Shown piece by piece: positions 1 through 64,000 of a DNA stretch of 64,000 nt. A program made the translations under genes and the position numbers. The stretch lies in assembly GCA_015062605.1 (NCBI GenBank), contig SUUI01000005.1:1-64000 (forward strand). Direction: 5' to 3'. Origin of the DNA: Eggerthellaceae bacterium (GTDB lineage: Bacteria > Actinomycetota > Coriobacteriia > Coriobacteriales > Eggerthellaceae). Under the pieces are notes generated by a model that saw nothing but the letters and a program-made list of their open reading frames with translations, had not been told where the DNA came from and did no database searches. The first letter of the stretch is position 1. The number at the start of each line of letters is the position of its first letter.

Positions 1-44
1 CGCACTATGACGGAAATCCTCTTCAGTTTTCAATGCTGCGACGT

Positions 45-86
<42 letters not shown>

Positions 87-135
87 CTATTGTGTGGTAC
101 CACGCCCTCAGCGCGGTATGCGCTATTGTACGCTG

Positions 136-152
136 TGCATTTTCAAAATGCA
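136..152. repeat. Short perfect inverted repeat after the CNNM gene
   Basis: Perfect 8-bp arms (TGCATTTT / AAAATGCA) around a single base. It lies 26 bp past the stop codon of the minus-strand CNNM-family gene. No clear uridine run follows on the minus strand, so terminator function is only possible. Confidence 0.3.
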
Positions 153-177
153 AGGATAAAAACGCTTTGCCGGCGAA

Positions 178-1500
178 TTAACCCTGTTCCTCAACTGGCA
201 CATCGCTCAGTGTGCATTTAATCTCCTCGATGCGCAGACGGTCCATCTCAAGAACCGTGAATGTTGCACGACGCTCGCCATCGTCAACCGAGATTTCGTC
301 TCCTACCGAAGGTATACGATCGAACAAGCCTAGCAGCAAACCACCTGCCGTTGTATATTCGTCCGCTTCGTCCGGCTCGAAACCGATGAGCTCCACCACC
401 TCATCCATTGGAACCGAACCATCGATTCGATACACGCCTTCTTGCAGCGTTTCGACTTCTTCCTCGAAATCGTGACGATACTCGTCATCCGATCTGCCCA
501 CGATCTCGTCCATGATGTCGCTCATCGTGACGATGCCAGCCGTGCCGCCGAACTCGTCGATGACCACCGCGATCTTCGTACGCTTCTCCTGAAATGTCTG
601 GATAAGCTTTGCAACGCTCAAACCCTCGGGTACGGCGACTATCGGCCTAACGTTGAGTTTGTTCACATCGCGATCAGGTAGTTGCGTGGTGTAGAGATCC
701 TTCACGTGCACGAACCCCAAGATGCGGTCCTTGCTCTCGCGGCACACCGGATAACGCGTGAATTTGTACTTCATGATACGTTCTAGGTTTTCATCCCACG
801 TATCTTCGAGGTCAAGACACACCATATCGGTTCGCGGTGTCATGATGTCCTCGACATCCTTTTCGCGAAGCTCGAAGATGTTGTCCACGTATTCGCCGCG
901 CTCGGAATCAATCAGTCCGCTTTCGGTACTCTCTGCTGCCAAATGCTGCAGCTCCTCCTCGGTATATGCCTCGTTTACTTGCGATGGATCATGGCCAAAC
1001 AATCTCACAACGCCATTCGTCAATGAATTGAATACCCACATGATCGGATACGTGATGCGATAGAACCATCGAAGCGGCGTTGCGGTCCTAAGCGCGTATT
1101 TCGCGGTAGAGAAGATGGCGAACGATTTCGGGATAAGCTCGCCGATCACCACATGAAGAGCGGTCATGATGATATAGCCGATGGCGATGGCGATACCCGA
1201 AATTGCCGTTGCAGAGATGTCGAACGGTTCAAGCAAGGGTCTGATGAGCTGACTGATCGCAGGTTCGCCCAACCAACCAAGCGCCAGAGATGCCAACGTA
1301 ATGCCAAGCTGGCAGGCACCAAGATACGCATTCACGTTCTCCGCAATGATCAGCGCATTCTTTGCACCGCGTTTCCCCTCCTCGGCTGCGAGCTCGAGTT
1401 GCGATTTGCGCACGCGCACGCATGCGAATTCCGCAACAACGAAAAACGCATTCATCGCAAGGAAGAAGACGACCAATAGCAGACTGATCGTTACGGACAT
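178..1500 (-). CDS. CNNM/HlyC-CorC family membrane protein with CBS pair
   Basis: 440 residues. The first ~200 residues form the DUF21/CNNM transmembrane domain with several hydrophobic helices. Residues ~205-330 hold a CBS-domain pair (around DIMTPRTDMV and EFGGTAGIVTMSDIMDEIVG). The last ~80 residues form the CorC/HlyC C-terminal domain. This order is typical of the family often annotated as hemolysin or Mg/Co efflux protein; members are thought to handle divalent cations, chiefly Mg2+ export, in the cytoplasmic membrane. The substrate cannot be read from sequence. The ATG is preceded by AAAGGTGA at a rather long spacing. It is separated from the upstream gene by an inverted repeat and is probably transcribed alone. 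Confidence 0.9.
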   Translation of the reverse strand: MSVTISLLLVVFFLAMNAFFVVAEFACVRVRKSQLELAAEEGKRGAKNALIIAENVNAYLGACQLGITLASLALGWLGEPAISQLIRPLLEPFDISATAISGIAIAIGYIIMTALHVVIGELIPKSFAIFSTAKYALRTATPLRWFYRITYPIMWVFNSLTNGVVRLFGHDPSQVNEAYTEEELQHLAAESTESGLIDSERGEYVDNIFELREKDVEDIMTPRTDMVCLDLEDTWDENLERIMKYKFTRYPVCRESKDRILGFVHVKDLYTTQLPDRDVNKLNVRPIVAVPEGLSVAKLIQTFQEKRTKIAVVIDEFGGTAGIVTMSDIMDEIVGRSDDEYRHDFEEEVETLQEGVYRIDGSVPMDEVVELIGFEPDEADEYTTAGGLLLGLFDRIPSVGDEISVDDGERRATFTVLEMDRLRIEEIKCTLSDVPVEEQG

Positions 1501-1587
1501 GTATTCACGTCACCTTTCATATGTTCTTAAGAGTCGGCGTTAACTGGGATGCGACAAAAAGCCGCAAAGATAAGTATCCCATAACGC

Positions 1588-1623
1588 ATGTTAGCTGGCC
1601 AACTTTCGTCCGCCAGCTAACAT
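1588..1623. repeat. 12-bp perfect inverted repeat between two minus-strand genes
   Basis: Arms ATGTTAGCTGGC (1588-1599) and GCCAGCTAACAT (1612-1623) with a 12-nt loop. It sits 26 bp beyond the stop of the NrdD-like gene and 88 bp before the CNNM start. A Rho-independent terminator is plausible, but no T-run follows the stem on the minus strand, so an operator for the CNNM gene is the alternative. Confidence 0.5.
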
Positions 1624-1648
1624 AACTTGTACGAAAATGGGAACTGTT

Positions 1649-2011
1649 CTAGAGATTCACCGCGTGCTTGACGCGATCATGCTCTTCGGCAGCCTTTGCG
1701 TTGTTCCAGCGATCCATGGTTCCCACCAGATAGCCCGTGATGCGGCGGATGCGCTCAAACGGAATCGGAGCGAGTTGATAGTGGATGTCGATGTCCTCGC
1801 CATCAACCGCAAGGTCCAAGCCCTCGACAATGGTGTTCGGATTCTGCTGATTGCCACGCAGAATATAAGCACGGATCTCTCGGTCAGTCACGGGAGCATC
1901 GTCTGTATGCGCATAAGATACGGTGACCTTCACGTCATCGACCATACGGCAATCCTGCTGTGCATCGATTGAAACCTGTTGAGCTTCGCGCTCTAAAACT
2001 GCTGTTGGCAT
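1649..2011 (-). CDS. NrdD-like mini-protein (anaerobic ribonucleotide reductase C-terminal motif)
   Basis: 120 residues. The C-terminal third (IRRITGYLVGTMDRWNNAKA, then EEHDRVKH) matches the tail motif of class III ribonucleotide reductase NrdD (GYxxx..RFNxGKxxEvxdRVKH), which is also found in short stand-alone proteins annotated as anaerobic ribonucleoside-triphosphate reductase. The N-terminal 80 residues are unassigned. It lacks the ~600-residue catalytic barrel and the glycyl-radical domain, so it cannot be a reductase by itself; a regulatory or accessory role is inferred. AGGAGG precedes the ATG at good spacing. The promoter carries an NrdR-box-like palindrome, supporting a link to deoxynucleotide synthesis. 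Confidence 0.65.
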   Translation of the reverse strand: MPTAVLEREAQQVSIDAQQDCRMVDDVKVTVSYAHTDDAPVTDREIRAYILRGNQQNPNTIVEGLDLAVDGEDIDIHYQLAPIPFERIRRITGYLVGTMDRWNNAKAAEEHDRVKHAVNL

Positions 2012-2098
2012 CGCATTCCTCCTGCGTTTCGTGTGTCATTTTCGTGTACCGTTTCGCGCGGCTGTTCATGTGCGCCTTTTTCTTCGTACGGGAAGGAA

Positions 2099-2148
2099 CT
2101 ATACCACAAAAAGTGGTTCTGTCTCGAAAAATACACAATATATTGTTG
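2099..2148 (-). promoter_or_regulatory. Promoter with NrdR-box-like palindrome
   Basis: On the minus strand a -10-like TATAGT lies at 2104-2099. The plus-strand sequence at 2133-2148, acacaatatattgttg, matches most positions of the 16-bp NrdR box (ACAC-A/T-rich-GTGT). A second dyad, ACCAC-N5-GTGGT (2103-2117), lies 30 bp away and overlaps the -10 region. NrdR boxes typically occur in pairs about three helical turns apart over nrd promoters. The first box is convincing; the second is a weaker match. Confidence 0.55.
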
Positions 2149-2283
2149 TTTTGTGCAAATAACGTGATGAAAGCCTCAGACAGTTACGCCCGTTCTCTCT
2201 CCTGCAAGAAAAACGACAAGATTACGGGCAAAAAGCTCGCACTGATCACTCTATTGTGTGAGGGATAACCGCGTTCTTACGCG

Positions 2284-2556
2284 CTAGATCTTGTACATGA
2301 ACTGAAAGACGTCTTCGCGTTGAATGATAACCTGCAGACCGATTTCATCCTGTACTTGCTCAAGACGTGTCTGAACTGCATTGAAGTCTGCAACCTCAGG
2401 ATTCAGTGTCACCATCATGGTCATCGAGAAAATCCGATCATCGAGAATCGTTTGGCTGATGTCGTCGATATTCGCACTGCATTCGGCAAGCGCCGTTGCA
2501 ATCGCTGCAACAATACCCGTACTATCCTTGCCCAAAACGGTGATGACGCACTTCAT
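2284..2556 (-). CDS. ACT domain protein (UPF0237 type)
   Basis: 90 residues, one ACT domain spanning the whole protein (MKCVITVLGKDSTGIVAAIA start, then NIDDISQTILDDRIFSMTMM). This is the stand-alone ACT family (UPF0237), whose members are predicted small-molecule, probably amino-acid, sensors in the cytoplasm. The target is unknown. AGGAGG lies just before the ATG. The next gene downstream is more than 270 bp away with its own promoter, so it is likely monocistronic. Confidence 0.85.
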   Translation of the reverse strand: MKCVITVLGKDSTGIVAAIATALAECSANIDDISQTILDDRIFSMTMMVTLNPEVADFNAVQTRLEQVQDEIGLQVIIQREDVFQFMYKI

Positions 2557-2729
2557 GAAAACCTCCTGGAGTTTGCTTTTCGCGCATGCTCATGTGTTCC
2601 CGAACATGATACCGCAACTGCCCATGCTTGCCGACTAGGCGAGCGTAGACGCGTTGTGCGTGTAGGTTTACGTAGTCAGCCTGTCTATCCGAGAACCGAA
2701 CGGCACTCGAAACGTTGTAAGAACCCCGA

Positions 2730-3656
2730 CTACTTCAGCTCGAGGCCTACAGGACAATGGTCAGAACCCATGACCTCCGCATAAATAGCGGCATCATCCA
2801 CGCGCTCGAACAGCGACTCGCTTACGAGGAAGTAGTCGATACGCCACCCTGTGTTGTTCTGGCGTGCACGCCCACGGTAACTCCACCACGAATACCGCCC
2901 CTTCGCATCGGGATTCAGCGTGCGGAACGTATCGACGAAGCCCGCCTCCACAAGTTCGGTGAACTTCCCGCGCTCCTCATCCGAAAAACCCGCGTTGCCG
3001 CGGTTCGGACCAGGATTCTTCAGGTCAATCTCGTTATGAGCCACATTGAAATCACCGCACATGGCAACAGGCTTCGGATCGCACGTTTCACCAGGCTGCG
3101 TAATGAAAAGCTCGTAGCCATCAGCTGCTTGGAAAAACGCGCGCACGTCAGCGAGCGCCTCGTCTTCGACATCCGAACCCTCAGAAGCGCCCGCACCCGC
3201 TTCGCCCTCCAAGCAAGGTCGCTCTACCGGCACTCCTGCAGGCAGGACACCTTCTTCGAGCCCTTTGCAGAACGCGCGGAACGCGTCATCCCATTCCATG
3301 CGAACATCGATGCGCGCCAAACCATCCTGCGCATTCGGTGTATACACGCACACGAACCAGAAGTCATCGAATTCCAACGCGCATACTCGACCCTCGGCAT
3401 CAAGATACGGTAAGCCGATGCCGTGCAGCACCGAAAGCGGTGCACGCTTGCTGAACACAGCCGTTCCCGCATAGCCCGGTTTTCGCGCGTATGACCAAAA
3501 CTGCAGATAGCCAGGAAACTCGAGCTTGACTTGTCCCTTCTGGCATTTCACCTCCTGAACGCCGAACACATCGGCATCGAAGGTCGAAAAGATATCCTCG
3601 AAATCCTTCTTGAGCACGGCACGGATGCCGTTCACGTTCCACGAGATCAATCGCAT
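2730..3656 (-). CDS. exoA: Exodeoxyribonuclease III / AP endonuclease
   Basis: 308 residues in the exonuclease-endonuclease-phosphatase fold: MRLISWNVNGIRA start, QEVK metal-binding Glu, GDFNVAH, and C-terminal RIDYFLVS and GSDHCPVGLEL. It acts in base-excision repair on abasic sites and 3' blocked ends. The start chosen is the family-typical MRLISWN with AAAGGCGG upstream; longer forms would run into the preceding MFS gene. An insertion of about 60 residues, acidic at its start, lies before the MCGDFN motif, making it longer than the usual 250-270 residues. It is probably co-transcribed with the MFS gene (22-bp gap). Confidence 0.93.
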   Translation of the reverse strand: MRLISWNVNGIRAVLKKDFEDIFSTFDADVFGVQEVKCQKGQVKLEFPGYLQFWSYARKPGYAGTAVFSKRAPLSVLHGIGLPYLDAEGRVCALEFDDFWFVCVYTPNAQDGLARIDVRMEWDDAFRAFCKGLEEGVLPAGVPVERPCLEGEAGAGASEGSDVEDEALADVRAFFQAADGYELFITQPGETCDPKPVAMCGDFNVAHNEIDLKNPGPNRGNAGFSDEERGKFTELVEAGFVDTFRTLNPDAKGRYSWWSYRGRARQNNTGWRIDYFLVSESLFERVDDAAIYAEVMGSDHCPVGLELK

Positions 3657-3678
3657 GCTGTGCCGCCTTTCACATTCC

Positions 3679-5100
3679 CTAGTCAGTACGCACCTTGGTG
3701 ACGACGATAAGGAACGTCGTAATCGATAGCAATGCCGAAAGCCCAAATGCCAAGTGATATCCGAACGCCGGATCGATGCCTTCCATCCCCCCGAAGACCA
3801 CGATGAGGAACACCTGGATCGCAGCGATGATCGAAGAGAACGACTGACGCACGGTGTTGCTGAACGAGCTGCCGTCCATGACGATCTCGCGCGGCGTATC
3901 CGACAAGGTCCATTGGAACATCGGGCTCATGCACGATGAAATGCCCATAGCGCGGATCCCCTGAAGCGTCGCGATCAACCACAACGGTGTCGTCTCGTCA
4001 ATGAACACCATGCTGCATGAACCGAAGAGCAAGAAAATGCCTGCGCACAGCATGATCTTGCGCGGACCGATCTTATCGCTGAGGATCCCGGCAAGAGGAT
4101 TGAAGATTCCTGCCGCGAAAGCAGTGGGAATGAACACAAGGCCAGAATCTACAGCCGTCCCTCCCCAAAGGTTGGTGACGAAGATGGGCAGGATGAGCAG
4201 GACGCCCATGAACGACCCCGTTAGCGCATTCTGCAAGATGAAGCCATTCTTGAAACGGTATGACTTGAAGATGGCGAGATTGATGAGCGGTGTCTTGGAG
4301 CTCTTCTGACGCACGACGAACAGAACGAGTGCGATTACGCCGACGGCAAGCGATACCCAAATCGTAGGGCTCGTCAGCTCATGGCTCGAAGCATTCGAGC
4401 ATCCTAGGAGGATGCCGCCGAAACCGAGCGTGGAAAGCACAACCGAGATGCCATCAAGGTGTCCCGCATCTTTTTTGTTCGATTCTCTCTTGCAATACAC
4501 GCACGTTACGATGCACAGCACGGCAGCGATAACGACCACTACAATGAAGAAATATCTCCAGCCTATGCCTTCAGAGAATGCACCGCCTATGAGCGGCCCG
4601 ACGTTAGGCGCGAATCCCACTGCCATGCCCGAAAGACCCATGGCCGTTCCTTGACGGTTCGGTGGGAAATTCAACATGGCGAAAGCCATGCCTACCGGCA
4701 TGACCATACCTGTCGAAATCGCTTGGAGGATGCGACCGAACAAGAAGACCCAGAAGTTTGAGGTAACGAAATCGATGAATGCTCCGAGCGCCAAAAACGC
4801 CCAGGCGATATTGAGCACCGTGCGCAGCGAGAAGCGCTTTGCCACATAGGTCACCACGGGCACGGTTATGCCCATGACTAGCATGTACACCGTGGAAAGC
4901 AGTTGCGAGGTATCGACATCCACGCCGAAATCAATGCGCACATCGCCCAGCATGGCATTCATGGCAGTTTGCGAGAAATTGCCAGCTGCGCAACCGATTG
5001 TGATCATCGTGAAGACGATGACTGCGAACGCGGTGACGCGCTCTGCGCTTGTAGGATTGGTACTCTTCGGTTTTTGCGCGCCTTCCGTTTGCGCGCTCAT
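3679..5100 (-). CDS. MFS drug:H+ antiporter, DHA2/EmrB-like
   Basis: 473 residues with about 14 hydrophobic helices, as in the DHA2 subgroup. Motif-like segments are GRILQAISTGMVMPVG after helix 4 and GPLIGGAFSEGIGWRYFF after helix 5 (antiporter motif C region). It probably exports toxic compounds using the proton gradient; the substrate is unknown. Its start codon overlaps the stop of pth (ATGA), so translation is likely coupled. A paralogue of the same subgroup lies at 9885-11267. Confidence 0.85.
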   Translation of the reverse strand: MSAQTEGAQKPKSTNPTSAERVTAFAVIVFTMITIGCAAGNFSQTAMNAMLGDVRIDFGVDVDTSQLLSTVYMLVMGITVPVVTYVAKRFSLRTVLNIAWAFLALGAFIDFVTSNFWVFLFGRILQAISTGMVMPVGMAFAMLNFPPNRQGTAMGLSGMAVGFAPNVGPLIGGAFSEGIGWRYFFIVVVVIAAVLCIVTCVYCKRESNKKDAGHLDGISVVLSTLGFGGILLGCSNASSHELTSPTIWVSLAVGVIALVLFVVRQKSSKTPLINLAIFKSYRFKNGFILQNALTGSFMGVLLILPIFVTNLWGGTAVDSGLVFIPTAFAAGIFNPLAGILSDKIGPRKIMLCAGIFLLFGSCSMVFIDETTPLWLIATLQGIRAMGISSCMSPMFQWTLSDTPREIVMDGSSFSNTVRQSFSSIIAAIQVFLIVVFGGMEGIDPAFGYHLAFGLSALLSITTFLIVVTKVRTD

Positions 5101-5684
5101 CGTTCGTTGAACTCCTGCTGCGTTTTCTCAAGCCCGTTCTCAATGAGCGAAATCGTCGCTTGAGCTGCAAGGTCAATGGCATGCTCGAATTCTTCGAGTG
5201 CTTCATTTCGCGGTGTCGAGAGCACGTAATCAGCCGAATCCATACGTCCAGGCGGGCGTCCGATACCCACGCGAATGCGGAACCAATCACGTGTGCCAAG
5301 CGAGTCGCATATGGAGCGTAGACCGTTATGGCCTGCATGACCGCCCCCGAACTTCACGCGAATACTACCTTCAGGAATATCGAGATCATCATGGACGACA
5401 ATGAGTTTCTCAGGTCCCGCACCGAATGACTTAAGCGCACCTTTCACAGGTCCGCCTGAAAGGTTCATGTAGCTTTGCGGCTTGACGAGTACGATGGCCT
5501 TCTCGTGCCACGTTGTCTTGCCGACCATAGCTTCGCCCTGTCGCTTCCAGTAGTTCACGCCAAATTCCTTGGCTAATGCATCGACGGTTTTGAAGCCTGC
5601 ATTATGACGCGTGTCGGCATATTCGGAGCCTGGATTTCCCAGTCCCGCAATGACGAAATCGACAGTTTCTTCTTTCGTGAACAC
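5097..5684 (-). CDS. pth: Peptidyl-tRNA hydrolase
   Basis: 195 residues from a GTG start. It shows the family signature: AGLGNPGSEYADTRHNAGF near the N-terminus with the catalytic His, QSYMNLSGG, and VVHDDLDIPEG. It releases tRNA from prematurely dissociated peptidyl-tRNA in the cytosol. No ATG lies close to the conserved start. The GTG at 5684 (or an in-frame TTG at 5696) is the only sensible initiation codon downstream of the prs stop, and its ribosome-binding site is weak. The order glmU-prs-pth is a classic bacterial neighbourhood. Confidence 0.92.
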   Translation of the reverse strand: MFTKEETVDFVIAGLGNPGSEYADTRHNAGFKTVDALAKEFGVNYWKRQGEAMVGKTTWHEKAIVLVKPQSYMNLSGGPVKGALKSFGAGPEKLIVVHDDLDIPEGSIRVKFGGGHAGHNGLRSICDSLGTRDWFRIRVGIGRPPGRMDSADYVLSTPRNEALEEFEHAIDLAAQATISLIENGLEKTQQEFNER

Positions 5685-5709
5685 GCTCGCCTGCAACCGT
5701 ACGTACGCC

Positions 5710-6681
5710 CTACAGCGCGAAATCGGGATCGAACAGCGAGGCCACCGACTCGTTCGTGAACACATTTTGGATGGCGCGCGCGAACAGCGGAGCGACCGAA
5801 ACGACCTTTATCTTGCTCGTCAGGTACTGCGGGTCGATCGGGATGGTATCGGTGACGATGATCTCTTCAGCCTTCGAGTTGATAAGGCGCTCGCATGCAC
5901 CGCTCGAGAACACCGGATGCGTTGCGCATACATACACTCTGTCGGCACCCTTGTTGATGAGCGTATCGATGGCGGCAACGAGCGTGCCTCCTGTATCGAT
6001 CATGTCATCGTTTAAGATGCAGACCTTGCCCGAAACGTCGCCGATAAGCGCCGTGATTTCAGCCTTGTTATGCTCAGGACGACCCTTGTGCATGATGGCC
6101 AAATCGGCGTTCAGCATGTCGGAAAGCTTCTTGGCAGCCTTCGCACGGCCAACATCGGGGCTCACAACGCACAAAGTCTTATCGCCGAAATCTTTGTTGT
6201 TGAAGTAGTCGGCCATGATGGAAAGAGCGGTCAGATGATTGACAGGAATGTCGAAGAAGCCTTGGATCTGACCTTGATGCAAATCGATGGTGATGACGCG
6301 ATCGACGCCCGAAACCTCGATCAGGTTGGCGACCAGCTTGGCCGTAATGGGCTCACGGGCGGCCGCCTTGCGATCCTGACGTGCATAGCCATAGTGCGTG
6401 ATGACCGCAGTGATATCGCGCGCAGAAGCGCGGTGTGCGGCATCCGCCATGATGAGCAGCTCCATGAGCGCATCATTCACATGCTCCCCGGCCACAGATT
6501 GGATCAGGAAAACATCGGCACCGCGGACGCTTTCGTTGTAACGCGCGTAAATCTCGCCGTTCTTGAACTTCTCGAGTTTGACGTTGCCTAAGGTCGTTTT
6601 GAGCTCAGCTGCGACCTTCTCGGCGAACACGGGGTTTACCGATCCTGAGAAAATGGCTAAATTCTTCTGCATCTGCGCCAT
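5710..6681 (-). CDS. prs: Ribose-phosphate pyrophosphokinase (PRPP synthase)
   Basis: 323 residues, the usual length. Conserved segments: NGEIYARYNESVRGADVF (flexible loop and ATP site), DLHQGQIQGFFDIPVNHL, GRAKAAKKLSD, and the PRPP-binding loop NDDMIDTGGTL. It makes PRPP from ribose-5-phosphate and ATP for nucleotide, His and Trp synthesis. It lies 99 bp downstream of the glmU-like gene and 25 bp upstream of pth, forming one minus-strand operon. Confidence 0.97.
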   Translation of the reverse strand: MAQMQKNLAIFSGSVNPVFAEKVAAELKTTLGNVKLEKFKNGEIYARYNESVRGADVFLIQSVAGEHVNDALMELLIMADAAHRASARDITAVITHYGYARQDRKAAAREPITAKLVANLIEVSGVDRVITIDLHQGQIQGFFDIPVNHLTALSIMADYFNNKDFGDKTLCVVSPDVGRAKAAKKLSDMLNADLAIMHKGRPEHNKAEITALIGDVSGKVCILNDDMIDTGGTLVAAIDTLINKGADRVYVCATHPVFSSGACERLINSKAEEIIVTDTIPIDPQYLTSKIKVVSVAPLFARAIQNVFTNESVASLFDPDFAL

Positions 6682-6780
6682 GGTGCACGCTTCCTTTCCG
6701 TCTGCATCGATGCGTTCTTACAGTCGTATTGTACCCAAATATGACGTGCAGAAAGCACGTATCTGCGCTCAAAGAATCGA

Positions 6781-7518
6781 TTATTCGGCAGCTATGCGAA
6801 CTTGCATGATATCAGCGACATTGGCAAGTTGCTCAGTCGTGTTGACACCAAGGCATTCCATCGGATCATCGGTGACAAGCGCGCATACCGCATCGCCAGC
6901 CTCACGGCAGATGGCGAGCACATCGGTTAGGTAGAACTCGCCTTGAGCATTGTCGTTGCTCACTTTTTCGAGCGCCGCGAACAAACGTGATGCATCGAAG
7001 CAATAGAAACCGGAATTGCATTCGCACACCGCTGCCTCTTCTGGAGATGCATCCTTCTGCTCGACGATGCGTTCCACACGCCCCTCTCCATCGCGGATGA
7101 TGCGCCCGTAACCGAACGGGTCGTCAAGTTGCATCGTGAGCACCACGACGGCCGCATCCGCATCTTCGCGCATCTCGATGAGCGCCTTGATGGTCTTTGG
7201 CGTGATGAGCGGGCAGTCTCCCGAAAGCACAACGAGAGAGCCATCGAAATCAGCTAACGCCTCGCGTGCCGAGAGAACCGCATCGGCTGTTCCGCGTTGC
7301 TTTTCTTGGATTGCGATCTGGGTATCGGGAACGAGAGGGATGACCTCCTCGCGCTTGTGCCCTACGATTGTCACCACGTGCTCGATACCTGCAGCATGCG
7401 CTGCATCGACCACCCAACGTATCATCGGCGTGCCAAGCACCTCATGGACGACTTTCGGCTTATCGGATTTCATGCGGGTTCCCGCACCTGCGGCGAGAAC
7501 TAAAGCAGCTGTTTGCAT
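6781..7518 (-). CDS. GlmU-type uridylyltransferase domain only (N-acetylglucosamine-1-P)
   Basis: 245 residues starting MQTAALVLAAGAGTRMKSDK, the nucleotidyltransferase signature of the GlmU N-terminal half, with KQRGTADAVLSA, LSGDCPLI, GYGRIIRD and GEFYLTD. This half converts GlcNAc-1-phosphate plus UTP to UDP-GlcNAc for cell-wall synthesis. Full GlmU is about 450 residues with a left-handed beta-helix acetyltransferase; that half is absent and the frame closes normally. The acetylation step must be done elsewhere or the substrate may differ. Its position before prs matches canonical glmU-prs. The start follows the family; upstream codons show no conservation. Confidence 0.85.
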   Translation of the reverse strand: MQTAALVLAAGAGTRMKSDKPKVVHEVLGTPMIRWVVDAAHAAGIEHVVTIVGHKREEVIPLVPDTQIAIQEKQRGTADAVLSAREALADFDGSLVVLSGDCPLITPKTIKALIEMREDADAAVVVLTMQLDDPFGYGRIIRDGEGRVERIVEQKDASPEEAAVCECNSGFYCFDASRLFAALEKVSNDNAQGEFYLTDVLAICREAGDAVCALVTDDPMECLGVNTTEQLANVADIMQVRIAAE

Positions 7519-7814
7519 GGGCTTTCGATCACTCGATTCGTTTTCTCGTTTGATGTACCGCAGGCGAGTATACACTAGCTTATCCTCGCACGCCACACCC
7601 GGATACGTGGAGAAGAGAACGATGTATGAAACCTGAACTTTTCCCTCCCCATGGTAGACGAAAAGCCCAAAACGGACTATCCTTTTCATTGACAGCTTGA
7701 TGGTCAAAGGAGTCGTTTTCGAGTAAGCATTCGGAACACGCCGAGTAGCGCTCAGGGGGATTCCTGCGGCAATCAAGTTTTTTTATTGGACACGAGGAAA
7801 ACGAGGTGAGCAAT
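7519..7814. promoter_or_regulatory. Divergent intergenic region between glmU-like gene and hpf
   Basis: About 300 bp without a gene. For the minus strand a TATACT -10-like hexamer lies at 7573-7568. For the plus strand there is a dyad TTGAC-N9-GTCAA (7689-7707), and a T7 run at 7779-7785 just before the hpf ribosome-binding site. No riboswitch class was recognised. Confidence 0.4.
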
Positions 7815-8396
7815 ATGAGCATCACAGTATCAGGACGCAAAATGGCAATCAGCGACTCTCTTCGGAAGTATGCAACGGAGAAGATCGGCGGTTCCACCAA
7901 AGTCATGGATATCAATCCTCTCGATGTCGAGGTGATGCTCTATCGCGAGAAGAACCCCGCGAACCCTAGGCCCGCTTGTTGCGAGGTCACGCTGCGCACG
8001 AAAGGCCACATCATCCGCGCGGAGGAACACGAGGACGACCTGCATACGGCTATCGATGTTGCTGCGGCGAAGGTCGAACGTCAACTCCGCAAATTCAAGA
8101 CCCGCGTCATCGACCGCAAGGTCCAGGCCGACCGTGCTGCAGCTGAAGAATTCCTCCCCCGCCAGACAGAAGAAGTCGAACTCGACCTCGATCAGCTTAT
8201 GAGCGAGCTTTCCGATGATGAGATCGTACGCGTCAAGGAAATCGAATTCGCGCCGATGACGCAGGAAGAAGCGCTTGTGCAAATCGATTTGCTCGGCCAC
8301 GATTTCTTCGTTTTCACGGAGCGAGACACCAATCTGGTATGCGTGCTGTACCGTCGCGATGGCGGCGGCTACGGACTGCTGAGGCAAGCAGAATAA
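7815..8396 (+). CDS. hpf: Long-form ribosome hibernation promoting factor
   Basis: 193 residues: an N-terminal RaiA/HPF domain (MSITVSGRKMAISDSLRKYA, residues 1-~100), a linker, and the C-terminal dimerisation domain (VRVKEIEFAPMTQEEALVQI...HDFFVF). Long HPF binds the 30S subunit and pairs ribosomes into inactive 100S dimers in stationary phase. ATG 7815 is preferred because AGGTGAG sits 5-6 nt upstream; an in-frame GTG at 7806 is the alternative. It is flanked by its own promoter region and is probably monocistronic. Confidence 0.95.
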   Translation: MSITVSGRKMAISDSLRKYATEKIGGSTKVMDINPLDVEVMLYREKNPANPRPACCEVTLRTKGHIIRAEEHEDDLHTAIDVAAAKVERQLRKFKTRVIDRKVQADRAAAEEFLPRQTEEVELDLDQLMSELSDDEIVRVKEIEFAPMTQEEALVQIDLLGHDFFVFTERDTNLVCVLYRRDGGGYGLLRQAE

Positions 8397-8476
8397 ACAA
8401 AAGGCACTTTTGCCATTTCATCAGGTGTTTTATAGAAAGCGAACCCTACGCTGATATATACACGGAATGGATTTTC

Positions 8477-8485
8477 TGATATACT
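8477..8485 (+). promoter_or_regulatory. Extended -10 promoter for the UroD-family gene
   Basis: TG-A-TATACT (8477-8485), an extended -10 element about 110 nt before the start codon. No good -35 hexamer is visible, which is usual for extended -10 promoters. The long leader between it and the gene has no recognised structure. Confidence 0.45.
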
Positions 8486-8594
8486 ATCGTGAGTTTTTTG
8501 CCGCAAAGGGCAATCAGTTGAATACGCCCGCGACAAAAGTAATATTATTTACATGTCAACAAAACCGGTAATGTTAATTCCATAAGGGGGAAAC

Positions 8595-9656
8595 ATGGCA
8601 CAACAGCAACAAGACAACCTGCTCTCGAAGAACGAAGCAGCAGGCAACGCTCGCGCCAAGTATGGCGACATGACGCCGCGCGAGAACATGATGGCCATCC
8701 TTGAAGGTCGTCAGCCTGATTACTACAGCAACTTCATGGAAGCTCTCGTGATGATTCCCGATCCGGTCCTCATGCGCGACCGTTGCCCGGCAGACGGCCA
8801 GGAGCATCCGGACGTATGGGGCACCACGTGGGTCCGCATCCCTGGTTCCCCCGGTGCGCATCCTCATGTAACCGATGAGAACGCATCCATCAAGGATATC
8901 GAGAACTGGAAGGAAGAGCTCACCATTCCGACGGTCGAGGGTCTTGACTGGACGATGGCCGAGGAAATGGCCGCGAAGGTCGACCGCAAGGAGAAGTTCG
9001 TCTCGTTCTTGTGCAGCGCTGGCTTGTTCGAGCGTTCCCACCACCTCATGGGCATGGAGAATGCCTTCTGCAACTATCTGGAGTATCCGGATGAGATGGA
9101 AGAGCTCCTCACCGCTATCGCGGACTTCAAGATCGCACAGATTCGCGAGACCGCAAAGCACATTCATCCCGACGTCATCTTCTATCATGACGACTGGGGT
9201 TCAAAGCAGAACCTGTTCCTCCCGCCGAGCGTATGGCGCGAGATGATCAAGCCGCAGCAGCAGCGCATCTCCGATGTCATCCATGAGTGCGGCATGCTCT
9301 ACGTGCATCATGCAGACTGCATCTGCCAGCCCATCGTAGAGGACATGGTCGAAATCGGCATCGACATCTGGCAAGGCGTCATCCCCGAGAACGACATCGT
9401 CGAGATCCAGCGCATCACCGATCACAAGCTCCCGATGATCGGCGGCATCGATGGCGCCCTTTTGAACACCGAAGGCGTCACCAAAGAGCAGATCAAGGCT
9501 GAGATTCATCGTGCAATCGACACCTATTGCCCGGGCGGCTATTTCTATCCGGCCCTCCCGAACACCTCCCTTTACAATGCCGAGAACGATGCATACTTCC
9601 AGAAGGAACTTGGCGACTACGGTCATCAGTGGGCTGTCGAGCATCCGATCAAGTAA
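8595..9656 (+). CDS. UroD-family (MtaA/CmuA-like) methyltransferase
   Basis: 353 residues in the uroporphyrinogen decarboxylase superfamily. It lacks the FMRQAGR-type N-terminal signature of true HemE and resembles the corrinoid methyltransferase branch. A candidate zinc site is HADC in the middle plus Cys in TYCPGG near the end. The segment GIDIWQGVIPEN followed by LPMIGGID is typical of the barrel C-terminus. It would transfer a methyl group between a corrinoid protein and a thiol or tetrahydrofolate. No corrinoid protein gene is adjacent, so substrate and partner are unknown. A good ribosome-binding site (AAGGGGG) precedes the ATG, and a strong terminator follows. Confidence 0.8.
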   Translation: MAQQQQDNLLSKNEAAGNARAKYGDMTPRENMMAILEGRQPDYYSNFMEALVMIPDPVLMRDRCPADGQEHPDVWGTTWVRIPGSPGAHPHVTDENASIKDIENWKEELTIPTVEGLDWTMAEEMAAKVDRKEKFVSFLCSAGLFERSHHLMGMENAFCNYLEYPDEMEELLTAIADFKIAQIRETAKHIHPDVIFYHDDWGSKQNLFLPPSVWREMIKPQQQRISDVIHECGMLYVHHADCICQPIVEDMVEIGIDIWQGVIPENDIVEIQRITDHKLPMIGGIDGALLNTEGVTKEQIKAEIHRAIDTYCPGGYFYPALPNTSLYNAENDAYFQKELGDYGHQWAVEHPIK

Positions 9657-9681
9657 CAACACTTGCATCCATGCGTTCCAG

Positions 9682-9709
9682 GAAGGCTCCTTCGGGGGCC
9701 TTCTTTTTT
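9682..9709 (+). terminator. Rho-independent terminator after the UroD-family gene
   Basis: Stem GAAGGCTCC / GGGGCCTTC with a TTCG tetraloop followed directly by six T residues; 25 bp after the stop codon. Confidence 0.9.
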
Positions 9710-9757
9710 GCAGTCCGCGTTCCTCGCCGGATAATTCACTTTCCTTTCGCCGTTGGG

Positions 9758-9766
9758 TGCTATACT
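9758..9766 (+). promoter_or_regulatory. Extended -10 promoter for the MFS gene
   Basis: TG-C-TATACT about 120 nt upstream of the GTG start of the MFS transporter. The -35 region is not recognisable. Confidence 0.4.
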
Positions 9767-9884
9767 TTCCCAGTCAACGCGCCGTGTCACAACGTAAGTC
9801 CAGTTGATGCGGTCGTGAGATTCGGTCTTCACAAGCCCATCCAGCGACCTTAAGAATGAGTCGTCTGGAAAGAAGGCATCTATC

Positions 9885-11267
9885 GTGAAACAACGCGAGA
9901 CCCTCCCCATGTTCATCGTCCTGTACGCCGCCGCATTCATGTCGGCATTCAATGAGAACATCATCAACGTCGCACTCGTCGACATCATGGCCGAATTCAG
10001 CACAACAGCAACCACCGCGCAATGGCTCGTTACGGGATATATGGCCGTCATGGCAATCGTCGTCGCCTCATGCGCCTTCCTCTTGCAGCGCTTCCCGTTT
10101 CGCACGCTGTTCTTCACAGCTGCCGCGTGCTTCGTCGTTGGTGAGGCGTTGTGCTTGTTCGCGCCTTCTTTTCCGCTGCTTTTGGCCGCACGCCTGCTTC
10201 AAGCGATCGGTACTGGCATCTTCACGCCGCTAATGATGAATGCGGTATTGGCGTGCGCGCCTCGCGAACGCATGGGAACGTATCTGGCAATAGGAAGCGC
10301 GGCAATCACCTTAGGCCCAGCGTTTGCGCCAGTACTGTCAGGCCTGATGGTCACACTTGTAGGCTGGCGTTCGATTTTCCTTATACCGCTCATCGCCGTA
10401 ATCGTTATAACCTTGGCAGGAATTCCCTTTACCAAGAACATCACACAGCTGGAAAATGTTCGGCTCGACCTTGCCTCGCTTGCTCTTGCGGCCATCGCGC
10501 TACCGTTGTTTGTGTTCGGGTTGGGCGAGATCTCGCCCCGTCCTGCTATCGGCGCTATAACCGTTGCTGTCGCTGCTGTTCTGCTGGTCGTGTTCGCACT
10601 ACGTCAAGAGCGTATCGAGAATCCGCTGCTTAACATGCGCCCGCTCTTGCATAATGCGCTTTTCGCTTTGGCTGCATTGCTTGTAATCATCGGTATGATG
10701 ACGACGTTTTCCACGAGCGTCCTTCTGCCCCTGTATTTCGAATCGGTATTCGAATATACGGCGCTTGCGGCCGGACTGCTCATTCTTCCTGCAATCGTCA
10801 TCAATGCCATCACTGCAATCATCGCAGGTCGCACAATGGACCGCCGAGGCCCATGGCCTCTGATTCCCCTCGGTTTCGCCTGCATCGTTGTCGGGCAATT
10901 CGCGATTGCGCTTCTCGGGGAGAGTCAGAACGTTGCCGCCGTTGTCAGCGCATCAGTCGTTGTGTACGCGGGTGTCGGTTTGGTCATGTCGCCCGTACAA
11001 ACCGCTGGACTTGGTATCCTGCCTAATCGCGAGCATCCCGATGGCGTCTCCATCCTGAACACGTTCATCATGGTCGCGGCAAGCCTCGGGCCATCATTGT
11101 TCGTGGGCATCGTTTCGAAAGGTGCCGAATCCGCATCCGCCTATGGAACGAGTTTCCAAGCTGCGCAGGCAGCCGGCTTTGCCGAAGCCGTTTTTGTGGC
11201 AGCTGCAATCGGCCTCATCGGATTTGCGGTATCGCTTTTCTTCTCTTATAGGGTACGCACGAAATGA
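9885..11267 (+). CDS. MFS multidrug efflux protein, DHA2 family
   Basis: 460 residues with about 14 predicted helices. It includes the motif around residues 95-110 (ARLLQAIGTGIFTPLMMNA) and the helix-5 segment LGPAFAPVLSGLMV, followed by the WRSIFLI region. It is likely a proton-coupled exporter of hydrophobic compounds; the substrate cannot be inferred. It starts with GTG, with AAGAAGGC as ribosome-binding site. It is a distant paralogue of the MFS gene at 3679-5100. It has its own promoter and is followed by the separately promoted acyl carrier protein gene. Confidence 0.85.
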   Translation: MKQRETLPMFIVLYAAAFMSAFNENIINVALVDIMAEFSTTATTAQWLVTGYMAVMAIVVASCAFLLQRFPFRTLFFTAAACFVVGEALCLFAPSFPLLLAARLLQAIGTGIFTPLMMNAVLACAPRERMGTYLAIGSAAITLGPAFAPVLSGLMVTLVGWRSIFLIPLIAVIVITLAGIPFTKNITQLENVRLDLASLALAAIALPLFVFGLGEISPRPAIGAITVAVAAVLLVVFALRQERIENPLLNMRPLLHNALFALAALLVIIGMMTTFSTSVLLPLYFESVFEYTALAAGLLILPAIVINAITAIIAGRTMDRRGPWPLIPLGFACIVVGQFAIALLGESQNVAAVVSASVVVYAGVGLVMSPVQTAGLGILPNREHPDGVSILNTFIMVAASLGPSLFVGIVSKGAESASAYGTSFQAAQAAGFAEAVFVAAAIGLIGFAVSLFFSYRVRTK

Positions 11268-11326
11268 GATTCTGGGGTACGAAAAAATGAGCATTCCCGC
11301 CAAGTTGCAACCGAACAATGTCGTTT

Positions 11327-11355
11327 TTGTTGAGACGCGCGCTTCAGTGTATAAT
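11327..11355 (+). promoter_or_regulatory. Sigma-70 type promoter of the acyl carrier protein gene
   Basis: -35 TTGTTG (11327-11332), 17-bp spacer, consensus -10 TATAAT (11350-11355), 40 nt before the start codon. This is the best housekeeping-type promoter in the first third of the window. Confidence 0.75.
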
Positions 11356-11394
11356 GCAGCCGACAAATCCGACATCGCGAGCAAAGGAGCACGC

Positions 11395-11616
11395 ATGGAA
11401 ACGCTGGATATCATCAAGGACATTCTGAACGATAAGCTCGATATCGAGCCTGAGAAGGTTACCGAGGAGACGACGTTCGAGGATCTTGAAATCGACTCGC
11501 TCGATCAGGTCGAGCTCATCTGCGAGCTTGAGGATCGCCTAGGCATCGACTTCGGCGAGCCCGAAGACCTGAAGACCGTCGGCGACGTCATCGCGTACAC
11601 GGCAACGCTGAAGTAA
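11395..11616 (+). CDS. acpP: Acyl carrier protein
   Basis: 73 residues. The phosphopantetheine attachment motif DSLDQVEL is present (Ser in the DSL triplet), within the acidic four-helix ACP pattern. It carries acyl chains during fatty-acid synthesis in the cytosol. The ATG is preceded by AAAGGAG and sits just downstream of a consensus promoter; codons further upstream are unlike ACP. It is a single-gene transcription unit closed by a strong terminator, not in a fab cluster. Confidence 0.93.
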   Translation: METLDIIKDILNDKLDIEPEKVTEETTFEDLEIDSLDQVELICELEDRLGIDFGEPEDLKTVGDVIAYTATLK

Positions 11617-11636
11617 GCAGCCCACACGCAATATAG

Positions 11637-11668
11637 AAGGGCCGGTCCTATTCGGGGCCGGCCCTTTT
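11637..11668. terminator. Terminator between convergent acpP and aspS
   Basis: 9-bp perfect stem AAGGGCCGG / CCGGCCCTT followed by T residues on the plus strand and, on the opposite strand, by CTTC-TAT. It probably serves both converging genes. Confidence 0.85.
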
Positions 11669-11689
11669 GCGTTCTTGCAGGCGCGTTCA

Positions 11690-13468
11690 TTACAGCGTGC
11701 GCAGGCTCACTTCCTTAAGCTGACGTGCAGTCACGTTGCTCGGAGCACCCGTCATCGGGTCAGATGCGCTGCTCGTCTTCGGGAAGGCGATGACGTCGCG
11801 AATGGACGGCTTACCCGCAAGCAGCATGACCAGGCGGTCGAGGCCGAGCGCGATGCCGCCGTGCGGCGGAGCACCCAGCTCGAGCGCATGGATGAGATGA
11901 CCGAACTTCTCATCGATCTGCTCATCGGTCAAGCCGCATACGCGCAGCACGCGACGCTGCTCCTCGGCGTTGTGGATACGGATCGTACCGCCACCCACTT
12001 CGAATCCGTCCATGACCAGGTCGTACGAATAGCTGCCGCACTCGAGCGGAGCCGTCTCGATCTTGCCGAGGTCCTCGTCGAGCACATGCGTGAACGGATG
12101 ATGCTCGGCGGCGTACTTCTTCTCTTCCTCGTCATACCGAAACATCGGGAAGTTGACGACCCACAGAAGCGCATGGCCCTCGCGCGGGATGTCAAGCGCC
12201 TCGGCCATGTGCAGACGCAGTGCGGAAAGCACGGCGTTCGCCGTATCGGCATCTGCAGCCGCGAACAACAGCAGGTCGCCTTCCTCGGCATCCATGGCCG
12301 TCTTCAGCGCAGCGAACTCCTCGTCGGTGAAGAACTTGACGATGGGACTCTGCACCTTTCCGTCAGGCTTGAACGCAATCCATGCCATGCCCTTCGCGCC
12401 GTTTGCGGCAGCGATATCGGCAAGTTTCTCGACCTCGCCACGGCTCCACGTACCTGCGCCCTTGCAGTTGATGGCCTTTACCACGCCACCCGACTGCGCA
12501 ACGCTTGAGAACACCTTGAAACCTGTGTTCTTCACGATGTCGGTGATGTTTACAAGCTCCATGCCGAAGCGAATATCGGGACGATCGCAACCGAAGCGGT
12601 CCATAGCCTCAGAGTATTGCATGCGAATGAGCGGGAATTCATGCTCGACGCCGACAGCCGCAAGCGTTTCAGCCATAACGTCTTCCATCATATCGATGAC
12701 ATCGTCGCCATGCACGAAGCTCATCTCGATATCGACCTGCGTGAACTCCGGCTGACGATCGGCGCGCAAGTCCTCATCGCGGAAGCAGCGAGCGATCTGA
12801 TAATAGCGCTCGATGCCGCCCACCATGAGCATCTGCTTGAACTGCTGCGGGCTTTGCGGCAATGCATAGAACTTGCCGGGGTTCGGACGGCTCGGAACGA
12901 TATAGTCGCGTGCGCCTTCGGGCGTCGAGTTCGCAAGAATCGGCGTCTCGACCTCAAGGAAACCGCGCTTATTGAGCGCTGCGCGCATCGCTTGGGCAAC
13001 CTGGTGGCGCAAAAGCAGGTTCGCGTACATCTCGGGACGACGAAGGTCGAGATAACGCCACTTCATGCGCGTGGTTTCATCTGTCTCGATGCCGTTCTCG
13101 ATGCTGAACGGAGGCGTCACCGAGGTATTGAGCACCTCGACTGACGACGCGAGAACCTCGATCTCGCCCGTTACCATGTTGGGATTGATGCTTTCCTCGC
13201 CGCGAGCGCGCACCGCACCGACCACCTTGAGAACATACTCGCGACCGAGATGTTCTGCCTTTGCGAAATCCTCTTCGCTCACGCAGTCGGGGTCAACGAC
13301 GATCTGGGTGTAACCTGCACGATCGCGCAAATCGATGAAAATCAATCCGCCGTGATCGCGCGTGTGCCACGCCCATCCCGTTAAGGTCACCTCGCGTGCA
13401 ACATCGTCGATACGGAGCTCTCCGCACGTCGCCGTATGGATACAGTACTTGTTCAAATAATCCGTCAT
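11690..13468 (-). CDS. aspS: Aspartyl-tRNA synthetase
   Basis: 592 residues, the bacterial-type length. Order: OB-fold anticodon domain (residues ~1-110), class II catalytic core with motif 2 (CFRDEDLRADRQPEFTQVD), an inserted GAD domain (~290-420), and motif 3 (ALGLDRLVMLLAG). It charges tRNA-Asp, and possibly tRNA-Asn if a GatCAB pathway exists (not visible here). AAGGAG precedes the ATG. It is transcribed convergently to acpP. Confidence 0.97.
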   Translation of the reverse strand: MTDYLNKYCIHTATCGELRIDDVAREVTLTGWAWHTRDHGGLIFIDLRDRAGYTQIVVDPDCVSEEDFAKAEHLGREYVLKVVGAVRARGEESINPNMVTGEIEVLASSVEVLNTSVTPPFSIENGIETDETTRMKWRYLDLRRPEMYANLLLRHQVAQAMRAALNKRGFLEVETPILANSTPEGARDYIVPSRPNPGKFYALPQSPQQFKQMLMVGGIERYYQIARCFRDEDLRADRQPEFTQVDIEMSFVHGDDVIDMMEDVMAETLAAVGVEHEFPLIRMQYSEAMDRFGCDRPDIRFGMELVNITDIVKNTGFKVFSSVAQSGGVVKAINCKGAGTWSRGEVEKLADIAAANGAKGMAWIAFKPDGKVQSPIVKFFTDEEFAALKTAMDAEEGDLLLFAAADADTANAVLSALRLHMAEALDIPREGHALLWVVNFPMFRYDEEEKKYAAEHHPFTHVLDEDLGKIETAPLECGSYSYDLVMDGFEVGGGTIRIHNAEEQRRVLRVCGLTDEQIDEKFGHLIHALELGAPPHGGIALGLDRLVMLLAGKPSIRDVIAFPKTSSASDPMTGAPSNVTARQLKEVSLRTL

Positions 13469-13601
13469 GCCTTGATATCTCCTTGTTCTGCGTCGTTAGC
13501 GGTTCACATTCCAAACGCTAACCTATCAATTGTACTTCACCTCACATATGAGTGCTAAACTGATTACGCGAAAGAGACAAAACAATCGAAAGAGGGAGTT
13601 T

Positions 13602-13976
13602 ATGAGCACTTTCAAACTCGCAGTTCCAACTTTAGGGGAAGCAGGCCTTGAGGCTGAGCGCAGCGGTCACTTCGGACATTGCGACTGCTTCACGATCGTC
13701 ACCATCGCAGATGGTGAGATCACCGAAGTCGGCAAACTCGACAATCCACCGCACGAGGAAGGCGGATGCTTGCGTCCCGTGCAGCTGCTCGCTGACAACG
13801 GCATCGATGCGATCGTTGCTGCCGGTATGGGCATGCGACCCATGATGGGCTTCTCGCAAGCTGGTATCGCCGTGTTCTACGAGGCGGAAACTCCAGGAGT
13901 TGGAGATGTCGCCAAGAAGGTCGCCGCTGGTGGAGTACCCACGATGGGAACCGAGCAAGCATGCAACCACCATTGA
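13602..13976 (+). CDS. Dinitrogenase FeMo-cofactor-binding family protein (NifX/NafY-like fold)
   Basis: 124 residues covering one NifX/NifB-C-terminal-like domain: SGHFGHCDCFTIV near the N-terminus and GIDAIVAAGMGMRPM in the middle. These stand-alone proteins are common in anaerobes without nitrogenase and are thought to bind Fe-Mo or Fe-S type clusters; the true role is unknown. Cysteines at CDC, GGC and the C-terminal ACNHH could bind metal. AGAGGGAG precedes the chosen ATG; the upstream in-frame extension has no conservation. A terminator follows. Confidence 0.85.
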   Translation: MSTFKLAVPTLGEAGLEAERSGHFGHCDCFTIVTIADGEITEVGKLDNPPHEEGGCLRPVQLLADNGIDAIVAAGMGMRPMMGFSQAGIAVFYEAETPGVGDVAKKVAAGGVPTMGTEQACNHH

Positions 13977-14007
13977 TGTCTGCGATATGAACATACACAG
14001 ACGAAAA

Positions 14008-14031
14008 CAAGCCCTCTCGGGCTTGTTTTTT
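14008..14031 (+). terminator. Rho-independent terminator
   Basis: CAAGCCC-TCTC-GGGCTTG followed by TTTTTT, 32 bp after the stop of the FeMo-cofactor-family gene. Confidence 0.9.
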
Positions 14032-14059
14032 ATTAGGAATGACCCCTAAACGATAAGCG

Positions 14060-14959
14060 TTACATCGTCAACGCGCTGCACAGGGCATCGAGCAGGAAAA
14101 TAGCGAAATGCTGTGCACTACGCTCCTCGCCAGCGCCCTCCCACGTATCGCCTGGCAATTCGATGGCGATGCGCGCGGGCTCATGCGCCATGCTCACGCG
14201 GAGCGCGGTCTGCAAACGGACGGGAAGCGTCTCATGCGGCTCGAACGAGATGCATGGAATTCCATCGTTAACCTGATGGCCAGGCAAAACGATATGGATG
14301 AGCATCATGTCCTGTTCTGGGGCAACAAGCAACGATTCGGCGGAAGCAACCTTCGAAAACGGATTCGTTGCCAGAGAGAGGTTCGACATACGCGATGCGA
14401 CATTGCGCGTGAACGGTTCCGTGCCGAACAGGCAGATGCTGTGGCTTTCCAATGCCTCGGAAGCGCGGGCGAACCCTTGGTAGGCAGCACTTCTGACCGC
14501 TTCCTTCCCTTCCCAGGAATGATGCAGGTTGTTGATCGCCGTATAGGTGTATGCACCCGCTATGCCATCACTCGGCAGGCCAAGATTGAGCTGGAACTTG
14601 CGTAAAGCGAGCTCGGTATAAGCACCGAAGATGCCATCGACCGGTCCGCACGCGAAACCAAGCGCGCTTAAAGCTTGCTGGAGCTCGGCAACATCGGCTC
14701 CATGGAAGTGCGGAAGGCGCAGATACAGTGTGCGATCGCCTAAGGTGAATGACGCATCGACCAGGGCTGCCCATACCTTGCTGTCGACCTCTTCCGATTC
14801 AGGAAGGCCGGCAGCTCTGCAGAATTCCTTTACCGCAGCAGCGGTGGCAGGGCCGAAGGTGCCATCCACACCGGTTTCATCGAGGAAGCCCGCAATGGCC
14901 AAGCGCTGCTGAACGTCCTCGACCGCGACTCCAGTATCGTGTAGGCGAATCGTCTCCAT
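14060..14959 (-). CDS. Protein with two peptidoglycan-binding domains
   Basis: 299 residues. Two PG_binding_1 domains occupy residues ~1-70 (VDGTFGPATAAAVKEF) and ~80-145 (PVDGIFGAYTELALRKFQ). The last ~130 residues are an unassigned domain. No signal peptide or membrane helix is visible, which is odd for a wall-binding protein. Ribosome-binding site GAGG. Its start lies 4 bp after the stop of the polyprenyl synthase gene, so the two are co-translated. A role linking lipid-carrier supply to wall synthesis is only a guess. Confidence 0.75.
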   Translation of the reverse strand: METIRLHDTGVAVEDVQQRLAIAGFLDETGVDGTFGPATAAAVKEFCRAAGLPESEEVDSKVWAALVDASFTLGDRTLYLRLPHFHGADVAELQQALSALGFACGPVDGIFGAYTELALRKFQLNLGLPSDGIAGAYTYTAINNLHHSWEGKEAVRSAAYQGFARASEALESHSICLFGTEPFTRNVASRMSNLSLATNPFSKVASAESLLVAPEQDMMLIHIVLPGHQVNDGIPCISFEPHETLPVRLQTALRVSMAHEPARIAIELPGDTWEGAGEERSAQHFAIFLLDALCSALTM

Positions 14960-14963
14960 ACGT

Positions 14964-16013
14964 TTACCTCAGCCTATGCACGAACCAATCGGCCATCGAA
15001 ATCAACAAGTCTCTGGCAGATGACGGCTTGATTTCTGCGATGAGGCGCTCCTTTGCCGAGTTCGTCAGTTGCTCGGCGTAATCGCGCGCATAGTCGATGC
15101 TCCCTGATTCCCCCATGATGGCAACCGCTTCAGCAAGGATCTTTGGATCGCGCTCCTTCGAGGAGATGATCTGAATGAGACGATCTCTGTGCTGAGAGTT
15201 GTGCAACGCATGCACGACCATCAACGTGCGCTTGCCTTCCGTTAAATCGCTCCGGAAATCCTTCTTGGTTGCCTCTTCGGTACCCACCAGGTTAAGCAGA
15301 TCATCTTGGATTTGGAATGCGAGTCCCGTGGCCAAGCCGAAAGCGCGCAGCGCTTCTATCTCGGCTTCCGTACCGCCTCCAACGATGGCGCCGATCGCCA
15401 TCGGGACGGCTCCAGAATAATGCGCGGTCTTATGCGTCGCCATGATGAGGTAATCATCTGGAGTGATGTCGTAACGGCACTCGCGCGCCCAACCGATATC
15501 GAGCGCCTGACCCTCGATGGTGCGACGCGTCATCTCGACTAGCTCGGTCACCACGCGCACCTTTGTGTGATCATCGAGCAGAGGATCATGCATGACCGTG
15601 CCGTTGGTCATTGCAAGGCCCAAATCGCCGACATTGATGGCAAGGCCGAGGCCTTCGACCAGGTGCATGCACGGTTCCCCGCGACGCAATTCGGCATCAT
15701 CGGCGATATCGTCATGGATCAGCGCTGCCGTATGGAAATGCTCGATAGCTGCAGCCGCGCTCGTTGCCCTGTCGACATCGCCACCAACCGCACGGCATGC
15801 GGCGAAGCAGATAAGCGGCCGCTGGCGCTTGCCACCGTTTTGGCTGTAATCCATCAGTGGTTGATACAGATATCGATCCATATCGGGATGCGTGCCATGG
15901 GGAATATAGGTATTGACCAAGTCGCCAACCTTTTTCGCATAAAGGGAAAGGTATTCCTCGAACGTCGTCGGTTCGACATTTGTCTCGGCAAAGATTTCAG
16001 TGATGGTTGTCAT
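14964..16013 (-). CDS. Polyprenyl diphosphate synthase
   Basis: 349 residues. The first Asp-rich motif is DDIADDAELRRG and the second is FQIQDDLLN, with GGKRQRPL near the N-terminus, as in trans-isoprenyl synthases of the geranylgeranyl/octaprenyl type. It elongates isoprenoid chains with isopentenyl diphosphate for quinones or lipid carriers. Product length cannot be fixed from the sequence. First gene of a two-gene unit with the peptidoglycan-binding protein, just downstream of tRNA-Leu on the same strand. Confidence 0.9.
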   Translation of the reverse strand: MTTITEIFAETNVEPTTFEEYLSLYAKKVGDLVNTYIPHGTHPDMDRYLYQPLMDYSQNGGKRQRPLICFAACRAVGGDVDRATSAAAAIEHFHTAALIHDDIADDAELRRGEPCMHLVEGLGLAINVGDLGLAMTNGTVMHDPLLDDHTKVRVVTELVEMTRRTIEGQALDIGWARECRYDITPDDYLIMATHKTAHYSGAVPMAIGAIVGGGTEAEIEALRAFGLATGLAFQIQDDLLNLVGTEEATKKDFRSDLTEGKRTLMVVHALHNSQHRDRLIQIISSKERDPKILAEAVAIMGESGSIDYARDYAEQLTNSAKERLIAEIKPSSARDLLISMADWFVHRLR

Positions 16014-16039
16014 ATAGTCCTAACATCAACTCGAAGCAT

Positions 16040-16123
<84 letters not shown>

Positions 16124-16305
16124 GAATGATATCCACAGCCTTTTATAGTAGCAGAATTCTACGTTGGTTTTTAGGCTCATTCGGAGATACGACCAAGCTT
16201 GTCCCATGATTGCACTAGGAGGGCATCTTTCATCGATTCATACATGCCCATACGTAGATTCCATAAAGCCCGAAAGGCTCCATGGAAACGGATTGTCGAG
16301 TATTC

Positions 16306-17433
16306 TCAGCTAGTCGAAGGTGAATTATCGAAGCCGAAGAACCAATCGAGGAAGGGTGAATACCACGTATCGGGCGCAGGGATGCTATCGGGCGTTATCG
16401 CAGCTTGATAGCCATTCGCCTTCCCCTCCGTCGAGGGTTCAAGGCCCTGAATCAATACGGAATTCTCACCTGCAGCTACCCAACCGTACAACTCATGTGC
16501 ACGATCATGGATTCCCTCTGCGCTCTGCAAGGAATCTACTTCTTGCTGAAGAACGGCATTGCGCTCTTGGATAGCTTCGTATTCCGCTTCAAGCCGGGCG
16601 TTTTGACGTATAGTCTGATAGTACTGACGCGCCGTTGGATAAATGAATGCGCATGCGGCTATCAAGCATACCGTGACGATGCATATTGCGAGCATTTTTG
16701 GAGAGCGCATGCTGTCAAGCCATGAAGTCTTCTTGTTGTCGCGACCAGCGCGACGTGAGCTAGATGAAGAACGCGTCTGAGAATGCTGCATGTCCATAGC
16801 TTGACGCTGCTTCGTCCCTAATGAACCCGTGTACACCGCAGCACGCGGTGCATTTTGAGAAGCTTCGGAGGGGGCATCCGCGAATTGCGCGGCGAATTGC
16901 CTGCCAGCCTTTGCCTTACGATAATCATGGCGCTTTTGCTTGAGGTGCTCGATAAAGTTCAGCTTGCCCTCGCCTCCACGTTCACTGCGACGTGCATCAC
17001 GCCTGCGTGCGTCTTCAGCCATTCGCCTCGGACGTTCGTCCGCATAGTCATCTTCATGGAAAAATCGCGTCTGCGGCAAACGATCGGATACGTTTCTCGG
17101 AGACACCTCGGGAGATGCATACCTATGACCGCCTTGGCGCCTTGAACCGCTCTGTCTGCCTTCGAACCCGTAATCTGGATAATTTCGCGACCTCGATTCG
17201 CTTGCGGCAGTGCGTAACACGCCTGAACGATACGCGGATGCGGAGCGGAGGGATAGGCTATCCCACGACAGAGACGATTCATACGCATATGAACGGGATG
17301 CCCGATTGCGAGTGGAAGCATTGTCGGACGCATAACGGCTCTGGGAGCGATTTTCGCGCGCACTGCGTTTCGCACGTGCATACGACGTGCGTGAAGCCTC
17401 GTCAAACGAGAGTACGTACGATTGCTCAGACAA
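16306..17433 (-). CDS. DivIC/FtsB-like septum protein with long basic N-terminal region
   Basis: 375 residues. Residues 1-~245 are low-complexity, rich in Ser, Arg, Tyr and Ala, and likely disordered in the cytoplasm. One membrane helix (MLAICIVTVCLIAACAFIY) is followed by a coiled coil (residues ~275-310) and the FtsB/DivIC-type ending AEGIHDRAHELYGWVAAGE. FtsB/DivIC is a single-pass part of the FtsQLB divisome complex that activates septal wall synthesis; usual length is ~100-150 residues, so the N-terminal extension is exceptional. The start is TTG with a modest AAGGGA upstream, and no nearby ATG exists. Confidence 0.75.
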   Translation of the reverse strand: MSEQSYVLSFDEASRTSYARAKRSARENRSQSRYASDNASTRNRASRSYAYESSLSWDSLSLRSASAYRSGVLRTAASESRSRNYPDYGFEGRQSGSRRQGGHRYASPEVSPRNVSDRLPQTRFFHEDDYADERPRRMAEDARRRDARRSERGGEGKLNFIEHLKQKRHDYRKAKAGRQFAAQFADAPSEASQNAPRAAVYTGSLGTKQRQAMDMQHSQTRSSSSSRRAGRDNKKTSWLDSMRSPKMLAICIVTVCLIAACAFIYPTARQYYQTIRQNARLEAEYEAIQERNAVLQQEVDSLQSAEGIHDRAHELYGWVAAGENSVLIQGLEPSTEGKANGYQAAITPDSIPAPDTWYSPFLDWFFGFDNSPSTS

Positions 17434-17623
17434 TGGAGATCAGTCCCTTACGCATCGTAGTTCGTTTACTGTCCGATTAATGCTAGAACCGCAGTTAGAA
17501 TAGCATACTTTTTTGCTTTCATCATACAAAACAAAAGAAATACTTGCGTTTGCCGCGCACGGTAAAGCATGGGTGCGGACACTGGAGTATACTGAACGCG
17601 TTTCATCGCTCAAGGAGGTCAAC

Positions 17624-19186
17624 ATGGGCAAGAACCTGTACGTGGATACCCGTGGAAACTGCAAACAAGCCGTTCCTTTCACGCAAGCCGTCATAGACGG
17701 GCTTGCGCATGGTGGTGGACTTTACGTGCCGCAAACCGTACCCACGCTTTCGCTCGAGCAGATTGTCGCATTAGCGGAAAAGCCCTATGCGCAACGCGCT
17801 GCAACCATCTACAAGGCGTTTGATGTGGACATTCCCGAAGAAACCATCGATGACCTGATGGAGAAAGCCTATGGCAATCGCTTCGACGATGAAGCGATCT
17901 GCCCCATCACGTCGCTTGACGATTCCACCCATGTGCTCGAGCTCTGGCATGGTCCCACGAGCGCATTCAAGGATATGGCTCTGCAGTGCCTGCCCTGGTT
18001 CTTCTCCGCAAGCGCCCAGCTGCTGCGTGACCGCGGCGAGCTCGACCATGAGTTTTTGATCCTTGTCGCCACGTCGGGCGATACGGGAAAGGCAGCACTT
18101 GAAGGATTTTGCGATGTCCCAGGCGTATCCATCGGAGTGACCTATCCGCATGGAGGCGTAAGCGATATCCAATTCAAGCAGATGGCAACGCAAGTCGGCT
18201 CAAACGTGCATGTCTGGGGCGTTCGCGGCAACTTCGACGATTGTCAAACTGGCGTGAAGAACGTGTTCTCGGATGACGAATTCGCAAAGAAACTGCTTGA
18301 CGAGTATTCCATCGCGCTTTCAAGCGCGAACTCCATCAACTGGGGTCGTCTGCTCCCGCAGGTGGTGTACTACGTAAGCGCTTATTCTCAGCTCGTCCAT
18401 GATGGCAAAATCAAAGCCGGCGACTTGATTGATGTGTGCGTGCCGACAGGCAATTTCGGGAACATCCTCGCTGCGTGGTATGCGAAACAAGCAGGAACAC
18501 CCATCGATATGCTTTTGTGCGCAAGCAACGAGAATCGCGTCCTGACCGACTTCATCAACACGGGAACCTACGACATCTCGAACCGTCCTTTCGTGCTGAC
18601 CCCGTCCCCATCCATGGACATCTTGGTCTCCTCGAACCTGGAACGGCAGTTGTTCGAACTTACAGGTCGCAATGCCCAGGCGATCACGAATTGGATGGAC
18701 GATTTGCGCGAGAAGCGCGCATTCCGCATCGACCAAGAGACCTTCGCCCGCATACGCGAAACCTTCATCTCCGATTCAGTCGATAGCGCAACTTGCCTAG
18801 AGACGATCAAGGAGGCCTTCAACGAGCATAACTATCTGCTCGACCCCCATACAGCTGTCGCGTATCGCGTTGCACAGAACCTGCGCGGTGCAAATCCCGT
18901 GCTCATCGCAAGCACGGCGCATTGGGCGAAATTCGGCATCAATGTCTACCGCGCATTGCACGATATAGCACCAGGAGAGGCGCTTCCCGATGAGGTCGCT
19001 GCGCTTTCCGGCTGCGAACTCAACGAACTCATCGCACGCGAGACGAATGCAAGCTCCATTCCGCAAGGACTCGCGCAGCTTGACTCGAAGCCGATCCGTT
19101 TCGCCGACGTCATCGATGCAGGAGCCGAAAGCATCCGCAAAGCAGCACTCGATTTTTTGGATGAATTATTCGCCGAAAGAGCATAA
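17624..19186 (+). CDS. thrC: Threonine synthase
   Basis: 520 residues of the long ThrC form. The PLP lysine lies in HGPTSAFKDMALQ; the N-terminal threonine synthase segment is YVDTRGNCKQAVPFTQAVIDGLAHGGGLYVP. The phosphate-binding Gly-rich loop is PTGNFGNILA. It converts O-phosphohomoserine to threonine. The ATG 17624 has a near-perfect AAGGAGGT 5 nt upstream; an upstream in-frame start is disfavoured. A TATACT -10-like element lies at 17588-17593, so mRNA is probably short-leadered. No other thr gene is nearby. Confidence 0.95.
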   Translation: MGKNLYVDTRGNCKQAVPFTQAVIDGLAHGGGLYVPQTVPTLSLEQIVALAEKPYAQRAATIYKAFDVDIPEETIDDLMEKAYGNRFDDEAICPITSLDDSTHVLELWHGPTSAFKDMALQCLPWFFSASAQLLRDRGELDHEFLILVATSGDTGKAALEGFCDVPGVSIGVTYPHGGVSDIQFKQMATQVGSNVHVWGVRGNFDDCQTGVKNVFSDDEFAKKLLDEYSIALSSANSINWGRLLPQVVYYVSAYSQLVHDGKIKAGDLIDVCVPTGNFGNILAAWYAKQAGTPIDMLLCASNENRVLTDFINTGTYDISNRPFVLTPSPSMDILVSSNLERQLFELTGRNAQAITNWMDDLREKRAFRIDQETFARIRETFISDSVDSATCLETIKEAFNEHNYLLDPHTAVAYRVAQNLRGANPVLIASTAHWAKFGINVYRALHDIAPGEALPDEVAALSGCELNELIARETNASSIPQGLAQLDSKPIRFADVIDAGAESIRKAALDFLDELFAERA

Positions 19187-19236
19187 TGCCTGACAAAAGG
19201 GTACAATGGGATGCAATCGGAAGAAGGCGGTGTAAT

Positions 19237-19581
19237 ATGAAATCACTCTCAGCTCTCCAGCCAGTTGTACGCTTGGCAATCATCAATCCAGACGGAACGA
19301 ACAGGTCCGAATTCGGCAGGGGTATCGCGAATTTATGCCGCGGCGTCCGCGAAACAGGATCGCTGAATGCTGCCGCTAAGCAAATGGGCATGGCTTATAG
19401 CAAGGCATGGCGAATCATCAAGGACACCGAATCGATGCTCGGGATTCAATTGCTCAATCGCGATGGCGCGCATGGCAGCACATTGACCGAAGAGGGCGAA
19501 GCGCTCTTGAACGAATATGATGCCCTTTCCGAGCGTCTTCAGAAGAAGGCCGAAGCCGATTTTCAGAAGGCGATGAAGTAA
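19237..19581 (+). CDS. ModE-like winged-helix regulator (HTH domain only)
   Basis: 114 residues. The winged helix-turn-helix matches the ModE/LysR-type N-terminal domain: GIANLCRGVRETGSLNAAAKQMGMAYSKAWRIIK then LLNRDGAHGSTLTEEGEALL is the usual pattern. Full ModE carries C-terminal molybdate-binding TOBE domains; these are absent, so effector sensing is unclear. The ATG with AAGGCGG is preferred over one overlapping the thrC stop. It follows thrC by 50 bp and may be in the same transcript. No molybdate transporter is in the window. Confidence 0.8.
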   Translation: MKSLSALQPVVRLAIINPDGTNRSEFGRGIANLCRGVRETGSLNAAAKQMGMAYSKAWRIIKDTESMLGIQLLNRDGAHGSTLTEEGEALLNEYDALSERLQKKAEADFQKAMK

Positions 19582-19647
19582 CGGACTTCAGGTTCGCTTG
19601 AGCATCTCTTACCGATAGGGCATCGGTCGAGTTTTTCTCCGCAGCAC

Positions 19648-19676
19648 TTGAGAAAACGGGTGTTCTATGGCACAAT
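19648..19676 (+). promoter_or_regulatory. Promoter of tRNA-Val
   Basis: -35 TTGAGA (19648-19653), 17-bp spacer, -10-like CACAAT (19671-19676), about 45 bp before the tRNA 5' end. Confidence 0.5.
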
Positions 19677-19722
19677 CAGATGCGCACTTTCGCGGCAACA
19701 CCGTATGCCGCATGTGTTATCC

Positions 19723-19797
19723 GGTCGATTGGCGCAGCGGGAGCGCAGGTGCCTTACAAGCACAAGGTCGGGGGTTCAAATCCCTCATCGACCACCA
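19723..19797 (+). tRNA. tRNA-Val(UAC)
   Basis: 75 nt. Acceptor GGTCGAT / ATCGACC, D arm GCGC..GCGC, anticodon loop CTTACAA (anticodon TAC), T arm GGGGTTCAAATCCCT, encoded CCA. A strong terminator follows within 8 bp. Confidence 0.95.
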
Positions 19798-19804
19798 CAA
19801 ACAC

Positions 19805-19840
19805 GCAGGCCAGCGAATCTCGCTGGCCTGCTTCTTTTTT
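19805..19840 (+). terminator. Terminator after tRNA-Val
   Basis: 12-bp perfect stem GCAGGCCAGCGA / TCGCTGGCCTGC with a 3-nt loop and CTTCTTTTTT downstream. Confidence 0.95.
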
Positions 19841-19850
19841 CAACTGCTCG

Positions 19851-20528
19851 TTAATCCCGTTTGTTTCTCATGACGAGAATGTGCGCTGGTGGAAGATTCT
19901 TCTTCTCGTGCAAAATATCCGTAATCTCAAAATGCTCCTCGAAAAACGACTTCTTCACGAGACTGTATTGGAACGTGGAAAACTGGCCTTTCTCCCCGAG
20001 CGCTATCTTGGTTGCCTCCAAGATGTTGCTTGATTCGCTTTTCGGCAAAGACGTGAAAGGAAGACCCGAGATGATGAAGTCGGCATGATCGAAACCGTAT
20101 TCGTTAAGATAGCGATTGACGTCTTCGGCAGATCCATGAATAACGTAAACGTTCTTCTCCTCGCCGAACTTCTCTTCAAGCTGCTCGCAGAAATTCTTGT
20201 TCTGGTCGATGAGGATCAACGTCGTTCCCTCTTGACGACGCTCGACAAGTTCCTTCGTGAATGACCCGGGACCTGGTCCATACTCTACGATTACGTTTGC
20301 TGATGAAAAGTCAATGGGTTCCATCATCTTCAAAGACAAGCTCTTGCCGCTTGGTGCTACTGCACCAATCGTTCGCGGATGCTTGAGGAACTCAACGAGA
20401 AACGCCACGACCCTTTCTTTCTTCTCAACAATCCAAGATGTTTCGCAATTGTCCGTATTATTCCATAACGCGCGTGCAAAATTCTGAGAAATGCTTCTTA
20501 ATTGTTCATATTGCCCCATATTGCCCAT
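19851..20528 (-). CDS. SAM-dependent methyltransferase (phospholipid N-methyltransferase-like)
   Basis: 225 residues, class I Rossmann methyltransferase. The SAM-binding motif is IVEYGPGPGSFTKEL, with FLKHPRTIGAVAPSGKSL just before it, typical of PmtA-like / rRNA-dimethylase-like proteins. DFIISGLPFTSLP is the motif IV equivalent. Substrate is not certain: phospholipid headgroup or RNA are both possible. Codon use looks more A/T-rich than in neighbouring genes, which hints at transfer. The start is ambiguous (ATG 20528 or 20519) because no clear ribosome-binding site is present. Confidence 0.7.
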   Translation of the reverse strand: MGNMGQYEQLRSISQNFARALWNNTDNCETSWIVEKKERVVAFLVEFLKHPRTIGAVAPSGKSLSLKMMEPIDFSSANVIVEYGPGPGSFTKELVERRQEGTTLILIDQNKNFCEQLEEKFGEEKNVYVIHGSAEDVNRYLNEYGFDHADFIISGLPFTSLPKSESSNILEATKIALGEKGQFSTFQYSLVKKSFFEEHFEITDILHEKKNLPPAHILVMRNKRD

Positions 20529-20600
20529 TATCTTGAAACGTCATGGGCACGTAGGCGGGCCCAGCCGGCCTTTTCCCTTAAAAACCCATGCTCTTTGCTT

Positions 20601-23600
20601 TTATGCTGCTAACAAATACTCGACTTGTTCCCTAAGCCTATCGCCATACGTTGAACCCACCGCCCAACGGCCTCCGAGATCCTCGAGAGTGGGAGCGCAT
20701 CCTCTGGTCACATAATTAAACCTTGGATCTACGCATTCGTTCACGAGGTCGTCGGTTGATGCATACGCCTTTAGGTGTTGCACCTGCGCACGCAGGCCCT
20801 TGCGCACTGAATCGGTTCCCCAGTCATTGAAGCTGTTGCCCGGGTTGCCACCACCTGTCGCCCCTATGCCTGCGAAATTGCACTGATCCGCATTCACGTC
20901 GCCGCCGAACTGCAGCCAGCCCGTTTCATGCATGGCTTGAGCAAAGACAACCTCGGCACGTACGCCTTCAGCTTCTGCCTCCTCATATAGAATCTGACAG
21001 AATTCGTTGATGTTCGCAGCTCCATATTGGGTATAAACCGAAGATGGATATGCCTTCCCTACGTTGTTGTAACGCCTCACCATTTGCGCAACGGTTGTTT
21101 GGGAGTCGCCCATGATAGCGGACTGCTTCTCGATAAACGGCTCCTCAGTCGAACCAGGAGCTTCGCCTCCCTTGTCAACAAGCGCTATCTCGATCGCCTC
21201 GAGACGATAGCCGTATCCTGCCGTGCCCGCGCTCTCCCCGTTCTTCGCCCATCCGAGCCATCCGAAATACTGCGCATGCACGCGGTAGTACACATCATAA
21301 AGATCTGACATCTCACCGGTAAGTCGAACTCTTATGGCTTCGAGTCGCAAAGCCTCTCCGGACGTTCCTGCGATCTGGCCTGAACCGACATAATCCTGCC
21401 AACCGATATTCTGCACGTGCGCGGCAATTTGAATATCACCTGAACAGTCGAATCCAAGAAGCGTGGCGTAAATCGCCTCGACCTGCAAGCCCTCGCCCGT
21501 GGTGCCGGCCATGCCCGGGCTTGCCACGGGATCTTGCCAGCCGATGTTCTCGACATGCGCGGCATATTCAAATAGCGTGGGTCCCTGAACGAACGTCCTG
21601 TTCGTCGAGCCTGGAGCTTCCCCGCCCTTTTCGACAAGGGCTATCTCGATAGACTCTAGACGGAAGGCGAATCCAGCAGTACCCGCGCTCTCCCCGTTCT
21701 TCGCCCATCCGAGCCAACCGAAGTACTGAGCGTGGACACGGTAATAGACGTCGTAGTGATCCGCCATCTCACCAGTAAGACGGACTTTCAGGGCTTCAAG
21801 ACGTAAGGCCTCCCCTGTCGTCCCTGCGATCTGTCCTGACCCGACGAAGTCCTGCCAGCCGATATTCTGCACATGCGTGGAGATTTCGATGTCGCCTGAA
21901 TATTCGGAGCTTTCCAGACTCGCCTTCAGGGCTTCCACACGCAGGCCTTCACCCGTGGTGCCAGCCATGCCCGGACTTGTCACAGGCTCCTGCCAACCGA
22001 TGTTCTCAACATGTGCGGCATATTCAAGCGAGACGCCCTTCTTGACATATGGGATCGCAGTCGAACCAGGCGCTTCCCCGCCCTTTTCTACAAGGACGAT
22101 TTGCATCGCCTCGAGACGATAAGCGTACCCTTCGGTACCAGCCTTCTCCCCGTTCTTCGCCCATCCGAGCCAACCGAAATTCTGCGCATGCACACGATAG
22201 TACACATCGAAATGCTCTGCCATTTCATCAGTAAGACGAATTTTCATCGCCTCTAGTCTCAAACACTCGCCCGTTGTCCCAGCGAAACCGTCCGAGCCGA
22301 CATAGTCTTGCCAGCCGATGTTTTGCACATGTGCGGCGATTTGGATGTCGCCCGAATACTCGAAGCCATCCAAATACGCTTGCAATGCTTCAACCTGCAG
22401 AGCCTTCCCCGTGGTTCCCGCAGTCTTCGGACTTCTCACCGCGGCTTGCCAACCGATATTCTCAACGTGTGCAGAATACTTTACCGTCGGTCCCCCTTTA
22501 TCGAAGGGCATATCGGTTGATCCAGGAGCTTCTCCACCCTTGTCAACGAGAACGACCTCCATCGCCTCAATACCGTATCCGTACCCCGAGCTACCGGCAG
22601 ATGCACCGTTTTTCGCCCATCCGAGCCAACCGATGTTGGAAACATGGGCGCGATAATACACGTCATAGTTATCTGCAGCGCTTCCCGTGAGCTGTATCTG
22701 AATCTGCTCGAGCGGTTTCCCTTGTCCAGTCGTTCCACTGGTTGCGCCGTCAGAAACCCAACCTTGATAGCCCTCGCCAACGCTTGCCGAACGGTATTCG
22801 ATGCCGCCTTGGCTCGCCGCTTCGTTTTGCAAGGCTATCTGGAAAGCTTCCATCTCGAAGCTTTTGCCCGTTGTTCCAGCAACCTTTCCGTCATATACCG
22901 CGCTTTCCCAGCCGAGATAAGCGACATGCGCGGTCACTTTCACAGATGATTGCGCCTGGGCAGAAGAGTCCTTCAGGAGTGAGTATTGGTTCGCAACGCC
23001 GGTTGCGTCGGCAACGCCGAGTTCTTTGCGCGAGCTTTCGGATGCCAAGTACGTATCTGCATCCGATGCATTATCGATGAAGGCGTGCTCTACGATGATG
23101 CCAGGGATTCCAGCGAGCCTGCTCCTGTAAATCACCGTGTAGTAATCCGCCGTGCTGCCATCGGAATATGTATCACCGCTCGTGCAATCGCGCGTCTTCA
23201 CCCATCTATCATGAAGGCCGAGTGCGGTAAGCTGCGTTAATATCTTCTCTCCCAGGTCATAACCCGCAACGTGCGTTTCCTGGTATAGGTATGAGGCATA
23301 GTTGGGAACCCAAACCTCTGCACCGTATCCCGATCCCGTGCCTGTTGCATTGCAATGGACGCTGATGAATACATCAGCGCCATACCACACGGCCCAATCA
23401 ACGCGATCCTGCAAGCTTACGAAGGTATCATCCTCACGGGTCATGTAAGTGCTCACGCCCGAATACGTCAAAAGCTCATCGCGGAAATGCGTTGCAATGG
23501 AGAGGTTGACGTCCTTCTCTAAAAGCCCGTTCCCGACTGCCCCCGAATCGTATCCGCCATGGCCAGGGTCAATAGCCACGATCAGGTAGTTCTCGCGAGC

Positions 23601-24611
23601 AGGGCTAACTTGAGCATATGCGGTTTCAGGCGCGAACAACGAACGGAAGAAAGCAACGATTGAATCGAGCGTCGCTTGGAATACGTTGGCGGTTTCGTTT
23701 GCAACATCCTGCCCGTTTGCCTTATTTCCCTCGAAAAGACCTGCTTCCGAATCCTCGTAAAGCTCATCTCTTTCCTCTTGACCGGAAACGATTGATTCTC
23801 CTGCCTGGCCCTTGATGGCCGCATCCGGATCGCTTACGTTCAGCGCCTCTTCGACTGAAGCGCATGCCGTGAGGTTTCCATCGTCATCTATGGTGAGCAC
23901 TGCCGCATCTTCCGATTCGGAGATTTCGGCTGCTTTGTCAAGAGCCTGGGCTAGCTCTTGCGTCACCACTTCGAAGGCGTATGTATTGCTCTCCTCCGAA
24001 TCCTCTTTAAAGGAGACCGAAAAATAGCCTGTACTCTCGCTGCCCCACCGCAGCGAATCGATAACGTAGGAAGCAATATCGGAGTCGGAAGGCTCAAACG
24101 CGAAAAGGATCGCGCCTTGCGTCACGGCAGCGCAAGAAAGGACGAGGTCCTCGGATGTCGCACTGCTTTTCAGGAAAAGCACGGCATCTTGGGCAACGAG
24201 GCTCTCATCTGAAAAGCCCACAGCGATATATTGCACATCGCCCGAAGCAACAACAGCAGCGTCAACATATACGAAAGAAACCGTATCGGCGAGGGGAAGC
24301 TCCATCGTCAAAGCATCTTCTTGATCGGCTCCTTCGCCCTCGGTCGCCGCTACGGAAGGCTCAGCGGTAAGAACTGATTGCAAATCGACAGCGTCTCGGC
24401 CATCGGGCTCGCCCTCTTCGGTCTGCTCGTCAATCTGAGCAGAATCGACCGAAAGTACGTCACCTGACCCAACGATTAAAGATGCTTGGCTCGCCTCGAA
24501 TCCTGTTTCATCTGCCACATGCTTCTCGTCCGCATAGGCAGGAACACCCATCAGGGAGAAGCTCAGCACGAACGAAAGGAATATAGCGATCGGTTTCTCT
24601 GCCGTTTTCAT
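20601..24611 (-). CDS. Secreted N-acetylmuramoyl-L-alanine amidase with 12 ChW repeats and glucosaminidase-type domain
   Basis: 1336 residues. Signal peptide at 1-~27 (VLSFSLMGVPAYADE). Residues ~28-335 form an acidic N-terminal region without recognised family. Residues ~340-545 form an Amidase_3 domain with zinc ligands in DPGHGGYDSG, the downstream Glu (LEKDVNLSIA), SVHCNA and EHAF. Residues ~555-1160 carry twelve ChW repeats (AHVxNIGWxxxV.. AGTTG..LRLEA) arranged as four triads. Residues ~1165-1336 resemble mannosyl-glycoprotein endo-N-acetylglucosaminidase (ALF family; AQAMHETGWLQFGG). Acts on peptidoglycan outside the cell; ChW repeats bind wall or protein ligands. AAGGCTGAAG serves as ribosome-binding site. 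Monocistronic. Confidence 0.9.
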   Translation of the reverse strand: MKTAEKPIAIFLSFVLSFSLMGVPAYADEKHVADETGFEASQASLIVGSGDVLSVDSAQIDEQTEEGEPDGRDAVDLQSVLTAEPSVAATEGEGADQEDALTMELPLADTVSFVYVDAAVVASGDVQYIAVGFSDESLVAQDAVLFLKSSATSEDLVLSCAAVTQGAILFAFEPSDSDIASYVIDSLRWGSESTGYFSVSFKEDSEESNTYAFEVVTQELAQALDKAAEISESEDAAVLTIDDDGNLTACASVEEALNVSDPDAAIKGQAGESIVSGQEERDELYEDSEAGLFEGNKANGQDVANETANVFQATLDSIVAFFRSLFAPETAYAQVSPARENYLIVAIDPGHGGYDSGAVGNGLLEKDVNLSIATHFRDELLTYSGVSTYMTREDDTFVSLQDRVDWAVWYGADVFISVHCNATGTGSGYGAEVWVPNYASYLYQETHVAGYDLGEKILTQLTALGLHDRWVKTRDCTSGDTYSDGSTADYYTVIYRSRLAGIPGIIVEHAFIDNASDADTYLASESSRKELGVADATGVANQYSLLKDSSAQAQSSVKVTAHVAYLGWESAVYDGKVAGTTGKSFEMEAFQIALQNEAASQGGIEYRSASVGEGYQGWVSDGATSGTTGQGKPLEQIQIQLTGSAADNYDVYYRAHVSNIGWLGWAKNGASAGSSGYGYGIEAMEVVLVDKGGEAPGSTDMPFDKGGPTVKYSAHVENIGWQAAVRSPKTAGTTGKALQVEALQAYLDGFEYSGDIQIAAHVQNIGWQDYVGSDGFAGTTGECLRLEAMKIRLTDEMAEHFDVYYRVHAQNFGWLGWAKNGEKAGTEGYAYRLEAMQIVLVEKGGEAPGSTAIPYVKKGVSLEYAAHVENIGWQEPVTSPGMAGTTGEGLRVEALKASLESSEYSGDIEISTHVQNIGWQDFVGSGQIAGTTGEALRLEALKVRLTGEMADHYDVYYRVHAQYFGWLGWAKNGESAGTAGFAFRLESIEIALVEKGGEAPGSTNRTFVQGPTLFEYAAHVENIGWQDPVASPGMAGTTGEGLQVEAIYATLLGFDCSGDIQIAAHVQNIGWQDYVGSGQIAGTSGEALRLEAIRVRLTGEMSDLYDVYYRVHAQYFGWLGWAKNGESAGTAGYGYRLEAIEIALVDKGGEAPGSTEEPFIEKQSAIMGDSQTTVAQMVRRYNNVGKAYPSSVYTQYGAANINEFCQILYEEAEAEGVRAEVVFAQAMHETGWLQFGGDVNADQCNFAGIGATGGGNPGNSFNDWGTDSVRKGLRAQVQHLKAYASTDDLVNECVDPRFNYVTRGCAPTLEDLGGRWAVGSTYGDRLREQVEYLLAA
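21145..22945 (-). repeat. ChW repeat array with exact 456-bp higher-order period
   Basis: Inside the amidase gene. The segment encoding GGEAPGS recurs with its first codons at about 21151, 21607, 22063 and 22519, i.e. every 456 bp (152 codons). Each period contains three ChW repeats of different subtypes (xxYxAHVENIGW, DIQIAAHVQNIGW, YDVYYRVHAQxFGW). Neighbouring periods are strongly alike in DNA sequence, which points to recent unit duplication or homogenisation. Confidence 0.9.
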
Positions 24612-24682
24612 ACTTCAGCCTTCCGCAATTTAACTATGTATCACTGAACCATCGGCATTTATGCGTAGAGTTCAACAGTATA

Positions 24683-24716
24683 CATGGTACATGGATTGCA
24701 ATCCTTGGTACGTGTA
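24683..24716. promoter_or_regulatory. Dyad upstream of the amidase gene, possible operator
   Basis: The core GGATTGCAATCC (24693-24704) is a perfect 12-bp palindrome and is flanked by partly symmetric TGGTAC elements. It lies about 80 bp upstream of the amidase start codon, between two genes on the same strand. It could bind a regulator; none is assigned. Confidence 0.35.
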
Positions 24717-24790
24717 ATGTCAATCTGGATGGAAAAGCGCGCGAAAAAACCGTAGTTCCTTGGCATATTTCTCCCAACGGACATCAAACA

Positions 24791-24817
24791 GTAAGCCGGC
24801 GAATCTCACCGGCTTAC
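24791..24817 (-). terminator. Hairpin terminator after the YugP-type gene
   Basis: Stem GTAAGCCGG / CCGGCTTAC with a 9-nt loop, 36 bp past the stop codon of the minus-strand protease gene. The T tract on the minus strand is short (CTGTTTG), so efficiency may be modest. Confidence 0.55.
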
Positions 24818-24852
24818 AAAAGTTTGCAAAGCAATTGGGGAAGTTTTACTCG

Positions 24853-25548
24853 TTAGCGGTTCCTCGCCATACCGATGTAATACAAAAGCTGAATGATGCT
24901 GATGAGCGCCGCTGCAACATAGGTCATCGCCGCAGCCGTCAGCACCTTCTTGCTTCCTGCAAGCACTTCGGAGCTGGGTATCCAACTGCTATTGCAGCCT
25001 GATTCGATGTAAGCAAGCCCGCGCTTCGAGGCATTGAACTCGACAGGGAGCGTCACGATTTGGAAAAGCACCGCGAATCCGAAGCATGCGATGGCGGCAT
25101 ATACCAAGCCGATTGCATCGAACATGAAGCCACAAATCAGCAGGATGATCCAAATATTCGAGCTGAAATTCGCAATTGGAACGATCGCTGTACGGATCAT
25201 CAGCGGCGAATAGTTTGTCGCATGCTGGATTGCATGCCCGCACTCATGGCAGCTAACGGCAAGCGAGGACACGTCGCTGCCGGTGAATACGGCGCGTGAT
25301 AGATTGACCACGCGAGTCCTGGGATCGTAGTGATCGCTTAAGGTCCCGTCAACGCAACGGACCTCAACGTTCGCAAGCCCATTGTCGTTGAGCATCTTGC
25401 GAGCGATTTGGGCGCCCGTCGCATTCAGATTGATTTTCACCTTCGAGAACTTGCTATACATCCTTTGAATGTAGCCTTGCGTACCTAAGCCGAGCGCTAA
25501 GGTCACGACCATCAAGACAATATAGAAGATGCCTGAGCTCATTACCAT
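24853..25548 (-). CDS. YugP-type membrane zinc metalloprotease
   Basis: 231 residues. Family signature HECGHAIQH (HExGH variant) lies between an N-terminal helix and a cluster of three hydrophobic segments (residues ~125-170), followed by PVEFNASKRG, another family hallmark. It is an integral membrane neutral protease of unknown target (COG2738 type). The ATG has AAGGATAGG upstream. It is transcribed divergently from hisS and may share its 250-bp promoter region. Confidence 0.88.
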   Translation of the reverse strand: MVMSSGIFYIVLMVVTLALGLGTQGYIQRMYSKFSKVKINLNATGAQIARKMLNDNGLANVEVRCVDGTLSDHYDPRTRVVNLSRAVFTGSDVSSLAVSCHECGHAIQHATNYSPLMIRTAIVPIANFSSNIWIILLICGFMFDAIGLVYAAIACFGFAVLFQIVTLPVEFNASKRGLAYIESGCNSSWIPSSEVLAGSKKVLTAAAMTYVAAALISIIQLLYYIGMARNR

Positions 25549-25795
25549 TGCCTATCCTTCTTTCATACGCTTGTGTGCGCATATCCCGCACATCCGCTTT
25601 TCATGCATCACTCTATCATGTTGCCTGTACGTACGCGAACTTCCTGTGCGAAAAACACCAGTTTTCCTGCTTGTACAAGGTTCTGTGCTCTATCATACGC
25701 ATAGGCACATCGGCCGTATGATTTGCAAAGCAGGCTTGGCTTTTACCATGTACGCTTTCACGCCGCTGAAACGTGCCTTACGAAAAGGAGCGATT

Positions 25796-27070
25796 ATGCA
25801 ATTCATCAAGACACCCGTTAAAGGTATGAGCGACATGCTCCCAGCTGACATGCGTCTGCGCGAGCACGTGCTCTCTATGGTCAAATCGACGTATGCGAGC
25901 TTCGGTTTCATGCAAGTCGAAACGCCGATGATGGAGCATATCGAGAACCTCACCAGCAAACAGGGCGGCGACAACGAAAAGCTCATCTTCAAGGTTCTAA
26001 AACGTGGACGCGATCTTGAGCGTGCGCTCGCTTCCGATCCAGAAGTGCTCGCCGAAGCACTCGCAGACAACGGCATGCGCTACGATCTGACCGTTCCGCT
26101 CGCCCGCTACTATGCAAACAACAAAGATAAGCTTCCGAGCCCATTCAAGGCACTGCAGATCGGCAATGTATGGCGTGCCGACAATCCCCAAAAGGGACGC
26201 TTCCGTCAATTCACGCAATGCGATATCGACATTCTCGGTGACAAAACCAATCTCGCTGAAATCGAACTCATCACCGCAACGGCAACGATGCTTTCGCAGA
26301 TCTTCTCCGAAATCGGCGTAAGCGAATTCACGATCCATATCAACGACCGGGAAATCCTGCGTGCAGCTGCGCTTGCGGCGGGCTTTGTAGAAGACGACAT
26401 CGACGCCGTGCTCATCTCTCTTGATAAGTTCGATAAGATCGGCTTCGATGGCATCCGCGCTGAGTTAGTCGGTAACGGATATGACCCGACAGTCGTCGAT
26501 AGCTATCTCGCATTGTACGAGCAGGCGGCACAAGGCGTCGATTGTGCGTCATTTAGTGCCAACCTTGGTTCAGATGCGTTGGATGAGCGTGTGGTCACAA
26601 ACATCACAGAGATCATCGAATGCACCCGTGACATGGTTCCTGCGGGTGCTTCAATCGTTTACGACCCGACGCTCGTGCGCGGCATGGGCTATTACACAGG
26701 ACCGATTTTCGAAATCACGCTCGATGGTTACAATTCGAGCGTTGCGGGTGGAGGACGCTACGACAAGATGATCGGCAAGTTCTGCGGCGAAGACGTGTGC
26801 GCCTGCGGATTCTCGATCGGCTTCGAGCGCATCATCGCAGTGCTTAAAGACCACCTGCCGGAAGGATTCGGTCTTACGCAAGAAGCAACCGCATTCCTCG
26901 TTAGCGACAAGGCATCCCTCGAAAGCAAGATGCGCACATTCGAACAAGCGCGTGCTTTACGCGAAACGGGCGCGATCGCCACTGTCCTTCCTATGAAGAA
27001 GAACATGAAGAATCAGATTAAGCTTCTCGAAGCCGAAGGATACACGACCTTCGAAAAGATCTACGAATAA
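25796..27070 (+). CDS. hisS: Histidyl-tRNA synthetase with shortened anticodon-binding domain
   Basis: 424 residues, class II. Motif 2 is GNVWRADNPQKGRFRQFTQ. The histidine A motif is LVRGMGYYTGPIFE, in which RG and YYT are retained, followed by GGGRYDKMIG; motif 3 is FSIGFERI. It attaches His to tRNA-His. After motif 3 only ~80 residues remain, ending GYTTFEKIYE, so the final strands of the usual HGTP_anticodon domain are missing. The catalytic half carries insertions that bring the total to normal length. An ATP-phosphoribosyltransferase regulatory role (HisZ) is less likely because the histidine motifs are kept. Start ATG with AAAAGGAG. Confidence 0.85.
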   Translation: MQFIKTPVKGMSDMLPADMRLREHVLSMVKSTYASFGFMQVETPMMEHIENLTSKQGGDNEKLIFKVLKRGRDLERALASDPEVLAEALADNGMRYDLTVPLARYYANNKDKLPSPFKALQIGNVWRADNPQKGRFRQFTQCDIDILGDKTNLAEIELITATATMLSQIFSEIGVSEFTIHINDREILRAAALAAGFVEDDIDAVLISLDKFDKIGFDGIRAELVGNGYDPTVVDSYLALYEQAAQGVDCASFSANLGSDALDERVVTNITEIIECTRDMVPAGASIVYDPTLVRGMGYYTGPIFEITLDGYNSSVAGGGRYDKMIGKFCGEDVCACGFSIGFERIIAVLKDHLPEGFGLTQEATAFLVSDKASLESKMRTFEQARALRETGAIATVLPMKKNMKNQIKLLEAEGYTTFEKIYE

Positions 27071-27085
27071 CAGCTCCGAAATCAA

Positions 27086-27121
27086 AATGCGCGTCCCGAT
27101 ATGGGGCGCGCATTCTTTTTT
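27086..27121. terminator. Terminator between convergent hisS and tautomerase gene
   Basis: Stem AATGCGCG-T-CCC / GGG-G-CGCGCATT with a 5-nt loop and CTTTTTT on the plus strand; probably terminates both strands. Confidence 0.9.
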
Positions 27122-27154
27122 CAGCTCGTATTGCTATTCCAGCTTACGGCAAGC

Positions 27155-27517
27155 TTATTCCTTCTTTCCGGTCATCTGCTTGCCGCGAACGCCCCAAATG
27201 TCGTATTCGGAGACGGTCAGGTACACCGCATTCGAGGGAATCGCGAGCATGTCCCCAAGCACCTTCGTAACCTGAGCCGTGTAGGCATCCTTCTCCTCAT
27301 ATTCGTAATGCCCATGCACGCCGATCTCGACGTATGCGGCATGCTCTAGCGGCTCATCGCCGAAAAACATCATCTTGCCGTCCTCGATGTCGACCATCGA
27401 TACTTCGGGTCGCGGCTTGCCTGGAAACACCGTCACCGCTTGGCTGATCGCCCGCGCGAGATCGGTCCTCTGCTCATCGTTTAAAGTCTGTGCGAGATTG
27501 ACGCTGATATACGGCAT
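27155..27517 (-). CDS. MIF/tautomerase superfamily protein
   Basis: 120 residues. Begins MPYISVNLAQTL with the N-terminal catalytic Pro after Met, followed by SMVDIEDGKMMFFG and EIGVHG as in macrophage migration inhibitory factor-like tautomerases. Such proteins catalyse keto-enol tautomerisation, e.g. of phenylpyruvate; physiological substrates in bacteria are mostly unknown. It is the last gene of the first amino-acid ABC operon: its ATG abuts the ATPase stop codon (TAA-ATG), so it is translationally coupled to the transporter. Confidence 0.8.
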   Translation of the reverse strand: MPYISVNLAQTLNDEQRTDLARAISQAVTVFPGKPRPEVSMVDIEDGKMMFFGDEPLEHAAYVEIGVHGHYEYEEKDAYTAQVTKVLGDMLAIPSNAVYLTVSEYDIWGVRGKQMTGKKE

Positions 27518-28249
27518 TTACAACACCTGCTCCAAGAATGCGATGGTACGCGGATTCTGCGGATGGTCGAAAACCTCTTCGGGAGAACCCTGCTCGACGA
27601 TATACCCGCCATCGACGAAGATGACGCGATCGGCAACCTCACGAGCAAAGCCCATCTCGTGCGTAACGACCATCATGGTCATGCCGGACTCCGCAAGGGT
27701 TTTCATGACGGCGAGCACCTCGCCGACCATTTCCGGGTCGAGCGCGCTCGTCGGCTCATCGAACAACATGATATCGGGGTTCATCGCAAGAGCACGCGCG
27801 ATGGCAACACGCTGCTTCTGGCCACCTGACAGGCTATTAGGCATGGCATCGATCTTATCGAGCAGACCCACACGCGTAAGCAGCTCCTCCGCCTTCGCAG
27901 CAGCCTGCTCCTTGGTCATGCGCTTGGTCTCGACCGGTCCGAGCATGATGTTCTCTTTCACCGACATATGCGGGAACAGTTCAAAGCTCTGGAACACCAT
28001 GCCGATGTCCTCGCGAATCTTATCGATATCGGCCTTCTTGTCGGTGATGTCATGACCGTCGACGATGATAGTGCCGTCAGTCGGTTCCTCGAGGCGGTTC
28101 ACGCACCGAAGGAACGTGGACTTTCCAGAACCCGACGGACCGATGATGCAGATGACCTCGCCTTCCTCGACTTCCAGGTCCATGCCTTTTAAGACCTGGT
28201 TGTCACCGAAGTACTTGTGCAGATTCGTGATTTTAGCTTTTATCGTCAA
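27518..28249 (-). CDS. Polar amino-acid ABC transporter ATP-binding protein
   Basis: 243 residues. Walker [11 protein letters not shown] loop [10 protein letters not shown], signature [15 protein letters not shown], Walker [16 protein letters not shown] loop VVTHEMGFA. This is the GlnQ/HisP type, energising uptake of amino acids across the membrane. TTG start with AAGGAAG upstream; it overlaps the permease gene by 17 bp. Partner genes: permease 28233-28898 and binding protein 29040-29843. Confidence 0.95.
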
Positions 28250-28898
28250 GGGAGAGCTTCCTTTCCAATACCTTCGCCAGCTTCGTGATCACATAGATCA
28301 CCACGAAATAGATGACGCCAACGAAAATCCATACCGCGAACGATTGGTACGTACGGGCGATGATGATCTTGCCAGCCATCGTGAGCTCCGAGAGACCGAT
28401 GACCGAGATGATGGATGTATCCTTGATGGTGATGCAACATTGGTTGACCACCGAGGGAATGCAGATGCGCACAGCTTGCGGAATGATGATCTTCCACATG
28501 GTCTTCGCCTTGGAAAGACCGAGACTTCTACCTGCTTCCATCTGGCCTTTCGGCACAGCCTGGATGCCACCGCGGAAGATTTCGGAAAGATAACCGCCCG
28601 CATTCAAGCACAAAGCGATGACGCCTGCAGTGAATGCAGACATCGAAACGCCCAGCACACCAGTGACACCGAAATAGATGAAGAATGCCTGCACCAGAAG
28701 CGGCGTACCGCGGATGATGTTGATATACCATTGGGAAACGGTCCGCAACACAACGTTATGCGAGATGTTCATCAAGCAGCACAAGAGTCCGATGACCATG
28801 GCCAAAATAAGCGAGATGACCGAAAGCTCCATGGTCAACCCAAGACCTTCCAAGAGCAGAGGGATCGACTCTTTCAACAGATCAATGTAAACGTCCAT
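28233..28898 (-). CDS. Polar amino-acid ABC transporter permease
   Basis: 221 residues with about five membrane helices. The EAA loop is [20 protein letters not shown], which docks the ATPase. The HEQRo/His-Glu-Gln-Arg-opine permease subfamily is recognised from [23 protein letters not shown] precedes the ATG. A pair of hairpins separates it from the upstream binding-protein gene. Confidence 0.93.
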
Positions 28899-28934
28899 TC
28901 GTCCACCTTTAATAACTATTCATAAAAACAGCTT

Positions 28935-29022
28935 CTTGCTGCATACCAGATGCGGCATCTGCCATGCAGCAAGAATCCATCAAGAAAGGAAATGGATGGA
29001 GCCGCACGCAGCGGCTCCATCC
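28935..29022 (-). terminator. Two hairpins between binding-protein and permease genes (attenuating or stabilising)
   Basis: The first after the binding-protein stop is GGATGGAGCCGC / GCGGCTCCATCC (28994-29022; 12-bp arms). The second is CTTGCTGCAT / ATGCAGCAAG (28935-28973) with an inner AGATG/CATCT stem. Neither has a strong T-run. Such structures often stabilise the upstream mRNA or cause partial termination, raising binding protein over permease. Confidence 0.6.
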
Positions 29023-29039
29023 GCTTGAAAATCACCTAA

Positions 29040-29843
29040 TTAGCCGACGGTGATGTATTTCGCGATAATCTTGTCGTAATCGCCACTGGACTTCAGGTCC
29101 TTCAGACCAGCATTGAAGGCCTGGAGCAGACCAGCGTTCTTGCCCTTGGCAACAGCAAAGCCATACGGAGTCGCAAATTCGCTCTTCTCATCAGCCTGGT
29201 TGATGATCTTCAACTTGCCGCTGATTGCAGAATCCGGATTGCTGATGGCATAAGCCATGACCGGGGTATCCTCGAAGCACGCTACGGAATTACCCGAAAG
29301 GACATCCTGATACATGATGTCGGAGGTCTCGAACGTGGTGATGGTATAGCCGTACTTATCCTTCATGCTGTCAGCCCACTTGGCGCTCATGGTGCCGTTC
29401 TTCACGGCAACCTTCTTGCCCTGGAGGCCTTCCATGCCGGTGATATCGCTATCGACACCAACAGCGCAGCACACGGTGGAATCATAGTACGCGTCAGAGA
29501 AATCGAAAACTTTCTTGCGCTCGTCAGTGATGCTCATGCCGGCGATAACACCGTCAGCCTGACCGGATTGCACCGACTGCAGAGCAGCATCGAAGCCGAG
29601 AGCCTTGATCTCGATCTTGATGCCCTGCTTCTCAGCAATGGCCTTGATGATGTCCATGTCGATACCAACAGACGAGCCGTCAGGCAGCTGATACTCGAAC
29701 GGCGCGAAGGCGGTGTCAGTAGCGATCACGTACGTCTTGTTCTTGTCAACGGACGCGCTCGAAGAGCATGCTGCCAAAACAGCAACGGAAGCAACGAGAA
29801 CGCCTGCGCAAACAAGTGCAAGAATCTTCTTCATCTTGCTCAT
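29040..29843 (-). CDS. Amino-acid ABC transporter substrate-binding lipoprotein
   Basis: 267 residues. Lipoprotein signal with cysteine in VAVLAACSSS, then the SBP_bac_3 domain: TYVIATDTAFAPFEYQLPDG, GIDMDIIKAIAEK, GVIAGMSITDERKKVFDFSD. It captures a polar amino acid outside the membrane; the ligand (Gln, Arg or other) cannot be read with confidence. AAGGAGG ribosome-binding site. First gene of the operon with permease, ATPase and tautomerase, transcribed divergently from the LysR gene. Confidence 0.93.
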   Translation of the reverse strand: MSKMKKILALVCAGVLVASVAVLAACSSSASVDKNKTYVIATDTAFAPFEYQLPDGSSVGIDMDIIKAIAEKQGIKIEIKALGFDAALQSVQSGQADGVIAGMSITDERKKVFDFSDAYYDSTVCCAVGVDSDITGMEGLQGKKVAVKNGTMSAKWADSMKDKYGYTITTFETSDIMYQDVLSGNSVACFEDTPVMAYAISNPDSAISGKLKIINQADEKSEFATPYGFAVAKGKNAGLLQAFNAGLKDLKSSGDYDKIIAKYITVG

Positions 29844-29929
29844 GTTTCCTCCTTAGTCTTAATACTTCTCGGACACTGGACATGCTTGGCTAGACCAAGC
29901 ACCTTGGTGTTGCCGTTTATTATATAGCC

Positions 29930-29948
29930 TATTGAATAATATTCAATA
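29930..29948. promoter_or_regulatory. Palindromic operator between binding protein and LysR genes
   Basis: Perfect dyad with 8-bp arms TATTGAAT / ATTCAATA separated by AAT, centred between the divergent start codons. It fits a LysR-type T-N11-A site and also resembles an ARG box (TGAAT-ATTCA) but with a 3-nt instead of 4-nt spacer. Regulation by the adjacent LysR protein is the simplest reading. Confidence 0.55.
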
Positions 29949-30024
29949 CGCGCCTAAGATATTCGAATGACAAATGGGCAAAAAGCCACACGTTTGGTTC
30001 GTCTCGGGAAACGAAGTGGTATAG

Positions 30025-30894
30025 ATGGACACCGATAAATGCAGGATGCTTTTGTGCGCTCTCGAAACGGGTAGCCTGAACGCAGCCGCCGAAATCCTCG
30101 ACAAAACCCCTTCAGGCGTCGGTCGCGCCATCGAATCGCTTGAGAAGCAAACGGGCTTCCCTCTCATCATGCGCACGCATAAGGGCGTTTCACTCACGAA
30201 GGAAGGCGAGGCGATGTTGCCCATCATCAAGGATTTCGTATACCTTGATGATCTTTACTCCCAACGCGCCGATGAACTTCGCGGCCTTGAGACCGGTAAC
30301 GTCACGGTAGGAACGGCATATACGAATTTCTATCCATGGCTATCGAAGGTGATTTCACGTTTCCACGATGCGTATCCCAACATCACCATCGATATCGTCG
30401 AAGGAACGTCGAGCGAGCTCGCAAGCAAGATCGATGCGCACGAGCTGGATTTCGGACTGATTGCAGCAAGGAACGGAGAGCATAATTGGACTCCGCTTAT
30501 GGAAGATGAGCTTGTCGCAGTTGTAGAGAAGAACCATCCGCTCGCAGGAAGCGCCGCCGTGGATCCAGAGGTTTTCCGAACCGAACCGTTCATCCTCTTG
30601 CATCCTGGACGCGAGACCGACAACTCGTTGTTCTTCGAGAGGTTGGGGTTCGAGCCGCATATCCGCTTCTCCACCGATGATAGCCTTGCAGTGTTCTCGA
30701 TGGTTGGCAACGGTTTGGGAATCGGACTTGTAAACAAACTGCTCGCCTTGCAATTATCCGATGACATCGTGAGCGTTCCATTAGAGCCGCGCATGACGAT
30801 CGAAGTGGGAATCATCACCCCCTCTGATGAGGCGATCTCGCCTGCAACGCGGCGTTTCTACAATTTCGCCATCGAAAACATCGATTCACTCTAA
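30025..30894 (+). CDS. LysR-family transcriptional regulator
   Basis: 289 residues. N-terminal winged helix-turn-helix (ALETGSLNAAAEILDKTPSGVGRAIESLE), linker helix, and a LysR substrate-binding domain (residues ~90-285). Family members are tetrameric effector-responsive regulators that usually control a divergent operon. It is divergent from the first ABC operon with a palindrome in between, so this importer is the likely target; a role over the second importer on its other side is possible. A bidirectional terminator follows. Confidence 0.92.
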   Translation: MDTDKCRMLLCALETGSLNAAAEILDKTPSGVGRAIESLEKQTGFPLIMRTHKGVSLTKEGEAMLPIIKDFVYLDDLYSQRADELRGLETGNVTVGTAYTNFYPWLSKVISRFHDAYPNITIDIVEGTSSELASKIDAHELDFGLIAARNGEHNWTPLMEDELVAVVEKNHPLAGSAAVDPEVFRTEPFILLHPGRETDNSLFFERLGFEPHIRFSTDDSLAVFSMVGNGLGIGLVNKLLALQLSDDIVSVPLEPRMTIEVGIITPSDEAISPATRRFYNFAIENIDSL

Positions 30895-30910
30895 AACAGC
30901 CTATACAAGA

Positions 30911-30936
30911 AAGGCGGCCTGCATGCAGGCCGCCTT
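30911..30936. terminator. Bidirectional terminator, perfect 26-bp palindrome
   Basis: Each half is AAGGCGGCCTGCA with its exact complement, followed by TTTT on the plus strand and TTCTTG on the minus strand. It lies between the convergent LysR gene and the second ABC ATPase gene. Confidence 0.9.
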
Positions 30937-30957
30937 TTCGCGTTTTATGAATGAGGT

Positions 30958-31710
30958 TTAGTCCTTCAGATGGCCAAGGAAGTCCTTCGTACGGTCTGAC
31001 TTCGGATGGTCGAACACCTCTTCAGGTGTTCCCTGCTCGACGATAACACCATCTGCCATGAACACCACGCGGTCGGCAACTTCGCGCGCGAATCCCATCT
31101 CGTGCGTCACCACGATCATGGTCATGCCTTCTTGCGCCAAATCCTTCATGACGTTTAGCACCTCGCGTACAAGCTCGGGGTCAAGCGCGCTCGTAGGCTC
31201 ATCGAAAAGCATGACATCGGGGTCCATGGACAGCGCACGAGCGATTGCCACACGCTGTTGTTGACCGCCGGAAAGCTGTCCGGGCTTGTAGTCGGCCCTA
31301 TCGGCAAGACCGACCTTCGCCAGGTTCTTCATCGCCTTCTCTTCGGCCTCGGCCTTGCTGCGCTTTAAGACCTTCTCTTGCCCGAGCATCGCATTTTTCT
31401 TCGCGCTTAAGTGAGGGAAGAGATTGAATTGCTGGAATACCATACCCAGCCGCTCACGCAACTGGCGAACATCCGCATGGGGAGCCGTGATGTCATCGCC
31501 TTCGATGAGGATATGCCCCGATGTCGGAGTCTCCAAAAGATTGATGCAGCGGAGCATCGTGGATTTTCCCGATCCGCTCGGACCTAAGACTACCACGACC
31601 TCGCCTTTATGGACGTCAAGGTCGATGCCCTGCAAAACGTCCAAATCACCGAAGCTCTTGTGGAGGTCTTGAATGCTTACCATGACCGTATCGGCACTTT
31701 GAATCGTCAT
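30958..31710 (-). CDS. Polar amino-acid ABC transporter ATP-binding protein (second system)
   Basis: 250 residues. Walker [11 protein letters not shown] loop [10 protein letters not shown], signature [17 protein letters not shown], Walker [24 protein letters not shown]. The chosen ATG has AGGAGGT at ideal spacing; that Shine-Dalgarno overlaps the region just after the permease stop codon, implying coupling. Close paralogue of the ATPase at 27518-28249. Confidence 0.95.
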
Positions 31711-31720
31711 CTCGCACCTC

Positions 31721-33166
31721 CTACAAGCTATCCAACTCATCGGGACTTATCGCCCTCTTGAGCGGTTCGCCCGTGATGCCCACCTCATCCGATGGCGGCA
31801 TCGGTTTGTTGGCTTGCTGCTTCTTTCCGAAACCGAACAGGTTGCGGCTCTTCTTTTTCTTGGTTCCCGCATCGCTCGAGGAAGCCATGCCGCCATCGGT
31901 TAAGGCGAGCTTGTTTTCCAAGATGATGGCGACCTTGGCTAACGGAATGGTGATGACGAGATAGAAGCATGCCGCCACGATGTATGGTGTGATGCTGCCC
32001 GTCGTCGCAACGATGGATTTCGCGTACAGGATGACTTCCATGACGCCTACGGCTGCAAGCAGCGAAGTGTCCTTGTACAAGAGAATGAACTCACTCGTGA
32101 GCGTCGGCACCACGCGCTTGACCATCTGCGGGAAGATGACGAAAAGCATCGTCTGGCCATAACGCATACCAAGGCTGCTCGCTGCTTCGAACTGGCCTTT
32201 GGGAATGGACAGGATACCCGCACGGAAGATCTCGCACATATATGCAGCCGAGTTCAGGCAGAGCACGATAACGCCCAGTGGGAAGTTCGGAAGGCTGATG
32301 CCTGCCAACGGAAGCCCGAAGAACGCAACGTAGATCTGCAAGAACAACGGCGTACCGCGAACGACGTTAACATACAAACCCGCAAGGCCACGCAAAATGC
32401 GTCGCTTAGACAGACGCATAAGTGCAAGCCCCAAACCGAGCGGAATAGCGCAAGGGAAGGAAACGAGCACGATACCGAGTGACATCAAGAAGCCCTTGAG
32501 CACAATCGGAAAACTGCGGACGAGAAGACCGGGATTCAAAAACAGGTTGAGGAACTTGTTGGAGTTCCACGCTTTCGCCCACTCCATGTTGTTGATCTGC
32601 TCGGCGAAAGCCTCCACGGGATCGTTCGCCTTCACGGGAATCGCCGGAATATCGGAGATTTCTACGGTGGAGCCATTGGCAAGCGTTGCGTTGCCAACGC
32701 AGACCATATCGCCCCCCTCTACGGGAAAGAACACACCGTATATGACGAAGCGGACATAACTACCCGCAGGCGCAGGTTCGGATAAGGTCGCCGTGATGGT
32801 CTCGCCTTGAACCACAAAAGCTGCATCCAACTCGGTACGCGTCATGTTGTCCGCGCCGCTTATGGTGCTGATGGCAGCATTCTCGGTTGAGCAGGATGAG
32901 CCTTGCGGAAGCGTTAGCGAGATCTTGGTAATGGATTCTTCGGGAGCGAACTGCATCTCCCAGGTTATGCGGGTTTCCTTCGCGCCTTGCACATCATTGC
33001 CCGAATCGCTGTTGGGGCGAGCCGTGCATTTCACGGTGGTCGCAGCATACGACTGATCCGGAAACGCAACAACCATCGAGCAGACGACGGTAAGCGCCAA
33101 AACTGCAAGAAGCAGGCGTTTCACCTGCTTTCGCGCATCGATTATCGTGTCCTTCACCTGCTGCAT
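31721..33166 (-). CDS. Amino-acid ABC permease fused to an N-terminal extracytoplasmic domain
   Basis: 481 residues from ATG 33166. Residues ~15-45 are a signal-peptide-like helix ending [10 protein letters not shown]. Residues ~46-165 form a Thr/Ser-rich, probably beta-sandwich domain exposed outside. The permease domain begins at ~210 ([17 protein letters not shown]) and includes [18 protein letters not shown] and the EAA loop [18 protein letters not shown]. The last ~55 residues are a Lys-rich cytoplasmic tail. Normal permeases of this family are ~220 residues, so both extensions are unusual. A TTG at 33232 is rejected because it lies in the hairpin behind the upstream gene. Confidence 0.85.
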
Positions 33167-33216
33167 CGCAGCATCATCTCCCCTTCCATAAGGCGGGTGT
33201 TCAGAAAATAGAAAAC

Positions 33217-33247
33217 TATCCTCCCGCTTCAAAAAAGCGGGAGGATA
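33217..33247 (-). terminator. Strong hairpin between binding-protein and permease genes (second system)
   Basis: 13-bp perfect arms (TATCCTCCCGCTT / AAGCGGGAGGATA) with a 5-nt loop, 24 bp after the binding-protein stop; TTTTCTATTTTC follows on the minus strand. Partial termination or 3'-end protection would favour binding-protein synthesis over permease. Confidence 0.75.
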
Positions 33248-33270
33248 TCGTAAGAATATGCGTTACCGGA

Positions 33271-34029
33271 TTAGCCGAGCCACTTGGCTTCCAGCTCAGC
33301 GAGCTTGCCTTCCTTCTGAAGTGCAGCGATAGCCTTGTTCACATCATCGAGCAGAGCCTTGTTGCTCTGGGCAACAGCCGCGGCATAAGCCTCATCGGTA
33401 GCCTCGGTCAGCTTGTTCTCGAAGTCAGTGTACGTGGCGCTGATGTACTGGCTGGCAACAGCGGTGTTCGTGCAAACCGCGTTGGCCTTGCCTGCCTGGA
33501 CAGCTGCGAAGCAGTCAGCAACTCCAGCGAACTCGGCGATCTGAGCATTCGGGAAGTTCTCCTTAGCCCAATCCTCGCCCGTGGTACCACGCTGAACAGC
33601 GATGGTCTGGTCGGCGGCATTCAGTGCGGCCTTGTCGAACGATGCGCTCTTAGGCATGGCGATGCTCATGTTGTCGACATAGTAGAACTCGGTGAAAGAG
33701 ACCTGCTTCTGACGCTCGGGGGTCACAGACATGCCGGCGAAGATGATGTCACCCTTGTTGCCGGAAGTAACGGCAGGAATCAGGCTGTCGAAATCCATGT
33801 TGACGATTTCGAGCTTGAGACCGAGCTTGTCAGCAACCAACTTGGCAAGATCCATGTCATAACCGACGATCTGGTCGCCCTCGATGTACTCGAACGGCTC
33901 ATACTCGGGGTTGGTCAGCACGGTGAGCGTGCCTTCCTTGACGAGCTTCTTGGAGCTGGAGCCGCATCCCACAAGCATCAGCGACAATGCTGCAATGCAT
34001 GCGATGACAACGATACCGATTTTCTTCAT
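33271..34029 (-). CDS. Amino-acid ABC transporter substrate-binding lipoprotein (second system)
   Basis: 252 residues from ATG 34029 (two residues longer from 34035). Lipobox cysteine in SLMLVGCGSSS. SBP_bac_3 domain: LTVLTNPEYEPFEYIEGDQ, GYDMDLAKLVADKLG, IIFAGMSVTPERQKQVSFTE. It binds a polar amino acid outside the membrane. GGGAGG lies 8 nt before the second ATG and only 2 nt before the first, so the second is preferred. First gene of the operon with the extended permease and the ATPase. Confidence 0.93.
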   Translation of the reverse strand: MKKIGIVVIACIAALSLMLVGCGSSSKKLVKEGTLTVLTNPEYEPFEYIEGDQIVGYDMDLAKLVADKLGLKLEIVNMDFDSLIPAVTSGNKGDIIFAGMSVTPERQKQVSFTEFYYVDNMSIAMPKSASFDKAALNAADQTIAVQRGTTGEDWAKENFPNAQIAEFAGVADCFAAVQAGKANAVCTNTAVASQYISATYTDFENKLTEATDEAYAAAVAQSNKALLDDVNKAIAALQKEGKLAELEAKWLG

Positions 34030-34335
34030 ATTCATAGCCTCCCTTTTCTATGACGGACAACGATGTTTTTCGTTTTACATTCGTCTTAAATCGCTATCCT
34101 TTCGTATTTTGGTAGCCTATCCGATTACGCATATAAAAGCAATGATTATTACTGTGATATAGCCTGATAAGCGTGCGAAAATCAATATTTATGCAGTTTT
34201 TTATGAAGTTTATGCATTTTACTTGCCCAAATGCGTAGGCAAATAAAGAGAAGCGCCCTGATTGGGGCGCTTCATCGTGTAGCCATTCTAATCGCGTGAG
34301 CCTAAACGGCATCCCGCACAACATATTCAGGAACG
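34030..34335 (-). promoter_or_regulatory. Promoter region of the second ABC operon
   Basis: About 300 bp without a gene. Very A/T-rich between 34140 and 34220. On the minus strand TGCATAAA-type motifs occur twice (34216-34204 TGCATAAACTTCA and 34196-34187 TGCATAAATA), in approximate phase, resembling the half-sites of the dyad at 29930-29948. The right part holds the terminator of the LCP gene. Confidence 0.45.
34241..34272 (-). terminator. Rho-independent terminator after the LCP gene
   Basis: On the minus strand GAAGCGCCC-CAATC-GGGCGCTTC-like 9-bp stem is followed by TCTTTATTT, 64 bp past the stop codon. Confidence 0.8.
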
Positions 34336-35490
34336 CTATTGCGACCCTGAACCGTTGTGCGCCTCAACTGCCTCCTCGTCGACATACGCGCTATGCGCAG
34401 CTCCATAGACTTCAGCAGTACCAGGATCGCCACCGGAATCAACGATAGCCATCATGTTCGCCAAGCCATAGGTATCGCAAATCACGTAGGAAACCTCATC
34501 AATCATGTCGGTTGAAGACGGGACCATCGCGGAATACATCTTCATCTCGCCCTCGTCTTGGAATTGTTTAGCGAGACTGTAGATGTCTTTCACGGACATG
34601 TCGGTCGCAACATATTTCGAGGCGGCCTGAATCACGGCAGGCAGCTCGCCAGGTGAGAGCGCGAAAACGCGGGAGATGAGCGCCTTCACCAAAGTACGCT
34701 GGTTCATCGTGCGTGTGAAATCACCATCGGGATATTTGCGGGAGCGCGCAAAGGTCAACGCCGCAACGCCATCGAGATGCTGTTCGCCGGCGGATATGGT
34801 AACCGGTCCCGCCTCCCAATCGTCGATATCGAATGGGACATTAACATCAACGCCGCCAACCGCATCGACAAGATCCTCTAAGCCGGCAAAATCGATTTCT
34901 GCATAATGGGCAATCTGAACATTGCACAACTTGGCAGCCTCTTCGATAACTTGGGCAGCTCCACCAACGCTATACGCCGCATTGAACTTGCACGTGCCAT
35001 AACCGTAGATCGTGATCATGGTGTCACGCGGAATGGAGATGAGCGTAATCTGCTTGTTCGGAGCATCAACGCGAACGAGGATGTTGGTATCGGAGCGCTC
35101 ACCCATGGACTCATCGCTCGCACGTTTGTCCGAACCGATGAGAATCATATAGAACGGCTCATCATAGCTGGTCGTAGCAACGAGCTTTTCCTTGATGGCA
35201 AGCTGCTCTTCTTCGGTTTTCCCACCTGACAGATTGTCCTCGATCGTGCTTAGGAAGAAGTACCCGCCAACGCAGACGCCGATGAGAGCGACGATAAGGA
35301 AGATAAGTACGCCGGTGAGCACCTTGCCGCTCTTGCTCCCCTTCTTTTTCTTCTTCCCCCCATTTGGTGCAGCATCATCCGCATTCGGCTGAGCGTAGCC
35401 ATACGTTGCAGCACCTGACGAAGAAATCGTAGCCAGGGAACCCGACTGCGTCTGTTGATCGGTATCGTATTGCTCTGTCATAATGATCAT
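34336..35490 (-). CDS. LytR-CpsA-Psr family cell-wall glycopolymer ligase
   Basis: 384 residues. Short cytoplasmic Lys-rich stretch, one membrane helix (residues ~50-75), then an extracellular LCP domain: YMILIGSDKRASDESMGERSD, RVDAPNKQITLISIPRDTMI with conserved Arg/Asp, GVDVNVPFDIDDW and LTFARSRKYPDGDFTRTMNQ. LCP enzymes transfer lipid-linked glycopolymers to peptidoglycan. Start uncertain between ATG 35490 and ATG 35481. Apparently monocistronic. Confidence 0.92.
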   Translation of the reverse strand: MIIMTEQYDTDQQTQSGSLATISSSGAATYGYAQPNADDAAPNGGKKKKKGSKSGKVLTGVLIFLIVALIGVCVGGYFFLSTIEDNLSGGKTEEEQLAIKEKLVATTSYDEPFYMILIGSDKRASDESMGERSDTNILVRVDAPNKQITLISIPRDTMITIYGYGTCKFNAAYSVGGAAQVIEEAAKLCNVQIAHYAEIDFAGLEDLVDAVGGVDVNVPFDIDDWEAGPVTISAGEQHLDGVAALTFARSRKYPDGDFTRTMNQRTLVKALISRVFALSPGELPAVIQAASKYVATDMSVKDIYSLAKQFQDEGEMKMYSAMVPSSTDMIDEVSYVICDTYGLANMMAIVDSGGDPGTAEVYGAAHSAYVDEEAVEAHNGSGSQ

Positions 35491-35623
35491 TCCGTAGAAT
35501 CGCTTTTCACCCTCGAGCTGCCTATATTACCACGTCTACGCCGATTTCATAGAAAACTCAAGTACGACAACAGCTAAGCGCGCCCGAAAGCGCCGCTTTG
35601 GAGCACGAATTGTGGCATAAACT

Positions 35624-36865
35624 CTAATAGCGTTCGTCGTAGACGCGCTTGGTTTTCTTCTCACTACGCGGCAGGAAGCCCAGCTCGACAATCTTCACCA
35701 ATGGCGTGAAGCCGATCTTGCTCTTCGCACGTGCTGCGAAATCCTTCGAGGCCTTCGCCCAGTCGACCGAACCAGAAGCTTCGATGTAGATGCGCATGCT
35801 GTCGCGACCGTCCAAATGCGAAATGCGGATCTGATACTCGCTCGACAACTCGGGGAACTCTTGGATGAGCTCTTCGATTTGCGCCGGGAACACATTGACG
35901 CCATGGATCTTCATCATGTCATCGGAACGTCCAGTCAAGGTATCGAGACGCGGATGCTCGTTATGGCCGCATGCGCATTCACCGGGGATGATGCGCGAGA
36001 GGTCATGCGTGCGGAAGCGGACGAGCGGAGCTCCCTCCTTCTGCAACGTGGTCAGCACGATCTCGCCCCACTCGCCATCGGGCAGGACCTCTCCAGTGTT
36101 CGGATCGATGATCTCGACATACACGTAATCGCTCCAGATATGCATGCCATGACCGTATTGGCAGTTGATGCCGATGCCCGGGCCGTACACTTCGGTAAGA
36201 CCATAGATGTCGTAGAACTCGACGCCCAGTCCGTCTATGATGCGTTGGCGGATCTTCTCCCCTGAACGCTCTGAGCCCGTGACGAGCTTCTTCAGCTTCA
36301 GTTGATCTTTGATGCCGCGCTTCTCCACTTCCTCGGCAATCAGCAAAGCATAGCTTGCTGTTGCGGTGAACACCGTCGTCTGCATATCAATCATGAACTG
36401 CAATTGCTTCTCGGTATTGCCTGGGCCCATGGGGATGGCCATCGCGCCTAAACGCTCGCAGCCAGCTTGGAAACCGATGCCGGCAGTCCACAAGCCATAT
36501 CCCGGGGTTATCTGGATGCGGTCCTTGTCGGTTATGCCCGCATATTCGTAGCAGCGTGCGAATTGGATTGCCCAATCCTCGACATCTTTTTTGGTATACG
36601 GGATGATGACCGGCGTTCCCGTCGTACCTGATGAGCTATGGATGCGCACAATCTTCTCTTCCGGCACAGCAGCCAATCCCAAAGGATACGCTTCGCGCAA
36701 ATCTCCCTTGTCCGTGAAAGGCAGCTTCTCGAAATCCGCCTGCGTTACAACATCGCCCAAATCGATGCCATCGAATTTCTTCGCATAGAACGGGCTGCGG
36801 TCCTTCAGGTCCTTGAACTGCTTTTTGATGAAATCGAATTGCGTATCGGTTAGCTGCATGGTCAT
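35624..36865 (-). CDS. paaK: Phenylacetate-CoA ligase family enzyme
   Basis: 413 residues, AMP-forming ligase: P-loop IHSSSGTTGTPVIIPYT, central DIYGLTEVYGPGIG, YVEIIDPNTGEVLPDGEWGE, and the C-terminal AMP_binding_C2 domain (GRSDDMMKIHGVNVFPAQIE). It forms aryl-acetyl-CoA from arylacetate, ATP and CoA; in amino-acid fermenters it often accompanies IorAB and may act on phenyl- or indoleacetate. It is the last gene of a run iorA-iorB-barnase-barstar-paaK, 31 bp after barstar. Confidence 0.9.
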   Translation of the reverse strand: MTMQLTDTQFDFIKKQFKDLKDRSPFYAKKFDGIDLGDVVTQADFEKLPFTDKGDLREAYPLGLAAVPEEKIVRIHSSSGTTGTPVIIPYTKKDVEDWAIQFARCYEYAGITDKDRIQITPGYGLWTAGIGFQAGCERLGAMAIPMGPGNTEKQLQFMIDMQTTVFTATASYALLIAEEVEKRGIKDQLKLKKLVTGSERSGEKIRQRIIDGLGVEFYDIYGLTEVYGPGIGINCQYGHGMHIWSDYVYVEIIDPNTGEVLPDGEWGEIVLTTLQKEGAPLVRFRTHDLSRIIPGECACGHNEHPRLDTLTGRSDDMMKIHGVNVFPAQIEELIQEFPELSSEYQIRISHLDGRDSMRIYIEASGSVDWAKASKDFAARAKSKIGFTPLVKIVELGFLPRSEKKTKRVYDERY

Positions 36866-36896
36866 CCTCTCTATTGCAATCTATTGAATCATCATT

Positions 36897-37220
36897 CTAG
36901 CAAACTATCATCACGCTAAGCGATGGATTGTAGCGGGCGCTGCGCATGAGGACGCGGCAGATCTTCGTGAAGTCATCCCAATCGATTTGGTCGGGATTTC
37001 CTTCCCTGTCCATCTCCTCGTTGCGTTCAGCCTGGTCGAAATCCTCAGCACAATCGCGGACGACCGTGATGATCACAGGTTCGCTTACATCGCCGAGGCA
37101 ATCAGAAAGCGCAGCGTAGTTCTTCCCGTAGTGCGCAGGAAACGAAAGCGCCTTTGCCAAATAGGCATGGACCTCTTTTACGTTGGCGAACTGGTCCTCA
37201 TTGAGAATGACTTCTTTCAT
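36897..37220 (-). CDS. Barstar-family ribonuclease inhibitor
   Basis: 107 residues. The barstar signature lies at residues ~25-45: FPAHYGKNYAALSDCLGD, corresponding to the barnase-contact helix. The key Asp39 equivalent is kept (SDCL), while the Asp35 equivalent appears to be Ala. It would bind and block the barnase encoded just upstream, protecting the cytoplasm. AAAGGAG ribosome-binding site, 32 bp after the ribonuclease stop, same transcript. Confidence 0.88.
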   Translation of the reverse strand: MKEVILNEDQFANVKEVHAYLAKALSFPAHYGKNYAALSDCLGDVSEPVIITVVRDCAEDFDQAERNEEMDREGNPDQIDWDDFTKICRVLMRSARYNPSLSVMIVC

Positions 37221-37252
37221 CGTGGCTCCTTTTATGTGGCTTGGGTTGCCCG

Positions 37253-37780
37253 TCAATACAGCCGCTCGAACGTTTTGTAATGATCTCCCGTATAGTAGAT
37301 CAAACCGTCATTCGAATAGACAAGGCGTTTGGCGTTGCGGTAACCGCCTTCGTAATCGATATCCGCTTCGAACCATTCGCGACCAGGCGCATCGGGCATC
37401 ATGCCATCATCGTTGGAAAAACCACCGCCGCCGATGCTCATGCCGGGGAGCACGTCCCATAGATTGCCCTTATCTTGGACCCAACCAGCTTTACGCGCCT
37501 TGGTCTTCGTAATGTAGTTCGACGGTACGTGACCATACAGATGTATATAGAGCGCTACCTCTTCCTTCGAGGTGTACTTGCCGTTTTCGGTCACCGTGAC
37601 GGTGGCGCTTGGCGTCTCGGGTTTCTGCGGTTGGGGCTGGACGATAGTGGGGTTATCCCCTCCGCCCCCTTGCGGTGCCGCTTTCGTGCAGCCCGCAAGC
37701 AGGCCAGCACCCACGACAAGCGTAAGAACGCATACGAAAACGATTAGTTTCTTAACGATGCTCCCTGCTAGCTTGCTCAT
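37253..37780 (-). CDS. Barnase-type ribonuclease predicted to be a lipoprotein
   Basis: 175 residues. N-terminal lipoprotein signal (VGAGLLAGCTKAA, Cys ~31), a Gly/Pro/Gln-rich linker to ~70, then a full barnase domain: VPSNYITKTKARKAGW, GNLWDVLPGMSIGG, with catalytic Glu138 (FEADIDY), Arg152 (AKRLVYS) and His167 (GDHYKTF) all conserved, so activity is expected. Secreted guanyl-type RNases hydrolyse RNA by transphosphorylation. Membrane anchoring is unusual; it suggests RNA scavenging or contact toxicity. GGAAG ribosome-binding site; follows iorB by 25 bp and precedes barstar. Confidence 0.9.
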   Translation of the reverse strand: MSKLAGSIVKKLIVFVCVLTLVVGAGLLAGCTKAAPQGGGGDNPTIVQPQPQKPETPSATVTVTENGKYTSKEEVALYIHLYGHVPSNYITKTKARKAGWVQDKGNLWDVLPGMSIGGGGFSNDDGMMPDAPGREWFEADIDYEGGYRNAKRLVYSNDGLIYYTGDHYKTFERLY

Positions 37781-37805
37781 GGCTTCCTCGAACCGCTCTA
37801 TTTTG

Positions 37806-38393
37806 CTACACGCTTGCGACGATATCGATCGCGCGTTGATTAAGCTCAACGAACCTCGGCTTCACGCAAACCTCGATGGCATGTCGCAAATCATCGAGAT
37901 TCAAATCGATGACCCCTGCGAAAAGAGCGCTTGCCAGAAGAACCGTATTGAGCACTTTGCGAGATCCGACTGCTTCGGTGATGGCCGCATCGTCGACTAC
38001 GATGAGATGCTCGCCTAATTTCGCATGCAATGATGCAATCACATCATTGGCGCGATACGCCCCACCTGAAAGGGCCACGGTCACCGGTTGTACCGCACTC
38101 GAAGCCGTCACCACGATGCCATCGGGAGCAAGATACTCTAAAGCGCGCGCCGCCTCCGCGGGCTCGAACGCGATGATGAGCTGCGCGGTTTTCTTCGCAA
38201 TCAGAGACGAGTGCACCTGCTCGCCCTCGTTTCCCATGCGAACGTGGCTCGTCACATTACCGCCACGCTGCGCCATGCCGATGGTCTCAGCGGTGCGAAC
38301 CTGCCAGCCCTTGCTCTGAGCTGCCTGGGCAAGCACTTTCGCTGCCAGCACGGTGCCTTGCCCCCCGACTCCCGCAAGAAGGATGTTGATCAT
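37806..38393 (-). CDS. iorB: Indolepyruvate:ferredoxin oxidoreductase, beta subunit
   Basis: 195 residues. Gamma-type POR domain: MINILLAGVGGQGTVLAAKVL, GMAQRGGNVTSHVRMG, AAEAARALEYL. With IorA it oxidises aryl pyruvates from Trp, Phe and Tyr to aryl-acetyl-CoA, CO2 and reduced ferredoxin in the cytosol. The ATG overlaps the iorA stop (ATGA), so the subunits are co-translated; a longer in-frame upstream extension inside iorA is rejected. Confidence 0.95.
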   Translation of the reverse strand: MINILLAGVGGQGTVLAAKVLAQAAQSKGWQVRTAETIGMAQRGGNVTSHVRMGNEGEQVHSSLIAKKTAQLIIAFEPAEAARALEYLAPDGIVVTASSAVQPVTVALSGGAYRANDVIASLHAKLGEHLIVVDDAAITEAVGSRKVLNTVLLASALFAGVIDLNLDDLRHAIEVCVKPRFVELNQRAIDIVASV

Positions 38394-40312
38394 CGCACAC
38401 CCCCTTCGCAGGCGAAAGCAGCGGGTACCTTGAGCGCACCGACTGCGCACAGTTGCACGCACAATCCGCAGCCATTGCATAAGCTCGCATCCACGAACGC
38501 CTGCCCGCGCGATCCGCTCTTTATGCCTTTCGCATCTGGATCGAACCCGATGCCCGGACAGCCGATCTGGGTGATGCAGCGCTTGCAGCCCGTACACAAA
38601 TCCGCATCGACTATAACCTGGGGTTTCGGCTTGATAAGTTGGACGCAAGGCGAACGGAACACGACAGCGCTCGGACCAGCGAAGCCTATCGCTTGAGCTG
38701 CAGCCGCGCATGCCTCGTCGATGTTTAACGGATCCGCCTCCACCACGCATCCAAAGCCGATGGCGCGCAAGAGTTCCGCGATGTCGATACCCTGATGATT
38801 GGCCCCCATAAGCGTCACTCCGGTTCCTGGATGCGGCTGGGAGCCCGTCATGGCCGTGGTCGCATTGTCGAGAACGACCACGGTGATGTCATGTTGGTTG
38901 TACACGGCGTTGACCACGCCGGTAAGGCCGCTTGCAAAGAAGGTGGAATCCCCTACGAAGGCGATGTTCTTCTTGTCGGGTTGCGTTACCGCAAAACCCT
39001 GCGCCATCGTGATGCCCGCACCCATGCACAAACAGGTATCGATGGCATCGAGCGGCATCGCATTGCCTAAGGTATAGCAACCGATATCGCCGCAGAGAAT
39101 CGCCGGGGTCTTGCCAAGCGCTTTTTTCACGGCATAGAAGCTGCCGCGATGCGGGCATCCTGCACACAAAACGGGAGGACGAACCGGCAGGGGCTCATCG
39201 AACGTAAGCGGCGAGGCTTCATCGGAAAGCGAAAGGCCCAAAAAGGACTGAATCCGAGCGAAGGCATCGTCGACGGAGTTCTCGCCCCGTGCGAGCGCAT
39301 CCCCTGAAAGCTTGCCGTGCACTTCAAGCGGCAGATGCTCTCGGCCGGCAAGTGCCGCGAGCTCGTCCTCTATGACGTAATCGAGCTCTTCAAGAACCAA
39401 AACCTTCTCAAGCGGTTTGACGAACGATGAAACGCGTTTTTGCGGGAACGGATATGGCGTTCCCACCTGCAAAAACGATATCGGCGGAAGAGAGATGCCC
39501 TGCCTTTTTGCTGAAGCCTCGAGCATGCTTAACGCCTCGCGGGCATACGCCGCGGAGACTCCTCCTGCAACGATGCCGACCTTGGCAGCATCGCCAGCAA
39601 TGGCTTCAGTAGGATTGAAGCCTGCATACGGCTCTTCTGCTCCAAACGTATCGGCAATGCGCACAAGCCGCTCGTTGATCTCAGCATGTGCCTGATATGA
39701 GCGCCCTGGAAAGATCACCCAACGAGCATCGCGCACGAACCCTTCTTCGGGAATCGCACGGGCAATCGTCTGTTCGGGAATGTCGAAGAACGCCGAAGCA
39801 TGGCAGATGCGCGTGGTTGGACGCACGATAACGGGAGTCTTATAACGCTCGGATAGCTCGAATGCTGCCTGCATCATGGCAAAGCCCTGTTCAGGCGTTG
39901 CCGGATCGAGCACCGGAACTTTAGCGAATGCCGCAAAGCGGCGCGTATCCTGTTCGGTTTGCGACGAAATCGGACCCGGATCATCAGCGACAAACAGCAC
40001 GCAACCGCCCTTCACGCCGATGTAGTTGAGGCATAAAAGCGGATCGGAAGCGACATTGAGCCCCATCTGCTTGCATGTAAACAGCACGCGCGCTCCGCTA
40101 TACGCCGCGCCGGCAACCAATTCGAGGGCGGCCTTCTCGTTGGCAGACCATTCGACATGCACGCCCTGGGCAACGCCTGAGGCGCGCAGCTTCGCAATGG
40201 TCTCGATTACTTCAGAGGAAGGCGTTCCGGGATATCCCGCTGCCACGTTCACGCCAGCCTGTAAGGCCGCATACGCGAACGCCTCGTTTCCCATCAGCAG
40301 TTTCTTCGGCAT
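38390..40312 (-). CDS. iorA: Indolepyruvate:ferredoxin oxidoreductase, alpha subunit
   Basis: 640 residues. N-terminal pyrimidine domain (LLMGNEAFAYAALQAGVNVA; GYPGTPSSEVIE), central TPP-binding domain (CGDIGCYTLGNAMP, then GDSTFFASGLTGVVNAVYNQ), and two 4Fe-4S clusters at the C-terminus (CTGCKRCITQIGC and CNGCGLCVQLC). It feeds electrons from aromatic amino-acid fermentation to ferredoxin. AAGGATCG ribosome-binding site; 35 bp after purE. Confidence 0.96.
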   Translation of the reverse strand: MPKKLLMGNEAFAYAALQAGVNVAAGYPGTPSSEVIETIAKLRASGVAQGVHVEWSANEKAALELVAGAAYSGARVLFTCKQMGLNVASDPLLCLNYIGVKGGCVLFVADDPGPISSQTEQDTRRFAAFAKVPVLDPATPEQGFAMMQAAFELSERYKTPVIVRPTTRICHASAFFDIPEQTIARAIPEEGFVRDARWVIFPGRSYQAHAEINERLVRIADTFGAEEPYAGFNPTEAIAGDAAKVGIVAGGVSAAYAREALSMLEASAKRQGISLPPISFLQVGTPYPFPQKRVSSFVKPLEKVLVLEELDYVIEDELAALAGREHLPLEVHGKLSGDALARGENSVDDAFARIQSFLGLSLSDEASPLTFDEPLPVRPPVLCAGCPHRGSFYAVKKALGKTPAILCGDIGCYTLGNAMPLDAIDTCLCMGAGITMAQGFAVTQPDKKNIAFVGDSTFFASGLTGVVNAVYNQHDITVVVLDNATTAMTGSQPHPGTGVTLMGANHQGIDIAELLRAIGFGCVVEADPLNIDEACAAAAQAIGFAGPSAVVFRSPCVQLIKPKPQVIVDADLCTGCKRCITQIGCPGIGFDPDAKGIKSGSRGQAFVDASLCNGCGLCVQLCAVGALKVPAAFACEGGVR

Positions 40313-40347
40313 GGCGATCCTTCGTTCTTTGTGATGCTCACACGCGA

Positions 40348-40815
40348 TTAGCGAGCCATCTGCTCCTTGAAATCGACAATCGTGCGATACATCTCCACGT
40401 CGCCGGTTCCGAGCATTTGCACCGCTAAGATGGCAGCGTTCTTAGCTCCGTTGATGGCAACGCACGCAACGGGCACACCACTCGGCATCTGAACCATCGA
40501 AAGCAGCGAGTCCAACCCGCCCAAATCGCTCGTCTTCATCGGAACGCAAATGACCGGATTGGCCGTATATGCCGCAACCACGCCGCCCAAATGGGCAGCT
40601 TTGCCCGCTGCAGCGATGATGACGCGGATGCCGCGATCGTATGCGCTTTGCGCCCACTCGTGTACTTCGGCGGGTTTGCGATGCGCACTCGCGACCTTCA
40701 CCTCATAGGGCACGCCGAAAGCATCGAGCTGCGCCATGCACGGCTCCATCGCCGGCATATCCGATTCGGATCCCATGATGATTCCGACAATCGGCGTTCC
40801 ATTTTGATCAGCCAT
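40348..40815 (-). CDS. purE: N5-carboxyaminoimidazole ribonucleotide mutase
   Basis: 155 residues, class I PurE: GIIMGSESDMPAMEPC, VASAHRKPAEVHEWA with the catalytic His, GKAAHLGGVVAAYT. It isomerises N5-CAIR to CAIR in purine synthesis. No purK or other purine gene is nearby, and the gene is wedged between the MoxR-methyltransferase gene (29 bp upstream) and iorA (35 bp downstream). Confidence 0.95.
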   Translation of the reverse strand: MADQNGTPIVGIIMGSESDMPAMEPCMAQLDAFGVPYEVKVASAHRKPAEVHEWAQSAYDRGIRVIIAAAGKAAHLGGVVAAYTANPVICVPMKTSDLGGLDSLLSMVQMPSGVPVACVAINGAKNAAILAVQMLGTGDVEMYRTIVDFKEQMAR

Positions 40816-40844
40816 GTGTTCCTACCTTCCCTATATAAGCTCGC

Positions 40845-43553
40845 TTACAAGCTGCGATCGACCGCGCCGCCATTGAAGATGGCCCGCGGCAGAACGTTCG
40901 CCTTCGGCTTAGCAACATGCGCTACCACGGCGCGGAATTCCACATCCTCGTCGCTCTCAACCGCATCAACAGTATACCCTTGGATATACCCGTCTGTCGG
41001 GTTGACCTTGTGGACGTCACGATAACTCAAACCGACCATGGAGAATCCCGCTTCAGCAAGCATAGCCTCGAATTCCTCTTGGCTTAATGCCGATTGCACG
41101 CTATTACCCATCGCGCGGGCTTTAGCAACGACATCCTTATCGCGAGGACCCGTCGCAACAACCGTTTCGCAAATCAGCATGCCACCGAAACGCAGAACGC
41201 GGAAAATCTCGCGAATCACCTGCTTCGTATCATATGCCAAGTTCAGGATGCTATTGGTAAATACAAGGTCCATGCTGTTTTCACGCAGGCCAATCGATGC
41301 GAGATCTTCAGGGAAGCCCCAATGGAATTCCATGTTGCTCTCGGGAAGGCCGGAATCCTGCCAAGCACGATCCATGTCGCGCATTGCCTCGTTGATATGC
41401 TCACGCGACCAATCGATGCCTACGACATGACCTGTAATGCCCACTCGATCCGAAAGCTTGAAAACACCTCGACCGCGACGGCAACCGATGTCGAGGATCA
41501 TCTTGCCCGTCAAGAACTCGGGAAGCGTCATTTTGCACATGCTATTGAAACCGTACTCGAAGGTCTTGTTAGTGTAATAGGATACGAGTTTGTCGTGATA
41601 TGCCTGTGTGCCGACCGCAGCTTCCGGTTCGGGGTCGCTCACAAGCTCAGCCGTCTTTGCTGTCGCAGGTTCTTCCGCCTCTGGTTCGGAGAACTCCGCG
41701 ACTATCTCATCGACTGCCGCCTTCACTTCGTAAACCGCTTCGGCAATTATCTCTTCGATCTTCGCGCTTTCAGGAGAAATAACCTCATCGGCGACAGACG
41801 CCATGACGGTTTCCACCTCATCGGCCTCAGGCGCTTTTACCGCAACAGGCGCTGCAGGTACAGGCGGCACTGGATTTTGCTTACGATCTTGCGAGGCCTC
41901 TTCTTCTCTCTCTTCGCTCGAAGGCGCTGCATGGCGAGCATGGTTCGCCGTTTTGCCCGGCGAAAGCGAAATCGGTACGACGGTCATGCCAGACCCTCCT
42001 TGAGAACCCAAGCCCAGCGGGTCTTGCTTCGCCTCAGCCGTGGCCGCGATACGCTCCATAGGAAGTTCGCTGATGCGCTCGGCGATCTTCTGACGGTTAT
42101 CCTCGACTAAAAGATCCTGATTGTGCGCGAAGTAGCTGTCGCTTCCGAAACGATTGAGGAACCTCATCGTCGTGGTGCGCGCGGTCAGCTCGGTCACGAA
42201 CACTAACAGCTCGCGCTTCTGGTTGAAGGCCTCATCAATGAACGCGAACGCGTTATCCAAACGAAGTTGCGCATCCTCGATATCCTGGTTCAGGCTCTCA
42301 GCGTGGTGACGATACACCTGGTTGATCGTTGCGTAATCCTGATAGTTCTCCCCCGCAGCCGTTGTCGACATCATCTCGCGCAAGACGCCGTCGGCAAGTC
42401 GTAAGCTGCGCGTCGCTTGAGCAGATGCGGTGCCGATGTCCTTGCTATGGGCGAGCCTGCCCTCTATCTGCTGGGCTGCATTGCTCACATAAGCGAACAG
42501 GTCATCACCCGTGCGCATCTTCTCCTTCAAGTCGGAAAGGCTCTCGCGCACCATGTTGAGCGCTTCATCCTTCTTCACGATTTCGAACATGTCGCCGCCC
42601 AACGAATCAAGCAACAGTCCAAGCAAAGCCAGGCGCTCGTCGAAACGCGCAGCTTGCGCACGCTCCACGATGGACGCGTCCACATTGCCTGCCAGGATTT
42701 CATCGATCTGATAGTCCGACCGGTATTTGTTGAACAAGTCATAGTACGCTGCGAACCGCTCGGCAATCTCCGCATCTTGCAGGAATTGTTCGACAAGAGC
42801 CGCGTTCACCGGCGTTCCCTGCTGCTCGAACAGCGTGATGGTCTTAGCCAAGTCCTCCCAGCCGCGAGCCGTAACAAAGCTCTTGCCACCAAGCTTCGCC
42901 TCGACCATATAGAAATCGCTATGGCGAACCTCGAGATACGAGGTGACCGCCGGGTGCAAGCCTTGGTCGAGCGCGTAACTCTTCCATGCGGCATAATCCG
43001 GCTCGATGTCGATACGACGCAGACGATCCATTGTGACGATATCGAACTCATGCACCGAGCGGTTATATTCGGGAGGATTGCCCGCGCACACCACGATCCA
43101 ATCCTCGGGAATGCTATGACGGCCGAAGGTTTTGAATTGCAGGAACTGCAACATGCTCGGATAAAGCGTCTCCGAAACGCAGTTGATTTCATCGAGGAAA
43201 AGGATGCCCTTTTTAAGCCCCGTCTTCTCCATGTAATCGTACATGGATGCGATGATCTCGCTCATGGTGTATTCGGAGACATCGAATTCCACATCACCGT
43301 ACGTCTTGTGCTCGATGAACGGCAATCCGAGTGCGCTTTGGCGCGTATGATGGGTCATCGAATAGGAGACGAGTCCGATGCCCATCTCGGATGCCACCTG
43401 CTCGACGATTGCCGTCTTGCCGATGCCAGGTGCTCCAATCAAGAACAACGGGCGCTGGTGTGCGATGTCGATGCAATAGGTGCCGGTGTCGTCCTTGCTC
43501 ATGTACGCACGGACGGTTTCGGTGATTTGGTTCTTTGCTTCAGAGATGTTCAT
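40845..43553 (-). CDS. MoxR-type AAA+ ATPase fused to a SAM-dependent methyltransferase
   Basis: 902 residues. Residues ~30-270: AAA+ domain with Walker A GAPGIGKT (40-47), Walker B ILFLDEIN (~117-124) and sensor AGNPPEYN, like MoxR/DUF ATPases that work with VWA proteins. Residues ~270-510: helical region. Residues ~535-655: acidic Ala/Glu/Pro linker. Residues ~660-880: class I methyltransferase with ILDIGCRRGRG and VVGIDWSREHI, most like small-molecule (ArsM/UbiE-like) enzymes. The fusion is unusual. Last gene of a three-gene unit with the VWA and LRR proteins; 6-bp gap to the VWA gene. AAGGAG ribosome-binding site. Function unknown; ATP-driven remodelling tied to methylation is inferred. 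Confidence 0.85.
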   Translation of the reverse strand: MNISEAKNQITETVRAYMSKDDTGTYCIDIAHQRPLFLIGAPGIGKTAIVEQVASEMGIGLVSYSMTHHTRQSALGLPFIEHKTYGDVEFDVSEYTMSEIIASMYDYMEKTGLKKGILFLDEINCVSETLYPSMLQFLQFKTFGRHSIPEDWIVVCAGNPPEYNRSVHEFDIVTMDRLRRIDIEPDYAAWKSYALDQGLHPAVTSYLEVRHSDFYMVEAKLGGKSFVTARGWEDLAKTITLFEQQGTPVNAALVEQFLQDAEIAERFAAYYDLFNKYRSDYQIDEILAGNVDASIVERAQAARFDERLALLGLLLDSLGGDMFEIVKKDEALNMVRESLSDLKEKMRTGDDLFAYVSNAAQQIEGRLAHSKDIGTASAQATRSLRLADGVLREMMSTTAAGENYQDYATINQVYRHHAESLNQDIEDAQLRLDNAFAFIDEAFNQKRELLVFVTELTARTTTMRFLNRFGSDSYFAHNQDLLVEDNRQKIAERISELPMERIAATAEAKQDPLGLGSQGGSGMTVVPISLSPGKTANHARHAAPSSEEREEEASQDRKQNPVPPVPAAPVAVKAPEADEVETVMASVADEVISPESAKIEEIIAEAVYEVKAAVDEIVAEFSEPEAEEPATAKTAELVSDPEPEAAVGTQAYHDKLVSYYTNKTFEYGFNSMCKMTLPEFLTGKMILDIGCRRGRGVFKLSDRVGITGHVVGIDWSREHINEAMRDMDRAWQDSGLPESNMEFHWGFPEDLASIGLRENSMDLVFTNSILNLAYDTKQVIREIFRVLRFGGMLICETVVATGPRDKDVVAKARAMGNSVQSALSQEEFEAMLAEAGFSMVGLSYRDVHKVNPTDGYIQGYTVDAVESDEDVEFRAVVAHVAKPKANVLPRAIFNGGAVDRSL

Positions 43554-43559
43554 AAACGA

Positions 43560-45257
43560 TTACTCCTTTAACGTAGCGATATCGTCTTCATCCAAGATTA
43601 TCTTCAAGGCCCATGGTGGAACACGGGGGTGATTCACTTTCGGGTCTAAGAACACGAATGCCGTATCATAGTCAGGCGCCTTCTCCGGGAAGATGCCGTA
43701 GCCATCAGTGAAGTAGATCAATCCTCTCAGATTGATGAATTCCTTTTTCTCGATGAGTTTATCCACATACTCGAACACAGGTCTGAAATCGGTTCCTCCG
43801 AAGCCGCGGATTTGAACGTTGTCAGCGTATTCGCTCATCTCGTCGAGCGAAGTGATGACCGTATCCAGCTGAATTCGTGCATCGCACTGGATAATGTGGA
43901 TATTCACGCGATGGTCGAACTGATTGGCATCGCCAAGAATCTCGCACGTACGCGTCACGAAGGCTTTCACCAAGTCTCCCGAGCATGAGCCAGACGTGTC
44001 GATGGCGATGGCGAATTCACGCACGCGGTTGCATTCTTGATATTCGAGCGGCTCGATGAGCGGCATGTTGCCGTACAGGTCAAGCCCGTACGTATAGAAG
44101 ATGTAGTCGAACTCGTCATGGTTGACTTGGATGTCTTCCGCCAATACGCAGAAACGCTGAAGGAAGTCGCGATAGTTCACGCGACGACGGTTGGCAACGG
44201 CAAGATTCAGCAGAAACATGCCGGCTTCATCACCCATCTGGTGCGCAAAGGTCTCGAGGTCAACCTCCAACTGCTTTGCGATCTCCTCCCACTGTCGTGC
44301 GATTTCCTCTTCGTCGAAGTCCTCTTCATCCTCATCCTCGTCGAAGCCGCCATTAAGTGCATCGAGCACGTCCTCGAGAGAAAGCTCGCCATCGTTCTCG
44401 GCCGCATTCTCCCTCGCATCGTCTTCGTCTTGAGAGGAGTCTGAGTCCTGGCTTTCCTGATTGGGAGAAGCATCGTCATCTTGCGATCCTTGACCGCCAT
44501 CGCTCTCTTCGGCCGTATCGACGGATAGTTCTTTGACTTCCTGGTTTTGGATTGGATCTTCATCGGGATCGGGTTCGCCATCGGGATTCGGTTCGCCCTT
44601 TTTCGCGTTATTCGCCCAATAATCATGGGAATCGCGGATGAAGATCTCCTCAAGCTGACGCATGTACAGAGGGCTCAGCCCCATCTCCTTCGCTGTGGCG
44701 AAGCTGCTTCCGGCATCCGCGAAAGCGCGGTAAAGGTTCTGCGGTGTGATGCGTCCGATATGCTCGGATAAATACTCGATTGCCTCTTTGGCTGCTACAT
44801 CGTATGCGCCAGGGAAACGCCGTGAGCACATCTCGACAGCGATGCTCTCAACCACTATGTCGCACGCAAGACCCCACGAATAGGCATCCGTGTGCTCGAC
44901 GTCGAGCGGATGGCGGAACACGCAATGCAAAAGCGTGTGGAGATAGTCGCGAATCGTCTCGTTCGGAGAACCCTCGAAACGCATGATGAGCGCAGAAGGA
45001 GAGAAGAACATATCGCGCCCGTTGCTGCCAAGTGCCACATACGAGTAAGCGATGCGGAATGGCAGCTGCCACAAGGCGCGATCGAGGAAGCGGAACGCCA
45101 TCATGAGCGAGATGCGGCAATCTTTGAGGATCTCGACGCACAATTCGAGAATGCGTTCATCCAGCTCTGCAGACCCCACGATGTAATCGTGGTCGGTGCG
45201 TTTGAGCACAAACGAAGGGTCTTGCATTGAGGTCGTATTGCCGAGATCCGATGCCAT
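43560..45257 (-). CDS. VWA domain protein, DUF2201/metallopeptidase-like N-terminus
   Basis: 565 residues. Residues ~1-190 resemble the zincin-like domain of the DUF2201 family, but the expected HExxH reads LHTLLHCVFRHP, so the catalytic Glu is lost. Residues ~205-310 are very acidic (poly Asp/Glu/Gln/Ser). The C-terminal VWA domain has a MIDAS motif IDTSGSCSG (~residue 420), plus GGTDF and YFTDGYG. Such VWA proteins partner with MoxR ATPases as metal-dependent adaptors. The start lies 1 bp after the LRR stop; the MoxR gene follows after 6 bp, indicating a stable operon. Confidence 0.85.
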   Translation of the reverse strand: MASDLGNTTSMQDPSFVLKRTDHDYIVGSAELDERILELCVEILKDCRISLMMAFRFLDRALWQLPFRIAYSYVALGSNGRDMFFSPSALIMRFEGSPNETIRDYLHTLLHCVFRHPLDVEHTDAYSWGLACDIVVESIAVEMCSRRFPGAYDVAAKEAIEYLSEHIGRITPQNLYRAFADAGSSFATAKEMGLSPLYMRQLEEIFIRDSHDYWANNAKKGEPNPDGEPDPDEDPIQNQEVKELSVDTAEESDGGQGSQDDDASPNQESQDSDSSQDEDDARENAAENDGELSLEDVLDALNGGFDEDEDEEDFDEEEIARQWEEIAKQLEVDLETFAHQMGDEAGMFLLNLAVANRRRVNYRDFLQRFCVLAEDIQVNHDEFDYIFYTYGLDLYGNMPLIEPLEYQECNRVREFAIAIDTSGSCSGDLVKAFVTRTCEILGDANQFDHRVNIHIIQCDARIQLDTVITSLDEMSEYADNVQIRGFGGTDFRPVFEYVDKLIEKKEFINLRGLIYFTDGYGIFPEKAPDYDTAFVFLDPKVNHPRVPPWALKIILDEDDIATLKE

Positions 45258-45258
45258 G

Positions 45259-47208
45259 CTACAGATCCTCCACCACAGCACGCTTCGCCGAGAAACGCTC
45301 ATGCTGCTCGTTGAGCAGATAGCTCACGAGCTTGACATCTTTCTGCTCGCCGAGCAAGTCGATGATCCTTGCAATATTCTGCTCGTTGATGAAGCCAAGA
45401 TCGACCAGCATCTTGATGAAGTGGATATCGTTCTGCCTGCTGCATGCGATGATGAATTCATCCAAGTGCCGCTCAACGCTCTTCACGAACATGTCGCGAC
45501 CCGATTCGTCAAGGAAACGTCCGTCAGTCAGGCGCAGAAGGATCAATCCCGTACGCTCGATGGTCTGATAGCAATGGCGAATGCTCAAGTCGGCAAAGGC
45601 GAAGATGGTCGCCGGATCCATTATCGAGGTGTTCTTCTTCACGATTCCATCGGGGGTCTTCCCTCGCGGAATCAAATCCTCATCGCCCGCACCCGCAGTC
45701 GTCGGGCCACCGAATGCTTGAGAGAAGCACTGCCCGCTATACGAGGAAGACGGGAAATGCGATGAGGGGAAATACGCCTCGTATCGATGCTCGGCACCGT
45801 CAACATCGTTTGTCACGATGGTCACGCGAGGGACCACCGCCGAGATGAAGAATGCACCGAGCCCAACACCGAGAATGTCGGTATGAACGGTCAAATGGGT
45901 TATCGAATCAACGCCTCCGAAGCAGAAGCCGTCGATATATATGACGCTTCGAGGAATCACCACGTCGGTCTGCGGCCCAACGAACACGATGGCGTGGTCG
46001 CCCTCCTCGTCGCGGCGGCATAGGATCCCCGACTCTATATAGAACAACTCGTTTTCGGGATCGACCTCGATATCATGTAAGGTCGGTTGCGAAAGCGAGC
46101 TGCCGCGGCTACAGGTGGAAAGCCCGTACATGCCCAGATACCGGAACCCCGCTGGAATGCGGAAGTTCGTGAGCGCTGTGCTGCGGAACGCCTCCTCGCC
46201 GATTGCGGTTAGGCTGTCAGGAACGACGATGTATTTAAGGCTTCGGCAAAACTTGAACGAAGCGTTGCCGATTGTCTGCAAGCCCTCAGGTAACACGAGG
46301 CTTGCAAGCGAGGGATGATACAGAAACGCGCGATCGGCAATGCGAAGCGTGCCGGGCATCACGATGTAATTGACGACTGAAAGCCCGAGCATCTCAACGA
46401 GGACAAGACCTTTGGTCGCCTTGCGGTACAAACCACCTTGGACGTCTGCTATAAACGGTGAGCCGAATCCAAACGAAAGCGCTCCGAAAAGACCGTTATC
46501 GGCAAGCGGTGTCTGTCTGAACACCTCCCTGCCCATTTTGATAACAGAACCGGGAATCCGGATGCTTTCGATTGCGGTTCCGCAGAAAGCTCCTTCACCG
46601 ATGGAGGCAAGACCGTCATTGAGGTTGATGGTCTTAAGGTTCGCACAGTGGAAGAAGGCCTTCATCCCAAGACTACGCAAGGAAGGCGGCGCATCGAAAG
46701 ACTTTATCTTCGTATTCGAGAATGCGAATCCGCCGATGCTTTCTAGTTCTTGGCTTAAACCTATCGCTTCAAGATGCAGACAACGATCGAATGCATGCCC
46801 TCCTAAATCCCGCACATGCCTGGGAAGCACCACTGAATTGAGGTTTTGCGAATGCGAACACACATGAGGAGCAAGCACAGTGACGATGCAACCATCGATC
46901 TCATCGGGGAAAATGACTGCTTCACAATCGGTTATGCACGCATCGATGCACACAGTGCCATCTTCGAGCACGTGCGCCTCATAGCGCACGCCCGCATCGT
47001 CGACTGTGAATTTCGAACCCCGATCGGCTTTGTCGACCTGCGTATGCACCTTGGATGCTGAAGCGCCAGGAGGCGCAACGGAAATGTTGTTCACAGATAA
47101 CGCTTTGGCGGATTCACGCGTGACGAGCTCCTTGATGCCGATGCCACGCACAAGCTGCGCAGCAGCAGAGGCCTGGCTGAACTGTTTATCCAAACCGTTT
47201 TCCACCAT
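45259..47208 (-). CDS. Cytoplasmic BspA-type leucine-rich repeat protein
   Basis: 649 residues. No signal peptide or membrane helix is visible. Residues ~60-500 carry BspA/LRR_5 repeats (e.g. LESIGGFAFSNTKIKSFD, LASIGEGAFCGTAIESIRIP, LTAIGEEAFRSTALTNFRIP). Residues ~530-649 form a helical, ankyrin-like region (NDIHFIKMLVDLGFI). BspA-like LRRs normally occur on surface adhesins, so an intracellular version next to VWA and MoxR genes is notable; it could be the recognition part of the module. AAGGGGAG ribosome-binding site. First gene of the triad, 63 bp downstream of hypD. Confidence 0.85.
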   Translation of the reverse strand: MVENGLDKQFSQASAAAQLVRGIGIKELVTRESAKALSVNNISVAPPGASASKVHTQVDKADRGSKFTVDDAGVRYEAHVLEDGTVCIDACITDCEAVIFPDEIDGCIVTVLAPHVCSHSQNLNSVVLPRHVRDLGGHAFDRCLHLEAIGLSQELESIGGFAFSNTKIKSFDAPPSLRSLGMKAFFHCANLKTINLNDGLASIGEGAFCGTAIESIRIPGSVIKMGREVFRQTPLADNGLFGALSFGFGSPFIADVQGGLYRKATKGLVLVEMLGLSVVNYIVMPGTLRIADRAFLYHPSLASLVLPEGLQTIGNASFKFCRSLKYIVVPDSLTAIGEEAFRSTALTNFRIPAGFRYLGMYGLSTCSRGSSLSQPTLHDIEVDPENELFYIESGILCRRDEEGDHAIVFVGPQTDVVIPRSVIYIDGFCFGGVDSITHLTVHTDILGVGLGAFFISAVVPRVTIVTNDVDGAEHRYEAYFPSSHFPSSSYSGQCFSQAFGGPTTAGAGDEDLIPRGKTPDGIVKKNTSIMDPATIFAFADLSIRHCYQTIERTGLILLRLTDGRFLDESGRDMFVKSVERHLDEFIIACSRQNDIHFIKMLVDLGFINEQNIARIIDLLGEQKDVKLVSYLLNEQHERFSAKRAVVEDL

Positions 47209-47271
47209 ACTCCCCTTGCATCACGCGCATGCCTTGCCTGTTTTCCTAAGGATATAACAGATGTGCTTTCC

Positions 47272-48366
47272 TTAATAATATCGATAATATGCCGCGCATG
47301 AGCCTTCGGAGGACACCATGCAGGGTCCGACAGGATTCTCGGGCGAACATACCGTACGGAATAAAGGACAATCACTCGGGGTCATGATACCGCGCAAAAC
47401 GTCACCGCAGCGACAACCCTTTGGGTCTTGCGTGGGTTCGACAACAGGTTTGAAGCGACGCACCGCATCGAAATCGGCATATTGCTCACGGATGCGATAC
47501 CCCGAACCATCGATCATGCCTAGCCCCCGCCATAGGGCTGGGCAAGTTTCGAACACCTCATCGATAGCTGCGCGCGCAATGGGATTACCCTGCGGCATCA
47601 CGCCGCGAGCATAGGCGATCTCGATTTCAGCACGTCCCTCATGCAGTTGACGCAGAAGCATCGTGATGCCCTGCAATACATCAACCGCCTCGAAGCCCGT
47701 GATCACACCGGGAATACCATACTGCTCCGCTAAGAAACGATACGGTTCGATGCCGATGATGGTGCTTACATGGCCAGGAAGGATGAGGGCATCGAGCTTG
47801 AGCTTCGGATCGTTGATGATGGCCTCGAGCGCGCCTGGCATGTTCTTATGGGCTGCAAACACGCTGAAATTGGTTAGTTTCGCATCGGCGGCACGCTTGA
47901 TAGCGCGTGCAACGAGCGGCGTCGTGGTCTCGAACCCGACGCCGACGAATACGACTTGCCGTTCAGGATGGTCCTGAGCATATTTAAGCGCATCGAGCGG
48001 CGAATACACGATCTCGACTGAGCGGCCTTTTGCTTGCTCCTTGAGAAGCGAGGATGTCGAACCGGGCACCCGTGTCATATCACCGAAAGTCGTGATGGTA
48101 ACCCCGTCGATCCGCGCAAGCGCGATGACCGTATCGATATCGCGATTCGATGTCACGCACACTGGGCATCCTGGACCAGAGCTCAAACGAATGCCGACTG
48201 GCATCAAGTCACGGATGCCGTTGCGAGCGATGGCGACCGTATGCGTGCCGCACACTTCCATGAGCGTCGCCTGTTTCGGCGCGTATGCCTCGATGGCAGA
48301 GATAAGCCCCCGAGCAAGCGTCGGGTCTTTGAAAGATGCGAAGGGGGTATCGAGAGCGCTCATCAT
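47272..48366 (-). CDS. hypD: [NiFe]-hydrogenase maturation protein HypD
   Basis: 364 residues. Conserved ATLMEVCGTHTVAIARNG, GPGCPVCVT, GFETTTPL, GHVSTIIG, and a C-terminal 4Fe-4S region with CRCGDVLRG, GPCMVSSEGSCAAYY. With HypC it assembles the Fe(CN)2CO unit of the hydrogenase active site. It begins ATGATG (48366 or 48363), 8 bp after hypC. No hydrogenase structural genes are in the window. Confidence 0.96.
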   Translation of the reverse strand: MMSALDTPFASFKDPTLARGLISAIEAYAPKQATLMEVCGTHTVAIARNGIRDLMPVGIRLSSGPGCPVCVTSNRDIDTVIALARIDGVTITTFGDMTRVPGSTSSLLKEQAKGRSVEIVYSPLDALKYAQDHPERQVVFVGVGFETTTPLVARAIKRAADAKLTNFSVFAAHKNMPGALEAIINDPKLKLDALILPGHVSTIIGIEPYRFLAEQYGIPGVITGFEAVDVLQGITMLLRQLHEGRAEIEIAYARGVMPQGNPIARAAIDEVFETCPALWRGLGMIDGSGYRIREQYADFDAVRRFKPVVEPTQDPKGCRCGDVLRGIMTPSDCPLFRTVCSPENPVGPCMVSSEGSCAAYYRYY

Positions 48367-48374
48367 GACGGCCT

Positions 48375-48614
48375 TTATGCGAAGAGGTCTTCGCCGGCAA
48401 GCTGAGGCAGCTCCTTGATGAGTTCAATGGTCTCGAGAGCGTAATCTGCATCGACGACCTCGATTGCGAAACCCGCATGAACGAGCACGTAATCGCCTAA
48501 ACCGGCTTGAGGCGTAAGATCGAGTGCAACCTCCCGGGTAACGCCGAGAATATCGACCGTCGCAAGACTATCCTCACCGATCTCGGTGATCTTTCCCGGT
48601 ATCGCAAGGCACAT
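48375..48614 (-). CDS. hypC: Hydrogenase maturation chaperone HypC
   Basis: 79 residues starting MCLAIPGKITEI with the invariant Cys2 that carries the Fe intermediate, followed by VDILGVTREVALDLTPQAGLGDYVLVHAGFA in family order. The start is fixed by the invariant MCLAIPG. Sits between hypF (31-bp gap) and hypD. Confidence 0.96.
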   Translation of the reverse strand: MCLAIPGKITEIGEDSLATVDILGVTREVALDLTPQAGLGDYVLVHAGFAIEVVDADYALETIELIKELPQLAGEDLFA

Positions 48615-48645
48615 AGAGCTAATCCTTCTATCTTGTATTCCGTAC

Positions 48646-51054
48646 TTATTCTCGACCCTGACGATTGTAACGTACAACCGCCTGCCCGAATGATATGCAT
48701 CCGTCATGGGGCGGCAAGTCCCTGCCAACCGCCACCGTGAAACCTGCTCGGGCAAGTGCGGTAAGAGCGTGCTCGGTAAGATAACGGTTGAGGAACACGC
48801 CTCCCGAGAGCACCACGGTACGAATGCCATAGAGCATATCTACAAGCTGCGCGCCTTGCACGATGGCATTGACGAACGCATCGTGGAAGCGCCGCGCGAT
48901 TATCGATACGGGGACACCCGCATACGCATCATCAAGCAGCGCCTTGAAAACCCCTGCTGCATCGAAAAGCATGACCGAGGTTTCCTGAGCGGTACTGGAA
49001 TCGGTAGCGGTGTTCTTCTGGACTTCGATGGTATAGCGATCGTTATCGTCCGTTTCTTTTGCACAGTCCTCGGATTCGCACATGGCCGCTTCGAGAAGAA
49101 TCGCAGGCTCCCCTTCATAGGCAGGGTCTACGCAGATGCCCAAGAGCGCGCTTGCCGCATCGAAGAGACGGCCGACCGAAGACGTATATGGAGTATTCAA
49201 GCCACGCTCGATCATCTGATCGAGCAATGCGGGCATGTCGCCAAGAGAAGAAAGCGCCTTTATCGCAAACGGATGCTCTAACAGATCGAACGCCCATAAA
49301 ACCCCATACGCCATGCGCAAAGGTTCGCGGATGCATGCTGCGCCACCAGGCATGGGGACATATGCGAAGTTAGCGAATCGTTCGTAATCTTTATCGTTGG
49401 CGAGAAGGATCTCTCCTCCCCAAATCGCACCATCGGGACCATACCCTGTGCCATCGAACGCGATGCCGCATACGGGATCTTTAATACCGTGCTCACCGAG
49501 TACGCTCGCGATATGCGCGTGATGGTGCTGCACTAACAAAAGCGGCATGCCCTGTTCATGCGCCCATTTCGTGGAAAGGTACTCGGGATGCAGGTCGCAC
49601 ACCAATTCCTTTGGTTGCACTTGGAAAAGCGTTTGGAATCGATTCTTCGCCTCAAGCCATGCATCGAACGTTTCGGCATGCTCCAAATCGCCGATGTGCT
49701 GCGACACGAACACCTCGCTACCGCGCACCATGCTGAACGTATTATTCTGCTCGGGCCCCGTGCAGAGAAACTCCGCTCTAGCCGCATCGTCTGGGGCAAG
49801 CTTCAAGGGAACGGGACTATAGCCTCGCGCCCGCCTCACCATCTGTATGGCTTCTTCGCCATCCGCATCGATTACGCGGACGACGGAGTCGTCGTAGCGC
49901 GCGCGAATCGGCCGATTGTTTCCTAAAAAGGCATCCGCAATGCCGCTAAGCGCCTCACGAGCATGGTCATCATCGACCTCAATCGGGGCATCGTGGACAT
50001 TACCCGATGTCATGACGAGCATTTGCCCACCTGCTTCTGCGAAATCATGCATGAGCAGATGCTGCAACGGCGTGTAAGGGAGCATGACGCCGAGTTCGGG
50101 CAGATGGTCTGCCAAACCTTGGGCAAACCGTGCGCCGGGAAGCTTGCGCAACAGCACGATAGGATGCTGCGCCCCGCCTAAGACGCGCCTCTCGGCATCA
50201 TTGATGCGGCAGAACTTCTGTATGGTTGCAATATCTTCCATCATGACCGCGAAAGGCTTGCCCTCGCGGCGTTTCCGTGCACGCAAGGTCGCTACCGCCG
50301 AATCGTTTTCGGCATCGCATACAAGGTGGAAGCCTCCGAGACCCTTGACTGCCAAGATGCCGCCTTCGAGCAGCAGGTGCACACATCGGGCGATGATCGC
50401 ATCGCTTTGCTCTCGCGTATGCCCCCATATGGTCTCTGAATCGATGCCGTCTTCTGCATCCTTGCATATCGACGGATTCTCCCAATACGAAATCGACGGC
50501 CCGCATTCGAAGCACGCATCAGGCTGCGCGTGGAAACGACGGTCCGTCGGGTCGGCATACTCGGCTGCGCACGCTTCACACATCGCAAAGCCTGCCATCG
50601 ACGTACGCGACCGGTCATAAGGCAATTCTTCGATAATCGTGAAACGCGGACCGCAATTCGTGCAGTTGATGAACGGATAGCGATATCGTCGATCGTTCGG
50701 GTCGAATAATTCACGTACGCAGTCATCGCACGTTGCAAGATCAGGGGATACCAGCGTTACCTTATCAGTTGCCTGCTCGTCGGAGAAGCGTATTGTAAAT
50801 CCCTCGCAGTCTTCGAGCGGTACTTCCTTTAAGTCGATCTCTGTTATGCGCGCAGCTTCGGGATGGTTCTGCGCGATCTCCATCACGAATTCGTCGACAA
50901 GACGCTCGTCACCTTCCGCATGGATATCGACGCCTTCCTTGGAATTGAGGACCCATCCGCTGATAAGATACCTTTTCGCAAGACGGTAGACAAAGGGGCG
51001 GAAACCCACCCCCTGCACTATTCCTTGAACTTGGATGCGAAGCGCGGTTCTCAT
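48646..51054 (-). CDS. hypF: Carbamoyltransferase HypF
   Basis: 802 residues. N-terminal acylphosphatase domain (QGIVQGVGFRPFVYRLA), two zinc fingers (CDDCVRELFD; CTNCGPRFT; CEACAAEY; CFECGP), YrdC-like domain (~200-390) and Kae1/HypF C-terminal domain with HHHAHIASVLGEHG. It makes the thiocarbamate used for cyanide ligands of hydrogenase. Its ATG overlaps the pgi stop (ATGA), so it is coupled to a glycolytic gene. hypE, hypA and hypB are not in the window. Confidence 0.96.
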   Translation of the reverse strand: MRTALRIQVQGIVQGVGFRPFVYRLAKRYLISGWVLNSKEGVDIHAEGDERLVDEFVMEIAQNHPEAARITEIDLKEVPLEDCEGFTIRFSDEQATDKVTLVSPDLATCDDCVRELFDPNDRRYRYPFINCTNCGPRFTIIEELPYDRSRTSMAGFAMCEACAAEYADPTDRRFHAQPDACFECGPSISYWENPSICKDAEDGIDSETIWGHTREQSDAIIARCVHLLLEGGILAVKGLGGFHLVCDAENDSAVATLRARKRREGKPFAVMMEDIATIQKFCRINDAERRVLGGAQHPIVLLRKLPGARFAQGLADHLPELGVMLPYTPLQHLLMHDFAEAGGQMLVMTSGNVHDAPIEVDDDHAREALSGIADAFLGNNRPIRARYDDSVVRVIDADGEEAIQMVRRARGYSPVPLKLAPDDAARAEFLCTGPEQNNTFSMVRGSEVFVSQHIGDLEHAETFDAWLEAKNRFQTLFQVQPKELVCDLHPEYLSTKWAHEQGMPLLLVQHHHAHIASVLGEHGIKDPVCGIAFDGTGYGPDGAIWGGEILLANDKDYERFANFAYVPMPGGAACIREPLRMAYGVLWAFDLLEHPFAIKALSSLGDMPALLDQMIERGLNTPYTSSVGRLFDAASALLGICVDPAYEGEPAILLEAAMCESEDCAKETDDNDRYTIEVQKNTATDSSTAQETSVMLFDAAGVFKALLDDAYAGVPVSIIARRFHDAFVNAIVQGAQLVDMLYGIRTVVLSGGVFLNRYLTEHALTALARAGFTVAVGRDLPPHDGCISFGQAVVRYNRQGRE

Positions 51055-52769
51055 GAACGCTCGAAGGTTATTTCGGTTAGAATCTGCTGGATCAACTGAG
51101 AAAGAGCACGCAGGGTCACGCCCGAATTATCGGGCAGATGCACATGCACGCAGCGACGTCCGCGCTCGGAAAGCGTCAGCAAATCGCCGATGGCTTGGGC
51201 TTTCGCGAGACTGCCAAGGCTTTCCGCCTCTTGCGAAAGCGGGATGTCCTTAAGCTCATCTGCCGACAAAATCAAAAACACGCCCTTGTTGGGTCCGCCC
51301 TTATGAAGCTGCCCAGTGGAATGCAGATAGCGAGGACCGACCTCGAGGCACGAGGCCACACCGCATGCATTCGCAACGCTGTGGCGAATCTCTTCGAGCG
51401 CTTCGCGGCGATACTCGCCAGTAAAGGGAAGAAACGCGTTGAGCGCGAAATAATCCCCTGGTTCGATGCTGGCGAGCAAGGCGGAAAGAGCATCGTGCAG
51501 ACTTGTGCAGTCCGTAAACTGCTTCGAGAGGTGAACCTCGACCGTGCCGATTGGAACGTTGCCGATACCGTCCTCGCAGAAATCGCTTTCGGGTTGACCG
51601 TCCTTCAGGATTTCGAGGACCTTTTCTTTCGCAGCGGAGACATCGGGTTGATCGAATGGGCACACCTTCATCAGAAAACCCAGCATGGCGATGGCGTATT
51701 CCCACATCACGAAGTGCTCGGAGAGCTCTTCAACGGAGTCGATGCGGTAATTCAATCGTGGGATATGACGGTCGATGTAGGCAAGGCTCATCTCGAAGTT
51801 GTTCTGCTCATCCCACAAATCGTTCTTCGTCTTGTAGATGATGACGCAGCGGTCGCCTGGATCGCTTGCCAAAAGCAGCGAGTCAACCTCGATGTTCGGA
51901 AGGATTCCCTTCCCCTCTTTGCCAACGCTCTCGGCAACGAGTTGCTCGATCCAAAGCCCCAAAACACGTCCGCGCTTCGGTGTAAGGAAGCAGAATTTGT
52001 CGCGACCGTTGATGTAGTTACCATAGAGGAACGATGCCAAGGCGATTGCAGGGTTGTCGATTGCATCTTCGCTGCACTGTTTCTCGGCAACGACCGCGTG
52101 CTTCATGGCATTCTCGATATCGATGCCCACCAACGCTGCAGGAAGCAACCCGAAAATGGAAAGAGCAGAGAAGCGGCCGCCCACGGTTGGCTCGCCCAAG
52201 AACACCGCGCGCCAGCCTTCTTCTTTCGCCTGCCTCTCAAGCGCAGAACCCGGATCGGTGATAGCAACCAAATGCTTCACAACTTCATCTGGAGACAGTT
52301 TTTGCTCAAATGCTTCACGCACCACGCAAAGCATCAGGCGCGGCTCAATGGTGCCACCGCTCTTAGATGAAACGATAACCAATGTTTTCTCAGGAGAAGA
52401 AAGGGAAAGGGTCTCGCGCACGCGCACTGGCGAATCCGAGTCGATGGTGCGGAACTCCACGCGATTGGAATCTATCTTGTTGTATTTGGTGATGGTCATG
52501 GGTGCCTGCGTCGAACCGCCTTGTCCGAGAAGCACGACCGTGTTGATGCCATCTGCAATCACTTCATCAGCAAAATCCTTGATTACTTTGAGGTCGTACG
52601 GCGGATTTGTCGCCAAGTCGGCCCACCCCATGAAATCGCTCGCGCATTCCTGCGCTTTTTGGGAAAAGGCATAGAGACTCGCGTCCTTCTTATGGATTCG
52701 GCTTGCAACCTTTTTCCTTACAAGGACTTTTGCGCTTGGATGCAGTTCTCCCATCTCGCCAGAGATCAT
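51051..52769 (-). CDS. pgi: Glucose-6-phosphate isomerase (Pgi domain of the Tal-Pgi type)
   Basis: 572 residues. SIS-type core: VVLLGQGGSTQAPMT, SKSGGTIEPRLM, GGRFSALSIFGLLPAALVG, KRGRVLGLWIEQLVAES, LHSTGQLHKGGPNKG. It most resembles the isomerase half of bifunctional transaldolase/isomerase proteins, here without a transaldolase part. It interconverts glucose-6-P and fructose-6-P. AGGAG ribosome-binding site. First gene of the long minus-strand array, 4-bp overlap with hypF. Confidence 0.85.
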   Translation of the reverse strand: MISGEMGELHPSAKVLVRKKVASRIHKKDASLYAFSQKAQECASDFMGWADLATNPPYDLKVIKDFADEVIADGINTVVLLGQGGSTQAPMTITKYNKIDSNRVEFRTIDSDSPVRVRETLSLSSPEKTLVIVSSKSGGTIEPRLMLCVVREAFEQKLSPDEVVKHLVAITDPGSALERQAKEEGWRAVFLGEPTVGGRFSALSIFGLLPAALVGIDIENAMKHAVVAEKQCSEDAIDNPAIALASFLYGNYINGRDKFCFLTPKRGRVLGLWIEQLVAESVGKEGKGILPNIEVDSLLLASDPGDRCVIIYKTKNDLWDEQNNFEMSLAYIDRHIPRLNYRIDSVEELSEHFVMWEYAIAMLGFLMKVCPFDQPDVSAAKEKVLEILKDGQPESDFCEDGIGNVPIGTVEVHLSKQFTDCTSLHDALSALLASIEPGDYFALNAFLPFTGEYRREALEEIRHSVANACGVASCLEVGPRYLHSTGQLHKGGPNKGVFLILSADELKDIPLSQEAESLGSLAKAQAIGDLLTLSERGRRCVHVHLPDNSGVTLRALSQLIQQILTEITFERS

Positions 52770-52808
52770 GTGAATACTCCTGCTAGTGAAAATGGATATG
52801 CGAATCTA

Positions 52809-53522
52809 TTACAGGCCAAGTGCCTTCTTGAGTGCGGAGACGCGACGACGAGAAACCGGGATCTTCTCCTCGACGCCGTTGAGCGTGAGCAGAAGCGTTC
52901 CACCCGAAACCGATTCGACTTCCTCGACCATCTGCAAGTTCACCAGATAACCGCGATGCACACGGAAGAACCCATGGCCATCAAGACGCTTCTCGAGCTG
53001 GGCTAGGCTCACGGTTGAGAAGTAGCGGTCTGCATCGGTCTGTAAGTAGGCATAATCATCACGCGCCATAACGAAGCGGATCTTGTCGATGCCTATGAGG
53101 ATCTTCTTGCCGCCCTTCTCAACGGGGATTCGCTCGGATTTCTGGGCCTTCGCATGGAGTGATACATGCTCGCGAACGCGGGCGATGGCCTGCGCCAGAC
53201 GATCGGTCTCGACCGGCTTGACCAGATAATCGATGGCATTCACCTTGAAGGCGTCTAAAGCGAATTCGCTGTATGCGGTAACGAACACGACGGCTGGCGG
53301 GAACTTGAGGTGTTGCAGCGCATCTGCGAACTGCAAGCCTGTTGCCTCGGGCATGTTCACATCAAGGAACATGACGTCGCATGGGTATTCTTTGAGCTTC
53401 TCAATGGCCTCACGGACACTTGCAGCCTCGGCTACGACTTCGGTCTGTCCAAGCTCATCGAGCAGAAAACGCAATTCAGAACGAGCAGGGGCTTCGTCGT
53501 CAACGATAATCGCCTTCAGCAT
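52809..53522 (-). CDS. LytTR-family response regulator
   Basis: 237 residues. Receiver domain (IIVDDEAPARSELRFLLDEL, phospho-acceptor Asp in VMFLDVNMPEATG, Lys in YLVKPVE) and C-terminal LytTR DNA-binding domain (residues ~130-235: FFRVHRGYLVNLQMVEEVE). Pairs with the kinase at 53761-55119. Of the tandem ATGATG starts, the second has better spacing to GGAGG. The 238-bp gap to the kinase gene holds a promoter, so it can be transcribed separately. Confidence 0.93.
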   Translation of the reverse strand: MLKAIIVDDEAPARSELRFLLDELGQTEVVAEAASVREAIEKLKEYPCDVMFLDVNMPEATGLQFADALQHLKFPPAVVFVTAYSEFALDAFKVNAIDYLVKPVETDRLAQAIARVREHVSLHAKAQKSERIPVEKGGKKILIGIDKIRFVMARDDYAYLQTDADRYFSTVSLAQLEKRLDGHGFFRVHRGYLVNLQMVEEVESVSGGTLLLTLNGVEEKIPVSRRRVSALKKALGL

Positions 53523-53568
53523 CATTTTCCTCCGCCTTACACAATCCTTTGTTTCATACGTACGCTTC

Positions 53569-53618
53569 ACGTGGGGCTCCACGTACGAAAAATAGTCTTT
53601 CTCGAATCTAGTAGTATA
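53569..53618 (-). promoter_or_regulatory. Promoter and leader dyad of the LytTR regulator gene
   Basis: On the minus strand a -10-like TATACT lies at 53618-53613. Downstream, in the 5' leader, ACGTGG-GGCT-CCACGT (53569-53584) forms a 6-bp dyad that could be an operator or a leader hairpin. No clear -35 element. Confidence 0.4.
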
Positions 53619-53760
53619 CCTGATTGTTGTGCGGTTTTCGAGAGTGTTCGGAGTGTTTTTATTTGCGTGTGGGTAACAAACGCATAATGTTAGCGCAACA
53701 ACGTCTAGAGAAATACGTTGTATCGCGTATCATTTGGCACTTCGCGAATGCAAGCGAACG

Positions 53761-55119
53761 TTACACGTAGCGCTCGATCTCAACGAGGCTCAAGGACAGC
53801 GTCACTTGAGTACCCTCGCCCAGTTTGCTTTGAACGTCCATTCCGGACTGCGGCCCGAAATAGCCGATGATGCGGTCGTGCACGTTCTTGACAGCGATGC
53901 CCATGCCGGTCGATGACTCGGGATGCATGATATTAGCGCACGTTTCCTCCGACATGCCGACACCGTTATCGGCCACGCGGATCTTCAAGAACTCCCCTTC
54001 GACCCACGCCGAAAGCACGATGGTGAGCTTGCCTTCGGAAGGCATGGCATGGCGCACCGCGTTTTCGACAAGTGGCTGGATCAGGAATGGAGGTACGAGC
54101 ATATCTTGCACGCCCTCCTCCTCGTCGAGGATGAGTTCAAGACGGTCTTCGCCGAAACGCGCCAACTCGAATTGGAAATAGCGCACGGTCTGCTCCGCCT
54201 CACGGCTGAGCAGAATGAGCCCATCGGAGTCCTCGAGCGTACGGCGATAGAACACGGCGAACTCGCGCAACAAGGTGCGCGCCTTCATGGGATCGGTGCG
54301 GATGAGCGAAGCAATCGTGTTAATCGTGTTGAACAAGAAATGCGGGTTGATCTGGTTCTGAAGAGCCTTAAGCTCCATGGTCGTCGCCAACTTCGTCTGC
54401 TCTTCGAGAGCCTGCGCGGCAATCTGCGTGGAGATGAGCTGCCCGAGACCTTCGGCGATGGACTTTTGCAGCGAGCTGATCTTGCGCGCCGAGGAATAGT
54501 AGAAACGAAGCGAACCGACGCTGTTATCCGATAAACGAAGGGGGACGAAGACAGCTGCCTTGATGAGACGATTCCCCTTGAATGCCGAGGAGGGCACGTT
54601 TTCGATGATGACCATTTCGTCAGCGGTCTGGAATTTGAGCTCCTCATCGTTTTTAATCGATTTCGCAGCATCACGATTCAACGCAGGGGAATCGCTTGTA
54701 AAGCCGAGCATCTTCTCGCTATCGCAAATGGCAACCGCGACTGCATCGGTCGTAGGAAGCAATAGCTCGCAAATCTTCTGGGCCGCAGCCTCATCGAAAC
54801 CACCTGTCAAGCACTCGAAGACTTGACGCGAGAGCCGGAGCATCAAATCGCTTTGATGGGCGCGAATCGACTCAGGATCGAGAAGAAGACGCATGGTCAG
54901 CACAGCAGAAAGGACGAAAATCACGATCATGGCCGCCAGAAGAGGCACTGAACGATTGACCTCGAATAGCTGCCAAACCACCATGATCGCCGAGATGACC
55001 GTGATGATGGCGATCAGGAGCTTGAAAATGAAAAGCTTATCGTACGCATTGTGGCTCGATTGTGCGGCTTCCTCAACGCGCGTCTCGAACGACGTCGATA
55101 ATTCTTCTCTCGTTGCCAT
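53761..55119 (-). CDS. LytS-like sensor histidine kinase
   Basis: 452 residues. Two adjacent membrane helices at ~27-75, a GAF-like domain (~95-215), a His_kinase domain with the phospho-acceptor in LQNQINPHFLFNTINTIASL, and a HATPase_c domain (IQPLVENAVRHAMPSEG; DNGVGMSEE; GIAVKNVHDRI). It probably senses a cytoplasmic or membrane signal and phosphorylates the LytTR regulator downstream. Such pairs control wall or surface genes. Ribosome-binding site GGGAGAG. Confidence 0.92.
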   Translation of the reverse strand: MATREELSTSFETRVEEAAQSSHNAYDKLFIFKLLIAIITVISAIMVVWQLFEVNRSVPLLAAMIVIFVLSAVLTMRLLLDPESIRAHQSDLMLRLSRQVFECLTGGFDEAAAQKICELLLPTTDAVAVAICDSEKMLGFTSDSPALNRDAAKSIKNDEELKFQTADEMVIIENVPSSAFKGNRLIKAAVFVPLRLSDNSVGSLRFYYSSARKISSLQKSIAEGLGQLISTQIAAQALEEQTKLATTMELKALQNQINPHFLFNTINTIASLIRTDPMKARTLLREFAVFYRRTLEDSDGLILLSREAEQTVRYFQFELARFGEDRLELILDEEEGVQDMLVPPFLIQPLVENAVRHAMPSEGKLTIVLSAWVEGEFLKIRVADNGVGMSEETCANIMHPESSTGMGIAVKNVHDRIIGYFGPQSGMDVQSKLGEGTQVTLSLSLVEIERYV

Positions 55120-55146
55120 CGTTTTCTCTCCCTGCCTCGTTAGCGC

Positions 55147-55980
55147 CTAGAAAGCTACGAACTCGTTTATTACCAGGATGCACGCAACGATAATCAACAT
55201 CACACCGAAAAGCAAACGCAAACCCCGGTCGGAAAAGCGAGAACAGAGTTTGGAGCCGATTATCGCACCAGGTATGGTGCCGATGCACATCGCGACTGCA
55301 ATGAGATATTGCACATTGCCAAGGATGATATGCTCGATGACACCCGGAATCGCAAGGATGGCGATACCCACAAGCGATGTTCCCGAGGCCTGATGCATGG
55401 AAACACCAAGTACGGCGACCATGAGCGGCACCATGATGAAACCGCCGCCGACGCCGATAAAACCTGCGACAAGCCCGGCGATAAGACCGATGGCAACGCC
55501 GAAAAGGCATTTTTTCGGCGTAGGACGATCAGCGAAAGCCTCCGTCTTCGTTTCATCGGATTTGCCACTCTTTTCTTTCCCGTCGACGACTTGAGGTTTC
55601 CTGTATTGCTTGATAGCACCACGCAACATGTTGAATGCCGAATAGCCGATGACGACCGCTGCTACGCACATCACCACAACCGATGGGGCAATCGTTGCCA
55701 GATACGCACCGATCGCCGAGGTGCATGCACCCCCAACACCCATTGAGACACCGAGCCATACGATACACGTTTTCTCTCGGATATGGGAAAGCGCGCCTGT
55801 TATGGCAGTCGGGATAATGACGAGCAGCGACGTCGCCGTCGTCGATACGGCAGTAAGACCGAGCGCAAGACGAAACGTGGGAATCGTCAACATGCCGCCA
55901 CCGATACCCAAAAGCCCGCTCAGCACACCGAGAACGAAGCCGGTGGCTACGAGAATAACGAACAGGCCTACGCTTTCCAT
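55147..55980 (-). CDS. TauE/SafE-family membrane exporter
   Basis: 277 residues with about eight helices and two internally similar halves: SGLLGIGGGMLTIPTF and AGFIGVGGGFIMVPLM, the hallmark TauE motifs. A charged cytoplasmic loop (~145-170) separates the halves. Members move sulfite, sulfoacetate or other organic anions; the substrate is unknown here. It is 27 bp upstream of the histidine kinase gene on the same strand and may share its transcript. Confidence 0.9.
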   Translation of the reverse strand: MESVGLFVILVATGFVLGVLSGLLGIGGGMLTIPTFRLALGLTAVSTTATSLLVIIPTAITGALSHIREKTCIVWLGVSMGVGGACTSAIGAYLATIAPSVVVMCVAAVVIGYSAFNMLRGAIKQYRKPQVVDGKEKSGKSDETKTEAFADRPTPKKCLFGVAIGLIAGLVAGFIGVGGGFIMVPLMVAVLGVSMHQASGTSLVGIAILAIPGVIEHIILGNVQYLIAVAMCIGTIPGAIIGSKLCSRFSDRGLRLLFGVMLIIVACILVINEFVAF

Positions 55981-56062
55981 GCTTTTAATCCTAGATGCTA
56001 ACTATTAAGCTGCCGAATCATATCGGCAGCCAGGGGGAAACAGTAGAAACCATTATCGTCTT

Positions 56063-57079
56063 TCAGCGATGTTTTTTAAAGTGGCGGGAACGATCCTTCG
56101 CCTTCCAGCGGGCTTCCTCGCGTTTTTGCTGAACCTTTGCCGTTTCGTCCATCAGTGCTCGATACGAGGAGAAGCGCTCTTCGCTGATGCGGCCATCCTC
56201 GATTGCTGCGCGCACGGCGCAACCGGGCTCTTTTTCATGGCGGCAATCATCGAAACGGCATTCCTGCGCTATTTCCTCTATATCGGCGAAAGCCGCTTGA
56301 ATGCCGGCTTGGGCGTCCCACATGCCAAGTCCGCGAACACCCGGCATGTCCATGACGCGGCCTCCGCTTGGAATTTCGACGATCTGGCGGCTGACCGTGG
56401 TATGCCGGCCCTTTCCATCGCTTTCCCTCACTTCGCCGATCTGCTGCACGTTTCGGCCGACAAGCAAGTTGATAAGGCTCGATTTGCCCACACCGCTACG
56501 ACCGATGAGAACGGCGCACTTGTCAGGAGCGAGCAATGCCCGGACCTGCGCTAAGCCTTCCTCGTCATCTTGGGCGACGACGATGACCGGCACGGTGCGC
56601 TCTATGCGGCAGCTCACCTGTTCGCGGATGCGCTCCACCGTTTCCACGTCCGCAGCCAAATCCGCTTTCGTAAGGATGACCGCGATGTCGGCGCCAGTCT
56701 CGTATGCGAGCACGAGCTCGCGTTCAAGCCGTTTGATATTGACTTGCGAAAGCGGCTGGGCAATCAATATGAGATCGAAATTCGCTGCAAGCACCTGCGG
56801 TACCGTACGTTCCGTCGGATCCTTGCGAACAAGCTCGCGGGATCGCGGCTCGATAGCGGAGATGATCGCCTTATCGTGACCCTCGGGCCACGAAAGCTGC
56901 ACGATGTCTCCTACGACAGCACGCTGTTGGCCGCCTTTCTGCAATTCGGTCGCATGCTCGCATCGGACCTCCTTGCCGTCATCAAGGCGTACGAGGGGAA
57001 ACCCCCTATCGAGCTTCACGACCTCAGCGCGAATCAAATCGGATGATGCTTCCATAGATTGCTCGAACGAGCCAGACAT
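56063..57079 (-). CDS. rsgA: Small-subunit ribosome biogenesis GTPase RsgA
   Basis: 338 residues. N-terminal OB fold, circularly permuted GTPase: G4 ILTKADL precedes G1 GRSGVGKSSL, then DMPGVRGLG (G3). Zinc-binding C-terminus FDDCRHEKEPGC. It helps mature the 30S decoding site. ~20 residues at the N-terminus precede the OB fold. Follows the OB-fold-like gene by 3 bp. Confidence 0.95.
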   Translation of the reverse strand: MSGSFEQSMEASSDLIRAEVVKLDRGFPLVRLDDGKEVRCEHATELQKGGQQRAVVGDIVQLSWPEGHDKAIISAIEPRSRELVRKDPTERTVPQVLAANFDLILIAQPLSQVNIKRLERELVLAYETGADIAVILTKADLAADVETVERIREQVSCRIERTVPVIVVAQDDEEGLAQVRALLAPDKCAVLIGRSGVGKSSLINLLVGRNVQQIGEVRESDGKGRHTTVSRQIVEIPSGGRVMDMPGVRGLGMWDAQAGIQAAFADIEEIAQECRFDDCRHEKEPGCAVRAAIEDGRISEERFSSYRALMDETAKVQQKREEARWKAKDRSRHFKKHR

Positions 57080-57082
57080 GCG

Positions 57083-57841
57083 TTAGCGTTCCTTCTCGCG
57101 CAAGCGACGATACACCAAAACAAGAGCGCCGGCACAGGCAAGCACGATGATGCCGGGCAAGAACGATGCAAACTCCAAAGTGTCGTCCATAGTCACACCC
57201 GGCTGAACGACGCTCACATAGTCAGCATGGATGTCGCTGATGCCTTGGTGCTCGCTGCAAGCCAGATGATAAACACCGCGCACTTGGAGCATTGTTCCTC
57301 GCGTCTTGTATTTACCATAGGTATCGATCATCTGGGCGGATTCAGCTGTCATATAGACTGCAATCACCTCGTCGAGCTCGGTGGTGGGTGCATCAAGCGT
57401 AATCCAGCAGTGCGTCAGATCAGCCGTTTCAAAGATGCGGTCGCCGACTACTTCGCCAAGCACCTGCACGATTTGATTGTCGTAATAGCTATCCGCAGCA
57501 GCAAGGTCCACAATCGATATATCGTAGATGAACGAACTGTCAGGCAACTGTTGCGTGTTGACCCGGTTCGCTTCGCTTTCCAAAAGCGCCGCTTCCTGCG
57601 ATTCCTCGGCACCACCCTTGGTAACGTCTTGGGTCTTGCCGGAAAGCGCATTCCCTGATTCGATAGTGCCGCCCTCTCCGTTTTCGACCGATGAACCGTT
57701 CGCGTAAGGCCGCTCTTCAATTGGCTTTACCTCAGCCGCTTCGTCAGCGGCATAGGCGAAAAGCATCCCCGAACGATCAAGGAGCATGCCAGAGCAAGCG
57801 CAGGCAACCACGAGAAGGATGGTGAAGAGAACCCGTCTCAT
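57083..57841 (-). CDS. Exported OB-fold-like protein with C-terminal membrane anchor
   Basis: 252 residues, not assigned to a named family. N-terminal signal sequence (LLVVACACSGMLLDRSGMLFAYA), an acidic low-complexity stretch (~30-100), a compact beta-rich domain (~105-205) of OB-fold appearance (QIVQVLGEVVGDRI ... THCWITLDAP ... TMLQVRGVYHLAC), then one helix (LPGIIVLACAGALVLVYRR) and a charged tail. It would sit outside the membrane, anchored at its end. The start overlaps the trkH stop (ATGA) and rsgA follows 3 bp later, so a role with the potassium transporter is possible but unproven. Confidence 0.6.
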   Translation of the reverse strand: MRRVLFTILLVVACACSGMLLDRSGMLFAYAADEAAEVKPIEERPYANGSSVENGEGGTIESGNALSGKTQDVTKGGAEESQEAALLESEANRVNTQQLPDSSFIYDISIVDLAAADSYYDNQIVQVLGEVVGDRIFETADLTHCWITLDAPTTELDEVIAVYMTAESAQMIDTYGKYKTRGTMLQVRGVYHLACSEHQGISDIHADYVSVVQPGVTMDDTLEFASFLPGIIVLACAGALVLVYRRLREKER

Positions 57842-59361
57842 CGTGAGCTCCTCGAACGGTGTCTGCGAGGATTGAGCGAAACGACGATTTCAACGACCAA
57901 GGCGAGCAGGGTCACGAACTCGAGACGTCCAGCCCACATCATGAAGATGTAGATCAACTCGAGACCGCCGGGCATATTCGGGGAGACGATGGTCGCAAGA
58001 CCGCCATTGCTTGCCATGGCAACCGCGTCGAAGATCGCTTGCGTAGCCTCGTAGCCATATGCGATACCGGCAAGAGAGCCGATTGCGTAGGTGACGACGA
58101 ACAGCATGAAAACTGTCAGGGCTTCCTTGACGGTGCTCTGCGTAAGCTGCTGTTGGCCGATATGCGTATAGGTGACCGTCACGCGCGCCGAATCGGGAGC
58201 AAGCGTCTCCTTGATGGTCGCAACGATCGATTTCGCGATGATGCCGACACGCTGGAGCTTGACGCCGCCAGCCGTCGAACCGCCGCCGCCGCCAACTGCC
58301 ATCAATATCGCGAGAGACAAGAACGCGCCAGACGAGAACACGGTCACCAACTCATTGGAAGTAACGTTCATGAAACCCGTCGTCGAGAATGCGCTGACGA
58401 TCATGAACAAGCCGCGACGAAGCATGCCGGGCAAATCGCTGAACGACGCAGATGCCGAAAGCGATGCGGCGATCACGATGGCCATCGCGCACAGCCAAAT
58501 GACCATCGTCTTGATTTCGAGATCGCGATAGAAATCACGAAGATGCCCTTTCCAGATCTCAACATGAAGGGCAAAGTTCACGGCTCCGCATATCATGACG
58601 ACCATCAAGACGAATTCGACAGGGAGCGAATGGTAATACATGATGCTTTGGCTCGTTGGCGTGAATCCACCTGTCATGAAACCCGAGATCGCTATCCAGA
58701 ACGCGTGCAAAAGCGCGTGCGTCGCTTTCATGCCCATGACCATGCACATGAAGGTGAGAATCAGGGTGATGATGAGGATAAAAATGAGAGAAATGCGCGA
58801 GATGAGACGGGTGGTCTGCATAACGTTGGGCACTACGTGCTCGCTACGCGCTTCGGATGTATAGAGACTGTTGCCGTTCTGCTTGCCAAGAAGGCCCAGC
58901 GACAACGCGACGACGATAAGCCCCAGGCCTCCGAGCAAATGCATCATGAAGCGGAACATGTTGTCGGCATACGATAGGTGCTCTAGGTCGGTGATGACCG
59001 TGGCACCTGTCGTCGTCAGGCCTGAAACACCATCGAATAGCGCGTCAAGATAGGTTTGATAGTGACCTGACATGAACAGCGGGATGCTCGCGAAAAGAGC
59101 GAGGACGATCCACGCGAGGCCTGTTACGGCAAGTGCCTGCTGCCTATTGAGTCGCGCGGGCTGGATGCGCGCGAACCGAAGCGCCTGCCCGGCAAGCAAA
59201 CTGATACCTGCTGCGAGTAAATACCGCGCGGCAGGCTCCCATTCGCCGAACACGATAGCGGTGATGAGCGGAAGCACGTACATAAGCGCAGAGAACATGA
59301 CCAGCACACCGAGGTAGTGGCCGATTACGCGCACGTCTTTCAATGTGAAGTATTGCCACAC
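57838..59361 (-). CDS. trkH: TrkH-family potassium uptake protein
   Basis: 507 residues, GTG start. Four pore-loop repeats: DGVSGLTTTGATVI, ISGFMTGGFTP, SAFSTTGFMNVTS, AMASNGGLATIV, with the conserved filter glycines. TrkH forms the channel-like subunit for K+ uptake, gated by TrkA, which is not in the window. A 47-residue membrane peptide ends 4 bp before its start. Confidence 0.93.
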   Translation of the reverse strand: MWQYFTLKDVRVIGHYLGVLVMFSALMYVLPLITAIVFGEWEPAARYLLAAGISLLAGQALRFARIQPARLNRQQALAVTGLAWIVLALFASIPLFMSGHYQTYLDALFDGVSGLTTTGATVITDLEHLSYADNMFRFMMHLLGGLGLIVVALSLGLLGKQNGNSLYTSEARSEHVVPNVMQTTRLISRISLIFILIITLILTFMCMVMGMKATHALLHAFWIAISGFMTGGFTPTSQSIMYYHSLPVEFVLMVVMICGAVNFALHVEIWKGHLRDFYRDLEIKTMVIWLCAMAIVIAASLSASASFSDLPGMLRRGLFMIVSAFSTTGFMNVTSNELVTVFSSGAFLSLAILMAVGGGGGSTAGGVKLQRVGIIAKSIVATIKETLAPDSARVTVTYTHIGQQQLTQSTVKEALTVFMLFVVTYAIGSLAGIAYGYEATQAIFDAVAMASNGGLATIVSPNMPGGLELIYIFMMWAGRLEFVTLLALVVEIVVSLNPRRHRSRSSR

Positions 59362-59365
59362 GGCG

Positions 59366-59509
59366 CTATCCTACCAACAGCCTGGTAACGATGATCAAGG
59401 CCCACATCACGATGAGTAGGCACACGATGGATAAGAGCACTATGCCGACACATAGCGCAGATACCGTGAAATCTTGCTGCTTCGCTTTTTTCAGCTTCAA
59501 GGCACACAT
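59366..59509 (-). CDS. 47-residue single-pass membrane peptide upstream of trkH
   Basis: ATG at 59509, TAG at 59366. The product begins MCALKLKKAKQQDFTVSAL, has a basic N-terminus and one strongly hydrophobic helix (residues ~16-41), then ends TRLLVG. Only 4 bp separate its stop from the GTG of trkH. The position and shape recall small regulatory or accessory subunits of K+ transporters, but no sequence family is recognised. The ribosome-binding site is weak, which lowers confidence. Confidence 0.5.
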   Translation of the reverse strand: MCALKLKKAKQQDFTVSALCVGIVLLSIVCLLIVMWALIIVTRLLVG

Positions 59510-59731
59510 ACGCGCATTTTATCACTCAAAAGATACGCATAGTCAACAGACGCCCCCATCTGTGAATCTCTTGTGAACGACCGCTTTGACCTCGTATTCC
59601 CACGCATTCGTTTCTTGGAGATTCGCAACGGTTTTCCGTGCGCAGGAAAAACCCTGGACAAGACTGTCTATACTGTACGGCAGCTTGGCGCCGCAGAGCT
59701 TTCACGCGCGCATGACAACGAAGGGATTCAC

Positions 59732-62026
59732 ATGGGTTTGCAATTCACATTGGCAAAGGGAATCGGCGCGATCTCAACATGGGGACTCAAGAATGTTTTC
59801 AAGCGTCCTGCAGGCAATTTCCCTGGCAAGATCGCTTTGTACGTGGACCCCACGCTCCTTGCCGGACTGCGCCCGAAGATGCGCAAGGGCTCTGTGCTCG
59901 TCGTCGGAACGAACGGCAAGACCACCACTACCAACCTCATCGCCGATGCGCTCGAAGCCGATGGGAAGCAGGTCATCTGCAACCGCGGCGGCGCGAACCT
60001 TGATTCGGGCGTCGCCACTTCGCTATTGCAGGCAGACGAGGCGGACTGGGGCATCTTCGAGACCGACGAGCTCTGGCTTGCAAAGATCCTTCCGCATCTG
60101 AAATGCACGTACGTGGTGCTCCTCGACCTGTTCCACGACCAGATGGATCGTATCGCGGAGATCGACACCATCCAAAACAGCATCATCGTTGCCTTGGCAA
60201 CCTCGCCTGACACGGTGCTTCTCTACAATGCTGACGACCCGAACTGCACGTACATCGCAAAACGATCTTCTAATCGTTCGATTGGCTTCGGCGTGCGCGG
60301 AGCGCTCACGCCGCATGATGGCGGGACGAAAAGCGCCCCTATGCAACTGTGTCAGATATGCGGCAATCCGCTCGATTACGACATCCGCCAATACGACCAG
60401 CTCGGAGATTATCGCTGCACTTCATGCGATTTCGAACGTCCCATCCGAGAGTTCGAAGCCCATGACGCCTCCGTTGAAAGCGGGCATGTTTCCTTCAACC
60501 TGGACGGACCGACAGGCACATGGCCCATTTCTACGAACGCCAGTGGCGCGTATATGGTGTACAACCTGACCGCTGTTGCTGCATGCTCCTATCTTCTCGG
60601 ATGTTCCCAAGAAGCAGTATCGCAAGCAATCGGCGCGTTCAACCCCACGAATGGACGGTTGGAAACCATGCAGGTACAAGGCTTGAGCGTGCTCACCAAC
60701 CTTGCAAAGAATCCTGCAGGGTTCGCGCAGAACATCGACATCGTCGTGCAAGGACAAGGTCCAGCCAAGGTAGCCTTCTTCGTCAACGACAAGGAAGGCG
60801 ACGGGCGTGATACTTCTTGGTTGTGGGATATCGACTTCGAAGCGTTGGCGAAGCGCCAGGGATTATCGGTCTTTGCAGGAGGCATACGAGCTCGCGATCT
60901 TCTTCTCCGCATGAAATATGCAGGCATCGATGCACGTATCGCCAACTCCGTCGCTGAAGTCTTCAGCGCACCCGACCCACGATTGCAAGATCCAAAAGCT
61001 ACGCTTCTCGATGCTGCAATCGCTCAAAATGATGAGCATGCTATCGATGTTTATCTCATCGCTAACTACACGGCACTGCCCCCTGTCCTAGCCGAGGTTC
61101 GCGAATTGGCGAAACAAACTCCGGCGAGCACGCCACAGCCCGCACCGCAAGCTGATTCGCAAAACGGCACGCTTGCCGAACGAGCTAGGAAAGCTGCTGC
61201 CGAACGCGAAATACCAAGCACTCAAGCATCCGGAGCTAACGATGCGCAGCCGACAGAGCCAGTACGTATCGTCGAGGTGCTCCCCGATGTGCTCAATCTG
61301 TTCGGCGATGTGAAAAACGCGCTCATTCTCGCAAAGCGCCTTGAATGGCGCGATATCCCCGTCGATGTCGCGCGCATCACCCATGGCTGTGACACTGATG
61401 AAGCAGTGGCGCTCATCGAAGCCGCAGACATCCTCTGCATCGGCACCGGCGGCGTTCGCGAAACCCGCCTAGCGCTCGCCGACTTGCGCCCGCTTGCACC
61501 TGCATTGCAAGCCTTCCTCGCAAAACACGGCGTTCTTTTAGCCGTGGACTCGGGTTTCCAGCTATTAGGCAAAACATGCGCTATCGGCAGCGAAACCATT
61601 GAGGGACTCGGATTCGTCGACATGACCTCGACCGGAAGCGATGCGACAAACCGCATGGTTGGCGATATCGCAGGCAACTCGAAGCTTGCCCAGCTTCCCG
61701 TCATCGGTTACGAAAACCATGCCACGCGTACGCACCTGGCTCAGACGCTTTCGCCGTTCGTCACGCTTTCCACACGCGGCAAGCATGGTAACAACGACTC
61801 CGACACCGATGATCGCGATGGCGTGCTTTTGGACACTTTGGTAGGCACGTACCTGCACGGACCCGTGCTCGCAAAGAACCCCGAGGTAGCCGACGCCCTG
61901 CTTTCGAGCGCGCTCGACCACTTCCATGCACGCACCGGTTACCCCGAACCCGCACTCAACCCGCTTGACGACGCAATCGAGCGCGATGCGAACTCCTTCA
62001 TGGCGCAGCGCCTGAACGCGAAATAG
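59732..62026 (+). CDS. MurT-GatD fusion (lipid II amidation) with degenerate glutaminase nucleophile
   Basis: 764 residues. Residues 1-~440 are MurT: ATP loop GTNGKTTT (~59), Cys4 zinc ribbon (CQICG ... CTSC, ~207-230), GDGRDTSWLWDIDFE with the conserved Asp (~356). A Pro/Ala/Gln-rich linker (~460-510) joins a GatD-like GATase domain (~515-764). MurT/GatD amidates the D-Glu of lipid II with Gln-derived ammonia. Normally they are two proteins. In the GatD part, the catalytic ICGGYQ motif reads VDSGFQ (Cys to Asp, residue ~606), while the His in GTYLHG (~709) and Arg in NRMVGD remain. Glutaminase activity by the usual thiol is therefore doubtful. AAGGGA ribosome-binding site. Confidence 0.9.
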   Translation: MGLQFTLAKGIGAISTWGLKNVFKRPAGNFPGKIALYVDPTLLAGLRPKMRKGSVLVVGTNGKTTTTNLIADALEADGKQVICNRGGANLDSGVATSLLQADEADWGIFETDELWLAKILPHLKCTYVVLLDLFHDQMDRIAEIDTIQNSIIVALATSPDTVLLYNADDPNCTYIAKRSSNRSIGFGVRGALTPHDGGTKSAPMQLCQICGNPLDYDIRQYDQLGDYRCTSCDFERPIREFEAHDASVESGHVSFNLDGPTGTWPISTNASGAYMVYNLTAVAACSYLLGCSQEAVSQAIGAFNPTNGRLETMQVQGLSVLTNLAKNPAGFAQNIDIVVQGQGPAKVAFFVNDKEGDGRDTSWLWDIDFEALAKRQGLSVFAGGIRARDLLLRMKYAGIDARIANSVAEVFSAPDPRLQDPKATLLDAAIAQNDEHAIDVYLIANYTALPPVLAEVRELAKQTPASTPQPAPQADSQNGTLAERARKAAAEREIPSTQASGANDAQPTEPVRIVEVLPDVLNLFGDVKNALILAKRLEWRDIPVDVARITHGCDTDEAVALIEAADILCIGTGGVRETRLALADLRPLAPALQAFLAKHGVLLAVDSGFQLLGKTCAIGSETIEGLGFVDMTSTGSDATNRMVGDIAGNSKLAQLPVIGYENHATRTHLAQTLSPFVTLSTRGKHGNNDSDTDDRDGVLLDTLVGTYLHGPVLAKNPEVADALLSSALDHFHARTGYPEPALNPLDDAIERDANSFMAQRLNAK

Positions 62027-62086
62027 AAGAAAAACACCCTAGGGAGCGCCTCTGCTCTGCTGCAAATCGCCCCCCGGAAAAACTTC

Positions 62087-62115
62087 TTGCGCGAACATCA
62101 ACGAGAAGGTATCAT
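62087..62115 (+). promoter_or_regulatory. Promoter of tRNA-Leu(CAG)
   Basis: TTGCGC (62087-62092), 17-bp spacer, TATCAT (62110-62115), 35 bp before the tRNA. Confidence 0.6.
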
Positions 62116-62150
62116 GTACTTCGCTTTTCGCGTTGCGCGAAGCACCAAAT

Positions 62151-62237
62151 GCGGGTGTGGCGGAATTGGCAGACGCGTACGGTTCAGGTCCGTATGGGGG
62201 CGACCCCGTGAAGGTTCAAGTCCTTTCACCCGCACCA
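62151..62237 (+). tRNA. tRNA-Leu(CAG)
   Basis: 87 nt. Acceptor GCGGGTG / CACCCGC, anticodon loop TTCAGGT with anticodon CAG, long variable arm (TGGGGGCGACCCCG), T arm AGGTTCAAGTCCT, encoded CCA. Confidence 0.95.
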
Positions 62238-62536
62238 CTTTTCAAACAACGTTTGTGCAGGTCAGGAAATCACCTACTGAATGCGCAAGCGTTTTTTATT
62301 GCTTAAAAACCAAAATTGGGAGAATTCTGGGGTAATTAGCTTTGCATATCCGAGCAGACACCCTATCAGTCGCCGATTCTGCTCGTCCCCTTCTTCTTTG
62401 TCGCATGCTATATGCTCAGCTACCCCGATTGGGTTCTTATGTGTGCTAAGCCGTTTCCGCTGCAAAAACGGCTATCGGATACGCCAATGATTTCGGGTAG
62501 GAACGTAAACAATCTCGGCTTACGCCTAAATGCTGC
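62238..62536. other. Gene-free stretch after tRNA-Leu with two dyads
   Basis: About 300 bp in which I see no convincing gene on either strand. It contains a short stem CGCAAGCG followed by T6 (62287-62300), probably the tRNA terminator, a dyad CGAGCAGA / TCTGCTCG (62351-62385) with a pyrimidine tract behind it, and CCGTTT / AAACGG at ~62450-62472, which may end the minus-strand small gene. Confidence 0.45.
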
Positions 62537-62686
62537 TTACGATTCCTTTTCCCCTTCGTCTTTTTTGGCCTGCTCGGTATCAACTTTTTCAGCTTTTTCG
62601 GCATCCTTGGCGGCTTCTCTTGTTTTGTCGGCAGCTGAGTGTTGGATCTTCATGATACCTTTCACGATTTTCCCAGCCGTTCCCAT
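62537..62686 (-). CDS. 49-residue Lys/Ala/Glu-rich small protein
   Basis: ATG at 62686 with AGGAGG five nt upstream, TAA at 62537. The product starts MGTAGKIVKGIMKIQHSA and continues as a highly charged helix with repeated A-x-K/E pattern (REAAKDAEKAEK), ending GEKES. No family is recognised. The charge pattern suggests one long amphipathic helix, possibly nucleic-acid- or membrane-associated. The strong ribosome-binding site and clean charge pattern support a real gene despite the small size. Confidence 0.65.
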   Translation of the reverse strand: MGTAGKIVKGIMKIQHSAADKTREAAKDAEKAEKVDTEQAKKDEGEKES

Positions 62687-62809
62687 GATTGCCTCCTATT
62701 CACGCCTCTGTACAGAACCATCTGGCACAGCATCTAGCATAAAGCAGTTAGTCGTTCTCCTTCATTGTCAAAATGCTTGGTCTCTCCAAGCCTTGCCCAA
62801 CTGGCTTCT

Positions 62810-62819
62810 CCCCCCCCCC
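62810..62819. repeat. Homopolymeric C10 tract
   Basis: Ten consecutive C residues in the 264-bp region between the divergent small-protein gene and the lipoprotein gene. Such tracts are prone to length change by slippage. It lies ~124 bp upstream of the small gene and ~130 bp upstream of the lipoprotein gene, outside both reading frames. Confidence 0.6.
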
Positions 62820-62950
62820 TCAAATCGCAATGAGCACCCATGGACTTAGGCTTAGGTGACGCAGGTTTTTCGATACTCGCCTAGCTGCTCGTTTACAATA
62901 CAAAAGGACAGGATGCGCCACGCATCCGACGAAATGGGAGGAATGGGGTT

Positions 62951-63550
62951 ATGGGAAGAAGAGTCATCGTAGCGATTGCATTCGCTGCACTTGTGGCATT
63001 CGGTTTGTGTGCGTGCGGACAACAAAGCTCGTCCCCGCAATCACCTGTAGCGTTAAAGACGATGGCAGATGCCTTCTCAGTAAAAAGCAGCGAAGCCAGA
63101 TGGGTCTACGATGAATCTCGCTTCTTCTATGCCTTCAACAATAACGGCACATACACACGCGTCATCGTCGACCTTCCGGAAGGCATGAAAGAGAAACTGG
63201 ATGCAGCGAATTTCGATGAAACGAAAATCAAGGAGCTGCTCGCCTCTCTTCCGATTGCCAAGAGCGAGGTCTTAGCAGATGCAGCCACCGCCAAAAAGGA
63301 ACTTGACGCCCTCAAAGGAAAGACGGGGGCAGAAGTCACCGCTGCAGGTTATGCGATTATTAACCGCTCAGTAAACGGAAGTACAACCGATTGCATTGCA
63401 GAGAGAGAACCCCTTGCCTACCTGATTACGTTCGAAGGCCCCGCTGACAGGAATGCACCCAATCCCGTAGAATCCGTAAAAGACCTGAAGGTGAAATCAG
63501 CTGTCATCCAAGGCATATCCGCTAAAGCATTAGGAATCGGTGAAGAATAG
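62951..63550 (+). CDS. Putative lipoprotein of unknown function
   Basis: 199 residues. Lipoprotein signal with FGLCACGQQSS (Cys ~22), then a soluble domain of ~170 residues without recognised family. The region shows alternating short helices and strands; no catalytic motif is evident. It is exported and membrane-anchored. The start has GGGAGGAATGGGG upstream. A -10-like TACAAT lies at 62894-62899. Downstream are hairpins and the sstT gene. Confidence 0.75.
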   Translation: MGRRVIVAIAFAALVAFGLCACGQQSSSPQSPVALKTMADAFSVKSSEARWVYDESRFFYAFNNNGTYTRVIVDLPEGMKEKLDAANFDETKIKELLASLPIAKSEVLADAATAKKELDALKGKTGAEVTAAGYAIINRSVNGSTTDCIAEREPLAYLITFEGPADRNAPNPVESVKDLKVKSAVIQGISAKALGIGEE

Positions 63551-63639
63551 CTGTCGTTTAGCCCTTTCGATTTGTTTTTTGACAGACGCGGCATTGTTGC
63601 ATTAGCTGGGTTGTTGCGGTATGCTTCCTAGCCGTTACG

Positions 63640-63748
63640 CGAGTGTTAAAGCAAACTTTAAGCACTCGAAAATCCATGAATGAAAGAGCACTATGCGATA
63701 ACGTCACGCAATCAAGACAGGCCAAATGACACTTTGGCCTGTCTTGAT
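63640..63748 (+). promoter_or_regulatory. Tandem hairpins in the leader of sstT
   Basis: Hairpin 1: CGAGTG-TTAAAG / CTTTAA-GCACTCG (63640-63668) with one bulge. Hairpin 2: 16-bp perfect arms (63711-63726 and 63733-63748) with a 6-nt loop, followed by TTTTGG, only 27 bp before the sstT start. Hairpin 2 would act as a terminator for the lipoprotein gene or as an attenuator if sstT transcription begins upstream of it. No known riboswitch class fits. Confidence 0.6.
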
Positions 63749-63774
63749 TTTGGCGAAAGCATAAAGGGGAGAAA

Positions 63775-64000
63775 ATGAAAGACATCATCAACAAGTATAC
63801 CGAGATGAACCTTGTCATCCGCATCGTTATCGGCTTGATAGTCGGCATTGCTGTAGCGCTCGCGCTGCGACCGTTCATTATCACCGCTGACGGTTCTGAG
63901 CCAGCAGTCATCGCTGGCTTTATGGGAGGCGTTGTCAATGCGTTCGGCACGCTGTTCGTCGGCGCGCTGAAGGGCATCGCCCCTATCCTGGTTTTCTTCC
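63775..64000 (+). CDS. sstT: Serine/threonine:Na+ symporter SstT, N-terminal part
   Basis: 75 residues visible; the gene runs off the window end. It begins MKDIINKYTEMNLVIRIVIG, the first helix follows, then GGVVNAFGTLFVGALKGIAP, which matches SstT of the dicarboxylate/amino acid:cation symporter family. It imports Ser and Thr with Na+. AAAGGGGAG ribosome-binding site. Confidence 0.88.
   Translation, partial: MKDIINKYTEMNLVIRIVIGLIVGIAVALALRPFIITADGSEPAVIAGFMGGVVNAFGTLFVGALKGIAPILVFF

Follow-up and report, generated by a model that had tools for sequence, protein, structure and literature searches.

A conserved gene set for a repeat protein, a VWA protein and a MoxR-type ATPase in gut anaerobes, with a methyltransferase joined to the ATPase in Coriobacteriia

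Three closely packed genes in an Eggerthellaceae genome encode an LRR protein, a VWA protein and a MoxR-type ATPase fused to a methyltransferase. Do they form a multi-part system, which of the parts belong together, and what might such a system do? The window, that is the whole stretch of DNA analysed, comprises 64,000 nucleotides. Its minus-strand ORFs confirmed the packing reported in the preliminary description of the locus: the genes lie head-to-tail, with gaps of 1 bp (LRR/VWA) and 6 bp (VWA/MoxR). The 1-bp gap applies to the VWA start listed in Table 1, as the first ATG, at 45302, would overlap the LRR gene. The genes hypF-hypC-hypD are found upstream on the same strand (63 bp between hypD and the LRR gene), and purE-iorA-iorB downstream, also on the same strand, 29 bp past the MoxR gene; this position of the triad had not been mentioned before. 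Promoter and terminator scans of the locus gave scores no higher than those of shuffled sequence.

Table 1. Genes and domains of the triad and its surroundings, with positions in the window.
Feature	Position	Strand	Basis or remark
LRR gene	45259-47208	-	649 aa ORF
CTA (C-terminal adaptor domain), acidic tail ...LLNEQHERFSAKRAVVEDL	45262..45591	-	HMM match, residues 564-642
VWA gene	43560-45257	-	565 aa from ATG at 45257
DUF2201_N metallopeptidase-like helical domain	44604..45194	-	HxxxH at residues 107-111
VWA domain, MIDAS D420-T-S-x-S424	43575..44042	-	homologue motif counts and alignment
MoxR-methyltransferase gene	40845-43553	-	902 aa ORF
MoxR-type AAA+ domain followed by helical C-terminal region (residues 1-500)	42054..43553	-	Pfam, alignment, motif counts
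Ala/Glu-rich linker, residues 501-655	41589..42053	-	least conserved segment
Predicted methyltransferase domain, class I SAM-dependent, residues 656-902	40848..41588	-	Pfam, structure match, alignment
hypD	47272..48366	-	Pfam, TIGR00075; context, outside the conserved system
hypC and hypF	48378..51054	-	Pfam; context
purE, iorA, iorB	37806..40815	-	Pfam and NCBIfam; downstream context

Pfam families were assigned to all three proteins. The LRR protein matches LRR_5 (E 2e-48) and consists of a disordered N-terminus (residues 1–62), a BspA-type solenoid (approximately 65–480), a disordered linker and a helical C-terminal domain. Its AlphaFold model has a mean pLDDT of 81, with LRR blocks mostly above 90, a low-confidence linker at residues 486–527 and helical hairpins at 532–642; the best PDB matches found by Foldseek are the BspA-like LRR proteins 4cp6 and 4gt6. 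No hydrophobic signal or anchor stretch was detected in the first 60 residues.

The VWA protein matches DUF2201 (1.7e-12) and DUF2201_N (3e-5) and ends with a VWA domain. With its AlphaFold model as query, Foldseek returned VWA/MIDAS domains including 8ql1, the midasin MIDAS bound to a UBL partner. The MIDAS motif IDTSGSCSG is intact, in agreement with the earlier reading; DTSGS or DTSAS is found in 76 of 107 homologues, and DTSES in others as shown by alignment. DUF2201_N is a putative metallopeptidase by its Pfam name, and residues H107, H111, W128, D133 and E137 are invariant. The catalytic Glu of HExxH, however, is present in 0 of the 107 homologues, which makes a protease role unlikely.

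The 902-residue protein is matched by AAA/AAA_5 at residues 35–173 and by Methyltransf_31 (1.5e-19) at residues 683–836. Its Walker A (GAPGIGKT), Walker B (LFLDEIN) and sensor (GNPPEYN) motifs are intact, and among 116 homologues, some of which are truncated, they are kept in 109, 115 and 108 (as GNPxEYN) respectively. The MoxR clade is defined by a helix-2 insert. In the alignment, the stretch from Walker A to Walker B includes a hairpin-like segment (PFIEHKTYGDVEFDVSEYT); the Pfam assignment is AAA/AAA_5, not AAA_3. The linker is 27–81% identical where the AAA part is 78–99% identical.

Relatives of this MoxR number at least 585 in public genomes, mainly from gut Clostridia and Coriobacteriia; the best 80 of these at least 585 come from Lachnospiraceae, Oscillospiraceae, other Clostridia, Eggerthellaceae and one MAG, which bears the title Deltaproteobacteria but is placed in Myxococcota by the tree tool. 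The VWA protein is present in 28 of 61 relatives, and strong MoxR matches fall in the same 28-genome set. Local HMMs run on the fetched loci found VWA adjoining MoxR in most of them, and an LRR gene at most 2.5 kb from MoxR in 39 of 41 coriobacterial and 30 of 36 clostridial loci. The density of LRR bases falls from 0.47 at 2–3 kb from MoxR to approximately 0.01 at 5–10 kb in Coriobacteriia, and from 0.31 to 0.03 over the same distances in Clostridia; LRR-type proteins in general occur in 42/61 relatives. The homologues are thus mostly found together and not apart and, with LRR and VWA neighbours kept beside MoxR in both groups, the proposal of a real multi-part system holds: MoxR-type AAA+ protein, VWA protein and cytoplasmic repeat protein are a conserved gene set.

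The repeat part itself varies. In clostridial operon-like runs LRR_5 is found in 59 of 87 genes, and the remainder include ankyrin repeats, DUF4132 and DUF6273. To judge from these assignments, the LRR is one of several apparently interchangeable repeat types. Across all compared pairs it has diverged further than the AAA and VWA cores. Five loci (L137, L139, L150, L151 and L184) have at least four LRR genes arrayed around a single MoxR-VWA pair, up to eight or nine of them in L137; in several of these arrays the helical domain described below is internal and followed by further LRRs. A 119-aa protein of no assigned family (‘C2’) is apparently fused to the LRR N-terminus in two loci (L108:5271-7907, L112:3907-6579), and is elsewhere a separate gene before the LRR gene.

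The constant element, absent from the preliminary description, is a C-terminal helical domain of approximately 100 residues common to the LRR, ankyrin and DUF4132 partners, which we refer to as CTA. With few exceptions it forms the end or an internal part of the repeat protein, whether the repeat part is LRR, ankyrin, DUF4132 or other. A Pfam search gave no convincing family match for CTA. An HMM trained exclusively on clostridial C-termini (the final 100 residues of LRR, ankyrin, DUF4132 and similar proteins) was used to search 9,196 ORFs; its coriobacterial matches were 57 LRR-type ORFs and one other, and residues 564–642 of the window LRR protein were matched with an E-value of 9e-8. The final profile (A5), which includes six coriobacterial rows, detected CTA in 28/28 relatives with VWA-MoxR and in 0/33 without (Fisher test), but as the 61 relatives are kin and not independent, P-values for co-occurrence overstate independence. 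In 33 of 36 clostridial loci MoxR has a CTA protein no more than 3.5 kb away. Unlinked LRR-CTA paralogues were also seen (G001:C5, G041:C3, G011:C12 and L102).

Within CTA, a helix with the variants LLxYK, YLLEVKR and YLMEWHR is followed by a tail (FDFDL, DFSL, RFAL, EFTLD, ADYEL or VEDL), which is short and ends in L/I. The tail pattern, a post hoc one composed from sequences already inspected, was found for Coriobacteriia in 43/47 LRR proteins as against 20/452 other ORFs; for Clostridia the figures are 24/56 operon LRRs against 15/322 others, and some clostridial CTAs are internal or have no tail. The third component with its constant domain is an obligatory partner of the VWA-MoxR pair, and the core unit consists of CTA-bearing repeat protein, VWA and MoxR. 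Of the four-part set first proposed as a unit, the linkage of MoxR, VWA and LRR is kept, whereas the LRR appears to be exchangeable and the methyltransferase an addition in Coriobacteriia.

Is the fusion then a local accident of one lineage, and the gene set with it? The fused MoxR-methyltransferase is an open frame in approximately 26 coriobacterial loci from several families, and the fused MoxRs group together in a single supported clade (27 fused among 35 sequences; label clustering reached in 0/500 shuffles). Among the unfused members of this clade are deeper branches, a nested subclade and a gene cut off by its contig. The fusion was found only in Coriobacteriia, and its absence from Clostridia would fit an accident, as would the split frame of one relative; the core set, however, is present in Clostridia and in the Myxococcota-classified MAG. 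An accident is therefore rejected as highly improbable, contrary to the possibility left in the preliminary description that relatives might lack the fusion. The split frame (L066:4120-6851, in the draft genome G001 of the same genus) consists of two overlapping frames divided near the linker, and reflects a frameshift or an assembly error.

Clostridial relatives have no linked methyltransferase, so this domain is not needed for the core function and is, as far as its distribution indicates, a lineage-specific add-on of Coriobacteriia. It is a separate gene directly after MoxR in L132 and in G021/L194, lies near MoxR in L111 and L128, and in other cases is unlinked; the unlinked genes have no common neighbour pattern beyond close relatives. 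At 100 bits or more, a threshold set post hoc, the methyltransferase was detected in 24 of the 28 genomes that have the system and in none of the other 33 (Fisher test). The best-scoring matches checked in genomes without the system are ordinary ArsM-like enzymes with the canonical GCGxGRD.

In this family motif I is altered to [CG]CRxG[KR]G (D688-IGCRRGRG in the window protein). The acidic residues D714, E749 and D762 are invariant (45/45), which makes SAM binding by the fused domain plausible. The closest solved structures are those of ArsM (8xt7 and 4fr0, E 4e-22). The arsenic-binding cysteines of ArsM are C72, C174 and C224 of CmArsM; by alignment the first is kept and the other two are Ser and Asn. 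The likeness to ArsM thus lies in the fold and the first cysteine, and the difference in the replacement of the central Gly of motif I by Arg and in the Ser/Asn ligands. Since two of the three arsenic ligands are lost, the domain is not an ArsM and arsenic methylation was rejected as its reaction; with the NCBIfam ArsM models the window methyltransferase scored far below the cut-off.

How could these parts work together? The reading that we prefer, and consider probable though by no means settled, is a ternary remodelling machine of the MoxR-vWA kind, with interchangeable repeat-protein receptors docked via CTA and a lineage-specific methyltransferase. The repeats would recognise a target, and CTA with its short C-terminal tail would dock the receptor onto the VWA-MoxR complex. 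An acidic residue of the tail plausibly reaches the metal of the VWA MIDAS, by analogy with midasin, the MIDAS of which binds an acidic residue of its substrate; clostridial CTAs that are internal or have no tail count against this. ATP hydrolysis by MoxR would then remodel or release the receptor–target complex, and in Coriobacteriia the SAM methyltransferase fused to the motor could modify target or receptor once engaged. Docking via CTA is the simplest model that may be drawn from MoxR-vWA machines, in which MoxR spends ATP on remodelling the complex formed when vWA captures a peptide (PMC7159879). The faster divergence of the LRR and the presence of several receptors per motor may fit recognition, without proving it; faster divergence is also expected from relaxed constraint.

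Defence, metalloenzyme maturation and protein quality control are candidate outputs of such a machine. A conflict system of the MoxR-vWA ternary kind, in which the repeat protein would sense an invader and MoxR-vWA would set a threshold, with the response left to the methyltransferase or to an unlinked effector, is a tentative possibility. The ternary layout of constant domain and variable module parallels the published VMAP/iSTAND systems, but the VWA protein has no effector domain of known kinds and PADLOC models gave weak Walker-region matches only (IetA, 21 bits). Patchy spread (28/61 relatives), multiple paralogous copies and an LRR diverging faster than the AAA and VWA cores would suit defence, yet those two parts are highly conserved and the surroundings in the window are house-keeping genes. 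SbcCD is found next to two clostridial copies and an HEPN_Swt1 protein next to a third (among L124, L134 and L145), although defence-gene neighbours are few in a raw tally without background rate. There is no close plasmid homologue, and phage matches are short unverified faecal contigs; both facts weigh against defence, and on them a plasmid or phage origin was rejected. The phage-titled sequences are MT835935.1 (L187) and six other unverified human-faecal ‘Bacteriophage sp.’ records, which encode this MoxR; the LRR-VWA-MoxR-like genes of L187 are most likely bacterial DNA, and the records probably represent bacterial contamination. A wider formulation is that gut anaerobes share a widespread NLR-like system for innate immunity or surveillance, with interchangeable LRR and ankyrin receptors plugging via CTA into one MoxR-vWA motor and the motor-fused methyltransferase as effector in Coriobacteriia; we regard it as speculative and rather doubtful. 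A different proposal dispenses with recognition: CTA would be a handle by which a dedicated chaperone folds, assembles or disassembles LRR and ankyrin solenoids as its clients. The bearers of CTA have only a repeat solenoid or DUF4132 in common and several CTA proteins exist per motor, as a client relation would predict; relatives that have no such motor, however, often have LRR_5-type proteins, so a solenoid by itself does not depend on it, and the methyltransferase add-on is left unexplained. We consider this chaperone distinctly unlikely.

CoxD/CoxE, NorQ/NorD and RavA/ViaA are MoxR-vWA pairs of the cofactor-insertion type, and a house-keeping machine of this sort had been named as the alternative for the locus. 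The repeat protein would bind an apoenzyme, which MoxR-VWA would open for cofactor insertion. Adjacency to hypFCD in three genomes of the window genus, and at approximately 3 kb from an unfused copy in G022 of another genus, points this way but weakly: no hyp genes lie near the triad in any of the other loci examined, and hypD, present in 55/61 relatives with or without the triad, is near-universal and so uninformative. Hydrogenase maturation was accordingly rejected as the common function, and hypFCD as neighbours count for no more than a weak hint. The G022 copy (L188, G022:C31) is a second triad, at that distance from a divergent transaldolase/PGI-hypF-hypC-hypD run resembling the one in the window. 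Presence of moaA-like genes in 60/61 relatives does not discriminate either, and a link to the Mo cofactor on this basis was rejected. The triad follows a conserved molybdopterin-oxidoreductase/ferredoxin-like pair in approximately 14 coriobacterial loci and Mo-hydroxylase-like genes lie near three clostridial copies, but most clostridial copies have no metalloenzyme neighbour, no such linkage is common in Clostridia, and these genomes have many Mo-oxidoreductase partners of the same type. The pair was seen upstream of the triad in L068, L069 (15948-18707), L070, L075, L076, L105, L107, L114 and L115. The molybdopterin oxidoreductase carries the sequence SPPGSHPVGYG...NAMN, and the ferredoxin-like protein is 119 aa long (YTYFSGNHAAEIACKEE). 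This small protein has close homologues (at least 60% identity) in 14/61 genomes, and the MoxR-methyltransferase fusion is present in 13 of the 14. In both members the Fe–S cysteines of relatives are replaced, which makes an Fe–S-free molybdenum enzyme pair possible and is puzzling under a maturation model. Taken with its evidence on both sides, cofactor insertion appears doubtful as the role of this set.

The preferred reading, a CTA-docked ternary remodelling machine, was compared with known systems. With BspA-like LRR proteins (PcpA 4cp6 and others) the window protein shares the LRR fold, but it has no signal-like N-terminal stretch and carries CTA at its C-terminus. The MoxR-vWA couple is shared with CoxD/CoxE, NorQ/NorD and RavA/ViaA, and some copies lie near hydrogenase or molybdenum enzyme genes; the set differs in its extra conserved repeat receptor and, apparently, in having no stable linkage to one enzyme. 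The E. coli yehI-yehL-yehP genes (DUF4132, MoxR, VWA) encode the same three part classes, and some clostridial third components are DUF4132 proteins, but the Yeh proteins have no CTA. Between the Yeh MoxR and VWA proteins and those of the window the HMM comparison was not significant, hhalign gave probabilities of 11% and 0.2%, and only Walker A and generic VWA motifs matched; a relation was rejected as not detectable beyond common motifs. In E. coli K-12 the region yehF-yehQ (L204:475-14945) is a cluster of WGR, DUF4132, MoxR and VWA genes.

A literature search, the scope of which excluded most subscription journals and preprints, gave no description of the LRR/VWA/MoxR(-methyltransferase) set; within that scope the statement that no system with this exact set has been characterised stands. 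The closest parallel is the MoxR-vWA ternary conflict systems, with VMAP, iSTAND, FtsH or beta-propeller third components (Kaur et al., 2020; PMC7159879) and, further, iSTAND2 and TERNS3 (PMC8195603). The main text of PMC7159879 contains no DUF2201, ankyrin or methyltransferase, and LRR occurs solely in a reference title. In Pfam searches the LRR and VWA proteins did not match VMAP, iSTAND, FtsH or beta-propeller domains, and the bpMoxR model scored 21.3 bits against a cut-off of 27; by these searches the parts correspond to no third component of the published systems. Shared with them are a MoxR AAA+ protein, a vWA with MIDAS, an obligatory third protein composed of a constant domain and a variable part, and several copies per genome. 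The third component here is CTA with LRR, ankyrin or DUF4132 repeats; the VWA protein combines DUF2201 with a metallopeptidase-like N-terminal domain and has no C-terminal effector; and the gene order is CTA-VWA-MoxR or VWA-MoxR-CTA. The VMAP, iSTAND, FtsH and beta-propeller subtypes are enriched in multicellular bacteria. The relatives found here are mostly gut anaerobes, Clostridia and Coriobacteriia, with a methyltransferase fused to MoxR in one lineage. How such motors choose their partners is a question for MoxR-vWA machines generally, on which CTA and its tail offer a concrete handle. Beside the published ternary systems there is thus a conserved three-part set, probably a remodelling machine, in hundreds of gut anaerobes, joined here to a methyltransferase, and a lineage in which a MoxR-vWA motor carries its own presumed modifying enzyme.
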